NCBI GenBank assembly: GCA_023512475.1
Contig: JAILZL010000019.1
Span: forward strand, 1 to 52,507
Direction of reading: 5' to 3'
Length of the DNA stretch: 52,507 nt
From: Syntrophobacterales bacterium
GTDB taxonomy: Bacteria > Desulfobacterota > Desulfobaccia > Desulfobaccales > 0-14-0-80-60-11
Position numbers and translations under genes: made by a program. Below, in pieces: positions 1 to 52,507 of this stretch (the first letter of the stretch is position 1; the number at the start of each line of letters is the position of its first letter). The notes under the pieces are model-generated. The model was not told where the DNA came from. It was given only the letters and a program-made list of their open reading frames with translations, and searched no databases.

Positions 1-207
1 CGATATTGAAGCACCAGTTGGGCCGTAGGAATCCTTGACCCGATCAGAGGGGATTGCGACTTCGTCCCATGAAGCGCGGTTCCCGCCGTTAGCGAGCGTA
101 GGAATCCTTGACCCGATCAGAGGGGATTGCGACACCCCATGAGCCACCGGACAAACTCCGGATTGAGTTGGGTAGGAATCCTTGACCCGATCAGAGGGGA
201 TGGCGAC
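1..207 (+). CRISPR. Right end of a CRISPR array (three repeats visible)
   Basis: Three 36-base repeats lie at 25-60, 98-133 and 172-207. They begin GTAGGAATCCTTGACC and end GGGGATTGCGAC. They are separated by two unrelated spacers of 37 bases (61-97) and 38 bases (134-171), and positions 1-24 are the end of a third spacer. The first two repeats are identical. The last has one change near its 3' end (GATTGCGAC to GATGGCGAC), as expected for the leader-distal end. The array therefore probably extends to the left, with its leader outside the window, and is read rightward to give a handle like ATTGCGAC. No cas gene is visible, so the type cannot be assigned from this window. Confidence 0.93.
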
Positions 208-310
208 AAAGGTCAGGGTTTCCCAGACCGTTCCGGTGAGGCCGCAGGAGATCCGGGCCCGGCATGCGGCAGGCGGGTTTCCGGGCGGAAGGGGAGCAAA
301 TCAGGAAAGG

Positions 311-671
311 GTTATCGAAAACAAAAGCGGCACGGCCCGGCATATCCCGGTGAGTGACCGCCTGGCCCAGGTGCTGCGGGAACCGCGCCAAAGAATCACC
401 TCAAGTCCCCTGTCTGTTCTGCGATTCCCAGGGCGGCGGGGTGAGGAGGTGCCGTGGTCCTTCGCCTCAGCCTGCCGCGGCGCCGGCCGGGAAAATTCCG
501 GCTTCCACGACCTGCGCACACCTTTGCTCCCCACCCGGGGAGGAACAGGGTGAGCCTGAAGGCGGTGCAGGAATTTTGGGGGCCTGCCGGATTAAAATCA
601 CCCTGCGTTTTAGCCACCTGTCCCGGGCCCACCAGAAAGAGGCCGGGGCGGGGCTGAACAACCTGGGCGCT
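311..671 (+). pseudogene. Decayed tyrosine recombinase (phage-type integrase) remnant
   Basis: Three pieces of a site-specific tyrosine recombinase catalytic domain occur in order in three frames. Frame one (311-517) has the beta-hairpin region NKSGTARHIPVSDRL and the box FHDLR, the HxxR part of the active site. A one-base loss shifts to the next frame at 517, giving HTFAPHPGRNRVSLKAVQEF. A second one-base loss near 575 gives ILGACRIKITLRFSHLSRA. The last piece holds the place of the catalytic tyrosine (normally RYAHLS), but it reads RFSHLS, so the nucleophile is gone. The N-terminal half was not found. The remnant sits between the CRISPR array and the 3' end of tRNA-Pro, a usual place for an integrase that used that tRNA as attachment site. 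Confidence 0.8.
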
Positions 672-699
672 GACCCATCACAGACCCCACATTCCTCCA

Positions 700-735
700 A
701 AAACAAAAGGCTGGCAGCCTCATGCCTGCCAACCT
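700..735 (-). terminator. Rho-independent terminator of tRNA-Pro
   Basis: On the minus strand a 9-bp stem GGTTGGCAG / CTGCCAGCC with a short loop is followed by TTTTGTTTTT. It lies about 20 bases past the tRNA 3' end. Confidence 0.8.
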
Positions 736-756
736 TTCGTAATTCCTGATTAATTC

Positions 757-833
757 TGGTCGGGACGAGAGGATTTGAACCTCCGACCCCCTGAACCCCA
801 TTCAGGTGCGCTTCCAGGCTGCGCCACGTCCCG
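757..833 (-). tRNA. tRNA-Pro (anticodon GGG), CCA encoded
   Basis: On the minus strand the acceptor stem CGGGACG pairs with CGTCCCG, followed by discriminator A and an encoded CCA. The D arm reads GCGCAGCCTGGAAGCGC. The anticodon arm is CCTGA-ATGGGGT-TCAGG, giving anticodon GGG with U33 and G37, and the T arm contains GGTTCAAATCC. The gene has its own promoter and terminator. Its 3' half faces the integrase remnant, so this tRNA is the likely old attachment site of the left-hand element. Confidence 0.96.
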
Positions 834-842
834 ACAGCTGGA

Positions 843-871
843 AATGTACCAACCCCGAACTTAGTTGTCAA
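843..871 (-). promoter_or_regulatory. Sigma-70-type promoter of tRNA-Pro
   Basis: On the minus strand TTGACA (866-871) and TACATT (843-848) are separated by 17 bases, about 9 bases before the mature tRNA 5' end. Confidence 0.75.
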
Positions 872-1114
872 CGCTCGCGGGGAAGAAATCCGGGCGGGCT
901 GCTGCCTTCTCCGGACGAAATTTCGGGGGTCCTGCCCGGCCGCCGTATCCTTTCTCCTCAGGGGCTGCCCCTTCATCTCCCGCGGGCTTACCCGTCCCGG
1001 CCCCCCGCAGGCTAAAATCCGGTTGTGAAGGCAAGAGAAATTTGATATGAGAATAAAGTTTCTCCCCGGCCTTCCGCCGGGGTGGGACAGGACCGCCGCA
1101 CGAAGGAGACCCAG

Positions 1115-3184
1115 ATGTCCGGAAAAACCGCACACATCCGCAATGTCGCGCTGGTGGGCCACAGCGGTTGCGGCAAAACCTCCCTGGCCGAAGCCCTGCT
1201 TTTCACCGCCGGAGCCACCACCCGTCAGGGCAAGGTGGACGACGGCTCCTCCGTCCTGGACTTCGAGCCGGAGGAGATCAAACGCAAGATCACCATCTCC
1301 TCGGCCTTCCACCACTACACCTGGAAGAAGCACACCGTCTTTGTGGCCGACACCCCCGGGGACGACAACTTCCTGGCGGACACCCGGGCGGTCCTGCTTG
1401 TGGCCGACGCCTGCGTGGTGGTCATTGACGCGGTGGACGGGGTCAAGGTGGGCACCGAAAAGGTCTGGGCCGCCGCCGACACCTACCGCCTCCCCCGCCT
1501 CATCTACATCAACAAGCTGGACCGGGAGCGGGCCGACTACGGGCCGGTGCTGGAGGCGGTGAAAAACATCCTGGAGGCCACCCCGGTCCCGGTGCAGCTC
1601 CCCATCGGCCGGGAGGCCGCCTTCAAAGGGGTGGTGGACCTCATCCAGATGAAGGCCTTCACCGGCACGGGCAAGATGGAGGCGGGTCCCATCCCCGAGG
1701 ACCTGGCCGAAGAGGTGGAGAGCCTCCGGGGCGATCTGATGAACTATGCCGCGGAAAGCGACGACGAGCTCATCGAGAAATTTCTGGACGCGGGCGAGCT
1801 CACTCCGGAGGAGGTCCTCCGGGGCCTGAGAATCGGAACCCTCACGGGCAAGATCGTGCCGGTGCTCTTCGGAGCCTCGGTGGCCAACGTGGGGCCGGCC
1901 CTGCTCCTGGACGCCATCAACCATTTCCTGCCCGCGCCCGAAGACCGGGGCGAGGTCAGAGGGAAGACCCCGGCCGGGGAGGAAGTGAGCCTGGCAGCGG
2001 ATCCGGATGGCCCCCTGGCGGCCCAGGTCTTCAAGACGGTGGCCGACCCCTATGCCGGCCGCCTCTCCCTCTTCCGGGTCTATTCCGGCAGGATGGTCTC
2101 CGACTCCACGGTATATAACGTCAACAAAGGCGTGGGAGAGCGCTATGGCCAGCTCTTCCTCCTGGAGGGCAAGGGCCAGAAGCCGGTGCCGGAGCTGGGG
2201 CCCGGCGCCTTCGGAGCGGTGGCCAAGCTCAAGGAGACGGTCACCGGAGACACCCTGGCCAGCGAGGCCAAGCCGGTGCTGCTCCCGGTGCTGGAGCCGC
2301 CCCGGGCCATGATCACCCTGGCGGTGGAGCCCAAGGTCAAGGGCGAGGAGGACAAGGTCTTCACCGCCATCCAGAAGCTCACCGAGGAAGATCCCTCCCT
2401 CAGGCTCACCCGCAACCCGGAGACCAAGGAGATTCTCCTCTCCGGCATGGGCTCAGTGCACATCGAGGCCACCGCCGAGAAGATGAAGCGGAAATTCGGG
2501 GTGGAGGTCAACCTCACCCTGCCCAAGGTGCCTTACCGGGAGACCATCAAGGGCAAGACCAAGGTGCAGGGCAAATACAAGCGCCAGTCCGGTGGCCGGG
2601 GCCAGTACGGCGACACCTGGCTGGAGATCGAGCCCTTGCCCCGGGGCGGCGGCTTTGAGTTCGTGGACGCCATTGTGGGGGGCGTCATCCCCAAGCAATA
2701 CATCCCCTCGGTGGAGAAGGGCATCGTCGAGGCCATGCAGGAAGGGGTGCTGGCCGGCTTCCCGGTGGTGGACGTCAAGGTCACTCTGTATGACGGCTCC
2801 TTCCACGAAGTGGACTCCTCGGACATGGCCTTCAAGATCGCCGGCTCCATGGGGTTCAAGAAGGGCGTGCAGCAGGCCAACCCGGTGCTCCTGGAGCCCA
2901 TCATGAAGATGACCGTCACCGTGCCCGAGGAGAACATGGGGGACATCATCGGCGACCTCAACGGCCGCCGGGGCCGGGTCCTGGGGGTGGAGGCCCAGGG
3001 CAAGAACCAGGTGATCACCGCCCACGTCCCCATGGCCGAGGTGCTCATGTATGCCCCGGATCTCATCAGCAAGACCGGCGGCCGGGGCACCTTTGAGATG
3101 GAGCTCTCCCATTACGAGGAGGTGCCGCCGCACCTGGCGGAGAAGATCATCGCCGAAGCCCGGGCGGCCAGAGAAAAGGAATGA
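1115..3184 (+). CDS. fusA2: Elongation factor G-like GTPase (EF-G2)
   Basis: A 689-residue translational GTPase with the domain order of EF-G. The P-loop is GHSGCGKTS (residues about 15-23), G3 is DTPGDDNF, and G4 is NKLD. Domain IV has the RQSGGRGQYGD segment typical of EF-G. The G1 and G3 boxes differ from canonical EF-G (AHIDAGKTT, DTPGHVDF), which places it in the EF-G2 group. That group has been linked to ribosome function under special conditions and usually accompanies a normal fusA elsewhere. The ATG at 1115 follows GAAGGAG with a short gap; an upstream GTG at 1082 lacks a ribosome site. The gene stands alone and ends in a strong terminator. Confidence 0.92.
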   Translation: MSGKTAHIRNVALVGHSGCGKTSLAEALLFTAGATTRQGKVDDGSSVLDFEPEEIKRKITISSAFHHYTWKKHTVFVADTPGDDNFLADTRAVLLVADACVVVIDAVDGVKVGTEKVWAAADTYRLPRLIYINKLDRERADYGPVLEAVKNILEATPVPVQLPIGREAAFKGVVDLIQMKAFTGTGKMEAGPIPEDLAEEVESLRGDLMNYAAESDDELIEKFLDAGELTPEEVLRGLRIGTLTGKIVPVLFGASVANVGPALLLDAINHFLPAPEDRGEVRGKTPAGEEVSLAADPDGPLAAQVFKTVADPYAGRLSLFRVYSGRMVSDSTVYNVNKGVGERYGQLFLLEGKGQKPVPELGPGAFGAVAKLKETVTGDTLASEAKPVLLPVLEPPRAMITLAVEPKVKGEEDKVFTAIQKLTEEDPSLRLTRNPETKEILLSGMGSVHIEATAEKMKRKFGVEVNLTLPKVPYRETIKGKTKVQGKYKRQSGGRGQYGDTWLEIEPLPRGGGFEFVDAIVGGVIPKQYIPSVEKGIVEAMQEGVLAGFPVVDVKVTLYDGSFHEVDSSDMAFKIAGSMGFKKGVQQANPVLLEPIMKMTVTVPEENMGDIIGDLNGRRGRVLGVEAQGKNQVITAHVPMAEVLMYAPDLISKTGGRGTFEMELSHYEEVPPHLAEKIIAEARAAREKE

Positions 3185-3249
3185 GACGGCAGGGAGGGGG
3201 AAAGGACGTCTGGTCCCTGCCCCTCTCTCAGGCCCTCCCCACCCCATAA

Positions 3250-3279
3250 GGCAGGAGGCTTCGGCCGCCTGCCTTTTTT
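3250..3279 (+). terminator. Rho-independent terminator after fusA2
   Basis: The stem GGCAGGAGGC / GCCGCCTGCC (one mismatch) closes a TTCG tetraloop and is followed by TTTTTT. It lies about 65 bases past the EF-G2 stop. Confidence 0.9.
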
Positions 3280-3337
3280 GTGCCCGTGCCCCCGCAGGCG
3301 GCGGCAGCCCGGGTAGCGGAGGCCTGGCGGTTATGCT

Positions 3338-3829
3338 ATGCTGGTGGCAATGGAAGCCAAAGAGTACCCCAAAGCGGCCGGGGCCCGGGTGGTGGCCGTG
3401 TCAGTGAGTGCCCGCAAGGGGGTGGTCAAGGAAAACGTCCCGGAGATCACCCTGGTGGTGGAGCATGGGGTGGCGGGCGACGCCCACGCCGAAGGCGGCA
3501 GGCGCCAGGTGAGCCTCCTGGCCCTGGAAAGCATTGAGAAAATGCAGGCCGCCGGGGCGCCGGTCAAGCCCGGGGACTTCGCCGAGAACATCACCACCCG
3601 GGGGCTGGATCTGGCCTCCCTGCCCCTCGGGACGCGCCTGAAGATCGGGGCCGAGGCGGAGCTGATCCTCAGCCAGATCGGCAAGGCCTGCCATCACGGC
3701 TGCGCCATCCGGGAGCTGGTGGGGGACTGCATCATGCCCCGGGAGGGGGTCTTCGCCCGGGTCATCCGGGGTGGGGTGGTGCGGCCGGGGGACCCGGTGG
3801 TGGTGGAGGAAATCCCGACCGCGTCCTGA
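3338..3829 (+). CDS. MOSC-domain protein
   Basis: A 163-residue single-domain MOSC protein. Family features are GVAGDAHAEGGRRQVSLL, the segment KPGDFAENITTRGLDL, and the conserved cysteine region GKACHHGCAIRELVGDC near residues 112-128. MOSC domains carry sulfur on a conserved cysteine and act around molybdenum cofactor sulfuration or Moco-dependent reduction. The MogA/MoaB-type gene 850 bases downstream supports a role in molybdenum or tungsten cofactor handling. The start is not certain: ATG 3338 has GGCGG seven bases upstream, and an in-frame ATG 3350 would remove four residues. Confidence 0.88.
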   Translation: MLVAMEAKEYPKAAGARVVAVSVSARKGVVKENVPEITLVVEHGVAGDAHAEGGRRQVSLLALESIEKMQAAGAPVKPGDFAENITTRGLDLASLPLGTRLKIGAEAELILSQIGKACHHGCAIRELVGDCIMPREGVFARVIRGGVVRPGDPVVVEEIPTAS

Positions 3830-3845
3830 CACGGGAGGCAAGCCC

Positions 3846-4322
3846 ATGGGCAGGTTACGGGCGAGGGCAGGTGTCGGGTTCCTGGTGGCGGTGATGCTCA
3901 CGGTGACGGCCGGGCCCGGTCCGGGAGGGGTGCTTTGGGCGCCGCCGGCCCCCGCCTGGGCGGAGCAGGGCGGCCCGGCCCACACGCCGCCCCCAGGCAG
4001 TGCGGAGCGCCGGGACATCCTGGAGGCCCTGCGCCGGCAGCTGCAGGATCTCCACGGCCTGGAGCTGGTCTTTGAGGTGCGGCACCTGAAGGTGAAGGGG
4101 GACTGGGCCTGGCTGGAGGCGGACCCCCGCTCCCCTGACGGCGCCGGGCGCTACGAACCCGTCTATGCCCTGCTGCGCCGCCAGCACGGCCGCTGGCAGG
4201 TGGCGGAGCTCCCCAGCACCGAGGAGGAGAGCCCCTTCTGGCAGCCGGGCTACCTGAAGACGCTCAGGGCCCGGTTCCCGGGGCTGCCCCTGGAGATCTT
4301 CCCGGCCAGGATGCGCCGTTAG
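3846..4322 (+). CDS. Hypothetical exported protein
   Basis: 158 residues. The N-terminus is a signal peptide: a basic start MGRLRAR, a hydrophobic core GVGFLVAVMLTVTAG, then a likely cleavage after AWA near residue 37. The mature part is a small alpha/beta domain with alternating hydrophobic strands (ELVFEVRHLKVKGDWAWLEA), which looks like a nuclear-transport-factor-like or lipoprotein fold, but I do not recognise a family. The start ATG follows GGGAGGC and lies 17 bases after the MOSC gene, so the two are likely cotranscribed. A dispersed repeat starts at the base immediately after its TAG stop. Confidence 0.75.
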   Translation: MGRLRARAGVGFLVAVMLTVTAGPGPGGVLWAPPAPAWAEQGGPAHTPPPGSAERRDILEALRRQLQDLHGLELVFEVRHLKVKGDWAWLEADPRSPDGAGRYEPVYALLRRQHGRWQVAELPSTEEESPFWQPGYLKTLRARFPGLPLEIFPARMRR

Positions 4323-4473
4323 CCGGGGGGTGAAAAAAGTGATTCGGGGGAAGGACCAGGGGTATTCCTGCCCCACCCCACACCCCCGGAAAGGGGAGGG
4401 GGCCTCACCAAACCGGCAATATCGGCCAGCCTCATCCCGCCCGGCTTCGGGAGAAAAGAGTTTTTCCGCGCTG
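4323..4473 (-). repeat. Intergenic inverted-end repeat, copy C (MITE-like)
   Basis: About 151 bp. Read on the minus strand it begins CAGCGCGGAAAAACTC, carries the core GGGATGAGGCTGGCCGAT about 40 bases in, and ends ...GTGAATCACTTTTTTCACCCC-like, the reverse of its start. The same start, core and end are found at 32391-32560 and 43846-43990. The plus-strand end CCGGGGGGTGAAAAAAG begins right after the TAG stop of the preceding gene. No gene lies inside, so it is either a non-autonomous element or a mobile RNA hairpin. Confidence 0.75.
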
Positions 4474-4681
4474 CCAGGGGCGCCTTTCCGGATGTCCCCG
4501 CTGCCGGCGGGGAACCGAATCTCCGGAGCGCAAACGAAGGGGCCGGGGGCGGCGTCACGGGGACGCCCCGTGAGGGGACGGTCGGTATTTGTCGCCCCAG
4601 GGTCACCTCCCCGCTCGGGGCTGCCTCTGGAGCGACGGAGCCGGTTGAGGACTTGTCAGGACGTCAGCGTGGGTGGCACTG
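4474..4681. other. GC-rich gap, no gene seen
   Basis: This is the rest of the 359-base gap before the MogA-type gene. It contains short hairpins (for example GGGGACGCCCC) but no convincing promoter or conserved RNA. A molybdenum-cofactor riboswitch cannot be excluded by eye; I see no clear match. Confidence 0.4.
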
Positions 4682-5176
4682 ATGTTTCAGGTGGGCATTC
4701 TCACCATCAGCGACAAAGGCCACGCCGGGGAGCGGCAGGACACCGCCGGCCCGGAGCTGGGCCGCCTGCTGGATCCGGCCTGCTTCCAGGTGCGCCGCTA
4801 TGAAGTGGTGCCCGATGAATGGGAGGACATCGCCCGGGTGCTGGTCCGCTGGAGTGATGAGGAGGGTCTGGACCTCATCCTCACCTGCGGCGGCACCGGC
4901 CTGCATCCCCGGGACCTGACCCCGGAGGTCACCCTGTCGGTGGCCCACCGCCTGGTGCCGGGCCTGCCGGAGGCCATGCGGGCCTTCGGCCTCACCCAAA
5001 CCCCCCACGCCATGCTCTCCCGGGGGGTGGCGGTGATCCGGGGGGCCACCCTCATCGTCAACCTGCCCGGCAGCCCCAAAGGCGCCACCGAGGGCCTGAA
5101 GGCCATCCTGCCGGCCCTGCCCCACGCCCTGGAGAAGCTCAAGGGCAGCCCGGCGGAGTGCGCCCGCCCGGTGTAA
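4682..5176 (+). CDS. moaB: Molybdopterin adenylyltransferase / MoaB-MogA family
   Basis: 164 residues, the usual size for the single-domain MoaB/MogA family that activates molybdopterin by adenylation before metal insertion. Recognisable blocks are GILTISDKGHAGERQDTAGP at the N-terminus, the nucleotide and pterin loop LTCGGTGLHPRDLTPE (around 65-80) and LPGSPKGATEG near the C-terminus. ATG 4682 puts FQVGILTISDKG right at the start, as in homologues; a GTG three codons upstream is possible. With the MOSC gene upstream it forms a small Moco module. Assignment to Mog rather than MoaB is not certain. Confidence 0.9.
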   Translation: MFQVGILTISDKGHAGERQDTAGPELGRLLDPACFQVRRYEVVPDEWEDIARVLVRWSDEEGLDLILTCGGTGLHPRDLTPEVTLSVAHRLVPGLPEAMRAFGLTQTPHAMLSRGVAVIRGATLIVNLPGSPKGATEGLKAILPALPHALEKLKGSPAECARPV

Positions 5177-5299
5177 GAAGATCCGGGGCTCCGGGGTCGG
5201 GAAACGGCCGGCCGCCGGGTGGAGACATTTCTCCGGGGGAAGGGGGCCTGAGGGTCGTGGGCCCCTGCCCCCTCTCTCCCGCCTTCTTGCTCCCCTGCC

Positions 5300-5683
5300 C
5301 TACTCCCCCCGGGCCGCGGTGTCCAGAACCGTGGGCTTTTCCTCCGGCTCCGGCGGCAGGCCCCGGGACTCCCGGATCTTGGCCCGCAAGGCGGCGATGG
5401 CCTGCCGTTGCCGGTCCTGGGCGGCTTTCAGATCCCGGCTGCGCAGCACCGCGTCCCGGACCGGCTCCGTGAGCATGGGGTTGATCTCCCCGGCCTCCAG
5501 GGCCAGATGGACCTCCTTGCCCAGCCGGCGCCAGGCCCGGTTCAGACGCCGCTGTTGCCACAGGACGCCCAGCCAGCGCACCAGGATCAGCCCCCGGCGG
5601 CCGCTATTGAGGAGAAAACGCCAGAGGCGGGCACCGACTCCGGCGCTGATTTCCTTTGCCTTGGCGGAGAATTCGGCGCTCAT
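5300..5683 (-). CDS. Hypothetical small protein, last gene of the hisH-rpoH operon
   Basis: 127 residues. A hydrophobic or amphipathic stretch at about 15-45 (VGARLWRFLLNSGRRGLILVRWLGVLW) may lie on or in the membrane. It is followed by a long charged helix (QRRLNRAWRRLGKEVHLALEAGE) and a helix rich in Arg and Gln that could form a coiled coil. The ATG overlaps the stop of the Mut7-C gene by four bases (ATGA) and has AAGGAG five bases upstream. I do not recognise a family. Confidence 0.7.
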   Translation of the reverse strand: MSAEFSAKAKEISAGVGARLWRFLLNSGRRGLILVRWLGVLWQQRRLNRAWRRLGKEVHLALEAGEINPMLTEPVRDAVLRSRDLKAAQDRQRQAIAALRAKIRESRGLPPEPEEKPTVLDTAARGE

Positions 5684-6171
5684 ACGGAACTCCTTGTCGA
5701 CGGGGATGGCCCCCGGGGCCGCCCCTCCTCCCCGAGAACCCCGGCCAGGCTGCGGCTGATGCCCGCCACGTGGCTGCCCGGCCAATAGACCCTCCCGCAG
5801 GCGGGACAGTGATAAAACTCCGTCTGGGTGACCCAGATGTGCTCCGGCACCCGCTCGGCGGCCTGGGCCCGGGGGAGCTCCCGCAGCCGGATGTTGCAGC
5901 GCACGCAGCGGCTCAAGGGCCTCAACTGGGCCCGGGTGAGCTGCAGGCGGCGGACGACCTCGTCCAGCTGCGCCTCCGGTTCCCGGGCTGCCAGGATCAG
6001 AAGGTCTTCCCGGGCGGCTTTCTCCAGGCGGCGGTTGGTGGTGAGGAGCACCAACCCCGCCTGCGGCGCCGGGAGCGCCTCGGGGCGGAGCACCGTCAGC
6101 CGGGCGTCCAGCCCCAGAAACCTGAGGCGCCGGGCCAATCCTCCCAGGGGGGCATCCACCAGAAACTTCAT
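5680..6171 (-). CDS. Mut7-C RNase-domain protein
   Basis: 163 residues. The N-terminus FLVDAPLGGLARRLRFLGLD and the C-terminal zinc ribbon CVRCN ... HCPACGRVYWPGSH (two CxxC pairs) are the signature of the Mut7-C family, a PIN-like RNase fold fused to a zinc ribbon. It is small and probably cytosolic; substrates of bacterial members are unknown. ATG 6171 has GGGGGAAG upstream and gives the usual MKFLVD start. It is read from the same strand as the upstream lipoprotein gene with a 27-base gap and is translationally coupled to the next gene. Confidence 0.88.
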   Translation of the reverse strand: MKFLVDAPLGGLARRLRFLGLDARLTVLRPEALPAPQAGLVLLTTNRRLEKAAREDLLILAAREPEAQLDEVVRRLQLTRAQLRPLSRCVRCNIRLRELPRAQAAERVPEHIWVTQTEFYHCPACGRVYWPGSHVAGISRSLAGVLGEEGRPRGPSPSTRSSV

Positions 6172-6198
6172 GCTTCCCCCACGCACCCCGGCCGGGAG

Positions 6199-6969
6199 TC
6201 AGGGCTTCAGGAGCTCCTCCCGGACTCCCGGGGGCGAGCTCAGGCGGAATTCCGCCGGCGCCAGAGGCGGATTGACGGTCAGGTCGCCGAAGGTCACCCG
6301 CAACTCCGAGGCGGGGGTGGGCGTCTTGACCGTGACCTGCCGGGGCCAGTCTCCCGGACCGGAAAAATCCGCAAATTCCGCCTCAAATCCGGGCTCGCCC
6401 CTCTCCCCCCGCCACTCCAGCCTGCGGGGCCGGCCCTGGGCCAGCCACAGGCGTTCCCGGGGCTGGCCGTCGGCGCCGTTCCAGACCAACAGCCAGCTGC
6501 CGGGGTCAGCCTGCTCCTGCCACTGGTGGGGCTCCCCCTCATTGAAAGGCACCCCGCCGGTCAGCAGACGCACACATTGGGCCAAGGTCACCCCCGGCGG
6601 GATGAAGGCCGCCAGGGTCCGGGGAGTGGCCGGCCCCTTAAGCAGCCGCCCCTCCCGGGGAAAGAGCACCGCCACCTCCTCCCCGTCGCTCACGAAGGTC
6701 ATGAGGCGGCGACCGAAAAAATCCGTCACCTCCACCCTGAGGGAGGAGGGCAACCCGGCGGCGAGCCGGGCGTTCCCGGAGTAGCTGCGGCCGGGCGCCA
6801 GGAGGGTGAGGCGCACCCGGGCCTGAAACCCCTGGATGCCGCCCTGACGGGCCCGCCAGGCGGCCAAGGCTTCCTGGGGCGTCACCGCCGTGGGCGGCGG
6901 GGGCGGCGGCAAGGTGCGGCAGCCCGCCAGGAGGGCCAGCAGCAGGACCAGGGGGGGCAGGCGTCTCAT
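6199..6969 (-). CDS. Outer-membrane lipoprotein, LolB/DUF4292-like
   Basis: 256 residues. The signal peptide MRRLPPLVLLLALLAGC ends in a clear lipobox (LLAGC), so it is a lipid-anchored protein. The mature part starts with a Pro-rich tether and then shows the repeated beta-strand pattern of LolB-like proteins (FQARVRLTLLAPGRSYSGNARLA, LRVEVTDFFGRRLMTF). Such proteins bind lipids or lipoproteins at the outer membrane. The start overlaps the stop of the TPR lipoprotein by four bases, so the two are made together; a TPR lipoprotein and a LolB-like partner may act at the same site. Assignment to true LolB is not secure. Confidence 0.72.
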   Translation of the reverse strand: MRRLPPLVLLLALLAGCRTLPPPPPPTAVTPQEALAAWRARQGGIQGFQARVRLTLLAPGRSYSGNARLAAGLPSSLRVEVTDFFGRRLMTFVSDGEEVAVLFPREGRLLKGPATPRTLAAFIPPGVTLAQCVRLLTGGVPFNEGEPHQWQEQADPGSWLLVWNGADGQPRERLWLAQGRPRRLEWRGERGEPGFEAEFADFSGPGDWPRQVTVKTPTPASELRVTFGDLTVNPPLAPAEFRLSSPPGVREELLKP

Positions 6970-8750
6970 AGGCCCCTGGCCGGGAGCCTCTCCTCCAGCT
7001 CCCGGATCTTGCGGCGCAGACTGGGAAGATCCGGATTCTCCAGCTCCAGGGCCCGGCGGTACATGCGCAAAGCCTCGGGCAGGCGGTTTTGTTTGCGGTA
7101 GGCGTCCCCCAGGTGCTCCGCCACCGTGGCGTCGGTGGGCAGCTTTTCAAAGGCCCGCTCCAGCTCCGCCACCGCCTTGTCGTAGCGGCCCTTCTTGTAA
7201 TAGACCCAGCCCAGGCTGTCAATGATGTGGCCGCTGTCCGGCTTCAGGCGCAGGGCCGCCTTGATGAGGCGCTCGGCCTCCTCCAGGTTGATGCCCATCT
7301 CGGCATAGGTATAGCCCAGGAAATTCAAGGCATCCGGGTTGTCCGGGTCCAGCTCCAGAACCTTTTTGACCCGGTCAATGCTCTCCTGGCGGCGCTTTAG
7401 TTTTTCCAGGATATAGGCCAGCCGGAGGTGCAGCTCCACTGAGCGGGGCAGTCGTTCCAGGCCCTCCTCCAGCACCGCCTGGGCCCGGTGGAACATGGCC
7501 TCCTCTTCGTGATAGAGGGCCAGGGCGAGGTATACCTCCTCCCGGTCCGGCGCCGCCTTCTTGACCTCCTCCAGGATGCGGCGGGCCTGATCCACGTCCC
7601 GGCGCTGATAGCGCAGGTAGGCGAGCCTCAGGCGCGCCGGCACATAGTGTTCGGACCCCGGCCGGATGGCCTCATACTCCTGGATGGCCCCGGCCAGGTC
7701 CCCCTTCTCCTCCAGGGCCAAACCGATGAGGTAGCGCACCTGCTCCCCGTAGCGGGGCCGGCTGACCAGGGGCCTGAGCTCCTTCAAGGCCTCCTCGTGG
7801 TATTTCTGCTCCAGGTAGATGATGCCCACTTGCAGCAGGGCCTCGGGATCGTTCTTCTCCAGGCGGCGGAATTTGGCCAGCGCCCGGGTGGCCTCGGCAT
7901 ACTGCCCCGCCATCAGGTGCAGGCGGCCGATGTTGGCCCACACCCGGGAATTCTGGGGCTGGATCCTGAGGATGCGGCGGTAATAACCCAGGGCCCGGGC
8001 GTAGTGCTTCTCCCGTTCCGCCACCGCCGCCAGGTCCATCAGGGCGGGGACGAACTCCGGGTCATAGTCCAGCACCCGCTGCAGCTGGCTTTTGGCCTCC
8101 TGCACCTGGTCCATCTCCAGATAGAAGCGGCCCAGGTAGTAATACGCCGGGATGAGATCCGGCTGCATTTTCAGGAGCTCCTTCACCATGCGGATGGCCT
8201 TGGGGAACCGGCGCTGCTGGGCGTACAGGGCGGCCAGGAAGATGCGGGCCTCCCGGCTCTCGGGGTTCAGCACCAGGATGCGCTCATACTCCAGCACCGC
8301 CTCCTGGAGCTGGTTGAGGCTGACATGCAGGCCGGCCAGGAGGAAGTGGGCCTCCTGACTTCTGGGGTCCACCTTCAGGGCCTTTTCCACGTGGGCCAGG
8401 GCATCCTTGAGGTCCCCCTGCCGCTGGTAGAGGGTGGCCACCTCGATGCGCAGCAGGACCGCCTCGGGGTCGAAGCGCAGGGCCTCCTCATACTCCCGGA
8501 TGGCTCCGGGGAGATTTTCCTCCAGCAGCCACCGTTGGGCCCGCAGGTAATGGAAATACGCCTGGGCGCGGTCACCGGCGGACTCCGGGGACTCGGGGGT
8601 CCGGGCGGACACCAGGCCGCTCAGGGTCTGGCAGCCCACCGCCGCCAAAAGAAGGAGGCCGGCCACGGCCGTAAGGATCCAGCCCGCCCAAGGGCAGGCC
8701 CGCCCGGGAGCCCCCGGAGCCAGCCGCCTGGGCGACGCCCCGGGGCTCAA
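6966..8750 (-). CDS. TPR-repeat lipoprotein
   Basis: About 594 residues. After a basic leader there is a hydrophobic segment WILTAVAGLLLLAAVGC with a lipobox cysteine, then about fourteen tetratricopeptide repeats covering nearly the whole protein (for example GAIREYEEALRFDPEAV, DALAHVEKALKVDPRS). TPR arrays of this type are scaffolds in envelope assembly or polysaccharide export. The start is uncertain: a TTG at 8750 overlaps the rpoH stop (TTGA), while a TTG at 8780 lies within rpoH. It is the third cistron after hisF and rpoH. Confidence 0.85.
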   Translation of the reverse strand: MSPGASPRRLAPGAPGRACPWAGWILTAVAGLLLLAAVGCQTLSGLVSARTPESPESAGDRAQAYFHYLRAQRWLLEENLPGAIREYEEALRFDPEAVLLRIEVATLYQRQGDLKDALAHVEKALKVDPRSQEAHFLLAGLHVSLNQLQEAVLEYERILVLNPESREARIFLAALYAQQRRFPKAIRMVKELLKMQPDLIPAYYYLGRFYLEMDQVQEAKSQLQRVLDYDPEFVPALMDLAAVAEREKHYARALGYYRRILRIQPQNSRVWANIGRLHLMAGQYAEATRALAKFRRLEKNDPEALLQVGIIYLEQKYHEEALKELRPLVSRPRYGEQVRYLIGLALEEKGDLAGAIQEYEAIRPGSEHYVPARLRLAYLRYQRRDVDQARRILEEVKKAAPDREEVYLALALYHEEEAMFHRAQAVLEEGLERLPRSVELHLRLAYILEKLKRRQESIDRVKKVLELDPDNPDALNFLGYTYAEMGINLEEAERLIKAALRLKPDSGHIIDSLGWVYYKKGRYDKAVAELERAFEKLPTDATVAEHLGDAYRKQNRLPEALRMYRRALELENPDLPSLRRKIRELEERLPARGL

Positions 8751-9739
8751 TCCACGGCGCTGGTGTGCAGTTCTTCCCAATCCGGTATCTCGCTTTTCAG
8801 GTAATGGCGCAGCTTTTTGATGAGGCGGTCTTCGATCTGGCGCACCCGCTCCCGGGAGATGCCGTGGCGGGCCCCGATCTCCTGCAGGGTCAGGGGTTTT
8901 TCCGCCAGCAGCCGCAGATCGAGGATATCCCGTTCCTTGTCGTTCAGTTCCTGGCGGAACTCCGCGAGCTTCTGGCGGAAGAGGGTCTTCATCTCGCTTT
9001 CCGCCAGCACTTCCTCCACCTGGGGTTCCGTGGAGGTGAGGAAATTCTTGTGAAATTCCTCGGAGCCTTCCTTGAGGGGCGCGTCCAGGGAGAGCTCCCA
9101 GCCGCCCAGGCGCTGCTCCATTTCAATGACCTCCTCCTCCTTCACCTGGAGCACGTCGGAGAGCAGCTTGGGCCCCGGCTCAAAACCCAGGGCGCGCAGT
9201 TTTTCCTTTTCCTTCTTCAGGTTGTAGAACAACTTGCGCTGGGACTGGGTGGTGCCGATCTTCACCAGCTTCCAGTTGTCCATGATGAACTTGAGGATAT
9301 AGGCCTTGATCCAGAAGGAGGCATAATACGACAGCTTGATGCCCCGGTAGGGGTCGAACTTTTTGATGGCCTGCATCAGACCGATGTTCCCCTCCTGGAT
9401 GAGGTCCAGGAGGTTGCGCATCCAGTATTTCTGAAACTCCAGGGCGATCTTGATGACCAGACGCAGATTGCTGGTGATGAGGCGATAGGCGATCTCCGGG
9501 TCCCCGGTCTCCTTGTAGCGGACGGTGAGCTCCTTCTCCTCCTCCGGGGTGAGGAGCTTGAAGCGGTTGGCCTCCCGGATATACCGTTGCAGGGGGTCGA
9601 ACTCCGCCGGGATCGGGAGGGCCGCCTCCTCTTCCTCCTCCAGCGGCTCCTCCACCTCGGGCTCCAGGACCTCCTCCTCGCCCCCCAGCTCCTCCAGAGG
9701 CTCCTCGAATTCGATCTCCGGCTCGTAATGGTGGCTCAT
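8747..9739 (-). CDS. rpoH: RNA polymerase sigma-32 type factor (RpoH family)
   Basis: 330 residues. An acidic N-terminal extension of about 45 residues ([18 protein letters not shown]) precedes sigma region 2 ([44 protein letters not shown]). The region between 2 and 3 carries [15 protein letters not shown], the RpoH box that sets sigma-32 apart from other group 3 factors. Region 4 ends in the helix-turn-helix [28 protein letters not shown]. It should direct heat-shock or general stress promoters. The ATG at 9739 lies 25 bases after hisF on the same strand, so it appears cotranscribed with histidine genes, and its end overlaps the TPR gene. Confidence 0.93.
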
Positions 9740-9764
9740 AGCGCACCTTCGTCTCCGGGCCGTC

Positions 9765-10544
9765 TCACCAGGTGAGGCGCACCGGGATGCCCTGTTGGGC
9801 CAGATATTCCTTGATCTCCGGGATGGTGTAGGTGCCGTAATGGACCATGGAGGCGATGAGGGCGGCATCGGCCCGCCCCCGGGTGAGAACCTCCGCCAGA
9901 TGCTCGGGCCTCCCGGCACCGCCGGAGGCGATCACCGGGATGGACACAGCCTCGGAGATCATCCGGGTCACCGTCAGCTCATACCCGTCCTGGGTGCCGT
10001 CGGCATCAATGGAATTGAGGCAGATCTCCCCGGCGCCCAACCGTTCCGCTTCCCGGGCCCACCACAGGGCGTCCATCCCCATGGGCGTCCGGCCGCCGTG
10101 GATGACCACTTCATAGCCGCTGGGAATCCGGGGCGACGGCGGCACCCGCTTCACGTCCATCCCCAGCACAATGCATTGGCTCCCGAAGGCTTCGGCTCCC
10201 TGGGCGATGATCCGGGGGTTTTGCACCGCGGCGGTGTTGACGCTCACCTTCTCGGCCCCCGCCAGGAGCACCTCCCGCATGTCCTCCAGAGTGCGAATGC
10301 CGCCGCCCACGGAGAAAGGGATGAAGATCACCCGGGCCACCCGGCGCACCACCTCGATCATGATGGCCCGGCGGTCGCTGGAGGCGGTGATGTCATAGAA
10401 GACCAGCTCATCCGCCCCGGTGTCGTAGTAATACCTGGCCATCTCCACCGGGTCGCCGATGTCCACATTGTTTTGAAACTTGATCCCTTTGGTGGTCCGG
10501 CCGTCCCGGACGTCCAGGCAGGGGATGATGCGCTTACTGAGCAA
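9765..10544 (-). CDS. hisF: Imidazole glycerol phosphate synthase, cyclase subunit
   Basis: 259 residues, the full size of HisF. This (beta/alpha)8 barrel closes the imidazole ring in histidine synthesis using ammonia from HisH. The two catalytic aspartates are in PCLDVRDGR (D11) and GMDVKR. Phosphate-binding loops are VGGGIRT and [10 protein letters not shown]. The start overlaps the end of hisH by 11 bases, as expected for subunits of one complex. No other his genes are in the window. Confidence 0.97.
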
Positions 10545-11154
10545 GGGTGCCGTCCCAGGCCAGGAAATTGGCCAGGATGTGCAGTCCGAAGCGGCCGCTC
10601 TTCTCCGGATGGAACTGGGTGGCCACCAGATTCTCCCACGCCACGGCGCTCACAAAGGGGCGGCCGTGCTCCGTGATGCCGGCCACCATCTCCGGCCGGG
10701 CCGGTTCCGGGAAATAACTGTGGACAAAATAATACTCGGCCGTGGGTGGCAGGCCGGCGAACACCGGATGTGGCCGCACAAAGTCCACCCGGTTCCAGCC
10801 CATGTGGGGGATTTTGATCCCCGGCAGCCGGGGCAGAGCCCGGGCGCGGCCGGGAAGAAGCCCGAGGCAGGAGGCGTCGTTCTCCTCGCTGGACTCCAGA
10901 ATGATCTGGGCGCCCAGACAGATGCCCAGCACGGGCACCCCCCGGGCCGTGACCTGCCGCAGGGCCTCGTCCAGCCTCCGCTGCTTAAGCACCGCCATGG
11001 CCTGGCCGGCGGCGCCCACCCCGGGAAAGATCACCCGTTCAGCCTGGGCCACCACCTCCGGTGCGTCGGTCACCCGGCTCCGGGCCCCCAGGGCGGTCAA
11101 AGCCCGCACCACGCTGGCCAGGTTGCCGGCCTGGTAATCCACCACCACTACCAT
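10534..11154 (-). CDS. hisH: Imidazole glycerol phosphate synthase, glutaminase subunit
   Basis: 206 residues, a class I glutamine amidotransferase domain. The nucleophile cysteine lies in GICLGAQI, and the His-Glu pair in TQFHPEKSG. The start [14 protein letters not shown] is typical of HisH. It feeds ammonia to HisF, encoded directly downstream. It is the first gene of a run of seven minus-strand genes down to 5300. A TATAAT element at 11183-11188, about 29 bases before the start codon, is the likely -10 of its promoter. Confidence 0.96.
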
Positions 11155-11359
11155 AAGCCGATTATGGGCACGGAAATTCTGAATTATATGACATCTTCAG
11201 TTTATCAGAGGCGGGCGTCGGGCGTCAATGAGATTCCCCCGGCAGAGGCCGGCGGCGGTCCCCTGCCTCTCAGGCCCGCCGCCTGCCGGCGCCTCCGGTC
11301 CGACTCTTCGGCCTGCGTCCCGGACCGGACAGGGGTCTGGCCGGATTATCCTGTATTTT

Positions 11360-11415
11360 CCTGAGGTTGCTCTCAGGGTTTTCCCTTGACATCTTCTGGA
11401 GGCGGTATCTATAAT
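11360..11415 (+). promoter_or_regulatory. Consensus sigma-70 promoter with upstream palindrome
   Basis: A perfect -35 TTGACA (11386-11391) and perfect -10 TATAAT (11410-11415) are separated by 18 bases, 54 bases before the outer-membrane protein gene. Nine bases before the -35 lies the palindrome CCTGAG-gttgct-CTCAGG (11360-11377), a possible operator. Strength and placement suggest high expression of the downstream gene. Confidence 0.85.
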
Positions 11416-11469
11416 GCAGCCACTGAACCGCAGGCCGCCCGCCTGCGCCATCTCTGAGGGGGGATCATC

Positions 11470-12309
11470 ATGTTGGGGACGATGTGGGGACGCGCTGCCG
11501 CGCTGCTGCTCGTGGTGGCCCTGACGGCCGGTGCCCCGAGACCGGCCCGGGCCTCCTCGGCCGCCACCGGCGCCACCGTGGCCCAGGCCGTGGGGTTCGG
11601 CGCCTTGGCCGCCGCCTTTGCCTATTTTGCCTGGCTCAACCGTCCGGCCGCCCAAGGCACAGTGGACTGGGGCGTCAAAGGCCCCGGCGGCTTTTTCATC
11701 GGCGGCTTCCTCGGCGGCGGCTTTGTCCAGTCCGCCCGCTGGCAGTTGGAACAGGCCGGAGCCACCACCTCCCGGGTGAACTTCGAGCCCGGCCTCCTGG
11801 GGGGCCTCAAGGCCGGGTATTTCCTGCACAGCTTCCCGTATCTCGGGGCGGAAATCGAATTCATGTTCGACAGGCACAACACCGGCAGCGCCCAGGTGGG
11901 TTTGAGCCGGCCGGTGCGGGGCTCCACCAGCGCCGTCCTCCCGGTGTACCACATCAATGTGAGCACCCTGGCCTTCCATTTCCTGGCCCGCTACGGCTTT
12001 CTGCCGGACAAGGAGGTGCCCTTCGGCCGCCTGCAGCCCTATGTGGGCCTGGGCCCCGGCTTTGTCATCCTCTGGTCCACCTATGACTCCGCCAAGAACT
12101 TCTCCCTGGAGGCCTCCGCCGGGGTGCGGTACATGGTGCGCAAAAACCTCTCTTTGTTCGCGGAATACAAATTCAGCCAGCAGTGGGAAGTGGAGCTCAA
12201 TCCCATGCGCTACAGCCTGCCCGGGGTCCCGGGTCAGTTCTCGGACAAGGCCACCTTTGATTTCACCGCGCATCGCTTTGCCGTGGGAGTGGCCTTCCAT
12301 TTCCTATAA
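11470..12309 (+). CDS. Outer-membrane beta-barrel protein
   Basis: 279 residues. The signal peptide MLGTMWGRAAALLLVVALTAG ends near APRPARA. The rest is an OmpA/OmpW-like eight-strand barrel pattern: alternating hydrophobic strands (GGLKAGYFLHSFPYLGAEIEFMF, LQPYVGLGPGFVIL, NLSLFAEYKFSQQWEVEL) and a C-terminal strand ending in an aromatic-rich FAVGVAFHFL, a usual insertion signal for the Bam machine. A stretch of about 30 residues (QAVGFGALAAAFAYFAWL) before the barrel is hydrophobic and unusual. GAGGGGG precedes the ATG. It is driven by the consensus promoter at 11386-11415 and stands alone. The substrate or function is unknown. Confidence 0.82.
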   Translation: MLGTMWGRAAALLLVVALTAGAPRPARASSAATGATVAQAVGFGALAAAFAYFAWLNRPAAQGTVDWGVKGPGGFFIGGFLGGGFVQSARWQLEQAGATTSRVNFEPGLLGGLKAGYFLHSFPYLGAEIEFMFDRHNTGSAQVGLSRPVRGSTSAVLPVYHINVSTLAFHFLARYGFLPDKEVPFGRLQPYVGLGPGFVILWSTYDSAKNFSLEASAGVRYMVRKNLSLFAEYKFSQQWEVELNPMRYSLPGVPGQFSDKATFDFTAHRFAVGVAFHFL

Positions 12310-12425
12310 GTCAAGCTGAGAAGGACGAAAAACCGCCGGCCGGCCGCCTGGTCACCGGCTTTCCGGAGGGAAAGGAAAGGCGGCCGGCGGGATCGCGCCG
12401 GAGCGGGAGGAGCCGTCACGCCCCC

Positions 12426-14021
12426 ATGAAACTGGTCACCGCCGCCGACATGCGGGAGCTGGACCGCCGCACCATCGAGGAGGTGGGCGTCCCTTCCCTC
12501 GTGCTCATGGAGAATGCCGGCCGGAGCACTTATCTGGTGCTGCGCCGGGAGTTCCCGGACCTCAGGGGTCCGGTGGCGGTGCTGGCCGGCCGGGGCAACA
12601 ACGGCGGCGACGGCTGTGTGGTGGCCCGCTATGCCGCCAACGCCGGCCTGCCGGTCTGGGTGCTTCTCGTGGCCCGCCGGGAGCAGGTCTCCGGCGACGC
12701 CCGGGTCAACCTGGAGATTCTGGACCGCCTGGGGGTGGAGGTGGTGGAGGTCCCGGAGGCGGAGGTCTTCCGGGAGCACCTGCCCCGTCTGCGGGAAGCG
12801 GGGCTGATCGTGGATGCCCTGTTGGGCACCGGCCTCAACGCCCCGGTGCGGGGTCTCCTGGCCGAGGTCATCGAGGCGGCGGGCCGCCTGCCGGTGCCGG
12901 TGCTGGCGGTGGACATCCCCTCGGGACTGTGCGCCGATACGGGCCAGGTCCTGGGAGTGGCCCTCCGGGCGGAGGTGACCGTCACCTACGGGCTCCCCAA
13001 GCTGGGACAGATCCTGCCGCCGGGCCGGGAGCTCTGCGGCCGCCTCTTTCGGGTGGACATCAGCATCCCCCCGCACCTCCTCCGGCCCCTTCCCACGGAG
13101 CTGGCCGAGGCCCAAGAGATGGCAGGCCTGGTGCCTGCCCGGCCCTTTGCGGCCCACAAGGGCACCTTCGGCCATGCGGTGGTGCTGGCGGGGAGCGTGG
13201 GCAAGACCGGCGCCGCGGCCCTGGCCGGGGAGGCGGCCCTCAGGGCCGGGGCCGGCCTGGTGACCGTGGCGGTGCCGGAGAGCCTCAACGACATCCTGGA
13301 GGTGAAGCTCACCGAGGTGATGAGCCTGCCCCTGCCGGAGGTGCCGGAGGTCCGGGCCCTGAGCCGGCGGGCCCTCCCGCCGCTGTGGGAGTTTCTCCGG
13401 GACAAGACGGCCCTGGCCCTGGGGCCCGGCCTGGGGACCCATCCGGAAACCCGGGAGCTGGTGCAGGAGCTGGTGCGCACCCTGCCCCTGCCGCTGGTCA
13501 TTGACGCGGACGGCGTCAACTGCCTGGCCGGGGCCGGGGAGTGCCTGCTCCAGGCCCCCGCCTCCCGGATTCTCACCCCCCACCCCGGGGAGCTGGCCCG
13601 CTTCCTGGGGGCCGCCACCGCCGACCTCCAGGCCCGCCGCCTGGAGGTGGCCCGGGAGACCGCAAGGAATTATCAGTGCCTGGTGGTGCTCAAGGGCGCC
13701 CAGACCGTGGTCGCGGCCCCCGACGGCCGCCTCAGCATCAATCCCACCGGCAACCCCGGCTTGGCCAGCGGCGGCACCGGCGATGTCCTCACCGGGTTGA
13801 TCGGGGGCCTGCTGGCCCAGCGCCTGGCCCCCTGGGACGCCGCCCGCCTGGGAGTCTACCTCCACGGGCTGGCGGCGGACTATCTGGCCGCCGACCTGGG
13901 TCCCCGGGGCTTCGCTGCCGGCGACCTTTTGAGGGTGCTGCCCCGGGCCCTGGCCGATCTGGCCGCGGGCCGCATCCCTCCCCCGGAAGGTGACCCATGT
14001 ATACAGCGCGTGATATCATGA
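12426..14021 (+). CDS. nnr: Bifunctional NAD(P)H-hydrate epimerase / dehydratase
   Basis: 531 residues with two domains. The N-terminal YjeF-type epimerase (1-215) has MENAGRS and the loop AGRGNNGGDG. The C-terminal ribokinase-like ADP-dependent dehydratase (about 225-520) has HKGTFGHAVVLAGS, TPHPGELARFLG and the glycine loop ASGGTGDVLTGLIGG. It repairs hydrated, damaged NADH and NADPH. Its 3' end overlaps the CBS gene by 25 bases, and tsaE follows. A long GC-rich hairpin lies in the gap before it (12342-12392). Confidence 0.96.
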   Translation: MKLVTAADMRELDRRTIEEVGVPSLVLMENAGRSTYLVLRREFPDLRGPVAVLAGRGNNGGDGCVVARYAANAGLPVWVLLVARREQVSGDARVNLEILDRLGVEVVEVPEAEVFREHLPRLREAGLIVDALLGTGLNAPVRGLLAEVIEAAGRLPVPVLAVDIPSGLCADTGQVLGVALRAEVTVTYGLPKLGQILPPGRELCGRLFRVDISIPPHLLRPLPTELAEAQEMAGLVPARPFAAHKGTFGHAVVLAGSVGKTGAAALAGEAALRAGAGLVTVAVPESLNDILEVKLTEVMSLPLPEVPEVRALSRRALPPLWEFLRDKTALALGPGLGTHPETRELVQELVRTLPLPLVIDADGVNCLAGAGECLLQAPASRILTPHPGELARFLGAATADLQARRLEVARETARNYQCLVVLKGAQTVVAAPDGRLSINPTGNPGLASGGTGDVLTGLIGGLLAQRLAPWDAARLGVYLHGLAADYLAADLGPRGFAAGDLLRVLPRALADLAAGRIPPPEGDPCIQRVIS

Positions 14022-14455
14022 CCCGGGAGGTGGTCACCGCCGGCCCCGAGGATTCGGTGGAAGACCTGGCCCGCCTCCTGGCCGAAAGGCGCATCAGCGG
14101 GGTGCCGGTGGTGGACGACCAGGGCCGGGTGCTGGGGGTGGTGACCCAGTCCGACCTGCTCAAACGCACCCGGGAGCCCACTTTGCCCGTGGCTCTGAAT
14201 ATCCTGGATCTGCACCTCTTTTTGGAAACTCCGGGCCGCTTCCGCCAGCGCCTGGAAAAGCTTTTGGGCCACACGGTGCGGCAGGTGATGAGCAGTCCGG
14301 CCATCACCGTGGCGCCGGACACCCCGGTGTCCGAGCTGGCCCGCCTCATGGAGGACAAGGGCATCCACACCCTGCCGGTGGTGGAGGAGGGCAGACTGGT
14401 GGGCATCGTGGGCAAGCTGGATCTCATCCGGGTGCTGGCCCGACCGTCGGCGTGA
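13997..14455 (+). CDS. Tandem CBS-domain protein
   Basis: 152 residues made of two CBS motifs. The first (MYTARDIMTREVVTAGPEDSVEDLARLL ... VVDDQGRVLGVVTQSDLL) is separated by about 35 residues from the second (VRQVMSSPAITVAPDTPVSELARLM ... VEEGRLVGIVGKLDLI). Paired CBS motifs form a Bateman module that binds adenine nucleotides and acts as an energy sensor. There is no catalytic domain, so it presumably regulates a partner. It starts inside the end of nnr and ends within the GTG start of tsaE. Confidence 0.93.
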   Translation: MYTARDIMTREVVTAGPEDSVEDLARLLAERRISGVPVVDDQGRVLGVVTQSDLLKRTREPTLPVALNILDLHLFLETPGRFRQRLEKLLGHTVRQVMSSPAITVAPDTPVSELARLMEDKGIHTLPVVEEGRLVGIVGKLDLIRVLARPSA

Positions 14456-14931
14456 AGGAGCACACCTGGCACAGCGCCAGCCCCGAGGCCACCCGGCATT
14501 TGGCCGCCCGCCTGGGGCGCCTCCTTAAGCCCGGCGATGTGGTGGCCCTCATGGGGGAGCTGGGCGCCGGCAAGACGGAATTTGTCCGGGGGCTGGCCGC
14601 CGGCCTGGACGTCGCCCCGGACACTCCCGTGTCTTCCCCCAGCTTCGTTCTGGCCCATGAATACCCGGGGCGCCTGCCCCTGGTGCACCTGGACCTCTAC
14701 CGCCTGGATGTCATCCCCCCGGAGCTGCTGCCGGATCTGGAGGACTATCTTTTCGGGGAGCGGGTGGCGGCGGTGGAGTGGGCCGAGCGGCTGGGGGGGC
14801 TGGTGCCGGAGCATTATCTGGAAGTACGCCTCACGGTGACCGGGGAGACCACCCGGGAGATCACCCTGGTCGGCCACGGCCGCCGAGGGGAGGAACTGGT
14901 GGCGGCCCTGGCGGCGACGCCGGAGGGCTGA
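14452..14931 (+). CDS. tsaE: tRNA threonylcarbamoyladenosine synthesis ATPase TsaE
   Basis: 159 residues. The Walker A is GELGAGKTEFVRG (about 35-47). The block SPSFVLAHEYPGRLPLVHLDLYRL and the following EDYLFGERVAAVEWAERL are signature parts of TsaE, the ATPase that works with TsaB and TsaD to make t6A37 on ANN-reading tRNAs. The start is GTG 14452, overlapping the CBS stop by four bases (GTGA). The nnr-tsaE neighbourhood is common in bacteria. Confidence 0.95.
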   Translation: MKEHTWHSASPEATRHLAARLGRLLKPGDVVALMGELGAGKTEFVRGLAAGLDVAPDTPVSSPSFVLAHEYPGRLPLVHLDLYRLDVIPPELLPDLEDYLFGERVAAVEWAERLGGLVPEHYLEVRLTVTGETTREITLVGHGRRGEELVAALAATPEG

Positions 14932-15077
14932 CCCGGCCCTGTCTGAGGATGAACGCCACGGCCGGGCAGCACTCTTTCCCCCGCCCGGCCCCTGTGACCG
15001 GAACACCACCGGCGGGGGAAGCCCGCCCGGGGAGAGGGGACAGGAAAATCCCTGTCAACCCCATGGAGGAACGTGCG

Positions 15078-15779
15078 ATGCCCAAACCCATCTCCCAGCG
15101 TCGGGGGGTGCTGGTGCCCGACCCTGAAGTCCGCACCCTGCTGGAGCGCCTCCAGGATCGCCTCCAACCTTACCTGAAGTACCTCCTCCCTGCCCTGGGC
15201 CTCGTGGTGGTGCTGGCCGCAGGCTGGTGGCTCACCAGTCACTTCCGGGAGCGCCGGGCTCAGGCAGCCGCCGTGGCCTTGGCCGCCCTGCGCCCGCAGC
15301 TCTCCGATCCCGCCAAGGCCGGAGAGCTTCTGCCGGCCCTGGAGAAGATCATCCGGGAGCACTCCGGCACCCCGGCGGCTCTGGAGGCCGAGATGTTCCG
15401 GGCCCACCTGCTCTATCAGACCGGAAAGTACGAGGAGGCTCTGGCAGCCTACCGCCGCCTGGCCGCCGACTCCCGGGTGCAGCGCCAGCCGGGCCTGCGG
15501 GTCATGGTGACCGAAAGCGTGAGCTATTGCGAGGAGGCCCTGGGCCGCTTCCAGGAGGCCGCCGCCGCCCTGAAACCCCTGATAGAGGAGGTGGGTGGCC
15601 CTCTCCAGGGTGAGCTGCTCCGGCGTTACGCCGGGCTGGCGGAGAAGGCCGGCCAGCCCGAGGAGGCCCGCCGGGCCTGGGAGAAACTCCTGGAGCGCCC
15701 GCCGGTGCCGGCCCTGGTCCCCTATCTGAAAGAGAGGCTGGCGGCCACCACCCCCACTGAAGGCAAGCCCTCTCCATAA
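15078..15779 (+). CDS. Membrane-anchored TPR protein (YfgM-like)
   Basis: 233 residues. A cytosolic N-terminus of about 40 residues is followed by one membrane helix (YLLPALGLVVVLAAGWWL, about 43-60). A periplasmic helical part then carries TPR-like units (AALEAEMFRAHLLYQTGKYEEALAAYRRLAA). This is the layout of YfgM-type ancillary proteins of the Sec translocon. ATG 15078 is preceded by GGAGG with an 8-base gap; an in-frame ATG five codons upstream lacks a ribosome site. It probably belongs to the nnr-tsaE transcript despite a 146-base gap. Confidence 0.75.
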   Translation: MPKPISQRRGVLVPDPEVRTLLERLQDRLQPYLKYLLPALGLVVVLAAGWWLTSHFRERRAQAAAVALAALRPQLSDPAKAGELLPALEKIIREHSGTPAALEAEMFRAHLLYQTGKYEEALAAYRRLAADSRVQRQPGLRVMVTESVSYCEEALGRFQEAAAALKPLIEEVGGPLQGELLRRYAGLAEKAGQPEEARRAWEKLLERPPVPALVPYLKERLAATTPTEGKPSP

Positions 15780-16031
15780 GGATCCGGGGGAGGGGCCCAG
15801 GCAGCCGAGCCGGATCTCCCGGCGGCCGGGGGGCGGCACCTCTCACCGGGCCTGAATCCACCGCCGCCGCCGGTTTCAGGGAGACAGGGGAGGCCAGGGA
15901 CCCCCGGCCCCACTTCTCCACCCTCTCCCACCCCCACATCCTGGCCTGAGGCCTCGGCGCCGAGCTGGCAGGGGAGGGGAAATCCGCCTCCCCCGGTCCC
16001 CCTCCCCACCCCTTTCGCCCCACCCGGGCCC

Positions 16032-16469
16032 TCAGCGGCCCTGACGCAGCCGCTCCTGAACCAGGCTCAGGTTGAGGCGCACCAGGGGCTCCAGGTCCTG
16101 ATCGCCGTAGGCCGGCCCCCCGGGGCGAAAGGCCAGGCAGATGCCGTCCACGGCGCAGACCTGGTTCACCTTAAGGCGATAGCCCGCCGCCCTGGACAAA
16201 GCCCGCTCCAGGGTGGCCCGGGCGCCCGCCAGGTCCCCTTCCTTGACCTGAATATAGGCCAGGTTGTTCAGGGCCAGGGGATGATCAGGGTGCTTCTGCA
16301 GGATTTCCTGGTACAGCCTTTTGGCCTCGGGGAGCTTCCCCGCCTCCAGGAGGTCATAGCTTTGCACGAGGGCCTCCAGCACCTCCGGCTCCTCCTGGGC
16401 CCACACCGGGGCCGGCCCAAGCATCAGGACCCCTGCCAATACCAGCGTCAGCATGCCTCGGGTCGTCAT
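16032..16469 (-). CDS. Small exported TPR protein, paralogue 1
   Basis: 145 residues. The signal peptide MTTRGMLTLVLAGVLMLGPAPVWA is followed by one to two TPR units (PEAKRLYQEILQKHPDHPLALNNLAYIQVKEGDLAGARATLERAL). It ends with the block YRLKVNQVCAVDGICLAFRP and a short helix. The neighbouring gene 16580-17071 has the same order with YMVQVNRVCQVGGICVAFRP, so the two are tandem duplicates. The two cysteines (VC-x3-GIC) are conserved and could form a periplasmic disulfide or bind a ligand. I know no named family. ATG 16469 gives the signal peptide directly. Confidence 0.75.
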   Translation of the reverse strand: MTTRGMLTLVLAGVLMLGPAPVWAQEEPEVLEALVQSYDLLEAGKLPEAKRLYQEILQKHPDHPLALNNLAYIQVKEGDLAGARATLERALSRAAGYRLKVNQVCAVDGICLAFRPGGPAYGDQDLEPLVRLNLSLVQERLRQGR

Positions 16470-16531
16470 GGTCACACCTTTCTGCTGGGGTGATTCCCGG
16501 TTGTCCGGCTCCCTCCCCTGCCGGGGGCGGC

Positions 16532-16556
16532 ACAAAAAAGGCCCCCGAGGGGGCCG
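16532..16556 (-). terminator. Rho-independent terminator after TPR paralogue 2
   Basis: On the minus strand the hairpin GGCCCCCTCGGGGGCC is followed by TTTTTTGTG. It lies between the two paralogues, so they are largely separate transcripts. Confidence 0.9.
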
Positions 16557-16579
16557 GCAGAGGGCGGCGCGGCATGGTG

Positions 16580-17071
16580 CTACTGTCTCGGCCCCCTGCC
16601 CGCCAGGGGGTCGGGGGACATATATTGCTTAACCATCTCCAGGTTCATGAGAACCAAAGGCGCCAGTTCCTGATTACCGGTGCCGGCGCTGACGGGCCGG
16701 AAGGCCACGCAAATGCCCCCCACCTGACAGACCCGGTTCACCTGCACCATGTAGCCTTTGGCCCGGGGCAGCGCCTGATTGAGGTAGGTGTCCGCCTTGT
16801 CAAACTTCTTGGCCTTGACCATGATGGCGGCCAGATTGTTCAGCGCCAGGGGATTGCCGGGATCCTTCTGCAGGACTTTCTCCAAAATCTTCTGAGCTTC
16901 AGCGTACTTGCCCTTTTCCATCAGCTCAAAGCTGTCGACCAGGGCCTTATTGATGTCCATCTCTCCGGCGGGTGCGGCGGCCTGCTTGGCCTTGGCGGCC
17001 CAGCCCATTCCGACACCGCCCAGCACCAGCACCATCATCAGACAAGTAACTAAAACGGCTGTTCTTTTCAT
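16580..17071 (-). CDS. Small exported TPR protein, paralogue 2
   Basis: 163 residues. The signal peptide is MKRTAVLVTCLMMVLVLGGVGMGWA. After a short Ala/Lys linker come TPR units (YAEAQKILEKVLQKDPGNPLALNNLAAIMVKAKKFDKADTYLNQAL) and then YMVQVNRVCQVGGICVAFRP. The overall order and the C-terminal cysteine block match the gene directly downstream. ATG 17071 has GAGG nine bases upstream. The pair looks like a lineage-specific duplication. It is exported to the periplasm or outside; no enzyme motif is seen. Confidence 0.75.
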   Translation of the reverse strand: MKRTAVLVTCLMMVLVLGGVGMGWAAKAKQAAAPAGEMDINKALVDSFELMEKGKYAEAQKILEKVLQKDPGNPLALNNLAAIMVKAKKFDKADTYLNQALPRAKGYMVQVNRVCQVGGICVAFRPVSAGTGNQELAPLVLMNLEMVKQYMSPDPLAGRGPRQ

Positions 17072-17187
17072 GCAAACCTCTCGTGTGGAAGGTGAAGTGC
17101 GCTTTATGCCGCCCCCGTGCCTTAAGGTTAGGGCTTTTTCCCAGGTTGTCAATGGCAGGGGGGAATTATTGCGGCGACGGAAGGGCC

Positions 17188-18024
17188 TCAATCCCGCAGG
17201 CGGGGATCAATGGCCTCCCGCACCCCCTCCCCCAGCAGGTTGTAGCTGAGCACCGTGATCAGAATGGCCAGGCCCGGAAAGACCGACAGCCACCAGGCGA
17301 TCTCCAGGGAGTCCTTGCCGGCGGTGAGCATGTTGCCCCAACTGGGGGTGGGCGGCTGCACCCCCAGCCCCAGGAAGCTCAGGGCGCTTTCAGTGAGGAT
17401 GGCCCCGGCCACCCCCAAAGTGGCGGAGACCATCACCGGCGCCAGGGCGTTGGGAAGCAGGTGCCGCCAGATGAGGCGGAAATCCGAGGCCCCCAGGGCC
17501 CGGGCCGCCAGGACGAACTCCCGTTCCCTCAGCGACAGAAACTCCGCCCGCACCAGCCGCGCCACCCCCATCCAACTGGTGAGCCCGATGACCACCATGA
17601 TGTTCCAGATGCTGGGCTCCAGCACCGCGATCACCGCCAGGATGAGAAAGAAGCTGGGGAAGCAGAGCATCAGGTCCACCAGGCGCATAAGGAGAAAATC
17701 CACCCAGCCGCCATAAAAGCCGGCCACCGACCCCAAAAACAGCCCGATGAGGGTGGCCAACCCCACGGAGACAAACCCCACCTTGAGGGACACCTGGGAG
17801 CCGTAGATGATGCGGGACAGCACATCCCGGCCCAGGTTGTCCGTGCCCAGCCAGTGCTCCCGGCTGGGAGGCATGAGCACCGCCTCCAGGTCAATGTAGC
17901 CCGGATCATAGGGCGCCAGCCAGGGGGCCGCCAGCGACACCACAAACATCCCCGCCACCAGGACCAGCCCGGTCATGGCCAGGCGGTTGCGCCGAAACCG
18001 CTGCCAGAATTCCCGTCCGTGCAT
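17188..18024 (-). CDS. Peptide/nickel-type ABC transporter permease (DppC/OppC family)
   Basis: 278 residues, five to six membrane helices. After a first helix comes the family loop YDPGYIDLEAVLMPPSREHWLGTDNLGRDVLSR, typical of DppC/OppC, and near 190-210 the EAA coupling motif LGASDFRLIWRHLLPNALAPVMV. It forms the inner-membrane channel together with the DppB-type protein encoded upstream on the same strand. The gap to that gene is 188 bases. No binding protein and no ATPase gene is adjacent, so the substrate cannot be guessed. ATG 18024 gives the usual short N-terminus. Confidence 0.93.
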   Translation of the reverse strand: MHGREFWQRFRRNRLAMTGLVLVAGMFVVSLAAPWLAPYDPGYIDLEAVLMPPSREHWLGTDNLGRDVLSRIIYGSQVSLKVGFVSVGLATLIGLFLGSVAGFYGGWVDFLLMRLVDLMLCFPSFFLILAVIAVLEPSIWNIMVVIGLTSWMGVARLVRAEFLSLREREFVLAARALGASDFRLIWRHLLPNALAPVMVSATLGVAGAILTESALSFLGLGVQPPTPSWGNMLTAGKDSLEIAWWLSVFPGLAILITVLSYNLLGEGVREAIDPRLRD

Positions 18025-18212
18025 ACCCTCAGCCGCCCTCCGGGAACGGACCCACCCATGGATACGAGACTTTACCCCAGCCTCTGGAAGCGGCGGCCGG
18101 GAATCGCAGGCCCCGGGCCCCCTCTCCCAGGCCCTCTCCCCACCGCACAACGGGGCTCGGGAGTCGGGAAGAAGGGTCCACGCTCCCCGACCCTCCCGGC
18201 CCATATTCCATG

Positions 18213-19187
18213 CTAGCCGGCCCGGATCCGGGGGTCGGCCAGGGCGTAGCCCAGATCGGCCAGAAGGTTCCCCAACAGAGTCAGCACCGCGCCGATGACC
18301 AGCTCCCCCATGACCAGGGGGTAATCCCGGGCCATGACCGCGCCGTAAAAGAGCTGCCCCATGCCGGGGATGGCGAAGATGGACTCGGCGATGACGCTGC
18401 CGCCGATGAGGCCGGGCACCGACAGCCCCAGGATGGTGATCACCGGCAGAAGGGCGTTTCTCAAGGCGTGTTTGAAGATCACGGTGCGCTCCGGCAACCC
18501 CTTGGCCCGGGCGGTGGTGATGTAGTCCTGGCGGATGACCTCCAGCATATTGCCCCGCATGTAGCGGGACATGCCCGCCAGTCCGCCGAAGGCGGAGACA
18601 ATGACCGGCAGTACCAGATGCGCGGCCACGTCCTGAATCTTCTGCCACCAGGTGAGCTGGCGGAAGTGCAGGGAGGTGAGCCCCGAGATGGGGAGCCAGT
18701 CCAGATACACCCCGAAGAACATAATGAGGAGCAGGGCCAGCCAGAAGCCGGGCATGGCAAAGCCGAAGAAGACCAACAGGGTGGTGGCCCGGTCAAAAAG
18801 GGAGTGGGGCCGGGTGGCGGAGAGGACCCCAATGGGAATGGCCACCACCAGGATGAGACTCAAAGCCAGGAGGTTGATGGACACAGTGATGCCGATGCGT
18901 TCCCGGATCTTGTCCCACACCGGGCGGCGGTCCGGGGAGAAGGAGCGGCCGAAATCCAGCACCGCCACCCGTTTCAGCCAGCGCCAGTACTGCACCATCA
19001 GAGGCTGATCCAGGCCGTAGAGCTCCCGCAGGCGCTGCTGGGCCTCCAGGCTGGCCTTGGGGTTAAGGGTGGTCTGGATCTCGGTGGGGGTGCCCGGTGC
19101 CAGCTGGATGACCACAAAGGACACCAGAGTGATCCCCAGGAGCATGGGGGGCATGAGCAGGAGGCGCTTGAGGAGATAGGTCCACAT
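18213..19187 (-). CDS. Peptide/nickel-type ABC transporter permease (DppB/OppB family)
   Basis: 324 residues from ATG 19187. The N-terminal helix [26 protein letters not shown] is the standard DppB/OppB start. The EAA loop is [27 protein letters not shown], and the protein ends in ADPRIRAG. The start choice follows the family; a GTG at 19232 would add 15 residues and overlap the divergent gene at 19233. It works as partner of the downstream DppC-type permease. Confidence 0.93.
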
Positions 19188-19232
19188 GCCGGTAACGTTG
19201 CTTTTTGGTCCTTTCAGGGTTATGGTGGGCAC

Positions 19233-19649
19233 GTGCGTACCGATCGCAGACTGTGGATCCCGGCCTGTGCGGCCTGGCTGGTGATGGTGGCCGCGGCCAT
19301 GGCCAACGGTGCCCTGCGGGAGCTGTGGCTCACCCCCCGGCTGGGGGACCCCCTTGCCCGCGGCCTCAGCTCCGTCACCCTGGCCCTGGCGATTTATGCC
19401 CTCATCGAGCTTTTTCTCACCTGGCGTCCCGGCCCCTACACCGACCGGGAGCTATGGGGCCTCGGCGTCTTCTGGACCGCCCTCAGCCTGTTGTTTGAGT
19501 TCGGCCTGGGGCTTCTGCTCCTGGGCCGGACACCGGCCGACATGCTTCAGGAGTACAATCTCCTCGCCGGCCGGCTGCTCCTCCTGGTCTGGCTGGCCAC
19601 CCTGTTCGGCCCCTGGCTGGCGGGCCGGCGCCGGCGGCCCCGGGGGTGA
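19233..19649 (+). CDS. Hypothetical small integral membrane protein
   Basis: 138 residues from GTG 19233. Four hydrophobic helices are evident ([75 protein letters not shown]), with a basic C-terminus RRRRPRG. It is divergent from the dppB-type gene, and the two starts are very close, so they likely share a control region. I do not recognise a family. Confidence 0.65.
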
Positions 19650-19716
19650 CCCTCCTTGGGGACTGGACCTCACAATAGCCCACTTCCTCCCGGTTGGCAA
19701 GGCGGGCGCCTGCCTC

Positions 19717-20943
19717 TCATTCATACCGCAGGGTGTCGATGGGACTCAGTTTGGCCGCCTGATGAGCCGGAAAATAGCCGAAGAAGATGCCCACCGCGGC
19801 GGACAGGCCCAGGGCCGCCAGACCCACCAGGGGCGAGGTGGCGATGGGCCAGTCCATGAAATATCCCACCAGATGGGCCGTCCCCACTCCCAGCAGAATG
19901 CCGAGGAGGCCGCCGGTGAGGCTCAGGACCACGGCCTCGGTGAGGAACTGGAGGAGGATGTCCCGGTTGCGGGCCCCCACCGCCATCCTCAGGCCGATCT
20001 CCCGGGTGCGCTCTTTGACGGAGACGAGCATGATGTTCATGATGCCGATGCCGCCCACCACCAGGGAGACGGAGGCGATGGCCCACAGCAGCAGACTGAC
20101 GGTGCGCACCGTGGCTTCCCGGGCGGCCATGAGCTCGGCGAAGTTGGCCACCGAATAGTCCTTCTCCATGAAGCGCCGGGCCCGGTGGCGCTGGGCCAGG
20201 AGGCGGTCCACCTCTTCTTCCGCGGTCTTCAGGGTCTCCGGGCCGGTGGCGGAGACCAGGATGAAGCGCACCACCCCGGGAAGGGCGGTGCCGAAGAGGC
20301 GGCGCTGGGCGGTCTCCAGGGGCACCAGGATGACGTCATCCTGGTCCCGGCCGCTGGCGCTCCGCCCCTTGGGGGCCATCACCCCAATGACCACAAAGGG
20401 CTGGTTGCGGATGCGGATGGTCTGGTGCACCGGATCGGCGGCTCCGAAGAGCTGCTGGCGCACCGTGGCCCCCAACACCGCCACCTTGGCGGCCCGGGCC
20501 CCTTCGGTGGCGGTGAAGAAGCGGCCCAGCTCCATCTCCACCTGGCGCACCTCCTGGTATTCCGGGGTGGTGCCGTTGACGATGGTGGACCAGTTCCGGG
20601 GGCCGGCCACCACCTGGGCCACCTCCCCCCACACCGGCGCCACCGCCTTCACCGAGGGGATTTCCCGGGCGATGGCCTGGGCGTCCCCCACCGTGAGGGT
20701 GGGCGCGGTGCCCAGCCCCAGGCGCAGGCCGCCGGCGGTGGTGGCCCCGGGAAGCACCATGAGGAGATTGGCCCCCACGCTGGCGATCTCCCGGGCCACC
20801 TGCTGGCGGGCCCCGGTGCCCAGGGCCACCACCACCACCACCGCCCCCACGCCGATGATGATCCCCAGGGCGGTGAGGAAGCTCCGGAGTTTGTGCACCC
20901 GGAGGGAGAAGAGGGCCGTCTTGACACAGGTGGCGAATGTCAT
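19717..20943 (-). CDS. MacB/FtsX-type ABC transporter permease
   Basis: 408 residues. An N-terminal membrane helix (FLTALGIIIGVGAVVVVVALGTGA) is followed by a periplasmic MacB core domain of about 220 residues and a C-terminal FtsX unit with three helices, including the motif GGIGIMNIMLVSVKERTREIGLRMAVGAR. This is the mechanotransmitting permease of a tripartite efflux or lipoprotein-transport system. The cognate ATPase and membrane-fusion protein are not adjacent, which is unusual because they normally sit in one operon. ATG 20943 matches the family start. Confidence 0.92.
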   Translation of the reverse strand: MTFATCVKTALFSLRVHKLRSFLTALGIIIGVGAVVVVVALGTGARQQVAREIASVGANLLMVLPGATTAGGLRLGLGTAPTLTVGDAQAIAREIPSVKAVAPVWGEVAQVVAGPRNWSTIVNGTTPEYQEVRQVEMELGRFFTATEGARAAKVAVLGATVRQQLFGAADPVHQTIRIRNQPFVVIGVMAPKGRSASGRDQDDVILVPLETAQRRLFGTALPGVVRFILVSATGPETLKTAEEEVDRLLAQRHRARRFMEKDYSVANFAELMAAREATVRTVSLLLWAIASVSLVVGGIGIMNIMLVSVKERTREIGLRMAVGARNRDILLQFLTEAVVLSLTGGLLGILLGVGTAHLVGYFMDWPIATSPLVGLAALGLSAAVGIFFGYFPAHQAAKLSPIDTLRYE

Positions 20944-21077
20944 ATAGCTTAGGCCGAGTGTGCGTCCGGGAGCGGACTTCAGGGTCGCAGGCCCTGTTCC
21001 CTTCCGGACGGGGCGGAACGCTGGGGTGGCCATGGTGCCGCCTTATTCCATTATATCCTGGCCAAGGGAGGGATGCC

Positions 21078-21527
21078 ATGCGGGCGGTGGTGCAGCGGGT
21101 GAAGGAGGCCTGGGTGCGGGTGAACGGGGAGGAGGTGGCCCGCATCGGCCCGGGGATGCTGGTGCTGGCCGGGGTGGCGGCGGACGACACCGAGGCGGAC
21201 GCGGAGGCCCTGGCCCGGAAGCTGGCCCACCTGCGCCTCTTCCCTGAGGGTGAGCGTCTGATGCACCTCTCCCTTCTGGATCTGGGCTATGAGGCCCTGG
21301 TGGTGAGCCAGTTCACCATCCTGGGGGACTGCCGCAAGGGCCGGCGGCCGTCCTTTGAGGCCGCGGCGCCGCCGGAGCAGGCCGAGAGGCTGTATGAGGA
21401 GCTGGTGCGGCGCCTGGGGGAGCTGGGGATTCGCACCGCCACCGGGCGCTTCCGGCAGATGATGGAGGTGGGGCTGATCAACGACGGCCCGGTGACCCTG
21501 CTCCTGGACACCAAGAAGGCGTTTTGA
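21078..21527 (+). CDS. dtd: D-aminoacyl-tRNA deacylase
   Basis: 149 residues, the standard size. The two active-site motifs are SQFTILGDCRKGRRPSF (about 77-93) and the cross-subunit loop NDGPVTLLLD near the C-terminus (Gly-Pro motif). It hydrolyses D-amino acids or glycine from mischarged tRNA. The ATG is preceded by GGGAGGG. It is convergent with the gene at 21726, and both share the terminator at 21677-21704. Confidence 0.96.
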   Translation: MRAVVQRVKEAWVRVNGEEVARIGPGMLVLAGVAADDTEADAEALARKLAHLRLFPEGERLMHLSLLDLGYEALVVSQFTILGDCRKGRRPSFEAAAPPEQAERLYEELVRRLGELGIRTATGRFRQMMEVGLINDGPVTLLLDTKKAF

Positions 21528-21676
21528 GCGGAGATGGCGGCAAAGGGCTTATGAAAAACGGGGCCCGGGATCGCGGTCTCCTGCCCTCTTTCCCGCCCTC
21601 CCCCCATCTTTATCTCAGATGTCCGGCCTTTGGTCCGGTCCCGCTCCTCCCCCCTCTGAGATCCACCGGTCCAAAC

Positions 21677-21704
21677 AAAAAGGGGCAGAAGATTGCCCCT
21701 TTTT
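21677..21704. terminator. Bidirectional terminator between dtd and the 21726 gene
   Basis: The stem AAAAAGGGGCA / TGCCCCTTTTT with a six-base loop has A and T runs on both sides, so it serves both convergent genes. Confidence 0.92.
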
Positions 21705-21725
21705 CATTCCTGCCGGTCTCCCCCT

Positions 21726-22154
21726 TTACCCCACATCCTGCTCCACCGGGAGGGAGGCTTTCCGCTTCTTGATGCGTTTCTTCAGTTTTTTGCTGGGGGC
21801 CCGGGGTTCCTCCTTGCGGATTTCCACCACGAAATCATAGGACTTGCAGAAGAGCTGGTATTTGTCGGGGTCGACCTGGACCTTTTCGCAGTGGAAGGGT
21901 TGACCGTCCACATAGCCGATGAAATTGAAGTGCTCCGACCACACCCGGTATTCCACCCAGCCCTTGGCCGGCACGGTGATGGTTCCCATACTGTTCAGGG
22001 AAGGGACCTCCACGTCCCGGGCGGTATAATTCCGGATGACGCCCACAAAGGGGTTGTCGGGCTGCACCGGGGTCACCACGGCCGTGGCCTGGGCTCCGCC
22101 GGTACTCATCGCTACCAGGAGCAGCGCCGTCACCAAAAGAGTCGATCTCCGCAT
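21726..22154 (-). CDS. Hypothetical exported protein
   Basis: 142 residues. Signal peptide MRRSTLLVTALLLVAMSTGGAQA. The mature part of about 85 residues looks all-beta (FVGVIRNYTARDVEVPSLNSMGTITVPAKGWVEYRVW) with two cysteines (FHCEKV, LFCKSY) spaced about 18 apart that could pair. The C-terminal tail is strongly basic (PSKKLKKRIKKRKASL). I do not recognise it. It has a good ribosome site (GAGGGGGAT) and stands alone. Confidence 0.72.
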   Translation of the reverse strand: MRRSTLLVTALLLVAMSTGGAQATAVVTPVQPDNPFVGVIRNYTARDVEVPSLNSMGTITVPAKGWVEYRVWSEHFNFIGYVDGQPFHCEKVQVDPDKYQLFCKSYDFVVEIRKEEPRAPSKKLKKRIKKRKASLPVEQDVG

Positions 22155-22284
22155 ATCCCCCTCCCTCTGGTCTCCCCTTTTGACCAGCCATACACCCGAA
22201 GGTCGGCAGCTGTCAAGGAAAAAGGTTGATTTTTGCCAGGGACGCCCTCCTCATGTCGGGGGCGGGACGTGACTCCCGAAAGTC

Positions 22285-23355
22285 TCAGCTGATCTTCTCC
22301 CCGGTCAGGGCGGCCACTTCGGCGAGCAGGACCGCCAGGAGCTCCTCTTCCGGCACCTGGCGCACCAGCTCCCCCTTTTTGAACAGGGCCCCCACCCCCT
22401 TGCCCCCGGCGATGCCCACGTCCGCCTCCCGGGCCTCCCCGGGGCCGTTGACCACGCAGCCCATGATGGCCACCTTCAGGGGCCGGGTCACGGCGAGGAG
22501 CCGCCGCTCCGCCTCCTCCGCCAGCCCGAAGAGGTCGATCTGGCAGCGGCCGCAGGTGGGGCAGGAAATGATCTCCACCCCCCGCTCCCTCAGGTGTAGG
22601 GCCCTAAGGATCTCAAAGCCCACCCGCACCTCCTCCACCGGGTCCCGGGTGAGGGAGACCCTCAGGGTGTCGCCGATGCCCTCGGCCAACAGCAGGCCGA
22701 TCCCCAGGGCCGATTTCACCGTGCCGGCGATGAGGCCCCCCGCCTCCGTTACCCCCAGGTGCAGGGGATAATCCACCTCCGCCGCCAGCTGCCGGTAGGC
22801 CGCCACCGTCACCAGAACATCGGAGGATTTGAGGGAAATCTTGAAATCAAAAAAGCCCCAGTCCTCAAATTGGCGCACCCAGCGCCGGGCGCTCTCCACC
22901 AAGGCGGCGGCGGTGGGGCCGCCGTGGCGGGCCAGGATGTCCGCCTCCAGAGAGCCGGCGTTCACCCCCAGCCTCAGGGGCACACCCCGCTCCTGACAGG
23001 CCCGGACCACCACCCGGGTCTTCTCCGCGCCCCCCAGGTTGCCGGGATTGATGCGGATGCAGTCGGCCCCGGCCTCCAGGGCCGCCAGGGCCAGCCGATA
23101 ATTGAAGTGGATGTCGGCAATGAGGGGCACGGGGCTGTGCCGTTTCACCTCCCCCAAGGCCGCCGCCGCCTCCCGGTCGGGCACCGCCAGGCGCACCAGA
23201 TCGCAGCCTGCGGCCGCCAGGCGCCTCACCTGGGCCAGGGTAGCGGCCACATCATGGGGGTCGGTGTTGGTCATGGACTGCACCGAGATGGGCGCGCCGC
23301 CCCCCACCTGCACCGATCCCACCCAAATCGCCCGACTTTGGCGCCGGGGAATCAT
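22285..23355 (-). CDS. ispG: 4-hydroxy-3-methylbut-2-enyl diphosphate synthase
   Basis: 356 residues, the short bacterial form of IspG (GcpE), which makes HMBPP in the MEP isoprenoid pathway. The barrel part has VQSMTNTDPHDVAAT, PLIADIHFNYRLAL and RINPGNLGG. The [4Fe-4S] ligands are in SCPTCGRC and GCVVNGPGE. The ATG at 23355 gives the usual IPRRQSRAIWVGSVQVGG start. A perfect 12-bp hairpin lies 28 bases before the start codon. Confidence 0.97.
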   Translation of the reverse strand: MIPRRQSRAIWVGSVQVGGGAPISVQSMTNTDPHDVAATLAQVRRLAAAGCDLVRLAVPDREAAAALGEVKRHSPVPLIADIHFNYRLALAALEAGADCIRINPGNLGGAEKTRVVVRACQERGVPLRLGVNAGSLEADILARHGGPTAAALVESARRWVRQFEDWGFFDFKISLKSSDVLVTVAAYRQLAAEVDYPLHLGVTEAGGLIAGTVKSALGIGLLLAEGIGDTLRVSLTRDPVEEVRVGFEILRALHLRERGVEIISCPTCGRCQIDLFGLAEEAERRLLAVTRPLKVAIMGCVVNGPGEAREADVGIAGGKGVGALFKKGELVRQVPEEELLAVLLAEVAALTGEKIS

Positions 23356-23382
23356 TGACAGCCTCCTATGGCGTGACGGAGA

Positions 23383-23427
23383 GGGGGAACAGGGGTCACG
23401 GCCTGTGCGCCCACTCCCTGTTCCCCC
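23383..23427 (-). promoter_or_regulatory. Perfect 12-bp hairpin in the ispG leader
   Basis: GGGGGAACAGGG (23383-23394) and CCCTGTTCCCCC (23416-23427) form an exact inverted repeat with a 21-base loop, in the untranslated region just before ispG. There is no T run, so it is not a simple terminator. It may be a regulatory RNA hairpin or an operator; the sequence resembles the GC-rich half of the dispersed intergenic repeat. Confidence 0.55.
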
Positions 23428-23691
23428 CATCCCTGGCCAGGGGGAAGGACATCGGGAGGGGAGCCCGCCAGGGCGGCTGCCCCCAGACCCAGCCTTCACC
23501 GCCTGAGCCATCCGGTGGTTCATTTCATTTTACCCCCAAGGGCCCGGCCAGGGCAAGGAAGCGGCCGGGACGGCCGGCCCCTCCCGGGCGCTTTTCCTGC
23601 GGGCGGCAGTTTTTGCCGCTACCCGGGAACCCCCGGGGGCGCCATACGGCTATTTCCTTGAGATAATTGACATTTCTCGATCTGCGGCCTC

Positions 23692-23707
23692 TGGCATGTC
23701 CTTTGCT
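23692..23707 (+). promoter_or_regulatory. Sigma-54 promoter of the fliK-flgD-flgE operon
   Basis: TGGCATGTCCTTTGCT matches the -24/-12 consensus TGGCAC-N5-TTGCW. The invariant GG (23693-23694) and GC (23705-23706) are exactly 12 bases apart. It lies 41 bases before the fliK ATG. Control by RpoN and a flagellar enhancer-binding protein is the usual scheme for hook genes, which supports the call. Confidence 0.8.
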
Positions 23708-23747
23708 CTGTTCCTGGCTGACCTGATCGGGCAAGGAGCCCCCGCCG

Positions 23748-25511
23748 ATGCATGCCGGAAGCGCCGCCGTCATCTGTCCCACCCCCGCCAGCCCCCGGAG
23801 GGCCCAGGGCGCCGCCCGCCCGGCCCCGGATCTCTTCCAGGCCTGTTTTCAGGGCCGCCTGCTGCAGCACCTCCACAAGCAAGGCAAAACCGGAACCGCC
23901 CCGGCCAGGCTGCAGGACAGCCGGCCCGGCCCCCCGGGGCCCCAGAGGCGCCCCTCGGCCGAGATGGTGCGCCCCGGGCGCCGGCGGCCGGACCCGTCGT
24001 CATCCCTGGGCGCGGCAGAGGCGGTCATTCCGCCGGAAAGGATCCCGGAGCTGGCTCAACGCCTGACCGCCGCCGGGGTGCCACCGACGCGGGTGCAGGA
24101 ATTTTTGGCCCGGCCCCAGGTGCAGGAGCAGGGGGTGAGCCTGGCGGAGGTCCGGGAGTTTTTCCCGGAGCTGGCGGGAGGGCGGGAGAAAGGCCCCGGA
24201 GCTGGCCCCCCGGGAGAGCCGGCGGTGCTGGCGGAGCTCCTGGAGCTTTTGGCCGCATCCCCCGGCGGCGGAGTGAAAATCCCCGGGGAACGGCGGCCGG
24301 AGGCCCAGCTCCTGCTTGCGGCCGCGGGCCTGAGCTCCGAACAGGCCGCCCGCCTGCTGTGGCATCCCGGGACGGCGGACCATGGCCTGACCCCCGAGCA
24401 GGTGCGGTCCCTGTGGCTTCAGGCCCACACCCCCCGGGAGGCTGCCGGCGCCGGCTCGCCGACGCCCCCGGCCTGGCGGCAGCTGTGGCAGAAGCTGCAG
24501 CTCCCGGCGGAGGCCTGGCCGGACCTGAAGGCGGCCTTGCAATTCCTGGGGGTTTCCCCGGACCAGCTGGCCCGCCTGGAGGAATCCGCTGCCACCGGCA
24601 TCCCCCTCGCGCAGGTGTGGCGGCTGCTGCAGAACCCCCCGGGGGAGCAGGACGCCCCCCAAACCCCGGAGGAGCTGGCCCGGGGGCTGGCGGAGCGCCT
24701 GGAGCCGGACCCGCACCGGGCCGCGGAGGCCTGGGCGGGGCTCTTGCGGCAGGCCGGACTCTCGGAGGAGATGGTGGCCCGCCTCTGGGGCGGGGTGAGT
24801 CCCGGCTCCACCGCGGAGCTCCGAGCCCGCCTCCTGAAACTGGCCCCGGAGCCGGAGCCGCCGCCGGCCCAGGACAGCCCCAAACCCCTGTACCTGCCGG
24901 CCCGGCTGCAGGTGGAGCCCCTGCCCCGGCAAACCGGGGGGGAAGAGCGGTCCGCGGAGCAGGGGACCGGAAACCCGTCCTTTGCCGGTCACCCGACGCC
25001 CTCCCCTGCCCCGGGCGGTCCGGAGGGCGCTTACGCCGCGGCGGCCCAGGAATTACCGCCCGTTATGGTCCCCTTCCCGGGAGGCCCGCCCGGTCCGGCA
25101 CAGGCTTATCCCGCCTGGCGCCAGGCCGTCTGGTCGCAGATTGAAAATACGGTCCTGCAGCACCTGCAGCCGGGCCGGACCCAGGTGAGTCTCACCCTCA
25201 GCCCCCCGGAGCTGGGCCGGGTGGAGCTCACCCTGGAGCTGCAGGGCCAGCGGCTGCTGGTGCAGGCCCTGGTCTCCCGGCCGGAGGTGGCGGAGCTGGC
25301 CCAGGCGCAGGTGGAGCAACTGGTGCAGGCCCTCTCCCGCCAGGGGCTCATCCTCAGCCAGTTCCAGGTGCAGATGCCCCCCCTCCCCGGCACGGCGGTG
25401 GCCGCTGCCACCCCCGGCGGCCGGTCGGGCTTCCGGCGCCCGGAGGACGGCTCCCCTCACCACCACGCCTCCCGCCCCCGGGGGCCCCGGGGGGTGGATG
25501 TGGTGGCCTGA
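23748..25511 (+). CDS. fliK: Flagellar hook-length control protein
   Basis: 587 residues. The C-terminal domain (about 470-545) has the FliK/Flg_hook pattern QVSLTLSPPELGRVELTLEL followed by VQALVSRPEVAELAQAQVEQL and LSRQGLILSQFQVQ, the part that flips the export switch when the hook is complete. The N-terminal 450 residues are the ruler part. They are very rich in Pro, Ala, Gly and Glu and contain helical repeats of the form PxELAxxLxxAGxxPxxVxEFL. AAGGAG lies nine bases before ATG 23748. The order fliK-flgD-flgE and the sigma-54 promoter fit a hook operon. Confidence 0.92.
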   Translation: MHAGSAAVICPTPASPRRAQGAARPAPDLFQACFQGRLLQHLHKQGKTGTAPARLQDSRPGPPGPQRRPSAEMVRPGRRRPDPSSSLGAAEAVIPPERIPELAQRLTAAGVPPTRVQEFLARPQVQEQGVSLAEVREFFPELAGGREKGPGAGPPGEPAVLAELLELLAASPGGGVKIPGERRPEAQLLLAAAGLSSEQAARLLWHPGTADHGLTPEQVRSLWLQAHTPREAAGAGSPTPPAWRQLWQKLQLPAEAWPDLKAALQFLGVSPDQLARLEESAATGIPLAQVWRLLQNPPGEQDAPQTPEELARGLAERLEPDPHRAAEAWAGLLRQAGLSEEMVARLWGGVSPGSTAELRARLLKLAPEPEPPPAQDSPKPLYLPARLQVEPLPRQTGGEERSAEQGTGNPSFAGHPTPSPAPGGPEGAYAAAAQELPPVMVPFPGGPPGPAQAYPAWRQAVWSQIENTVLQHLQPGRTQVSLTLSPPELGRVELTLELQGQRLLVQALVSRPEVAELAQAQVEQLVQALSRQGLILSQFQVQMPPLPGTAVAAATPGGRSGFRRPEDGSPHHHASRPRGPRGVDVVA

Positions 25512-25554
25512 CCGGCGGCTGGAGAAATACCTTCCCTTCCGTCGGTCAAAGGAA

Positions 25555-25805
25555 GGGGCAGGTCCTGATTCCGGGCGATCTGAGGAAACGGCAAACACAT
25601 CCACTTTATTGGGGAGGGAACGGGGATAGATCCTGCCGGCGGCCTGGGGGCACCGAGGACGGGTCTGGTGGATGGCCCGGGAAGAGCGGGGGCGCGTCTC
25701 ACTGGCAGGTTTGGGGAGCGGGGCAGGTCCTGATTCCGGGCGATCTGAGGGAACAGGGGCTAAGGAAAGGGGAGGCAGAAGGTCTTTATTCCGGGCGATC
25801 TGGGG
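25555..25805 (+). repeat. Three spaced direct repeats between fliK and flgD
   Basis: Two exact 31-base copies beginning GGGGCAGGTCCTGATTC lie at 25555-25585 and 25720-25750. A third, diverged copy at about 25775-25805 keeps the core TTCCGGGCGATCTG. The spacing is 165 and about 55 bases. The rest of the 437-base gap holds no gene, and no second sigma-54 site was seen. The gap may contain protein-binding sites or the scars of small duplications. Confidence 0.8.
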
Positions 25806-25948
25806 AAACGGGGCATTTAATTGGCCTCGGCCGCATGAAGAAATGTTGACTTCGCCCGCCGGGCGCCGCCGGGGACCCGGGCGAAGGCCACCGGAAAAAC
25901 CCCACCACCCTCCGGGAAGATGCCCCGGAGGAGGGACAGGAGGACCCC

Positions 25949-26629
25949 ATGAGTGTCAGCACCACGGCGGCGGATACCGCCACCAGGGCCGCGGCGGGCC
26001 AGTTCACCCTGCCCGCGAAGACCTTGGGCAAGGAGGACTTCCTCAAACTGCTGGTCACCCAGCTGCGTTTCCAGGACCCCATGGCGCCGGAGGACCCCAA
26101 GGACTTCGTGGCCCAACTGGCGCAGTTCAGCTCCCTGGAGCAGCAGCTCAACGCCAACACCAACCTGGTGGCGGTGGGCAAGGTAGTGCAGCATCTGGCG
26201 GACTCCCTGGGTATGTCCCGGGGCGTGGCGCTCCTGGGCAAGACCGTGCGGGGCGTGGGCAACGCCCTCACCATCTCCGGCGGCCGGGGGGTGAGCGCCT
26301 CCTATCAGCTCCCCCAGGACGCCAGGCAGGTCACCGTCGCCATCTTCGACGCCTCCGGCAAAACCATCCGCACCCTGGAGCTGGGGAGCCAGGCCGCGGG
26401 TCTCCGGCAGTTCACCTGGGACGGCAAGGACTCCCAGGGCAAGACCGTGGCCGACGGCAGCTACTCCTACCAGGTGCGGGCGGTGGACCGCCAGGGGACG
26501 GGGCTGGAGGTGACCAATTACTTCACCGGCACGGTGCAGGAGGTCTATCAGGACTCCGGCGGCGTCTGGGTCAAGGTGGACGGCCGGCCCGTCCTGGTGG
26601 ACAACATCATCTCGGTGGGAGCGAACTGA
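25949..26629 (+). CDS. flgD: Flagellar hook capping/assembly protein
   Basis: 226 residues. The N-terminal motif LGKEDFLKLLVTQLRFQDPMAPEDPKDFVAQLAQFSSLEQ is the FlgD signature. It is followed by a FlgD Ig-like domain (VTVAIFDASGKTIRTLELGSQAAGLRQFTWDGKDSQGKTVADGSYSY). It caps the growing hook and is needed for FlgE polymerisation. GGAGG lies directly before ATG 25949. It sits 437 bases after fliK, an unusually long gap for this operon. Confidence 0.96.
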   Translation: MSVSTTAADTATRAAAGQFTLPAKTLGKEDFLKLLVTQLRFQDPMAPEDPKDFVAQLAQFSSLEQQLNANTNLVAVGKVVQHLADSLGMSRGVALLGKTVRGVGNALTISGGRGVSASYQLPQDARQVTVAIFDASGKTIRTLELGSQAAGLRQFTWDGKDSQGKTVADGSYSYQVRAVDRQGTGLEVTNYFTGTVQEVYQDSGGVWVKVDGRPVLVDNIISVGAN

Positions 26630-26700
26630 GCCGCCTGAAGGGGCTCAGAGGGCGGGGCGGCAGCCATGCCGACCCCCATTTTGGCAGCAAGGAGGGGTCC

Positions 26701-27927
26701 ATGTCACTTTCCACCGCCATGTACAGCGGCTTAAGCGGCCTCAACAGCTACGGCGAGGCCATGACCGTGGTGGGCGACAACATTGCCAACCTGAACGCCG
26801 TCGGCTTCAAGTACAGCAGCGTCCATTTTGAGGATCTCATGGCCCAGCTGGTGTCCACCGGCTCCGGACCGGGCCAGGTGGGGCGGGGCTCCCGCATCTC
26901 CGACATCTCCACCGTCTGGGCCCAGGGCTCCCTGGAGACCAGCGCCGATGACGTGGACGTGGCCATCACCGGCACCGGCTTCCTCATCGTCCGGGACCCC
27001 CTGGGCGGCAGCCTCTTTTACACCCGGGACGGCAATTTCTCCCTGGACAAGGACGGCTATCTCATCAACGCCCACGGCTACCGGGTGCAGGGCAAGCTCA
27101 TCGACCCCGTTTCCAAGACCCCCACCGGGGTGGACACGGATATCACCATCAGTCAGAATTACGCCGCCCCCCGGGCCTCCTCGGCGGTGGAGATGGTGCT
27201 GAACCTGGATGCCAATGCCGACCCCGGGGCCTTCTATTCCACCTCCCTCAGCCTCTATGACCGGCTGGGCAACCTGCGCACCCTGACCACCACCTTCACC
27301 AAGAGCGCCGACAACACCTGGACCCTGAGCGCCGCCCTGGACGGCACCGATATCACCGCCCTCATCACCGATCAGGGCGGCGGCGGCCCCTCGGACATGG
27401 TCTTCGACCAGAACGGCACCATGGTCTCCGGCGGCCTCTACGCCATCAACCTCAACGCCTACAATATCGGCAACGTCAACCTGGAGCTGCGCAACACCAG
27501 CGGCGGCAGCACCACCCAGTATGCCGCCAGCTCGGTGACCAACTACGCCTCCCAGGATGGATACGGGCCGGGCTTTCTGCAGCGCATCTCCATCAACAAC
27601 GAAGGCATCATCACCGGGCACTACTCCAACGGCCAGATCATTCCCCACTACCAGCTCACCCTGGCCCGCTTCAACGCGCCGGGCAAACTGCGCCGGGAAG
27701 GCAGCAACCTCTACACCGAAACCCAGGATTCCGGGGTGCCCCTCACCGGGGCGCCGGGCAACAACGGTCTGGGGCGCATCAATTCCAACTCCCTGGAGCA
27801 GTCCAACGTGGACCTGGGGAATGAATTCGTGCGCATGATCCTGTATCAGCGGGCCTTCCAGGCCAACTCCCGCATCATCACCACCACCAATAACATGATG
27901 GAGGAGGTCCTGGCCCTGAAACGGTAA
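26701..27927 (+). CDS. flgE: Flagellar hook protein
   Basis: 408 residues. The N-terminal rod/hook motif is SGLNSYGEAMTVVGDNIANLNAVGFKYS, and the C-terminal one SLEQSNVDLGNEFVRMILYQRAFQANSRIITTTNNM. Both form the coiled D0 core of the hook filament. The middle (about 90-350) contains the hook-specific domains, rich in Thr, Asn and Gly. AAGGAGGGG precedes ATG 26701. It is the last flagellar gene here; the downstream 490 bases carry no gene. Confidence 0.97.
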   Translation: MSLSTAMYSGLSGLNSYGEAMTVVGDNIANLNAVGFKYSSVHFEDLMAQLVSTGSGPGQVGRGSRISDISTVWAQGSLETSADDVDVAITGTGFLIVRDPLGGSLFYTRDGNFSLDKDGYLINAHGYRVQGKLIDPVSKTPTGVDTDITISQNYAAPRASSAVEMVLNLDANADPGAFYSTSLSLYDRLGNLRTLTTTFTKSADNTWTLSAALDGTDITALITDQGGGGPSDMVFDQNGTMVSGGLYAINLNAYNIGNVNLELRNTSGGSTTQYAASSVTNYASQDGYGPGFLQRISINNEGIITGHYSNGQIIPHYQLTLARFNAPGKLRREGSNLYTETQDSGVPLTGAPGNNGLGRINSNSLEQSNVDLGNEFVRMILYQRAFQANSRIITTTNNMMEEVLALKR

Positions 27928-28417
27928 GGGCACCAGACCCGGGATAAAGAAGACCGGGCGGGAGAAACCGGAGGGCCCCAGGCCTTTCCGGGCGCCCTCC
28001 TTGGCCACCGCGGGCACCCCAGGCAGGGGCAGCGGGGGACGTACCGGGAGGGCCTGGCCGCCTCAGGCCGGGGCAACCGGTGGCCAGGGCAGGCCGGCGG
28101 CATCGCGCCGAACGTGATGGCCTCTCACCGCCTGCCCTCCGGGTCCTCTGGTCCCGACGCCCAGACGGGGCGGTGGCGCCGGCGCCCGTTGGCTCTGACC
28201 CCATGCCCTCCTGGTCAACGGAGGGCGGCGCCTCGCCCTGGCCCGCCCCTCCCCCGCCCTTGCCGGGGGACGCCCGCCGCGTTACCCGGTGGGGCCGGCG
28301 TCAGCGTGCCCAGGGTTTTTGAGACCTCCCGGTCCGCCCCCTGCGACTTACGCCCCGGCTTGCCGCTCCGCCTCCATGACTCAGGGATCTTGAGCCCTTC
28401 CGGTCCCCCCTGCGATC
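27928..28417. other. 490-base gap after flgE with a diverged tandem repeat
   Basis: This convergent gap between flgE and glgA holds no credible gene. Two related units lie at 28311-28350 and 28382-28420, both reading CAGGG-TTTTTGAG/ATCTTGAG, then CCGGTCC, then CCCCTGCGA. The second unit runs into the glgA stop codon. A GGAGGGC...GCCCTCC hairpin near 27970-28001 may end the flagellar transcript, but it lacks a T run. Confidence 0.5.
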
Positions 28418-29863
28418 TCACCCGGACAGGAGGCGCTCATACAGGGTCAGGTATTCCCGGGCCGAGGCCTTCCAGGACCAGTCCTGGGCCATGCCGTTGC
28501 GCATGATCTTCTGCCACAGCTCCCGGTCCCGAAAGGCCGCCACCGCCTCGTTGATGGCCCGGATGAAGGCCTCGGCGGAATACTCCCGGAAGAGGAAGCC
28601 GGTGCCGGTGCCTTGTTTCACATCCACCGGCGCCACCGTGTCCGCCAGCCCGCCGGTGGCCCTGACCACCGGCACGGTGCCGTACTTGAGGGAGTAGAGC
28701 TGATTGAGGCCGCAGGGCTCATAGCGGGAGGGCATGAGGAACATGTCGGCCCCCGCCTCGATGAGGTGGGCCAAGGCGTTGTCGAAGGCGATCTTCACCC
28801 CCAGTTTGCCGGGGTATTTGGGCGCCTCCTGGGCCAGCCAGCGGTGGTATTTCTCCTCACCGGTGCCCAGGATCACCACCGGCAGGTCCCGGGCCATGAG
28901 CTCCGGCAGCACCTGGGCCACCAGGTCAAAACCCTTCTGGTCCGCCAGCCGGGAGATGATGCCGAACAGCGGCTGGTTGGCCAGCCGGAGGTCCAGGTTG
29001 AAGGCGGCCATCAGGGCCATCTTGTTCTTGACCTTGCCGCTCAGATCCTCCGCCGTGTAGTGATGAGGGATGAGGGGGTCGGTGGCGGGGTCCCAATCCC
29101 GGTAGTCCACCCCATTGACGATGCCGAAGAGGGCCTCGGCCCGGCTTTGGAGCACCCCCTCCAGGCCGTAGCCGAACTCCGGGGTCTGGATCTCCTTGCT
29201 GTAGCCCCGGCTGACGGTGCTGATGGCGTCGGCAAAGACGATCCCCCCCTTGAGGAGATTGATCTGGTCGTAAAACTCCAGGCCGTCGATGGTAAAGAGG
29301 GACCAGTCCAGCCCCAGGAGGGGGAATTTCTCCTTGGGAAACAGCCCCTGATAGGCCAGATTGTGGATGGTGAGGAGGGTCTTGGCGTGGGCCAGGGGGG
29401 TATTCCTCCAGCGGTGCCGCAGATAGACCGGCACCAGGGCCGCCTGCCAGTCGTGGCAGTGGATGACCTCCGGCCGGAACCCCATCGCCTGGCAGCAGGC
29501 CGGCACGGTGGAGCAGAAAAAGGCGAAGCGCTCCAGGTTGTCGAAGTAATCCCCTTTGGGGGTGCCGTACAGCTGGCTGCGCTCAAAAAACTCATCCCGC
29601 TCCACGAACCAAAAGGGATGGTCGCCTTCGGCGGGCGCGAGCACCGAGAAGGACAGAGGCTGGAAGCCCAGGCGTCCTTCCAGGTCCTCGGCCGCCACCT
29701 GCAGGGGGATTTTGCCCTGTTTCACCGGGCCGTAGGCGGGCATGAGCACCCGCACTTCCAGCCCCAGCTCCATGAGGGCCCGGGGCAGGGCGCCGATGAC
29801 ATCCGCCAGGCCGCCGGTTTTGGCGAAGGGCACCGCCTCGGAAGCCACAAACAGAACCCGCAT
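28418..29863 (-). CDS. glgA: Glycogen synthase (ADP-glucose, GT5)
   Basis: 481 residues. The N-terminus MRVLFVASEAVPFAKTGGLADVIGALP contains the KTGGL nucleotide-sugar motif. Later blocks are HCHDWQAALVPVYLR, TIHNLAYQGLFP and, in the second Rossmann half, GIISRLADQKGFDL and SRYEPCGLNQLYSLKYGTVPVVRATGGLADTV. It transfers glucose from ADP-glucose to glycogen in the cytosol. ATG 29863 follows GGAGAGG. No other glg gene is in the window. Confidence 0.97.
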   Translation of the reverse strand: MRVLFVASEAVPFAKTGGLADVIGALPRALMELGLEVRVLMPAYGPVKQGKIPLQVAAEDLEGRLGFQPLSFSVLAPAEGDHPFWFVERDEFFERSQLYGTPKGDYFDNLERFAFFCSTVPACCQAMGFRPEVIHCHDWQAALVPVYLRHRWRNTPLAHAKTLLTIHNLAYQGLFPKEKFPLLGLDWSLFTIDGLEFYDQINLLKGGIVFADAISTVSRGYSKEIQTPEFGYGLEGVLQSRAEALFGIVNGVDYRDWDPATDPLIPHHYTAEDLSGKVKNKMALMAAFNLDLRLANQPLFGIISRLADQKGFDLVAQVLPELMARDLPVVILGTGEEKYHRWLAQEAPKYPGKLGVKIAFDNALAHLIEAGADMFLMPSRYEPCGLNQLYSLKYGTVPVVRATGGLADTVAPVDVKQGTGTGFLFREYSAEAFIRAINEAVAAFRDRELWQKIMRNGMAQDWSWKASAREYLTLYERLLSG

Positions 29864-29982
29864 CTCCTCTCCTTTCCCAGGGGCCGGCCCGGATGGGGGA
29901 AAACCGCTCCGCCCCCCTCCCCCCTGATCGGTCCGGGCCCGGAAAAACCTGAGGCCCAGACCCCCGCCCCCGGGGTCATGAC

Positions 29983-30792
29983 TCAGTATTTGTAGATCAG
30001 CTCCATGTCGCCGGCCACCAGCCCCTTTTCCGTTTCGTTCAGGGTGAATTCCAGGATGTAATCCCGGCTGGGGAGGTTTTCCGGTGACACCCCCCGAGGC
30101 AGATCCTTTTCCAGGAAAAACACCGAGCTGTAGGGGGATTCCTCCAGGCGGGTGTCGGTGACCCAGAATTTGCCCAGGGAATGCATAAACCTCAGAAAAC
30201 CGTAGTGCCGGTCCTGAAAGAACTTGGTGCACACCCCCCGGACCCGGCTGCCGGGCTCCCCCCAGGCGGGGGCCCCGGCCTCGGCCTGCGCCGTGGGCAG
30301 GAGATTGGGGATGAGATAGCCGGGGAGGAACAGGTCCACCTCCCGTCTCAGGCGGCCGGAGACATTGTTGAAGGCCACCAGCTCCACCCGGCAGCCCTTG
30401 GCCTGGACGATGTTCACCACGCTGCAGAAATCCCCGTCCCCGGTGAACAGAAAGATGACATCCAGGCGGTCGGACTGGGAGATGATGTCCAGGGCCATCT
30501 CCATGTCCAGATTGGCCTTGCCGTAGGTGCGGCCGGATTCATCCGTGAACCAGCGGATGGGCTTTTCCACCACCTTGAAGCCCAGATCCCGCAGCGTCAG
30601 GATAAAGTTCAGGGTGCTCTTGTAGGTGGGGTCGGAGGCGGCCCGCTCTTCATCCACCGCCACGTAGGCATTGAGGCGCAGCACCTCGCCTTCCTGGTCC
30701 GCCAGCCGGCGCACCACCTCGTAGCGCATGCCGTAGCCGCCGCTGCGCATGATGTTCATGGAGTCCACATAGACTCCCACTTTCCTGGCCAT
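29983..30792 (-). CDS. NYN-domain protein with cold-shock-like C-terminus
   Basis: 269 residues. The N-terminal 165 residues are a NYN (LabA/DUF88, PIN-like) domain: VGVYVDSMNIM with a metal-binding aspartate, and the block DVIFLFTGDGDFCSVVNIVQAKGCRVELVAF with the second acidic pair. The C-terminal part (about 190-269) reads VRGVCTKFFQDRHYGFLRF ... SSVFFLEKDL, which resembles a cold-shock RNA-binding fold. A nuclease joined to an RNA binder suggests RNA processing; the substrate is unknown. ATG 30792 has GGAAGGTGG upstream. Its neighbours glgA and the aminopropyltransferase give no clear link. Confidence 0.82.
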   Translation of the reverse strand: MARKVGVYVDSMNIMRSGGYGMRYEVVRRLADQEGEVLRLNAYVAVDEERAASDPTYKSTLNFILTLRDLGFKVVEKPIRWFTDESGRTYGKANLDMEMALDIISQSDRLDVIFLFTGDGDFCSVVNIVQAKGCRVELVAFNNVSGRLRREVDLFLPGYLIPNLLPTAQAEAGAPAWGEPGSRVRGVCTKFFQDRHYGFLRFMHSLGKFWVTDTRLEESPYSSVFFLEKDLPRGVSPENLPSRDYILEFTLNETEKGLVAGDMELIYKY

Positions 30793-30867
30793 AGTCTGTA
30801 CCACCTTCCCGGGCCGCCCTCCAGGGACTTGCGGCCCCGGGAAAAATCCCTCCTCAGGATACCCGGG

Positions 30868-31836
30868 TCAGTAAAAGACGCGCTCTCCCGGGCGCCGGGG
30901 CCCGAAGGGCTGCTCATCGGTGAGCAGGCGGCCCTCCTCCTCCAGCCGGCGGGCGAGATAGAGGGGCAGACGGCCCACCGCCACCGAATAGTCAGGGCTG
31001 AACCACTGCAGGCCCGTGACCCCCCGCTGCTCCAGACGGGCCGCCACCTCCTCCGGTCCCGGCCAGAGGAAACCTTCTCCCCCGGCCACATGGAAGCCGT
31101 AGAGGTCCATGAAGCTGGAGACAAAGGCCACATAGGGCATCACCCGGGGAAAGACCGCCCTCAGGGTGCAATAGAGGTCGGGCATGAGCTGTCCCGCCAC
31201 CCCGGCGGAGCCCGACTGTACCGACATCAACCCCCCGGGAGTCAGTTTCCGGCGGATGAGGGCGTACATCTCCCGGGTGAAGAGCTTCAGGGCCGGGCCG
31301 GCCTCCAAGGGTTCGGGCAGATCCACGATGATCACATCAAAGGCACCGTCGGGCTGCTCCGCCAGCCAGGCCCGAGCGTCGGCCACCACCAGACGGGTGC
31401 GGGGATCGTCAAACGCCCCCTGGTGGAAGCTGGGCAGCCATTGTTTGCACACCTCCACCAGCTCCGCGTCGATATCCACCATCACCGCGTCGGTCACGCA
31501 TTGATGGCGCAGCACCTCCCGCAGGGTGGCCCCCTCCCCGCCCCCCATGATCATCACCCGCCGGGGGTCCGGATGGGACACCATCACCGGCTGCACCAGG
31601 GCCTCGTGGTAGATGAATTCATCCCGGGAGGCGGACTGCACCCGGTCGTCCAGCACCAGCACCTTCCCGAAGATGGAGCTGGTGAAGATTTCATACTCCT
31701 GGAAGGCGGTGCGGCCCCGCACCAGGACTTCCTGGCGCTCGTAGGCGATGAGATCTGCGGGGCTGCCCCGGTCCAGAAACCAGTCCCCCTCGGGCCATGA
31801 GGTCCGGCCCCGGGGGGAGGGATGCTCCTGGGTCAT
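30868..31836 (-). CDS. speE: Polyamine aminopropyltransferase, thermospermine-synthase-like
   Basis: 322 residues. It has the full spermidine synthase pattern: SRDEFIYHEALVQPVMVSHP, the decarboxylated-SAM site MGGGEGATLREVLRHQ, VDIDAELVEVCKQWLP, and the catalytic aspartate in VIIVDLPEP. The motifs GGGEGATLREVLRH, DLPEP and QSGSAGV are closer to plant ACL5 and thermophile enzymes than to E. coli SpeE (which has GGGDG and DSTDP). The product may therefore be thermospermine or an agmatine adduct rather than spermidine. That is inference from motifs. The promoter at 32053-32081 gives a leader of about 210 bases. Confidence 0.9.
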   Translation of the reverse strand: MTQEHPSPRGRTSWPEGDWFLDRGSPADLIAYERQEVLVRGRTAFQEYEIFTSSIFGKVLVLDDRVQSASRDEFIYHEALVQPVMVSHPDPRRVMIMGGGEGATLREVLRHQCVTDAVMVDIDAELVEVCKQWLPSFHQGAFDDPRTRLVVADARAWLAEQPDGAFDVIIVDLPEPLEAGPALKLFTREMYALIRRKLTPGGLMSVQSGSAGVAGQLMPDLYCTLRAVFPRVMPYVAFVSSFMDLYGFHVAGGEGFLWPGPEEVAARLEQRGVTGLQWFSPDYSVAVGRLPLYLARRLEEEGRLLTDEQPFGPRRPGERVFY

Positions 31837-32052
31837 CGTTCACCACCATCAAGAAATTTGGCTCCCGGGAACCCCCGGGGGCTGCCGCCCCGGCGCCGTG
31901 CAGGGAAGTCGATCCGAGGCGGGCTCCGGGAAGCCCAAGGGGAGGGTGTCTCCGCCCCTCACTCCCGGATGATTCCCCCTTTCCCGGGAGCGCCAGGGGA
32001 ATGTCCGGGGGCGGGCAACCCGGGGGGACCTGTGGCTCCCCCGGACCGCCCA
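31837..32052 (-). other. Long GC-rich leader of the aminopropyltransferase gene
   Basis: About 216 bases between the predicted promoter and the start codon. Several strong GC hairpins are possible, including one around CCCGGGAGCCAAATTTCTTG next to the start codon. I see no match to a riboswitch class I can name, and no gene. Confidence 0.4.
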
Positions 32053-32081
32053 AATATATAATAAACTGCTCGGCTTGACAA
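32053..32081 (-). promoter_or_regulatory. Sigma-70-type promoter upstream of speE
   Basis: On the minus strand TTGTCA (32076-32081) and TATATT (32053-32058) are 17 bases apart in a short AT-rich island inside GC-rich DNA. Confidence 0.65.
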
Positions 32082-32390
32082 GCGAAACGGGGGCGGGAGA
32101 GGCCTCGGGGCGCGCCCGGGAAAGCACGGCAGGGGCCGCCCCGGAGTCGGGGGCCGGTGGGAAAAGGAGGAGACAGGACCCCAACTTTCGGAGCCGCATC
32201 CCAAAGGGCGCAACCGGCAGGCAATCCCCGGGGGGGCGCCGGGCGCCAGGGCCTACGGCAGGACGGGCCTGCACCTCCGGGGCTCCCTGCCCCAGGGCGA
32301 GGCGTTAACCGACCAGCCGGGGGACCAATCCCCGCCTGTCCGCCGCACTGTCGGGTCTCTCCCTCCGCCTTTCCCTCTACCGACCTTTAG
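32082..32390. other. GC-rich gap, nothing recognised
   Basis: This is the 309 bases between the speE promoter and repeat copy A. It carries several stop-rich, short open frames without ribosome sites. No promoter, RNA or gene is supported. Confidence 0.4.
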
Positions 32391-32560
32391 CAGGCGGTTG
32401 AAAAACACCCCTTTCCGAAATCTGGTGGGATGAGGCAGCCGGATTTTGCCAGTTAGGCGAAGCCCGATCCCATTTATAGGGTGGGGGGAGGGGGTTTGGG
32501 GGAGGGGCAGGGGTCTGTGATTCTTGGCCCCCTCCCCAAATAACCTTTTTCGACACCCTG
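32391..32560 (+). repeat. Intergenic inverted-end repeat, copy A (MITE-like)
   Basis: 170 bp. The left end is CAGGCGGTTGAAAAACACCC and the right end, read in reverse, CAGGGTGTCGAAAAAGG. The core GGTGGGATGAGGCAGCCGGAT lies about 33-53 bases in. The right half has a GC-rich imperfect palindrome (GGGGGAGGGGCAGGGG / GGCCCCCTCCCC). It ends one base before the TGA stop of the 1302-residue glycosyltransferase gene (32561). It is homologous to copies B and C. Confidence 0.8.
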
Positions 32561-35500
32561 TCAGGCGTGCTCGGCCGTGGCCGAAGCAGCCGCCATCTCC
32601 CGGACGGCCTCCATCTCCGCCTGCAACAGGTGATGGCGGGGATCCAGGGGGTTGAAGCGCAGGGCCTTTTGATAGCACTCCAGGGCCTGGAGGAGCTCCC
32701 CCTGCTCCAGCCGGGCCCGGGCCTCCTCCCGGAAGGGGTTGGGGTTCATATCATGCAGCACCGCCTGGCGGCGGCCCTGGGCATCCCGCACCCACTCCAG
32801 ATGCAGGCCGTCCTCCCGGTAGTAGCTTTCATCATCGGGGACCAGCCGGCCCTGCCATTTGCTGCGAAAATAACGGCAATTCTCAAGCTCCCGGGCAAAG
32901 CGGCCCTGGGTCTGGCTTTCCAGGTGATAGACCACCGCCTGGGGCTGGTAGAGAAGGCGCCAGCCCGCCTCCCTCAGCCGCAGGCACAGATCCACATCCT
33001 CAAAGCCGTTGAGGAAGTTTTCATCAAAGAGGCCCACCGCCAAAAAGGCGGCGCGCCGCACCACAAGACAGGCGGCGGTCAGCACCTGGAATTCCCGCAC
33101 CTTATTCACCGCCGGATGGTCCCGGTGCAGATAGCGGTACAAATGATACACCCTGCCCTCGCGATTGAAGACCACCCCGGCATGTTGCACCGAGTCATCG
33201 GGATAGAGGAGCTTGGCCCCCACCGCGGCGATCGTTTCGTCTGCCCGGATCGTGTCCAGGAGGGCCTCCAGCCACCCCGGGGTGACCCGGGTGTCGTTGT
33301 TCAGGAAGAGGAGAAACTCGCCCTGGGCGGCCCTGGCCCCCTGATTGCAGGCCCGGGAGAAGCCCAGATTGGCGTCGTTGCTGATGAGTTTCAGCCGGCC
33401 GGCTGCGGCCTGCTGCGCCAGAAACACGCCGCTGGCGTCCGTGGAGGCGTTGTCCACCACGATGAGCTCATAAAGCCCGGCCGGCGTGTGCTCCCACAGG
33501 GAATTCAGGCAATCCTGGGTGAGCTCCAGGTGGTTGTACACCGGAATGATGATGGACACCGGCGGCGGGGCGGCCGCGGACCCCGGAGGGGCCTCCGGGG
33601 GAGAGCCGGAGGCTTGCCCAGGGCCGGCGGGTGGAAGGGAGGGCGCCACCGGCTCCTTGGGCGCCACGGCAGAGGTCTTTTCCGGCGGCGGGGACATCCC
33701 CGGCCGGGCCAGCACCTCCGTCAGGAACCGCCGCTGGCGTTCCTTCAGCTCCGGCCTGTCCGCCACATAAGGGGCATAGCGGTCATGGATGAGCTTCAGG
33801 GTGCGGACAAAATCCTCAGGGATCCGACTGGTCATGGTGCTGCCGTCGCCGCACCAGGAATACTCCGCCGTCACCTTTCTGATGTGAAGGAACTCCTCCT
33901 TCAGGGCCAGGCGGATCCACAGGTCCCAATCCTCGTGGCTGGTGAGGGTTTCATCAAAGAGGCCCACGTCCTCCAGACAGGCCCGCTCATGCATGACGCA
34001 GAGGACCGGGAAGAGGTTCTGCACCAGGAGGCTGTCCCGGTCAAAGTCATGGGAGAGGCAGACCTCCCGGCTCACCGTCACCCAACGGCCCCGGTCCCGG
34101 ATTCTGGCGGCCTGGCAGGCATCGGTGTAGGCCACCCGGAAGCGGCTCTGCTCCAGCGCCGTCACCAGAGTCTCCACATGCTCCGGATAGAAGAGGTCGT
34201 CATCGTCCAGGTAGGCGATGTACTTCCCTCGGGCCAGGCGCAGGCCGGTGTTGCGGGCCGCGGCCAGCCCCCGGTTGCGGTCATGGCGGACGTAAGTGAG
34301 GGTGCCGGTGCGGTTCAGCCAGGCCACCAGGCTCTCCACCTCCACCCCGCCGTCGTTCACCACGATGATCTCCACCCGGGGGTAGGTCTGGTGCAGGATG
34401 CTCTCCACCGCCTCCACCAGCATCTGGGGGCGGTTGTAGGTGGGCACGATGACGGAGATCAAAGGAGGCTCGGGCGGAGGGGCGGCCGCCGGGGGTTCTG
34501 GTGCGGCGGTTGCCGGGGGGGCGGGGAGCTGCCGCCGCGCCGCCGCCTCCCGGCGGGCCAGCCGGGCGAAATGCTCCTGCTCCGCCCGCCGGGCCTGGGA
34601 GATGCCCTCCTCCCTTTTCCGCCAGCAGTAAAGGGGCTCCGGGAGATTGGCAACCTGATAGCGCTCCGCCAGCCGCAGCCACAGGTCGTAGTCCTGGGCG
34701 TAGGCATAGCGCTCGTTGTAGCCCCCCACCTCCAGCAGGGCCTGGCGGCGCACCATGACGCTGCCGTGGCCGAACCAGTTCTGCTCCATCAACCCGGCCC
34801 GCAGCTCCTCCGGGTCGGTGAGGACCGGCACCAGCCCCGTGAGGCGCCCCCTTTCGTCCATCAGATAGTAAGGGCTCCCCACCAGGGCACAGTCGGGGTG
34901 CTCCTCCAGAAACTGCCGCTGGCAGGCCAGCCTCTCGGGGAGGGAGAGATCGTCGGCGTCCATGCGGGCGATATAAGGGGCCCGGGCCTGGGCGATACCC
35001 CGGTTGAGGGAGGCGGTCAGCCCTATCCGGGTGGGATTGCGGAGCACCGTGATGCGGCAGTCGGTGAATTCCTCCAGAAGTTGTGGGGTGGCATCGGTGG
35101 AGGCGTCATCCACGATGATGAACTCAAACTGGGGGTAGGTCTGGTTCAGGATGCTCTGCACCGCCTCCTTGAGATACAGGGCGCCGTTGTGCACGGCCAT
35201 TACCACGCTGACTCCCGGGTCCGCAAGGCGGCCGTCGGGCTCCCGGCGCAGGGGCACCCCCGCATCCCACCCGCCGCCGTAAAACTGCCGCACCCGGTCG
35301 TTGTGTCCGGGCAGATACACCAGACCCCGGTCATCGATGAAATCATACTCCTTCTTTTCCAGCACCTGGCGGTAGAGGCGGCTGGTGGGAATCCCCACAA
35401 AGACGTTGTACCAGGTGACGGTGGGCTGAATCTCCGCCAGAAGGGCCCGGGTCAGCTCCAGATCCCGGGGCTCCTCTCCGGGGGTGCCCACAATGACGCT

Positions 35501-36469
35501 GGCCGCGGTGCGCAGGCCCAGCTCCCGGCACCAGCGGAAGGCGGTGCGGATCTGCTCCACCGTGATGCCCTTGTGGAGACGCTCCAGAACCGCGGGGGAG
35601 CCGCTTTCCACCCCGAAATAGAGGCCCGCCAGCCCGGCCCGCTGCATCAGGGCCAGAAGCTCCCGGTCCAGGGCGTCCACCCGGGTTTCGCAGGCCCAGG
35701 TGATCTTCAGGCCCTTTTGCAGCAAAAGGCGGCAGAAGGTTTCCGTGCGCTCCCGGTTGACGGTGAAATTGTCCTCCCGGAAATAGATGCCCTGGGCGCC
35801 GTAGGTGTGCACCAGGTATTCAATGTCGGCCACGATCCGCTCAGCGCTGAAGCAGGTGTACTTGCGGCCCCAGACGGAGCCCACGGAGCAGAAGGTGCAG
35901 GCGTAGGGACAGCCCCGACTGGTGTTGAGGGTGAAGACCGGCGCCCCGGGAAACCAGTCCCCCGTCCAGTTGTAGGGCTGATGAATGAAATAATCCCAGG
36001 CGGGCCGGGGCAGGTCGTCCAGGTTCTCCAGGCGGGGGGCCCGGATGAGACGGCGGCTGTCCCGGCCTTCCACCACCTCCAGGATGACCCCCTCCCCTTC
36101 GCCCTGCACCACATGATCCACAAACTCGGGGATGGTCTCCGGGGCCACCGCGGCGTGGGGGCCCCCCACGATGATCTTTCCCCGCCAACGGCCGGTCTGG
36201 CGCAGATATTCCAGGCGCCAGAGCATGCGCCGGGTGTCCCGGAAACAGATGGTGTTGGCGTACAGGCCCACCACCTCGATGTCATGCCGCCAGAGATAGT
36301 CCGTCTCCAGGAAATTGCTGGGTTTGAGATAATTGTCGATGAAAAAGACCCGGTGCCCGGCCTGGCGCAGCACCGAAATGAGAAAGCCCAGGCCCAGGGG
36401 CGGGCGCTTTTCGGTGGTGGAGAAGGGGGTCTGCGACGGCGCCGCGGAGGTGGCCAACAGGACGTTCAT
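32561..36469 (-). CDS. Fusion: B12-type radical SAM + three GT2 glycosyltransferases + TPR
   Basis: 1302 residues. Residues 1-140 are a cobalamin-binding-like domain (PPLGLGFLISVLRQAGHRVFFID, VGGPHAAVAPETIPEFVDHV). Residues 180-400 are radical SAM with the cluster C187-x3-C191-x2-C194 (RGCPYACTFC), and with GLYFGVESGS and VGTPGEE. Then come three family-2 glycosyltransferase domains: 419-625 (VDDASTD, RMDADD), 671-915 (VNDGG, YLDDDD) and 971-1190 (VDNASTD, LNNDT). They are joined by Pro/Ala-rich linkers at 640-670 and 925-970. A TPR-like unit (1245-1295) ends the protein. All catalytic motifs look intact. It probably assembles and modifies (for example methylates) a surface glycan. GGAGGCG precedes the ATG; the acyltransferase-methyltransferase gene ends 15 bases upstream. 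Confidence 0.9.
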   Translation of the reverse strand: MNVLLATSAAPSQTPFSTTEKRPPLGLGFLISVLRQAGHRVFFIDNYLKPSNFLETDYLWRHDIEVVGLYANTICFRDTRRMLWRLEYLRQTGRWRGKIIVGGPHAAVAPETIPEFVDHVVQGEGEGVILEVVEGRDSRRLIRAPRLENLDDLPRPAWDYFIHQPYNWTGDWFPGAPVFTLNTSRGCPYACTFCSVGSVWGRKYTCFSAERIVADIEYLVHTYGAQGIYFREDNFTVNRERTETFCRLLLQKGLKITWACETRVDALDRELLALMQRAGLAGLYFGVESGSPAVLERLHKGITVEQIRTAFRWCRELGLRTAASVIVGTPGEEPRDLELTRALLAEIQPTVTWYNVFVGIPTSRLYRQVLEKKEYDFIDDRGLVYLPGHNDRVRQFYGGGWDAGVPLRREPDGRLADPGVSVVMAVHNGALYLKEAVQSILNQTYPQFEFIIVDDASTDATPQLLEEFTDCRITVLRNPTRIGLTASLNRGIAQARAPYIARMDADDLSLPERLACQRQFLEEHPDCALVGSPYYLMDERGRLTGLVPVLTDPEELRAGLMEQNWFGHGSVMVRRQALLEVGGYNERYAYAQDYDLWLRLAERYQVANLPEPLYCWRKREEGISQARRAEQEHFARLARREAAARRQLPAPPATAAPEPPAAAPPPEPPLISVIVPTYNRPQMLVEAVESILHQTYPRVEIIVVNDGGVEVESLVAWLNRTGTLTYVRHDRNRGLAAARNTGLRLARGKYIAYLDDDDLFYPEHVETLVTALEQSRFRVAYTDACQAARIRDRGRWVTVSREVCLSHDFDRDSLLVQNLFPVLCVMHERACLEDVGLFDETLTSHEDWDLWIRLALKEEFLHIRKVTAEYSWCGDGSTMTSRIPEDFVRTLKLIHDRYAPYVADRPELKERQRRFLTEVLARPGMSPPPEKTSAVAPKEPVAPSLPPAGPGQASGSPPEAPPGSAAAPPPVSIIIPVYNHLELTQDCLNSLWEHTPAGLYELIVVDNASTDASGVFLAQQAAAGRLKLISNDANLGFSRACNQGARAAQGEFLLFLNNDTRVTPGWLEALLDTIRADETIAAVGAKLLYPDDSVQHAGVVFNREGRVYHLYRYLHRDHPAVNKVREFQVLTAACLVVRRAAFLAVGLFDENFLNGFEDVDLCLRLREAGWRLLYQPQAVVYHLESQTQGRFARELENCRYFRSKWQGRLVPDDESYYREDGLHLEWVRDAQGRRQAVLHDMNPNPFREEARARLEQGELLQALECYQKALRFNPLDPRHHLLQAEMEAVREMAAASATAEHA

Positions 36470-36484
36470 GAATCGCCTCCGGTT

Positions 36485-37501
36485 TCAGCCTTTTACCGCC
36501 AGGAAAAAGTTGCCGGCGATTTCCACCTGCGGGAAGGGACGCAGCAGGGCCCGCAGTTCCGCCGGGGTGTATTCGTGGATATGGGCATAGGTGGCGGGCG
36601 GGGAGCCGCTGCCGTCTTTCAGGGGCGTGGAGCCCACCAGCCGGCCCCCGGGCCTCAGCACCCGGTAAATCTCCGCCACCGTGCGCCGGGCCTGCAGCCG
36701 GGTGAGGTGCTCCAAAAGCTCAAAGCAGGTGACCACCTCAAAGGACTGGTCCGGAAAATCCAGGGCGGTGCAGCTCATCTGGCGGCAATCCAGGCCGTAG
36801 CGCTCCCGGGCCTGGAACACCGCCTCCTCGCTGTAATCCACCCCGATGATCCGGCCGCATTGCTCCCTGAAGAGCTGGGTGAGATACCCTTCGCCGCACC
36901 CCAGGTCCAGGACGGTGTCGCCGGGCCTCAGGTGGCCAAGACCGAACTCCGCCCGGCGCCGGATGTATTCCCAGTAGGGCTCGGGGGTAAGATCCACCGA
37001 GCAGCGCTCTGAGGTACGGAAATCCCAGGTGTCCCGGGGGGCCCGGTCTTTGATGATCCGGGCCGGGTTGCCGGCGATGACCTTGGCCATGGGGAAGGAT
37101 CGGGTCACCACTGCGCCGGCCCCCACCACCGTGCCTTTACCGAGGGTCACGCCGTCCAGGATGATGGCCCCGGCCCCCAGCCAGTTGTCGCCCATCAGGG
37201 TGATGCCCCGGCCGGAGTTGGGCTGCAGGGTGATGGGCCGGTCGAAGGAATCGAAGCTGTAGTTCTGGGCGTAGAGGCCGCAGTGCGGGGCGATGATGCA
37301 CCAGTCGCCGATCTCCACCCCGCCTTTGGCATGAATGACCGTGTAGTGATTGATGACCACGTGATTGCCGATGACGATGAAGCCGGTCTCCGGACGCAGG
37401 ACTACCCCCGCTTTGATCTGCACGTGGTCGCCGATGACCACGTTTTCCGGCTCCTCGATGATGGCCTGGGGTGAAATGACTGAGTGGCGGCCGATGTGCA
37501 T
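36485..37501 (-). CDS. Fusion: hexapeptide acyltransferase + SAM methyltransferase
   Basis: 338 residues. Residues 1-150 are a left-handed beta-helix acyltransferase with hexapeptide turns (IEEPENVVIGDHVQIKAGVVL, IGDWCIIAPHCGLYA, LGKGTVVGAGAVVTRSFP, VIAGNPARIIK), the same end as sugar O-acetyltransferases. Residues 190-320 are a class I SAM methyltransferase with motif I VLDLGCGEGYLTQLF, VDYSEEAV, and the post-motif block FELLEHLTRLQARRTVAEIYRVLRPGGRLVG. Each half resembles enzymes that modify lipopolysaccharide sugars, so one polypeptide may both acylate and methylate the glycan. ATG 37501 follows GGAGGGGG. It lies directly before the radical SAM-glycosyltransferase gene in one operon. Confidence 0.9.
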   Translation of the reverse strand: MHIGRHSVISPQAIIEEPENVVIGDHVQIKAGVVLRPETGFIVIGNHVVINHYTVIHAKGGVEIGDWCIIAPHCGLYAQNYSFDSFDRPITLQPNSGRGITLMGDNWLGAGAIILDGVTLGKGTVVGAGAVVTRSFPMAKVIAGNPARIIKDRAPRDTWDFRTSERCSVDLTPEPYWEYIRRRAEFGLGHLRPGDTVLDLGCGEGYLTQLFREQCGRIIGVDYSEEAVFQARERYGLDCRQMSCTALDFPDQSFEVVTCFELLEHLTRLQARRTVAEIYRVLRPGGRLVGSTPLKDGSGSPPATYAHIHEYTPAELRALLRPFPQVEIAGNFFLAVKG

Positions 37502-37662
37502 GCCTGTGCCCCCTCCACCGGTTACCCGGCCCTCTCCGGCGGCCGGCCTTCCCTGGGGGTAAGTGCAACAACCGGGCCACAGGGACCATCTTGACAATGT
37601 CGCAGTTTTCCTGGAAGCTAAGGCGGAGCCGGCACCCCTTTCCGGCAGAATTTTCCCGCAGC

Positions 37663-39300
37663 ATGACCTCCTTGTCCCGCCCCCTCTTCGGACTGACCGT
37701 CGCCCCCTCAGGAGCCCGGGTGCGCCTGGCGGTGGTGGTGGCCACGGCGCTGGGGGTGTTCTTCTGGCGGCTGGGCGCGGCGGGGCTCATGGATCCGGAC
37801 GAAGGCCGCTATGCCGAGATGGCCCGGGAGATGGCGGTCCTGGGGGACTGGCTCCTCCCCCACCTAAATGACGTCCCTTATCTGGAAAAGCCCCCCCTGG
37901 TGACCTGGCTCATCGCCATGAGCTTCCTGCTGTTCGGGCTGACGGAGTTTGCCGCCCGCCTGCCGGTGGCCCTCTCCGCCGTGGCCGGGGTGCTGATGGC
38001 GTATGCCCTGGGCCGGCGCTGGTGGGGGGAGGCCGCCGGCTTCTGGGCCGCCCTGGTCCTGGCCACCTGCGGGGGCTATGTGGCTTTGGGCCGCCTCCTC
38101 ACCCTGGACATGACCCTGGCCCTGTTCCTTAATGCCGCCGTGGCCTGGGGCTATCTGGCCTATGAGGAGGAGCGCCGGGGCCTGCTGCTGCCGGCTTATG
38201 CGTCCCTGGCCCTGGCGGTGCTCACCAAGGGTCCCGTGGCCCTGGTGCTGGCGGTCCTCATCCTGGGGGGCGTCAGCCTGGGGGAGAGGCGCCGGCGGTG
38301 GACCTTCTGGCTGTCCCCCGGGGGTCTCCTGCTGTGCGCGGCCCTCAGCCTGCCGTGGTTTTTCTGGGTGAGCCTGTCCATCCCGGAATTTCCCCGCTAT
38401 TTTTTCTGGGATCACCACGTGGGCCGCTTCGCCACCGCACCCATTCATCCGGAACCCTTTTATTATTACCTGCCGGTGCTCCTGGCGGCCCTGCTGCCCT
38501 GGACGCCCCTCCTTCCCGGGGCCGTGCTGGCTTCCCGGGCCTGGGCCGACCCCCGGGGCCGCTTCCTCCTGCTGTGGGGCGGGGCCATCCTCGGGTTTTA
38601 CAGCCTCTCCCAGGGGAAACTGGCGCCTTATATTCTGCCGGCGCTGTTGCCCCTGGCCCTGCTCCTGGGCCGGGCCCTGGCCCTGAGCTGGCCGGACCGG
38701 GCCCTCACGGTGGGGATTGCCGCCTGGCTGGGGATCGGGCTTCTGGCCGCGGGGTTGTACATCTGGATGCCGGCGGCCTGGGCCCGGGAGGTGGCCAAAA
38801 CCGCCGGCCTGGGCGAGGCTCTCCCCCTGCCCATCGGGGTGGGGGTGGCCGGAGCCGCCCTGGCCCTGCTCTGTCGCCGCCGGTGGCCCCTGGGGCTGGG
38901 AGCCGCGATCCTGGCCCTCACCGCCGCCCTGATCCTGGGGCTGATCAGCACCTACCGTTCCCCCCGGGAGGCCGGCTTGGCCGCGGCGGCCCGGGTGCCC
39001 CCGGAGGCCCCGGTGGTGGGCGTCCGGGTTTACTCCCAGGCCTTGTCCTTTTACCTGCGCCGGCCCTTTTATCTCTTCCAGTTCACGGGGGAGCTGGAGT
39101 TCGGCCTCAGCCTCAGACCGGAGGCCGCCTGGGTGCTCCGGAGCTGGGAGGAGGTAACGCACCTGGCCCGGACGCAGCCGCAGGTGCTGTTCCTGGTCCG
39201 GCGGGGGGATCAGGCCGCGCTCAGCCAGCGGCTGCCGGGCGCCTGGCAGGAGGTGGCGCGCTTCAAGGATTGTCATTTGCTGGCATTTACGGCACAATGA
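37663..39300 (+). CDS. GT39/ArnT-type membrane glycosyltransferase
   Basis: 545 residues with about eleven membrane helices. The first periplasmic loop has GLMDPDEGRYAEMAREM, the catalytic DE motif of the ArnT/PMT-like family that uses polyprenyl-phosphate sugars, followed by LNDVPYLEKPPLVTWL. The loop FYYYLPVLLAALLPWTPLLP and a soluble C-terminal part (about 430-545) complete the family layout. It should transfer a sugar to lipid A, a glycan or a protein on the periplasmic face. ATG 37663 gives the expected short N-terminus. It is divergent from the glycan-modification operon, with a 161-base shared control region. Confidence 0.9.
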   Translation: MTSLSRPLFGLTVAPSGARVRLAVVVATALGVFFWRLGAAGLMDPDEGRYAEMAREMAVLGDWLLPHLNDVPYLEKPPLVTWLIAMSFLLFGLTEFAARLPVALSAVAGVLMAYALGRRWWGEAAGFWAALVLATCGGYVALGRLLTLDMTLALFLNAAVAWGYLAYEEERRGLLLPAYASLALAVLTKGPVALVLAVLILGGVSLGERRRRWTFWLSPGGLLLCAALSLPWFFWVSLSIPEFPRYFFWDHHVGRFATAPIHPEPFYYYLPVLLAALLPWTPLLPGAVLASRAWADPRGRFLLLWGGAILGFYSLSQGKLAPYILPALLPLALLLGRALALSWPDRALTVGIAAWLGIGLLAAGLYIWMPAAWAREVAKTAGLGEALPLPIGVGVAGAALALLCRRRWPLGLGAAILALTAALILGLISTYRSPREAGLAAAARVPPEAPVVGVRVYSQALSFYLRRPFYLFQFTGELEFGLSLRPEAAWVLRSWEEVTHLARTQPQVLFLVRRGDQAALSQRLPGAWQEVARFKDCHLLAFTAQ

Positions 39301-39404
39301 CCTACGGCTCCATATTCCGCCCTCACCATAACGCCGATCGGGCGGGGGTTGGGGCCATATCCCCCGAGTCAACCCGTTACCGACGTCATCCCGTGCCGGC
39401 CTCC

Positions 39405-40538
39405 ATGCCCCGCATCCTCTACCGCTACCTCCTGACGGAGATCCTGCACCCTTTTGTGGTGAGCCTGTTCGCCTTCACCACCATCGTCTTTTCCGGCCGT
39501 CTGATGCGTCTGGTGCAGCTGATCGTGGTCAAAGGCATCGGTCTGGGGGACATCCTCCGGGCCTGCGTCTATCTTCTGCCCTACCTGCTCATCTTCACCC
39601 TGCCCATGGCCGGCACGGTGGGCATCATGCTGGCCCTGATGCGCCTCACCGTGGACCACGAGATCATCGCCCTGAAGGTCTCCGGCCTCAGCTACCGCCA
39701 GCTGCTGGCGCCGCTGCTGGCCTTTTCCCTGGCGGTGGCCGCCCTCACCTTGGTGCTGACCGTGTATGGGGCGCCCTGGGCCCGGCGGCAGACCCAGGCC
39801 CTTTTAAGCGACGTGGTCCGCCGCCGGGCGGATCTGGGCATCCAGGAACAGGTCTTCAACACCGAATTCAAGGGGCTGGTGATCTATGCGAGCCGGGTGG
39901 TGGCCGTGGGCCAGCAGTTGGAGGGCATCTTCCTGTATGATTCCCGGGACCGGGACAACCCCCAGACCGTCTATGCCCGGCAGGGGATGCTCGCCTATGA
40001 CCCGGGCACGGGGAGCCTGCTCCTGAAGCTCCACGACGGGGTCATCATCCGCTGGGACCCCGCCGGCCATCGACGCCATACGGTGGATTTCACTTCGTAC
40101 ACCCTGCCTTTGCCCCTGGGGGGCGACCAGGCTCCCGGGCGCTCCGAGGCCGAGATGTCCGTGAAGGACCTGCGCCGGGCCCTGGCGCGGCATGCCCCGG
40201 GAAGTGAACCCTACAACCGGGCGGCGGTGGAGCTGGGCCAGCGCTTTGCCCTGCCCGCGGGCGCCCTCATTCTCTGCCTCCTGGCGGTGCCTCTGGGGTT
40301 GAGCCCGGTGCAGCACGGCCGCACCTGGGGTCTGGTGGTCGGCCTCGGGGTTTTCCTCACCTATTACATCATCTTCACCGCCTCCTGGCGCCTGGCGGTG
40401 CAGGCCCAGCTCTCCCCCTTCCTGGCGCCCTGGAGCGCCAATGTCCTCTTTGCCGTGGTGGCCCTTTACCTCTGGCGCCGCACGGTGCAGGAGCGGCCCC
40501 TGCTGCCCGGGAGCCGCGGGAGGCCCGGCGGAGTCTGA
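39405..40538 (+). CDS. lptF: LPS export permease, LptF/LptG family
   Basis: 377 residues. The N-terminus ILYRYLLTEILHPFVVSLFAFTTIVFSGRLMRL is typical LptF. Six helices flank a periplasmic beta-jellyroll domain (about 130-270), and the C-terminal block FALPAGALILCLLAVPLGLSP is the family signature. With LptG and the LptB ATPase it extracts lipopolysaccharide from the inner membrane. The usual partner lptG is not adjacent. It follows the GT39 gene with a 104-base gap and may be cotranscribed, which fits a surface-glycan theme. The choice of LptF over LptG rests on the N-terminus. Confidence 0.88.
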   Translation: MPRILYRYLLTEILHPFVVSLFAFTTIVFSGRLMRLVQLIVVKGIGLGDILRACVYLLPYLLIFTLPMAGTVGIMLALMRLTVDHEIIALKVSGLSYRQLLAPLLAFSLAVAALTLVLTVYGAPWARRQTQALLSDVVRRRADLGIQEQVFNTEFKGLVIYASRVVAVGQQLEGIFLYDSRDRDNPQTVYARQGMLAYDPGTGSLLLKLHDGVIIRWDPAGHRRHTVDFTSYTLPLPLGGDQAPGRSEAEMSVKDLRRALARHAPGSEPYNRAAVELGQRFALPAGALILCLLAVPLGLSPVQHGRTWGLVVGLGVFLTYYIIFTASWRLAVQAQLSPFLAPWSANVLFAVVALYLWRRTVQERPLLPGSRGRPGGV

Positions 40539-40691
40539 GGGGCCCCTCCCCTTTCCCCTGCCACAGAGGCTCACCTGCCGGGACGGGAAGACGCCCTCCA
40601 GGCTGTCTTCCTATCCCCACAGCAGAGCCGCACCCTCGCCCCCACCAAAATCCACCGCCCCCGTGCCTCCCCTGCGCAGAGGGCCCCAAAG

Positions 40692-40722
40692 AAAAGGCCG
40701 GCCCCTGATGCAGGAGCCGGCC
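40692..40722 (-). terminator. Rho-independent terminator after hppA
   Basis: On the minus strand the 11-bp stem GGCCGGCTCCT / AGGGGCCGGCC closes a five-base loop and is followed by TTTTCTTT, 26 bases past the hppA stop. Confidence 0.88.
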
Positions 40723-40747
40723 GGGAGCTCAGAGAAGGTTCAGAGGC

Positions 40748-42808
40748 TTACTTGATGAGCAGGGGCACGATCAAGAGGGCCACGATGTTCACCACCTTGA
40801 TCATGGGGTTGATGGCCGGGCCGGCGGTGTCCTTGTAGGGGTCGCCCACGGTGTCGCCGGTGACCGCCGCCTTGTGGGCGTCGGAGCCCTTCCCGCCGTA
40901 GAGGCCGTCCTCAATGGCCTTCTTGGCGTTGTCCCAGGCGCCGCCGCCGGAGGTCATGGCGATGGCCAGGAACAGACCGGTGACGATGGAGCCGATGAGC
41001 ATGCCGCCCAGGGCCACCGGACCCAGACCGGGCATGAAGCCGACGATGATGGGGGAGAGCACCGGGATGAGGGCCGGCACCATCATCTGCCGCAGCGCCG
41101 CCTTGGTGACGATGTCCACGCAGGTGCCGTACTCGGGCTTGGCGGTGCCTTCCATGATGCCGGGGATCTCCCGGAACTGCCGCCGCACCTCGTCCACCAC
41201 GCCGCCCGCGGCCTTACCCACGGCCTCCATGCACAGGGCGCCGAAGTAATAGGGCAGCAGGCCGCCGATGAACAGGCCGGCCAGCACCCGGGGATCGGAG
41301 AGGTCAAAGGTCATGGCCCCGGGGAAGGAGCGGGAGTACTCGGCGAAGAGCACCAGGGCCGCCAGACCCGCGGAGCCGATGGCGTAGCCCTTGGTCACCG
41401 CCTTGGTGGTGTTGCCCACCGCATCCAGGGGATCGGTGATGTTGCGGATCTCATCCGGGAGCTCGGCCATCTCGGCAATGCCGCCGGCGTTATCGGTGAT
41501 GGGCCCGTAGGAGTCGATGGCCACCACAATGCCGGTCATGGAGAGCATGGACACGGCGGAGAGGGCGATGGCGTAGAGGCCGGTGCCGGGGCTCGCAAAG
41601 CCGCCGCCCAGGTGGAAGGCCGCCAGAATGGCCAGCACGATGACGATCACCGGCGCGCCGGTGGCCTTCATGGAGATGGCCAGACCCTGGATGACGTTGG
41701 TGCCGTGGCCGGTGGTGGAGGCCAGGGCGATGGACTTCACCGGGGCAAAGCTCTTGGAGGTGAAGTACTCGGTGATGGCCACGATGAGGCCGGTGAGGAT
41801 CACGCCGATGACGGCCAGCAGGAAGACGTTAAAGGGCGGAATGACAAAGCCGGCGCCGCCCTTCACCGCCTTGGCGGCCACCCCGGTCATGAACTTCTGG
41901 GCCAGGGGATAGAAGGCGATGGTGGCCAGCACTGCGGAGGCGATGAGGCCCTTGTACAGGGCGCCCATGATGTACTGGGATTTGCCCAGACGCACAAAGA
42001 AGGTGCCGGCGATGGAGGCCAGGATGGAGACGCCGCCGATGACCAGGGGGAAGATCACCGCCGGGGAGGTGGGGCCGTAGACGGTGGCGGCCAGGAGCAT
42101 GGCGGCCACTGCGGTCACCACGTAGGTCTCATAGAGGTCGGCGGCCATACCGGCGCAGTCACCCACGTTGTCGCCCACGTTGTCGGCGATGACCGCAGGG
42201 TTTCTGGGGTCGTCCTCGGGGATGCCCGCTTCCACCTTGCCCACCAGGTCAGCGCCCACGTCCGCCGCCTTGGTGTAGATGCCGCCGCCCAACCGGGCGA
42301 AGACGCTCACCAGGGAGCAGCCGAAGCCCAGACCCACCAGGGCGTGCATGGCCTCTTTGGGATCCACGGCCAACAGGAACTTGTAGTAGCCGGCCACGCT
42401 CAGGAGAGCCAGACCTACCACCAGCAGGCCGGTCACCGAGCCGCCCCGGAAGGCCACCTTGAGGGCGTGGGCCATGCTGGTGAAGGCCGCCTGGGCGGTG
42501 CGCACATTGGCCCGCACCGACACATACATGCCCACGTAACCGGCGGCGGCGGAGCCCATGGCGCCGATGACGAAACCGATGGCGGTGTACTTGCCCAGCC
42601 CGAAGAGGAGGATGAAGATCACCGCGCCCACCATGGCCACGGTCTTATACTGCCGGTTCAGGAAGGCGTTGGCCCCTTCTTTCACGGCGTCCGAGATCGC
42701 CTGCATGCGCGGGGACCCCGGGTCCTGCTTCAACACCCAGCTGGTGGTGAACAGCCCGTAGGCTACACCAGCCAAACCACACAACAAGGCAAAATTGATA
42801 ATGTCCAT
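40748..42808 (-). CDS. hppA: Membrane proton-translocating pyrophosphatase
   Basis: 686 residues, about sixteen membrane helices. The pyrophosphate site is [45 protein letters not shown], and the second acidic motif is near [10 protein letters not shown]. The sequence [21 protein letters not shown] has lysine where K+-dependent enzymes have alanine, so this is the K+-independent, H+-pumping type. It couples PPi hydrolysis to proton export across the inner membrane. AAAGGAGG precedes the ATG. The promoter is at 42933-42961. Confidence 0.97.
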
Positions 42809-42932
42809 CCGCAGCTACCCTCCTTTGGAGATTGGTGTTGCCGATATCGTCAGGCCCTCAGGCCCGATGCGCCCGGGGCGGCCTGTCCCCGGACCCACCG
42901 GGGGCCTCTGACCCAGCCACCTCAGATGTCCA

Positions 42933-42961
42933 TTCATACCTTAACCCAGGCCTGATGTAAA
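42933..42961 (-). promoter_or_regulatory. Sigma-70-type promoter of hppA
   Basis: On the minus strand TTTACA (42956-42961) and TATGAA (42933-42938) are 17 bases apart, about 125 bases before the hppA start codon. Confidence 0.6.
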
Positions 42962-43024
42962 GGAAAATTTTCACAAACAAATACCACAGTTTAGCCCTTC
43001 AGCCGGGCCTCCAGGCAGGATTCA

Positions 43025-43696
43025 TTATCCTGAAGGGGAATTTTTGGAGGGCGGGGCCTCCGGCAGCCGGGGCACCTCCGCCTCCCCGGTTGGGTCCGGA
43101 AGTGCGGGAGCCGCCTCCATCTCCCCCTCCGGCAACACCAGACCGTGGCGCTCCGCCAGATACTGCAGATAGCGCAGTTCCAGGGCCCGCTTCTGGAGGC
43201 GGTAGTGGAGATACAGCCATAAGGTGACCAGGACGCACAGGAAGGCCACCAGGGCCGCCAGGAGATAGGTTCCCGCCAGCCCCAGGGCTTTGAAGAGGCC
43301 GGCCAGGCCCGCCAGCAGGGCCCCTCCCTGCCACAGCAGGAGCACCACGGCCAGCAGCCCCAGGACGGTGAGCACAAATCTCCGGACCCGGCGGGAACGG
43401 GAGCCGGCCTGCCCCGCGGGCTCTCCGGCCTCCGAGGGTGCAGCCACGGTCTCAAAACCCCAGATGATGAGGCCGAACAGTAAAAGCAGGGCAATGGGGG
43501 CCGCAAAGGCCACCAGAAGATATTCCCGCCAGGGGAAGGGCACCTCCCGGACCGGCCCCCCGAACATGCCCTCATCAATCTGCCAGATGAGGGTGAAGAG
43601 AAAGATGATGGCCTCCACCACGGCCACCACCACCAGGAAACTGTTGAAGAGGTAACGCCTCTCCAGAGGCGAATAAAAATCGAAGTATTTTTTCAT
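43025..43696 (-). CDS. Hypothetical integral membrane protein
   Basis: 223 residues from ATG 43696 (MKKYFDFYSPLERRYLFN). Four hydrophobic helices are seen: VVVAVVEAIIFLFTLIW, YLLVAFAAPIALLLLFGLIIWGF, FVLTVLGLLAVVLLLWQGGALLAGLAG and TYLLAALVAFLCVLVTLWLYLHY. The last is followed by a helix QKRALELRYLQYLAERHG and an acidic, Pro-rich tail. I know no family. It is read in the same direction as hppA, 216 bases upstream of it. Confidence 0.68.
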   Translation of the reverse strand: MKKYFDFYSPLERRYLFNSFLVVVAVVEAIIFLFTLIWQIDEGMFGGPVREVPFPWREYLLVAFAAPIALLLLFGLIIWGFETVAAPSEAGEPAGQAGSRSRRVRRFVLTVLGLLAVVLLLWQGGALLAGLAGLFKALGLAGTYLLAALVAFLCVLVTLWLYLHYRLQKRALELRYLQYLAERHGLVLPEGEMEAAPALPDPTGEAEVPRLPEAPPSKNSPSG

Positions 43697-43845
43697 CACG
43701 GTTGCCTGTCCCACAGCAAGACCCCCGGCCCAGGGAGCAGGCCGGGGAGGAAATGGCGGGGGAGTCGGCCGGCTTCATCCAATAACGCCCGTGCCCAAGG
43801 GTGCCGCGGCAAAGAGGGCCTGCGGTGCCGCCAGGGGGCGCATCG

Positions 43846-43990
43846 CAGGCGGTTAAATAACCCCTCCCCGACATCTGGTGGGATGAGGCTGGCCGATTTT
43901 ACCGAAGCCACATCCCCTTGATGGGTGGAGGCGGTTTGGAAGAAGGCCAGGGCTCTGTGACCTCTCGCCCCTTCCCCGGATAACACCCTG
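43846..43990 (+). repeat. Intergenic inverted-end repeat, copy B (MITE-like)
   Basis: 145 bp. The left end is CAGGCGGTTAAATAACCCC, the core GGTGGGATGAGGCTGGCCGA, and the right end, read in reverse, CAGGGTGTTATCCGGGG. The right half has the same GC-rich segment as copy A (AGGGCTCTGTGACC). The right end is immediately followed by the CTA (TAG) stop of the 43991 gene. Confidence 0.8.
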
Positions 43991-44395
43991 CTAGGGCCGG
44001 TCGCCCGTTTTCAGGGCCGCCTCGATCTCCTCGGCGGCGTAATAACGCTTGCCGGCGCTGAGGATGGCCACCGGTTGGAAACCCTCATCCTCCCGGCCGC
44101 CGCTCTCCCGGGTGAAGTGATAATAACGCCACACCCGCCCGGTTTTCAGGTCAGCGAGAAAGACGTGCTTGCCGTCGGTGATCATCTGGAAGCGGCCTCC
44201 CAGGGTCTGGGTGGCGCTCACCCGGGCCGCCTCTCCCCGGCCGGCCTCCACGGTCAGGGGCCGGGCGCTCACCGCCTGGGTCACCTGCCGCGCCACCTCA
44301 CCCTTCATCACCGGGCCCCACAGCCAAAAGACGCTGGCCCCGCCGGCGCCCACCAGCAGCGCCAGCACATAGCCCCAGCCCCGGTTTCTGGCCAT
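43991..44395 (-). CDS. Hypothetical membrane-anchored protein
   Basis: 134 residues from ATG 44395. A single N-terminal helix (WGYVLALLVGAGGASVFWLWG, about 5-25) acts as a signal anchor. The exported part is a small beta-rich domain (LGGRFQMITDGKHVFLADLKTGRVWRYYHF), suggestive of a beta-propeller blade or strand pair, and it ends GKRYYAAEEIEAALKTGDRP. No family is recognised. GAGGAGGGGGAGGG precedes the ATG. Repeat copy B starts right after the stop codon. Confidence 0.65.
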   Translation of the reverse strand: MARNRGWGYVLALLVGAGGASVFWLWGPVMKGEVARQVTQAVSARPLTVEAGRGEAARVSATQTLGGRFQMITDGKHVFLADLKTGRVWRYYHFTRESGGREDEGFQPVAILSAGKRYYAAEEIEAALKTGDRP

Positions 44396-44607
44396 CCCTC
44401 CCCCTCCTCGTTGGCGCCGCCCGTCTCCGGGTTTGGGAGCCGGTGGCGGCTGCTGCACGCGGTTTTACGGTCCCGGGTGAAGCCCCGGTTTTCTTCGCCT
44501 GTCCCTTGCCTTGGCCGCCACATGTGCGACAATGGTCCCGTCATTATATTCCATATCAAGCGGCCCGCCGGCTCCGCGCCGGCTGGGGTTCGCGCTGCAG
44601 ACGCCCC

Positions 44608-45246
44608 ATGCCCCCGTATGCCGCCCTGGCCTTCGATTTGGGAAATGTGCTCATTCAGGTGGACCACGGCCGTTTCTGCCGGCGGCTGGCGAAGATGGCC
44701 GGCCTGGATGCCGCTGAGGTCTACGCCCGCATCCTTGACCGCGGCCTGGAGCCGGCCTTCGACTGCGGCCGCCTGAGCCCGGAGGAATTCTACCGCCAGG
44801 TGCTGGCCTGCGTCCCGGCCCCCCTGCCCTACTCCGAGTTCTGCCGCCTCTGGTGCGACATCTTCGCGCCTTGGCCGGAGATGGAGGAGGTGCTTGTCCG
44901 CCTGAAGAACCGGATGCCCCTCTTTTTAGTCTCCAACACCAACGCCCTGCACTTTCCCTATATCTGGGGGCGTTTCCCCCAGATCCATGGTTTTGCGGGC
45001 TATATCCTGTCGTATCGGGTGGGGAGCCGCAAACCGGAACCCGGCTTTTATCAGGCCCTCCTCCGGGAACTTCCCTGTCCCCCCCCGGCCTGCCTCTTCA
45101 TTGACGACAAGCTCCCCTTCGTGGAGGCGGCCCGTGGCCATGGACTTGCGGCCTGGCATTTTCAGGCCCCCCCGGGCCTGATCCGGCACTTGGAGGAGGC
45201 GGGGGTGCTGCCGCCGGCGGACCCCTCACCCGGCCCCTGGGGGTGA
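44608..45246 (+). CDS. HAD-superfamily phosphatase (YihX-like)
   Basis: 212 residues. The nucleophile motif is ALAFDLGNVLIQVD (D10), motif II lies near LFLVSNTNALH, the lysine motif is GSRKPEPGFYQALL, and the second acidic pair is LFIDDKLPFVEAARGHGLAAWHF. The DLGN form at the nucleophile is typical of YihX-type sugar-phosphate phosphatases. The substrate is unknown. ATG 44608 gives the motif close to the start. The gene end overlaps the end of the convergent ribF by 21 bases. Confidence 0.88.
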   Translation: MPPYAALAFDLGNVLIQVDHGRFCRRLAKMAGLDAAEVYARILDRGLEPAFDCGRLSPEEFYRQVLACVPAPLPYSEFCRLWCDIFAPWPEMEEVLVRLKNRMPLFLVSNTNALHFPYIWGRFPQIHGFAGYILSYRVGSRKPEPGFYQALLRELPCPPPACLFIDDKLPFVEAARGHGLAAWHFQAPPGLIRHLEEAGVLPPADPSPGPWG

Positions 45247-46179
45247 GCCGGCCGCCCGCCCCTGAAGGAGCCCCCGGGCCTGGGCGATGTCCGCCCGGAT
45301 CTGGGCCGCCAGGTCCCCCAGCGACGGAAAACGCCGCTCCTCCCGGAGCCGGGCCACAAAATCCACTTCCAGGCGCTCCCCGTAGAGATCGCCGGTAAAA
45401 TCCAGGAGGTGCACCTCCAGGGTCAACTCCTGATTGTCAAAGGTGGGGCAGGTGCCGATGTTGGCCACCGCCGGGTAGGTCCGCCCCTGCCGGTGGGTCA
45501 GGACCGCATAGATGCCCGAGGCGGGGAGGATGTCGTTGTCCGGTTCCAGGTTGGCGGTGGCGATCCCCAAAAGCTTGGCCCCCCGGCCCTTGCCCGGCAC
45601 TACCCGGCCCTCCACCCGGTAAGGCCGCCCCAGCAGCTGGGCGGCCTCGACCACCTTGCCCAGCCGCAGCATGGCCCGAATGAGAGAGCTGGAGACCACC
45701 GCGCCGTTCACCTCCACCGCCCAGACCACCTGCACGGTGAAGCCCAGGGTGCGGCCCAGGTCCTGGAGCAGCTCCAGGTTGCCCTCCCGGTCTTTGCCGA
45801 AGCGGTAGTCATAGCCCACCACCACCTCCCGGGCGCTGAGGCGCTCCCAGAAATACCGGCGCACGAACTCCCGGGCCGGCAGCTCGGCGAATTCCCGGGT
45901 GAAGGGCAGCACCACCACGCCGGCCATGCCGGCCTCCTCCAGGAGGCGGCATTTCTGGGCCGGCGTGGTGAGAAGGGGCAGCTCCAGCTCCGGCCGCAGC
46001 ACCCGCAACGGGTGGGGGTCAAAAGTCACGGCCACGGGCTGGCAGTCCAGCTCCCGGGCCCGCTTCACCACCCGGGAGAGGATGGCCCGGTGGCCCAGGT
46101 GCACGCCGTCGAAATTGCCGATGGTGAGCACGGTGCGGGAAAAGGGCCCCTTGCCCGGGGGCAGATCATAGAGGACCAT
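45226..46179 (-). CDS. ribF: Bifunctional riboflavin kinase / FAD synthetase
   Basis: 317 residues. The N-terminal FMN adenylyltransferase half has TIGNFDGVHLGHRAIL and GYDYRFGKDREGN. The C-terminal flavokinase half has PYRVEGRVVPGKGRGAKLLGIATANLEP and GIYAVLTH. It makes FMN and FAD. ATG 46179 is preferred: an in-frame ATG at 46218 lies against a TATAAT-like -10 (46219-46224), so that ATG would fall before the start of the transcript. Confidence 0.96.
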   Translation of the reverse strand: MVLYDLPPGKGPFSRTVLTIGNFDGVHLGHRAILSRVVKRARELDCQPVAVTFDPHPLRVLRPELELPLLTTPAQKCRLLEEAGMAGVVVLPFTREFAELPAREFVRRYFWERLSAREVVVGYDYRFGKDREGNLELLQDLGRTLGFTVQVVWAVEVNGAVVSSSLIRAMLRLGKVVEAAQLLGRPYRVEGRVVPGKGRGAKLLGIATANLEPDNDILPASGIYAVLTHRQGRTYPAVANIGTCPTFDNQELTLEVHLLDFTGDLYGERLEVDFVARLREERRFPSLGDLAAQIRADIAQARGLLQGRAAGSPPGAG

Positions 46180-46276
46180 AGAAAGTGCGTCACCGCCTCT
46201 TGACGAATGTACCCGCATATTATAATGTGAATGTGTGGAATTTGCCAGGCTGTGAGCCGGCGGGTTCCCAAGCCCG

Positions 46277-46363
46277 GCCGAAGTGGCGGAACTGGTAGAC
46301 GCGCTAGGTTCAGGGTCTAGTGGGCGCAGGCCTGTCCGGGTTCGAGTCCCGGCTTCGGCACCA
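46277..46363 (+). tRNA. tRNA-Leu (anticodon CAG), CCA encoded
   Basis: 87 bases, a class II tRNA with a long variable arm. The acceptor stem GCCGAAG pairs with CTTCGGC, then discriminator A and CCA. The D arm is GGCGGAACTGGTAGACGC. The anticodon arm is CTAGG-TTCAGGG-TCTAG with CAG in the loop, and the T arm GGGTTCGAGTCCC. Upstream, TATAAT (46221-46226) with TTGACG about 15 bases before it is a likely promoter. A tyrosine integrase gene begins seven bases past the CCA on the other strand, marking the tRNA as an attachment site. Confidence 0.97.
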
Positions 46364-46369
46364 ATGATT

Positions 46370-47233
46370 TCAAGGGGTTACGGCCATGGGCCGTGACCCT
46401 TTTTCTTCTGCGGCGGGTTTGGTGAATATATTGGTGAATAAGCTTCCATATTTCCCAATGGCCTTCCGTTTGTGATCCTGGGCCAGGTGGGCGTAACGCA
46501 AGGTCGTGCGGATATCTCGGTGTCCTAAAAGGTCCTTCACCGTGGCCAGGTCCACCCCGTTCATCACCAGATGGCTCCCCACCGTATGCCGCAGGGTGTG
46601 GATGGTCACGTCCAGAAGCCCTGCCTTTTTTACCGCCAGGCGGAATCCGGAGTAAATGTCCCGATAAGGGCGGCCGTCCTCCTTGCAGAACACATACTCA
46701 CTCTCAGGGTGCCGGGGCAACCCGGCCAGAAGCTGCACCGCCTCCGCCGCCAGGGGAAGCCGCAGATCCCGGCCCCCCTTTGCCTCCTCCGCCGGAATAT
46801 GCAGAGAAGCGTGGGCCAAGTCAATCTGGCTCCACTTCAGGTTGAGCACGTTGGCCTTACGCAGGCCCGTAAGCAAGGCAAACTCCATCATGGCCCGCTG
46901 ATGGGCAGGAAGGTGGGCCAGAAAACGAGCGATCTCCTCATGGCTCAGGAACCTGTTCCGTTGACGGGTTTTGCGGAAAAGCTTCACCGGCTTGGCGGGG
47001 TTTCCCTTCATCAACCCCCATTCCATGGCTTTGGTAAACATGTGCTTCAGACAGGCCAGCTCCCGGTCCACCTCAGTAAAGCCGGTTTCCTTGCTTCGCT
47101 CGGCCTTCCACCGTTCCACTAACCAGGGGGAGATGTCCACCAGCCGCCTGGGACCGAAAAACCGGGTGACTTGATTAATGTAATGGCGTTTGTTCACCTC
47201 GTAGGATTTGAATATTTCATAGTCCTCCCTCAC
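46370..47233 (-). CDS. Tyrosine recombinase (phage-type integrase)
   Basis: 287 residues. The catalytic residues are all present: Arg125 (TGLRKANVLNLKW), Lys152 (AKGGRDLRLP), His212-x2-Arg215 (HTLRHT), His238 (LLGHRDIRTT) and Tyr247 (LRYAHL). The core-binding domain fills about 10-90. The usual arm-binding N-terminal domain is absent: the protein starts with GTG at 47233 directly at the core-binding part, with an in-frame stop a few codons upstream. It is therefore either a short form or N-terminally clipped. The C-terminus ends inside the tRNA-Leu terminator, as expected for an element inserted in this tRNA. DNA upstream of it is AT-rich, unlike the rest of the window. Confidence 0.92.
   Translation of the reverse strand: MREDYEIFKSYEVNKRHYINQVTRFFGPRRLVDISPWLVERWKAERSKETGFTEVDRELACLKHMFTKAMEWGLMKGNPAKPVKLFRKTRQRNRFLSHEEIARFLAHLPAHQRAMMEFALLTGLRKANVLNLKWSQIDLAHASLHIPAEEAKGGRDLRLPLAAEAVQLLAGLPRHPESEYVFCKEDGRPYRDIYSGFRLAVKKAGLLDVTIHTLRHTVGSHLVMNGVDLATVKDLLGHRDIRTTLRYAHLAQDHKRKAIGKYGSLFTNIFTKPAAEEKGSRPMAVTP
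46375..46404 (+). terminator. Terminator of tRNA-Leu, inside the integrase 3' end
   Basis: The 11-bp stem GGGTTACGGCC / GGCCGTGACCC (one G-T pair) with a three-base loop is followed by TTTTTCTTC. It also encodes the last residues of the integrase on the other strand. Confidence 0.85.
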
Positions 47234-47442
47234 AATTAGAGATTATGCGGGTTTTGTATAAATTGATTGCATAGAATACTTCGCTACCATTAATATACTC
47301 CAGCTTTCGCCCATTGCTGGACCACTGCTTGAGAATGAGGATTTAACGGAAAAATAAGACACATGGGAAGTCTTTTCTTGCTATGAGGTTAAGATCAGAA
47401 AAAAATGGAATATGCAATAATGGCACTTCATCATTTGAGTTG
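47234..47442 (-). other. AT-rich gap with possible gene debris
   Basis: 209 bases of clearly lower GC than the surroundings. On the minus strand two protein-like stretches can be read in different frames without start codons: about 32 residues after the helicase stop (NSNDEVPLLHIPFFSDLNLI), then about 38 residues (WSSNGRKLEYINGSEVFYAI). They may be remnants of one gene broken by a frameshift. I cannot name it. The integrase promoter should also lie here. Confidence 0.35.
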
Positions 47443-50400
47443 TTAATAGAAAATATGCTCAAGTTGGTTGATCTGTTCCGAGAGTGAAGCATCATTTTTG
47501 ACCACCATTACCCGATAGCCTTTTTCCTCCAAGGCTTCCCTCTTTTTCCTGTCCTCCTCGGCCTGGCGGGGGTTATCATGGGCGGGGCCGTCGATGAAGA
47601 TGCAGACGCCCGGAAGCTTCCCCCGCTGATAATAAAAATCGACTTGGACCGCCAGGTCGCTCTCCGGGCAATATTGGGCATAATCGGGAAGCCTTAATTT
47701 GTTGGCATAAAGATAATCCAAAAATTTTCTTTCCAGGGAAGAAGCGGGGTCCAGGCGCCGGATCAACCACTGGTATTGTTCGTCATATGTCCGCCCCCCG
47801 GAGAAAGGGATGATTTCCGCCCGGCTCAGCTTAAAAAGGAATTCTTTCACCAGACTCCGGTCAATGAACCGGTGATCCAGCTGGTTGGCATAGCTGAGGA
47901 GGCAGTCATAGCAGGCCCGCCCGCACGGCTCCTTCTTATCCTCCACATCCTCCCCGGTTTCCGGGTCATAATGGCAGATTCTCAGGGCCTCCCGTGCCAC
48001 CCGGGCCAAGGCGGTCTTCTCCTTGAGCATTCGCTCCCAGACACCGGTGCCCCCTTCGGCCGCCTCCCAAAGGAGGATTCTCTGGTGCTCCCCCTGACCC
48101 AGCAGCTCCACCGCCACTTCCTGTTCTTCTATCTGATACAGAACCTGGAGGCCCCGCTGCAGGGCAAAGGAGAAAGTTTTGAGGAAGGCCGGATCTGAGG
48201 CTTCGGGCGTCAGGGGCCGCAGGAACAGGAGATTGCGGGTATCAGTCACATACGGTTTCACCCCGGAAATGATCTGGCTCCGGGCTTGGCCCCCGGGTCC
48301 ATGCTCCGATAGGTCCTCTATCCTTCCCACCCACGACCCGCTGCGGCTCTCCAGAACAAAGCCATTGCGCTCCGGAGACCGCCGCCAGCCGTGGTTGATG
48401 CGCCACAATTCGGCTTGGGGGATATAGGTTACCTCCAGGAGGAGGGCTCCCTCTCCCTGTCCCTTGACCGTGCAGGTTGTAGCCTCGGTCCCGGAGGGAA
48501 ACCAAAAGTGGGTGGTGAGGTGATACCCTTCCCGGGCCCGCTCTTCCTCTTCGGCGGTGATGCGCAGCCAGCGTGACGTCCTGACCGTGGGCTGATCGAA
48601 CAGCCTCTGGGGGAATTGGCTGGTGGCGGCATCCAGCAGGGTCTGGCAATATCTGCACCGGTCCGCCCGGGCTTCATCCCGGGGGTGAATAAAGCCGCAC
48701 TTCAGGCAGAGTTTCGCCCGGGAGAGGCGGCGCTCCAGCCCGCCGGCGGGAATGAGGCAGGCGCTCACCCGGTGTTTGCGGCCCTCGTGATAGATGAGGT
48801 TCAGCGGCCCGAACTCCGCCAATCCCAGGAAGCGGGGCCGATCGATACTTTCCCGCTGCTCCCCGGTCCACACCAGGGCCCGCAGCGGCAGGCGGGGGAA
48901 GTTGTAACCGGGCAGGAAGCCTTCGGTGGCCAGATAGCGATAGGGATAAAAATCCGATTCTGTATAGGCCTCCCCCCGATTGAGGAGCAGATCAATCTCC
49001 CGCAGGGCCTCGTTTTCCCGCTGCTTGGCCCGCTCCCGCTCCTCCCGGTTCTGGCGGGGATGGTCAATGGCGCGCCGAGCCTCGTCGCGCTGCTCGATGG
49101 CCGCCTGATATAATTCCCGCCAGCGGTCCAGGGCCCGATCCAGGGCCTGGGGGGCCTGTTGCACCACGTCCGCCAGCCATTTAGGGCTGTACCAGGAGGA
49201 GGCGGTCACGGGCGGTCCCACCAGCTCCACCACCTGGCGGCAGGCGGTGAGGATTTTCTCCTTTTTGTCCTCGGAAATCTCCAGGTCGGCGGCCACTTCC
49301 GGCAACAAGGGGTATCCCGGGCTCTCGAGATCCAAAAGATCGGCCATGGACCTTCTCAGATCCAGACCCAGGCAGGCCAGCCAGACGGAATGCAGATGCG
49401 CCTCCAAAAGGTCCCGATGGCCCAGGTCCATCCGGGGCGGGGCCACCGCCCCCGCAATCATCTGGGTGCGGCGGCGGAAAAAGTAATGGTCATGGGCGTT
49501 GCCGTAACTGCTGAAGACGATAACCAGGGCCGGCCGGCCCCCCCGGCCCGCCCGGCCGCTCCGTTGGGCGTAATTGGCCGGGGTGGGAGGGATATTCCGC
49601 AGATGCACCACCCCCAGGTCGGCGATATCCACCCCCAGCTCCATGGTGGGGGAGCAGAAAAGGGAGGCTAATTGCCCCTGGCGGAAAAGCTCCTCCCGCT
49701 CCTGGCGTTTTCCCCCCTGCACCTGACCGGTGTGCTCCTTGCCGGTGATCCCCGCCAAAAAGCGGGCCTGGCTTTCATAAAGCCGCCGGAAATAGCGGTT
49801 GGCTTCCCGGGTGAGCCCCTCCGGGCGGCGAAGATACAAGGCCTTGGCCCGCACCGGATCCGGTCCCGGCGCCGCTCCCGTGCTCTTTTCCCAGATCAAG
49901 GCATCGCCCCGGATCTGGACGCCGAAGTCCCGCCCCTCCCGGCGGATGACGGTGAGGATGTGCCCCTTCAGCACTGCCACCAGGTGACGGATCAGCTCTT
50001 CCACCTCAGCGGCCGTGAGATCCTCCTCTATCCCCCAGGTATGACGGGACCGGAGGTAACGCCCGATTGCGGAGCGAAACCCCAGCCCCACACCCTCGCC
50101 CCGGTTGACCGCCACCCCGGGAAGAATCGCCACCGCACTCTGACGCAACCGTTCATTATTTTCAAAGCACCACGGTTCCCGAAGAGAGTCATTCACCCGG
50201 CGCACCAGGGAGCGGGTATGCTCCTCCTCCAAAAGGTCAGTGGCCAGCACCAGCCGGCTGCGCAGGTGGTCCAGCACCGCCCGCAGCACCTCCTCCCGTT
50301 TGTCTCCGGACACCCGGGAGGCCGCCGGCGCGCCGCGCCAGAGAGCGTCATCCCGGGCCAGTTCCTGCAAACCGGCATAATTAAGGCGCAAAAGCCCGCA

Positions 50401-52507
50401 TTGCTCCAGGTTGGGTTGGGTCACCCGCCAGGCCCGGGCCAGATCCTCCAGGGCCAGGTAATCCAACAGGTCAATCATGGCCCGCCTGGCCCGCTCAAAA
50501 CCCGGGCCCGAATCCACCGGCTCCTGCATATAATCCTGGGGGGACAGATCCAGAGCCCGGAAGATGGCCGGCCCGAGACGATCCAAGGTCAAAGGACCCT
50601 CCGTATCCAGGGCCCGCACCAGGGCCCCCCGCAGCATGACCACCTGGACAAAATCGTTGAGATGCCCGGCCTGGAGCGAAGCATCCTGGCGGTTGTCGGT
50701 GAAACTCAGCACCTTCCGGGCGCTTGGCTCCAGGGCGGCATCCTGACGCATGGCGCTGATGGCCGCGGCGTTAATGATGGTAGTGGCCGTGGAGCGCCCC
50801 ACCTGGCTGAGGGTGGTCAGCTTGCGGAAGTCGCTCTTTTCCTTAAGCCCATAAGCCGCCCGACAGCGCAGGCAGAGCATCAGGGGGCGGGGTTGAAACC
50901 AACCCGCCACCGCCCCCTCCCTGGCCTCCGGGCTCAAGGTGCCGTCAGGCAGGGCCCAAAATCCCCGGGGGCGGTGCTCCTCATATTTTTTCTTCAGCCG
51001 GAGCCCCTCGCGCCGGGTCTCCAGCCAGTCTTCCGGCAGGGCCTCCAGCTGGTCTTCCCACAGCCCGCCGTCCTCCAAAGAGAAGAACCCCGGCGTCCCC
51101 GCCAGGTCGTCATCGGAAAAAGTCAGTAACGGAGATCGGGGAATGAGGCGAAGGGCAGCCCCCTCCTGGATCAGGGACGCCAGATAATACTCCTGGCCGC
51201 ACTCCCGGCAGAAGGCCAAGGGGAACAATACCTTGGTCTGCTCCTCCGCCTCGGGGGCGGTATAGTGCCCGGCGGTGGTGAGGTAGCGTCTCTCCGGGGG
51301 CTCCAGGGTGGCGTAGACACTGCTCCCCGAAGCCAGAAACTGGTGCAGCCGGAAGGCAAAAAGGGGCTCCCCTGAAGGCAGGCGCACGGCATTGCCGGCC
51401 TCCAGCACCGCCCGCAGCCGCTCCCGGCACAAAGCCTCGTCCAGGCCGGTCCCCTGTGCCAGCCGGGACACCCCCTCTTCAAAGGAGATGGGGGCCCGGC
51501 GCACCAGACGGCCGTCTTCTTCCCTCAGACCGAAGGTTTCCTCCACCCAGGCCGCCAGGGGGTGGCGGGTCACCGCCTCCAGGGCCGCCTCCGGCGGTGG
51601 GGCCATGACCGCCGCCCGAAGCTCCGCCGGGGTGGCCGGGGCCGGCACCGCCACCACCCGTCTGAGAGTTTCATCCACCACCTGCCGGGCTGAAAGGGAA
51701 ATCCCGAACAGCTGCCCGGCGCTCTCGGCAATCCGGGCCCGCCGCTCCTCCCGGGTCCCTTCGGTGGCCAGGGTGGCGGAGGTGCCGATGAACTGGAGAT
51801 CCTCCCGGGCCGCCCGCTGTCTGACCCGGCGCAGCAGCATGGCCACATCCGCGCCCTGGCGCCCCCGGTAGAAATGCAGCTCATCCAGCACCAGGAACTT
51901 CAGCTCCTGGGTGGCCAACTGCACCAAGGGCCGCTCATAAGGCCGGATGAGCAGATACTCCAGCATCACATAATTGGTGAGCAGAATATGGGGCGGGTCA
52001 TTGATGATGCGGTTGCGGTCTTCAGTTTTCTCCTGGCCGGTGTAGCGGGCAAAGCGCACCGGGCAGTCCTTTGGCCAGTTATTTTCCTGAAAACGCTCCA
52101 GGGCGGTGAGCTGGCTGTTGGTGAGGGCGTTCATGGGATAGACCAGGATGGCCCGCACCGATCGCCGGGAAGGGTCGTGGCGGAAAATATAGTCAATGAT
52201 GGGGATAAGATATGTCAGGCTTTTGCCGGAGCCGGTGCCCGTGGTGACGATATAGGATTCGCCCCGGAGGGCCAGCATCAGGGCCTCTTCCTGATGGCGG
52301 TGCAGGCGCAGCTCCGGCCCGAAAAACCGGGCCGTCTCCGGGGTGATGAGGCCCCGGGCGGCGAGCTCCTCCAAGGTGGCACCCGGTTCATAGGCCGGGT
52401 TGAGCTGCAGCACCGCCTCGGGCCACATGTCGCCTGCGGCCAGGCGCTCCTGGACAAAGCCCTTCAGCCGCTCATCCAGGACATTGACAAAACTCTCAAA
52501 ATAATCC
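47443..52507 (-). CDS. Giant SF2 helicase with DUF1998-type and nuclease-like C-terminus (5' end cut)
   Basis: At least 1687 codons. The frame stays open to the window edge and reads sensibly there (DYFESFVNVLDERLKGFVQE before an internal ATG at 52428), so the true start lies beyond 52507. Helicase motifs: Walker A TGTGSGKS (52219-52242), DELH (51874-51885), motif III GTSATLA, motif VI QRSGRAGR (49543-49566). There are several CxxC pairs, including a zinc ribbon at about 48646-48710, and the DUF1998/MZB cysteines CGRACYDC (47902-47925). The C-terminal 90 residues (VQVDFYYQRG ... CIFIDGPAHD) look like a PD-(D/E)xK or Vsr-type nuclease. The size and layout recall DruE of Druantia and helicases of DISARM-like defence islands. 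Partner genes would lie to the right. Confidence 0.88.
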   Translation of the reverse strand, partial: DYFESFVNVLDERLKGFVQERLAAGDMWPEAVLQLNPAYEPGATLEELAARGLITPETARFFGPELRLHRHQEEALMLALRGESYIVTTGTGSGKSLTYLIPIIDYIFRHDPSRRSVRAILVYPMNALTNSQLTALERFQENNWPKDCPVRFARYTGQEKTEDRNRIINDPPHILLTNYVMLEYLLIRPYERPLVQLATQELKFLVLDELHFYRGRQGADVAMLLRRVRQRAAREDLQFIGTSATLATEGTREERRARIAESAGQLFGISLSARQVVDETLRRVVAVPAPATPAELRAAVMAPPPEAALEAVTRHPLAAWVEETFGLREEDGRLVRRAPISFEEGVSRLAQGTGLDEALCRERLRAVLEAGNAVRLPSGEPLFAFRLHQFLASGSSVYATLEPPERRYLTTAGHYTAPEAEEQTKVLFPLAFCRECGQEYYLASLIQEGAALRLIPRSPLLTFSDDDLAGTPGFFSLEDGGLWEDQLEALPEDWLETRREGLRLKKKYEEHRPRGFWALPDGTLSPEAREGAVAGWFQPRPLMLCLRCRAAYGLKEKSDFRKLTTLSQVGRSTATTIINAAAISAMRQDAALEPSARKVLSFTDNRQDASLQAGHLNDFVQVVMLRGALVRALDTEGPLTLDRLGPAIFRALDLSPQDYMQEPVDSGPGFERARRAMIDLLDYLALEDLARAWRVTQPNLEQCGLLRLNYAGLQELARDDALWRGAPAASRVSGDKREEVLRAVLDHLRSRLVLATDLLEEEHTRSLVRRVNDSLREPWCFENNERLRQSAVAILPGVAVNRGEGVGLGFRSAIGRYLRSRHTWGIEEDLTAAEVEELIRHLVAVLKGHILTVIRREGRDFGVQIRGDALIWEKSTGAAPGPDPVRAKALYLRRPEGLTREANRYFRRLYESQARFLAGITGKEHTGQVQGGKRQEREELFRQGQLASLFCSPTMELGVDIADLGVVHLRNIPPTPANYAQRSGRAGRGGRPALVIVFSSYGNAHDHYFFRRRTQMIAGAVAPPRMDLGHRDLLEAHLHSVWLACLGLDLRRSMADLLDLESPGYPLLPEVAADLEISEDKKEKILTACRQVVELVGPPVTASSWYSPKWLADVVQQAPQALDRALDRWRELYQAAIEQRDEARRAIDHPRQNREERERAKQRENEALREIDLLLNRGEAYTESDFYPYRYLATEGFLPGYNFPRLPLRALVWTGEQRESIDRPRFLGLAEFGPLNLIYHEGRKHRVSACLIPAGGLERRLSRAKLCLKCGFIHPRDEARADRCRYCQTLLDAATSQFPQRLFDQPTVRTSRWLRITAEEEERAREGYHLTTHFWFPSGTEATTCTVKGQGEGALLLEVTYIPQAELWRINHGWRRSPERNGFVLESRSGSWVGRIEDLSEHGPGGQARSQIISGVKPYVTDTRNLLFLRPLTPEASDPAFLKTFSFALQRGLQVLYQIEEQEVAVELLGQGEHQRILLWEAAEGGTGVWERMLKEKTALARVAREALRICHYDPETGEDVEDKKEPCGRACYDCLLSYANQLDHRFIDRSLVKEFLFKLSRAEIIPFSGGRTYDEQYQWLIRRLDPASSLERKFLDYLYANKLRLPDYAQYCPESDLAVQVDFYYQRGKLPGVCIFIDGPAHDNPRQAEEDRKKREALEEKGYRVMVVKNDASLSEQINQLEHIFY

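Follow-up and report, generated by a model that had tools for sequence, protein, structure and literature searches.

Many bacteria are known to glycosylate their flagellin and to decorate the sugars with ordinary methyl- and acyltransferases. In Listeria, GlcNAc is added to flagellin by GmaR, which combines a glycosyltransferase (GT) domain with TPR (PMC9638930), while FlmG of Caulobacter also consists of TPR and a GT (PMC7591256). The flagellin glycan of Pseudomonas syringae involves Fgt1/Fgt2 and VioT, the latter 1173 aa long (PMC3927599). Some radical SAM enzymes, too, have sugars as substrates: the 1,2-diol dehydratase AprD4 works on a sugar of an aminoglycoside, and related sugars are used by GenK and other class B methylases (PMC5461906). 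AprD4 is, however, a stand-alone enzyme of an antibiotic pathway, without GT fusion. The B12-dependent radical SAM enzymes MgmA, OxsB, TsrM, CysS and TokK have a two-domain fold in common with the protein described below, and none of them is, to our knowledge, fused to a GT.

We analysed a 52,507-nucleotide stretch of DNA (the window), which corresponds to contig 51 in a draft assembly of 73 contigs and 2.78 Mb; named relatives of this genome include Desulfobacca MAGs. The window carries a giant open reading frame (ORF; 32561..36469, minus strand) that starts with ATG, has zero internal stops over 1302 codons and encodes a single chain of 1302 aa, made of a radical SAM domain, three GT2-family domains (GT1, GT2 and GT3, in that order) and a helical tail. 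It resembles GmaR, in which a soluble O-glycosyltransferase for flagellin is combined with helical repeats that have been proposed to hold this substrate; GmaR, however, lacks a radical SAM domain, contains a single GT domain, and its C-terminal part doubles as an anti-repressor. FlmG is likewise a modular flagellin transferase, whose N-terminal TPR domain binds flagellin, but it differs in its GT-B fold, in its use of pseudaminic acid and in having no radical SAM domain. Fgt1, Fgt2 and VioT are comparable as transferases that make a flagellin glycan of several sugars, decorated with acyl and methyl groups, and the fgt genes lie upstream of fliC; in P. syringae, by contrast, methylation proceeds via a separate ordinary methyltransferase gene, vioM, and no radical SAM enzyme is described (PMC3927599). 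We place the giant protein, by context only, among the modular flagellar GTs, with the radical SAM domain as a new part. No description of such a radical SAM–GT fusion was found in the titles and abstracts searched, and no paper combining flagellin glycosylation, radical SAM and GT in the literature searched, most subscription papers being outside its coverage.

All domains of the ORF are given here on the minus strand. At the N-terminus, a B12-binding-like Rossmann domain (aa 23–132; 36074..36403) scores 41.9 bits against PF02310 (cut-off 32.1), followed by the radical SAM core (aa 182–341; 35447..35926; PF04055, 82.4 bits). The CxxxCxxC cluster motif that defines the radical SAM superfamily is found exactly as initially annotated (C187-x3-C191-x2-C194; 35888..35911) and is invariant across 33 aligned relatives. 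An AlphaFold2 model of the radical SAM–GT1 part (pLDDT 88, pTM 0.81) has AprD4 (6fd2) as the closest solved structure to the radical SAM domain (Z 34.5, 382 aligned residues, 23% identity), in an alignment that takes in the whole of residues 1–400; sequence searches likewise rank AprD4 first. MgmA (9ccb) is the second structural match (Z 30.4), followed by OxsB (Z about 30), then CysS and TsrM. The N-terminal B12-binding-type domain of class B radical SAM enzymes is thus present, both by PF02310 above cut-off and by the fold seen in OxsB, TsrM and MgmA. The AprD4-type diol dehydratase model NF033070 (NCBIfam) gives 119.9 bits, far below its cut-off of 500.

The domain had been annotated as cobalamin-type from the outset. 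It does have the two-domain fold expected of such an enzyme, in Pfam and in the model, but B12 use is putative: with AprD4 as the closest structure, the fold alone leaves cofactor use undecided. As for the reaction, methylation or rearrangement had been proposed, and methylation is one option but not the sole one, an AprD4-like dehydration fitting as well. Indeed, since AprD4 and class B methylases both act on sugars, methylation and deoxygenation are both possible. For a domain that would alter a sugar, we tentatively favour C-methylation, at somewhat under an even chance; AprD4-like removal of a hydroxyl is less probable, and other radical chemistry slightly less probable again.

The radical SAM domain is joined to GT1 by a conserved spacer (aa 377–416, GLVYLPGHNDRV..FYGG; 35222..35341), whose consensus is GLVYLxGHNxRVxxFY and whose length is nearly constant in the fused relatives; this joint is no Pro/Ala linker and in its conservation differs from the two downstream. 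Those two first-described Pro/Ala linkers are present, between GT1 and GT2 (about aa 644–668; 34466..34540) and between GT2 and GT3 (about aa 920–967; 33569..33712), the second at the position of a TPR array in relatives L022–L024. The three GT2-family domains, detected by Pfam and positioned by our own domain models, are GT1 (about aa 417–650; 34520..35221), GT2 (aa 666–900; 33770..34474) and GT3 (aa 969–1208; 32846..33565). PF00535 covers the three stretches with 318 bits, and the acidic motifs claimed for them are all in place, together with the catalytic-base motifs: MDADD and AQDYDLWLR in GT1, LDDDD and HEDWDLW in GT2, LNNDT and FEDVDLCLR in GT3. These, with the models of GT1 and GT3, give the GT-A fold, acidic metal motif and catalytic Asp/Glu of GT family 2.

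Among solved structures, GT1 is nearest to 6p61 and to chondroitin polymerase, and shows likeness to a Leptospira GT; GT2 resembles sugar-extending GTs, and its domain type is kept in Nitrospira flagellar loci. For the AlphaFold2 model of GT3 and the tail (pLDDT 93), the best 50 fold matches are all polypeptide GalNAc-transferases (TM about 0.5–0.6). GT3 is therefore a likely protein O-glycosyltransferase, in that the modelled fold fits, without proving, a protein acceptor. The supposed TPR tail is a helical tail (aa 1245–1302; 32564..32737), with three helices in the model and one degenerate repeat within them; that repeat is sub-threshold (PF13414, 21.1 bits against a cut-off of 26.8), and the real TPR array of relatives is elsewhere, a full one lying between GT2 and GT3 in L022–L024. 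An identity as mycofactocin MftF was considered and rejected, TIGR03965 passing its cut-off barely and solely by summing several GT2 stretches.

The same domain order recurs in relatives. Both congeneric species encode the giant protein at full length, with 82–83% identity and no stops, and the radical SAM–GT1–GT2 core is found in four genes from three genomes that belong to a second genus in the same family, in one Planctomycetota MAG (L026) and in one deltaproteobacterial MAG (L027). These relatives outside the genus are 58–69% identical across the radical SAM–GT1 part. Outside the core they vary in carrying further GTs at the N-terminus, in a TPR array that separates GT2 from GT3, and in length, which reaches 3706 aa. 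In a tree, nine of the fused radical SAM domains group together in a fully supported clade that spans at least two phyla; a divergent fusion from Nitrospinota (L093) is placed outside it. In Nitrospira, related giant GTs are adjoined by radical SAM genes as separate genes. We rejected these as unfused strict orthologues, the fused domains forming a clade of their own; a functional similarity between the two is possible.

Across the order, a strong match to the giant GT (E up to 1e-60) was detected in 14 of 29 genomes, all 14 with flagellin: the gene occurs in 14 of the 16 flagellin-bearing genomes versus none of the 13 flagellin-less ones. By genus, it is present in 6/6 flagellin-bearing versus 0/5 others (Fisher's test: 1.8e-6 by genome, 0.002 by genus, on counts that ignore shared ancestry). 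Two genomes, G018 and G028, have flagellin and no giant GT. In a sample of the phylum (297 genomes), flagellin is present in 42 of the 46 genomes with GT2/GT3-type domains against 143 of the remaining 251; many flagellated genomes of the phylum are without a giant GT. The Maf/MptE-like domain PF01973 was found neither in the giant ORF (Pfam) nor above cut-off anywhere in the 29 genomes of the order. An HppA tree, tried as a species tree, places G011 and family f2 oddly and is usable only for showing scattered absence.

The neighbourhood is also flagellar. Within the window, the hook genes fliK (hook-length control; 23748..25511, plus strand; PF02120), flgD (hook cap; 25949..26629, plus strand; PF03963, PF13860) and flgE (hook protein; 26701..27927, plus strand; PF07559, PF22692, PF06429, PF00460) lie 4.6 kb from the giant gene, with glgA, an NYN gene and speE in between. 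A flgE gene is near the giant gene in both congeners too. Against a flagellar role, the flagellin genes of the window genome lie on contigs other than this one. The giant gene sits between ArnT/LptG and HppA in G016 and in the genus of the window, and giant GT genes adjoin HppA in several other genomes. Of the 47 related loci for which 7 kb or more of downstream sequence was available, 37 carried fliC and/or fliD, those that do being nearly all from Nitrospira; the median distance to fliC/fliD is 5.5 kb over the 40 loci having one. In the planctomycete L026, the fused gene directly precedes fliD (145 bp). No flagellin or FliD was seen within the stretch covered in the Brocadia loci, L027 and L034. 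By neighbourhood as well as co-occurrence, these GTs are thus linked to flagellar genes, as modular flagellin GTs are.

Upstream of the giant ORF, and presumably in the same operon, is a hexapeptide acyltransferase fused to a SAM methyltransferase (36485..37597, minus strand; Pfam), with a likely, conserved ATG at 37501; the gap between the two genes is 15 bp here and about 125 bp in the congeners. A sigma-54-like promoter, TGGCCCGGTTGTTGCA (37564..37579, minus strand), stands 78 nt before this ATG with a score of 11/12, on a scale of 12 informative positions with GG and GC required. Only one other site in the window scores 11, at 23692..23707 (plus strand), ahead of the hook operon and with 56 nt between it and the fliK ORF; a first-order Markov simulation predicts 0.1 such sites per window. 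The site of the giant operon is kept in both congeners (L131 and L132) with a score of 10, and in L022 (G016, another genus) the sole site of at least 10 is 100 nt before the start matching the first residue of the window protein. Sigma-54-like sites precede both the giant operon and fliD in all three congeners. No sigma-28-like site was found upstream of the giant operon in the window scan; L124 has one near fliC. At one mismatch, the bare sigma-54 pattern is no commoner in the window than by chance, so that it is the position and conservation of the sites that carry the promoter argument. Genes without a flagellar role are also under sigma-54 control.

Taken together, co-occurrence, neighbourhood and promoter point to the flagellum instead of the generic surface glycan first suggested. 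We consider it probable that the giant protein acts in the cytoplasm as a modular enzyme, building and chemically modifying an O-linked glycan of the flagellar filament in Desulfobacca-type bacteria. From the fused domains, their conservation, the flagellar association and the promoter match, all of them observed, we infer the enzymatic steps and the target protein. The target would be flagellin, possibly with FliD or the hook protein as well, and the helical tail/TPR part may help to hold this substrate. GT3 would attach the first sugar to Ser/Thr of this substrate, the chain would be extended by GT2 and GT1, and the radical SAM domain, directly before GT1, would alter one sugar handled by GT1; the product of the upstream acyltransferase–methyltransferase gene would finish the glycan with acyl and methyl groups. 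The initial annotation had suggested channelled building and radical modification of one glycan: building and modification are the natural reading, the radical SAM–GT1–GT2 order and spacing being conserved across genera and phyla, but channelling is not supported. A narrower proposal, that this is a flagellin GT chain with a built-in radical SAM enzyme performing C-methylation or deoxygenation of a sugar during assembly, as a one-protein line present in at least two phyla, is put forward more tentatively, at a little less than even chances. If true, a radical SAM enzyme inside a transferase would be new chemistry for flagellar glycans, with sugar modification and transfer tied in one chain.

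Three of our observations could also fit the assembly of a surface glycan that is secreted or linked to lipid (O-antigen, exopolysaccharide or outer-membrane glycolipid), with a motile lifestyle keeping both and so producing the flagellar link: the neighbours LptF/LptG and the ArnT-like transferase have outer-membrane lipid functions, L025 and L027 lie within deoxysugar loci (read by eye), and GT1 and GT2 are similar to chondroitin synthase and other enzymes that synthesise polysaccharides. However, in flagellin-less G009 and G010, LptG and ArnT are still beside HppA while the slot is without any domain of the giant gene (as it is in flagellated G018, an exception). Moreover, first-look GT and radical SAM candidates are similar in number in flagellin-less genomes and in the rest, so these genomes are not generally short of such genes. 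The tight fliC/fliD linkage in Nitrospira and L026 likewise argues against a surface glycan, as does the operon, where neither a flippase nor a polymerase nor a priming transferase was recognised, and we judge this explanation unlikely.

A role of the radical SAM part on the flagellar protein itself, so that a single substrate would receive both modifications, is suggested by MgmA, the second-best structural match, which methylates a protein glutamine; the best match is nevertheless the sugar enzyme AprD4, and the conserved spacer links the radical SAM domain with GT1 and not with GT3, the domain that looks like a protein glycosyltransferase, which makes this role very improbable. As the window comes from a 73-contig draft, an assembly-joined frame, a concern already raised in the initial annotation, also had to be considered. 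Such a mis-join is excluded by the same architecture in independent assemblies of the two other species, and with open frames and intact cysteines and GT motifs, the chance of an artefact or of a decayed, functionless fusion is negligible.

The flagellar reading suggests, in turn, what the giant multi-GT genes next to fliC/fliD may do in the nitrifiers of the genus Nitrospira, where no such function is described in the papers searched. In G007 and G008, a multi-GT gene stands beside pseudaminic-acid-type genes, recognised by eye.

In the Nitrospira loci, a thiamine-diphosphate enzyme gene has two differing B12-type radical SAM genes on either side, and this cluster lies immediately upstream of the giant glycosyltransferase gene and of fliC/fliD (for example, L057:749-5860 and L085:3457-8624). 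Such an arrangement suggests that Nitrospira flagella bear branched or C-modified sugars. Very long multi-glycosyltransferase genes also occur as uninterrupted single open frames in a planctomycete and in Nitrospirota, each of approximately 3500-3900 aa with several glycosyltransferase domains (L026:8885-20002; L034:1606-13245; L031:9029-19516).

In genome G000, fliC and fliD are both carried by C55 (locus L124), fliC being preceded by a sigma-28-like site, whereas a perfect sigma-54 site (TGGCACGGGCCTTGCT) is found upstream of fliD; judging from these motifs, the two genes would display the classic promoter split.

Directly upstream of the giant ORF in the window, domain matches identify a hexapeptide acyltransferase-SAM methyltransferase fusion (36485-37597, minus strand), which, across the loci compared, occupies that position in no genus but the window's own.

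At the contig end, domain matches indicate a large DEAD/DEAH helicase with MZB and DUF559 parts (window 47443-52506, minus strand; at least 1661 aa), for which PADLOC ranks the Druantia protein DruE3 highest (E 5.5e-92). The adjoining gene encodes a tyrosine integrase (46370-47233, minus strand), and together they may represent a defence island interrupted by the end of the contig.
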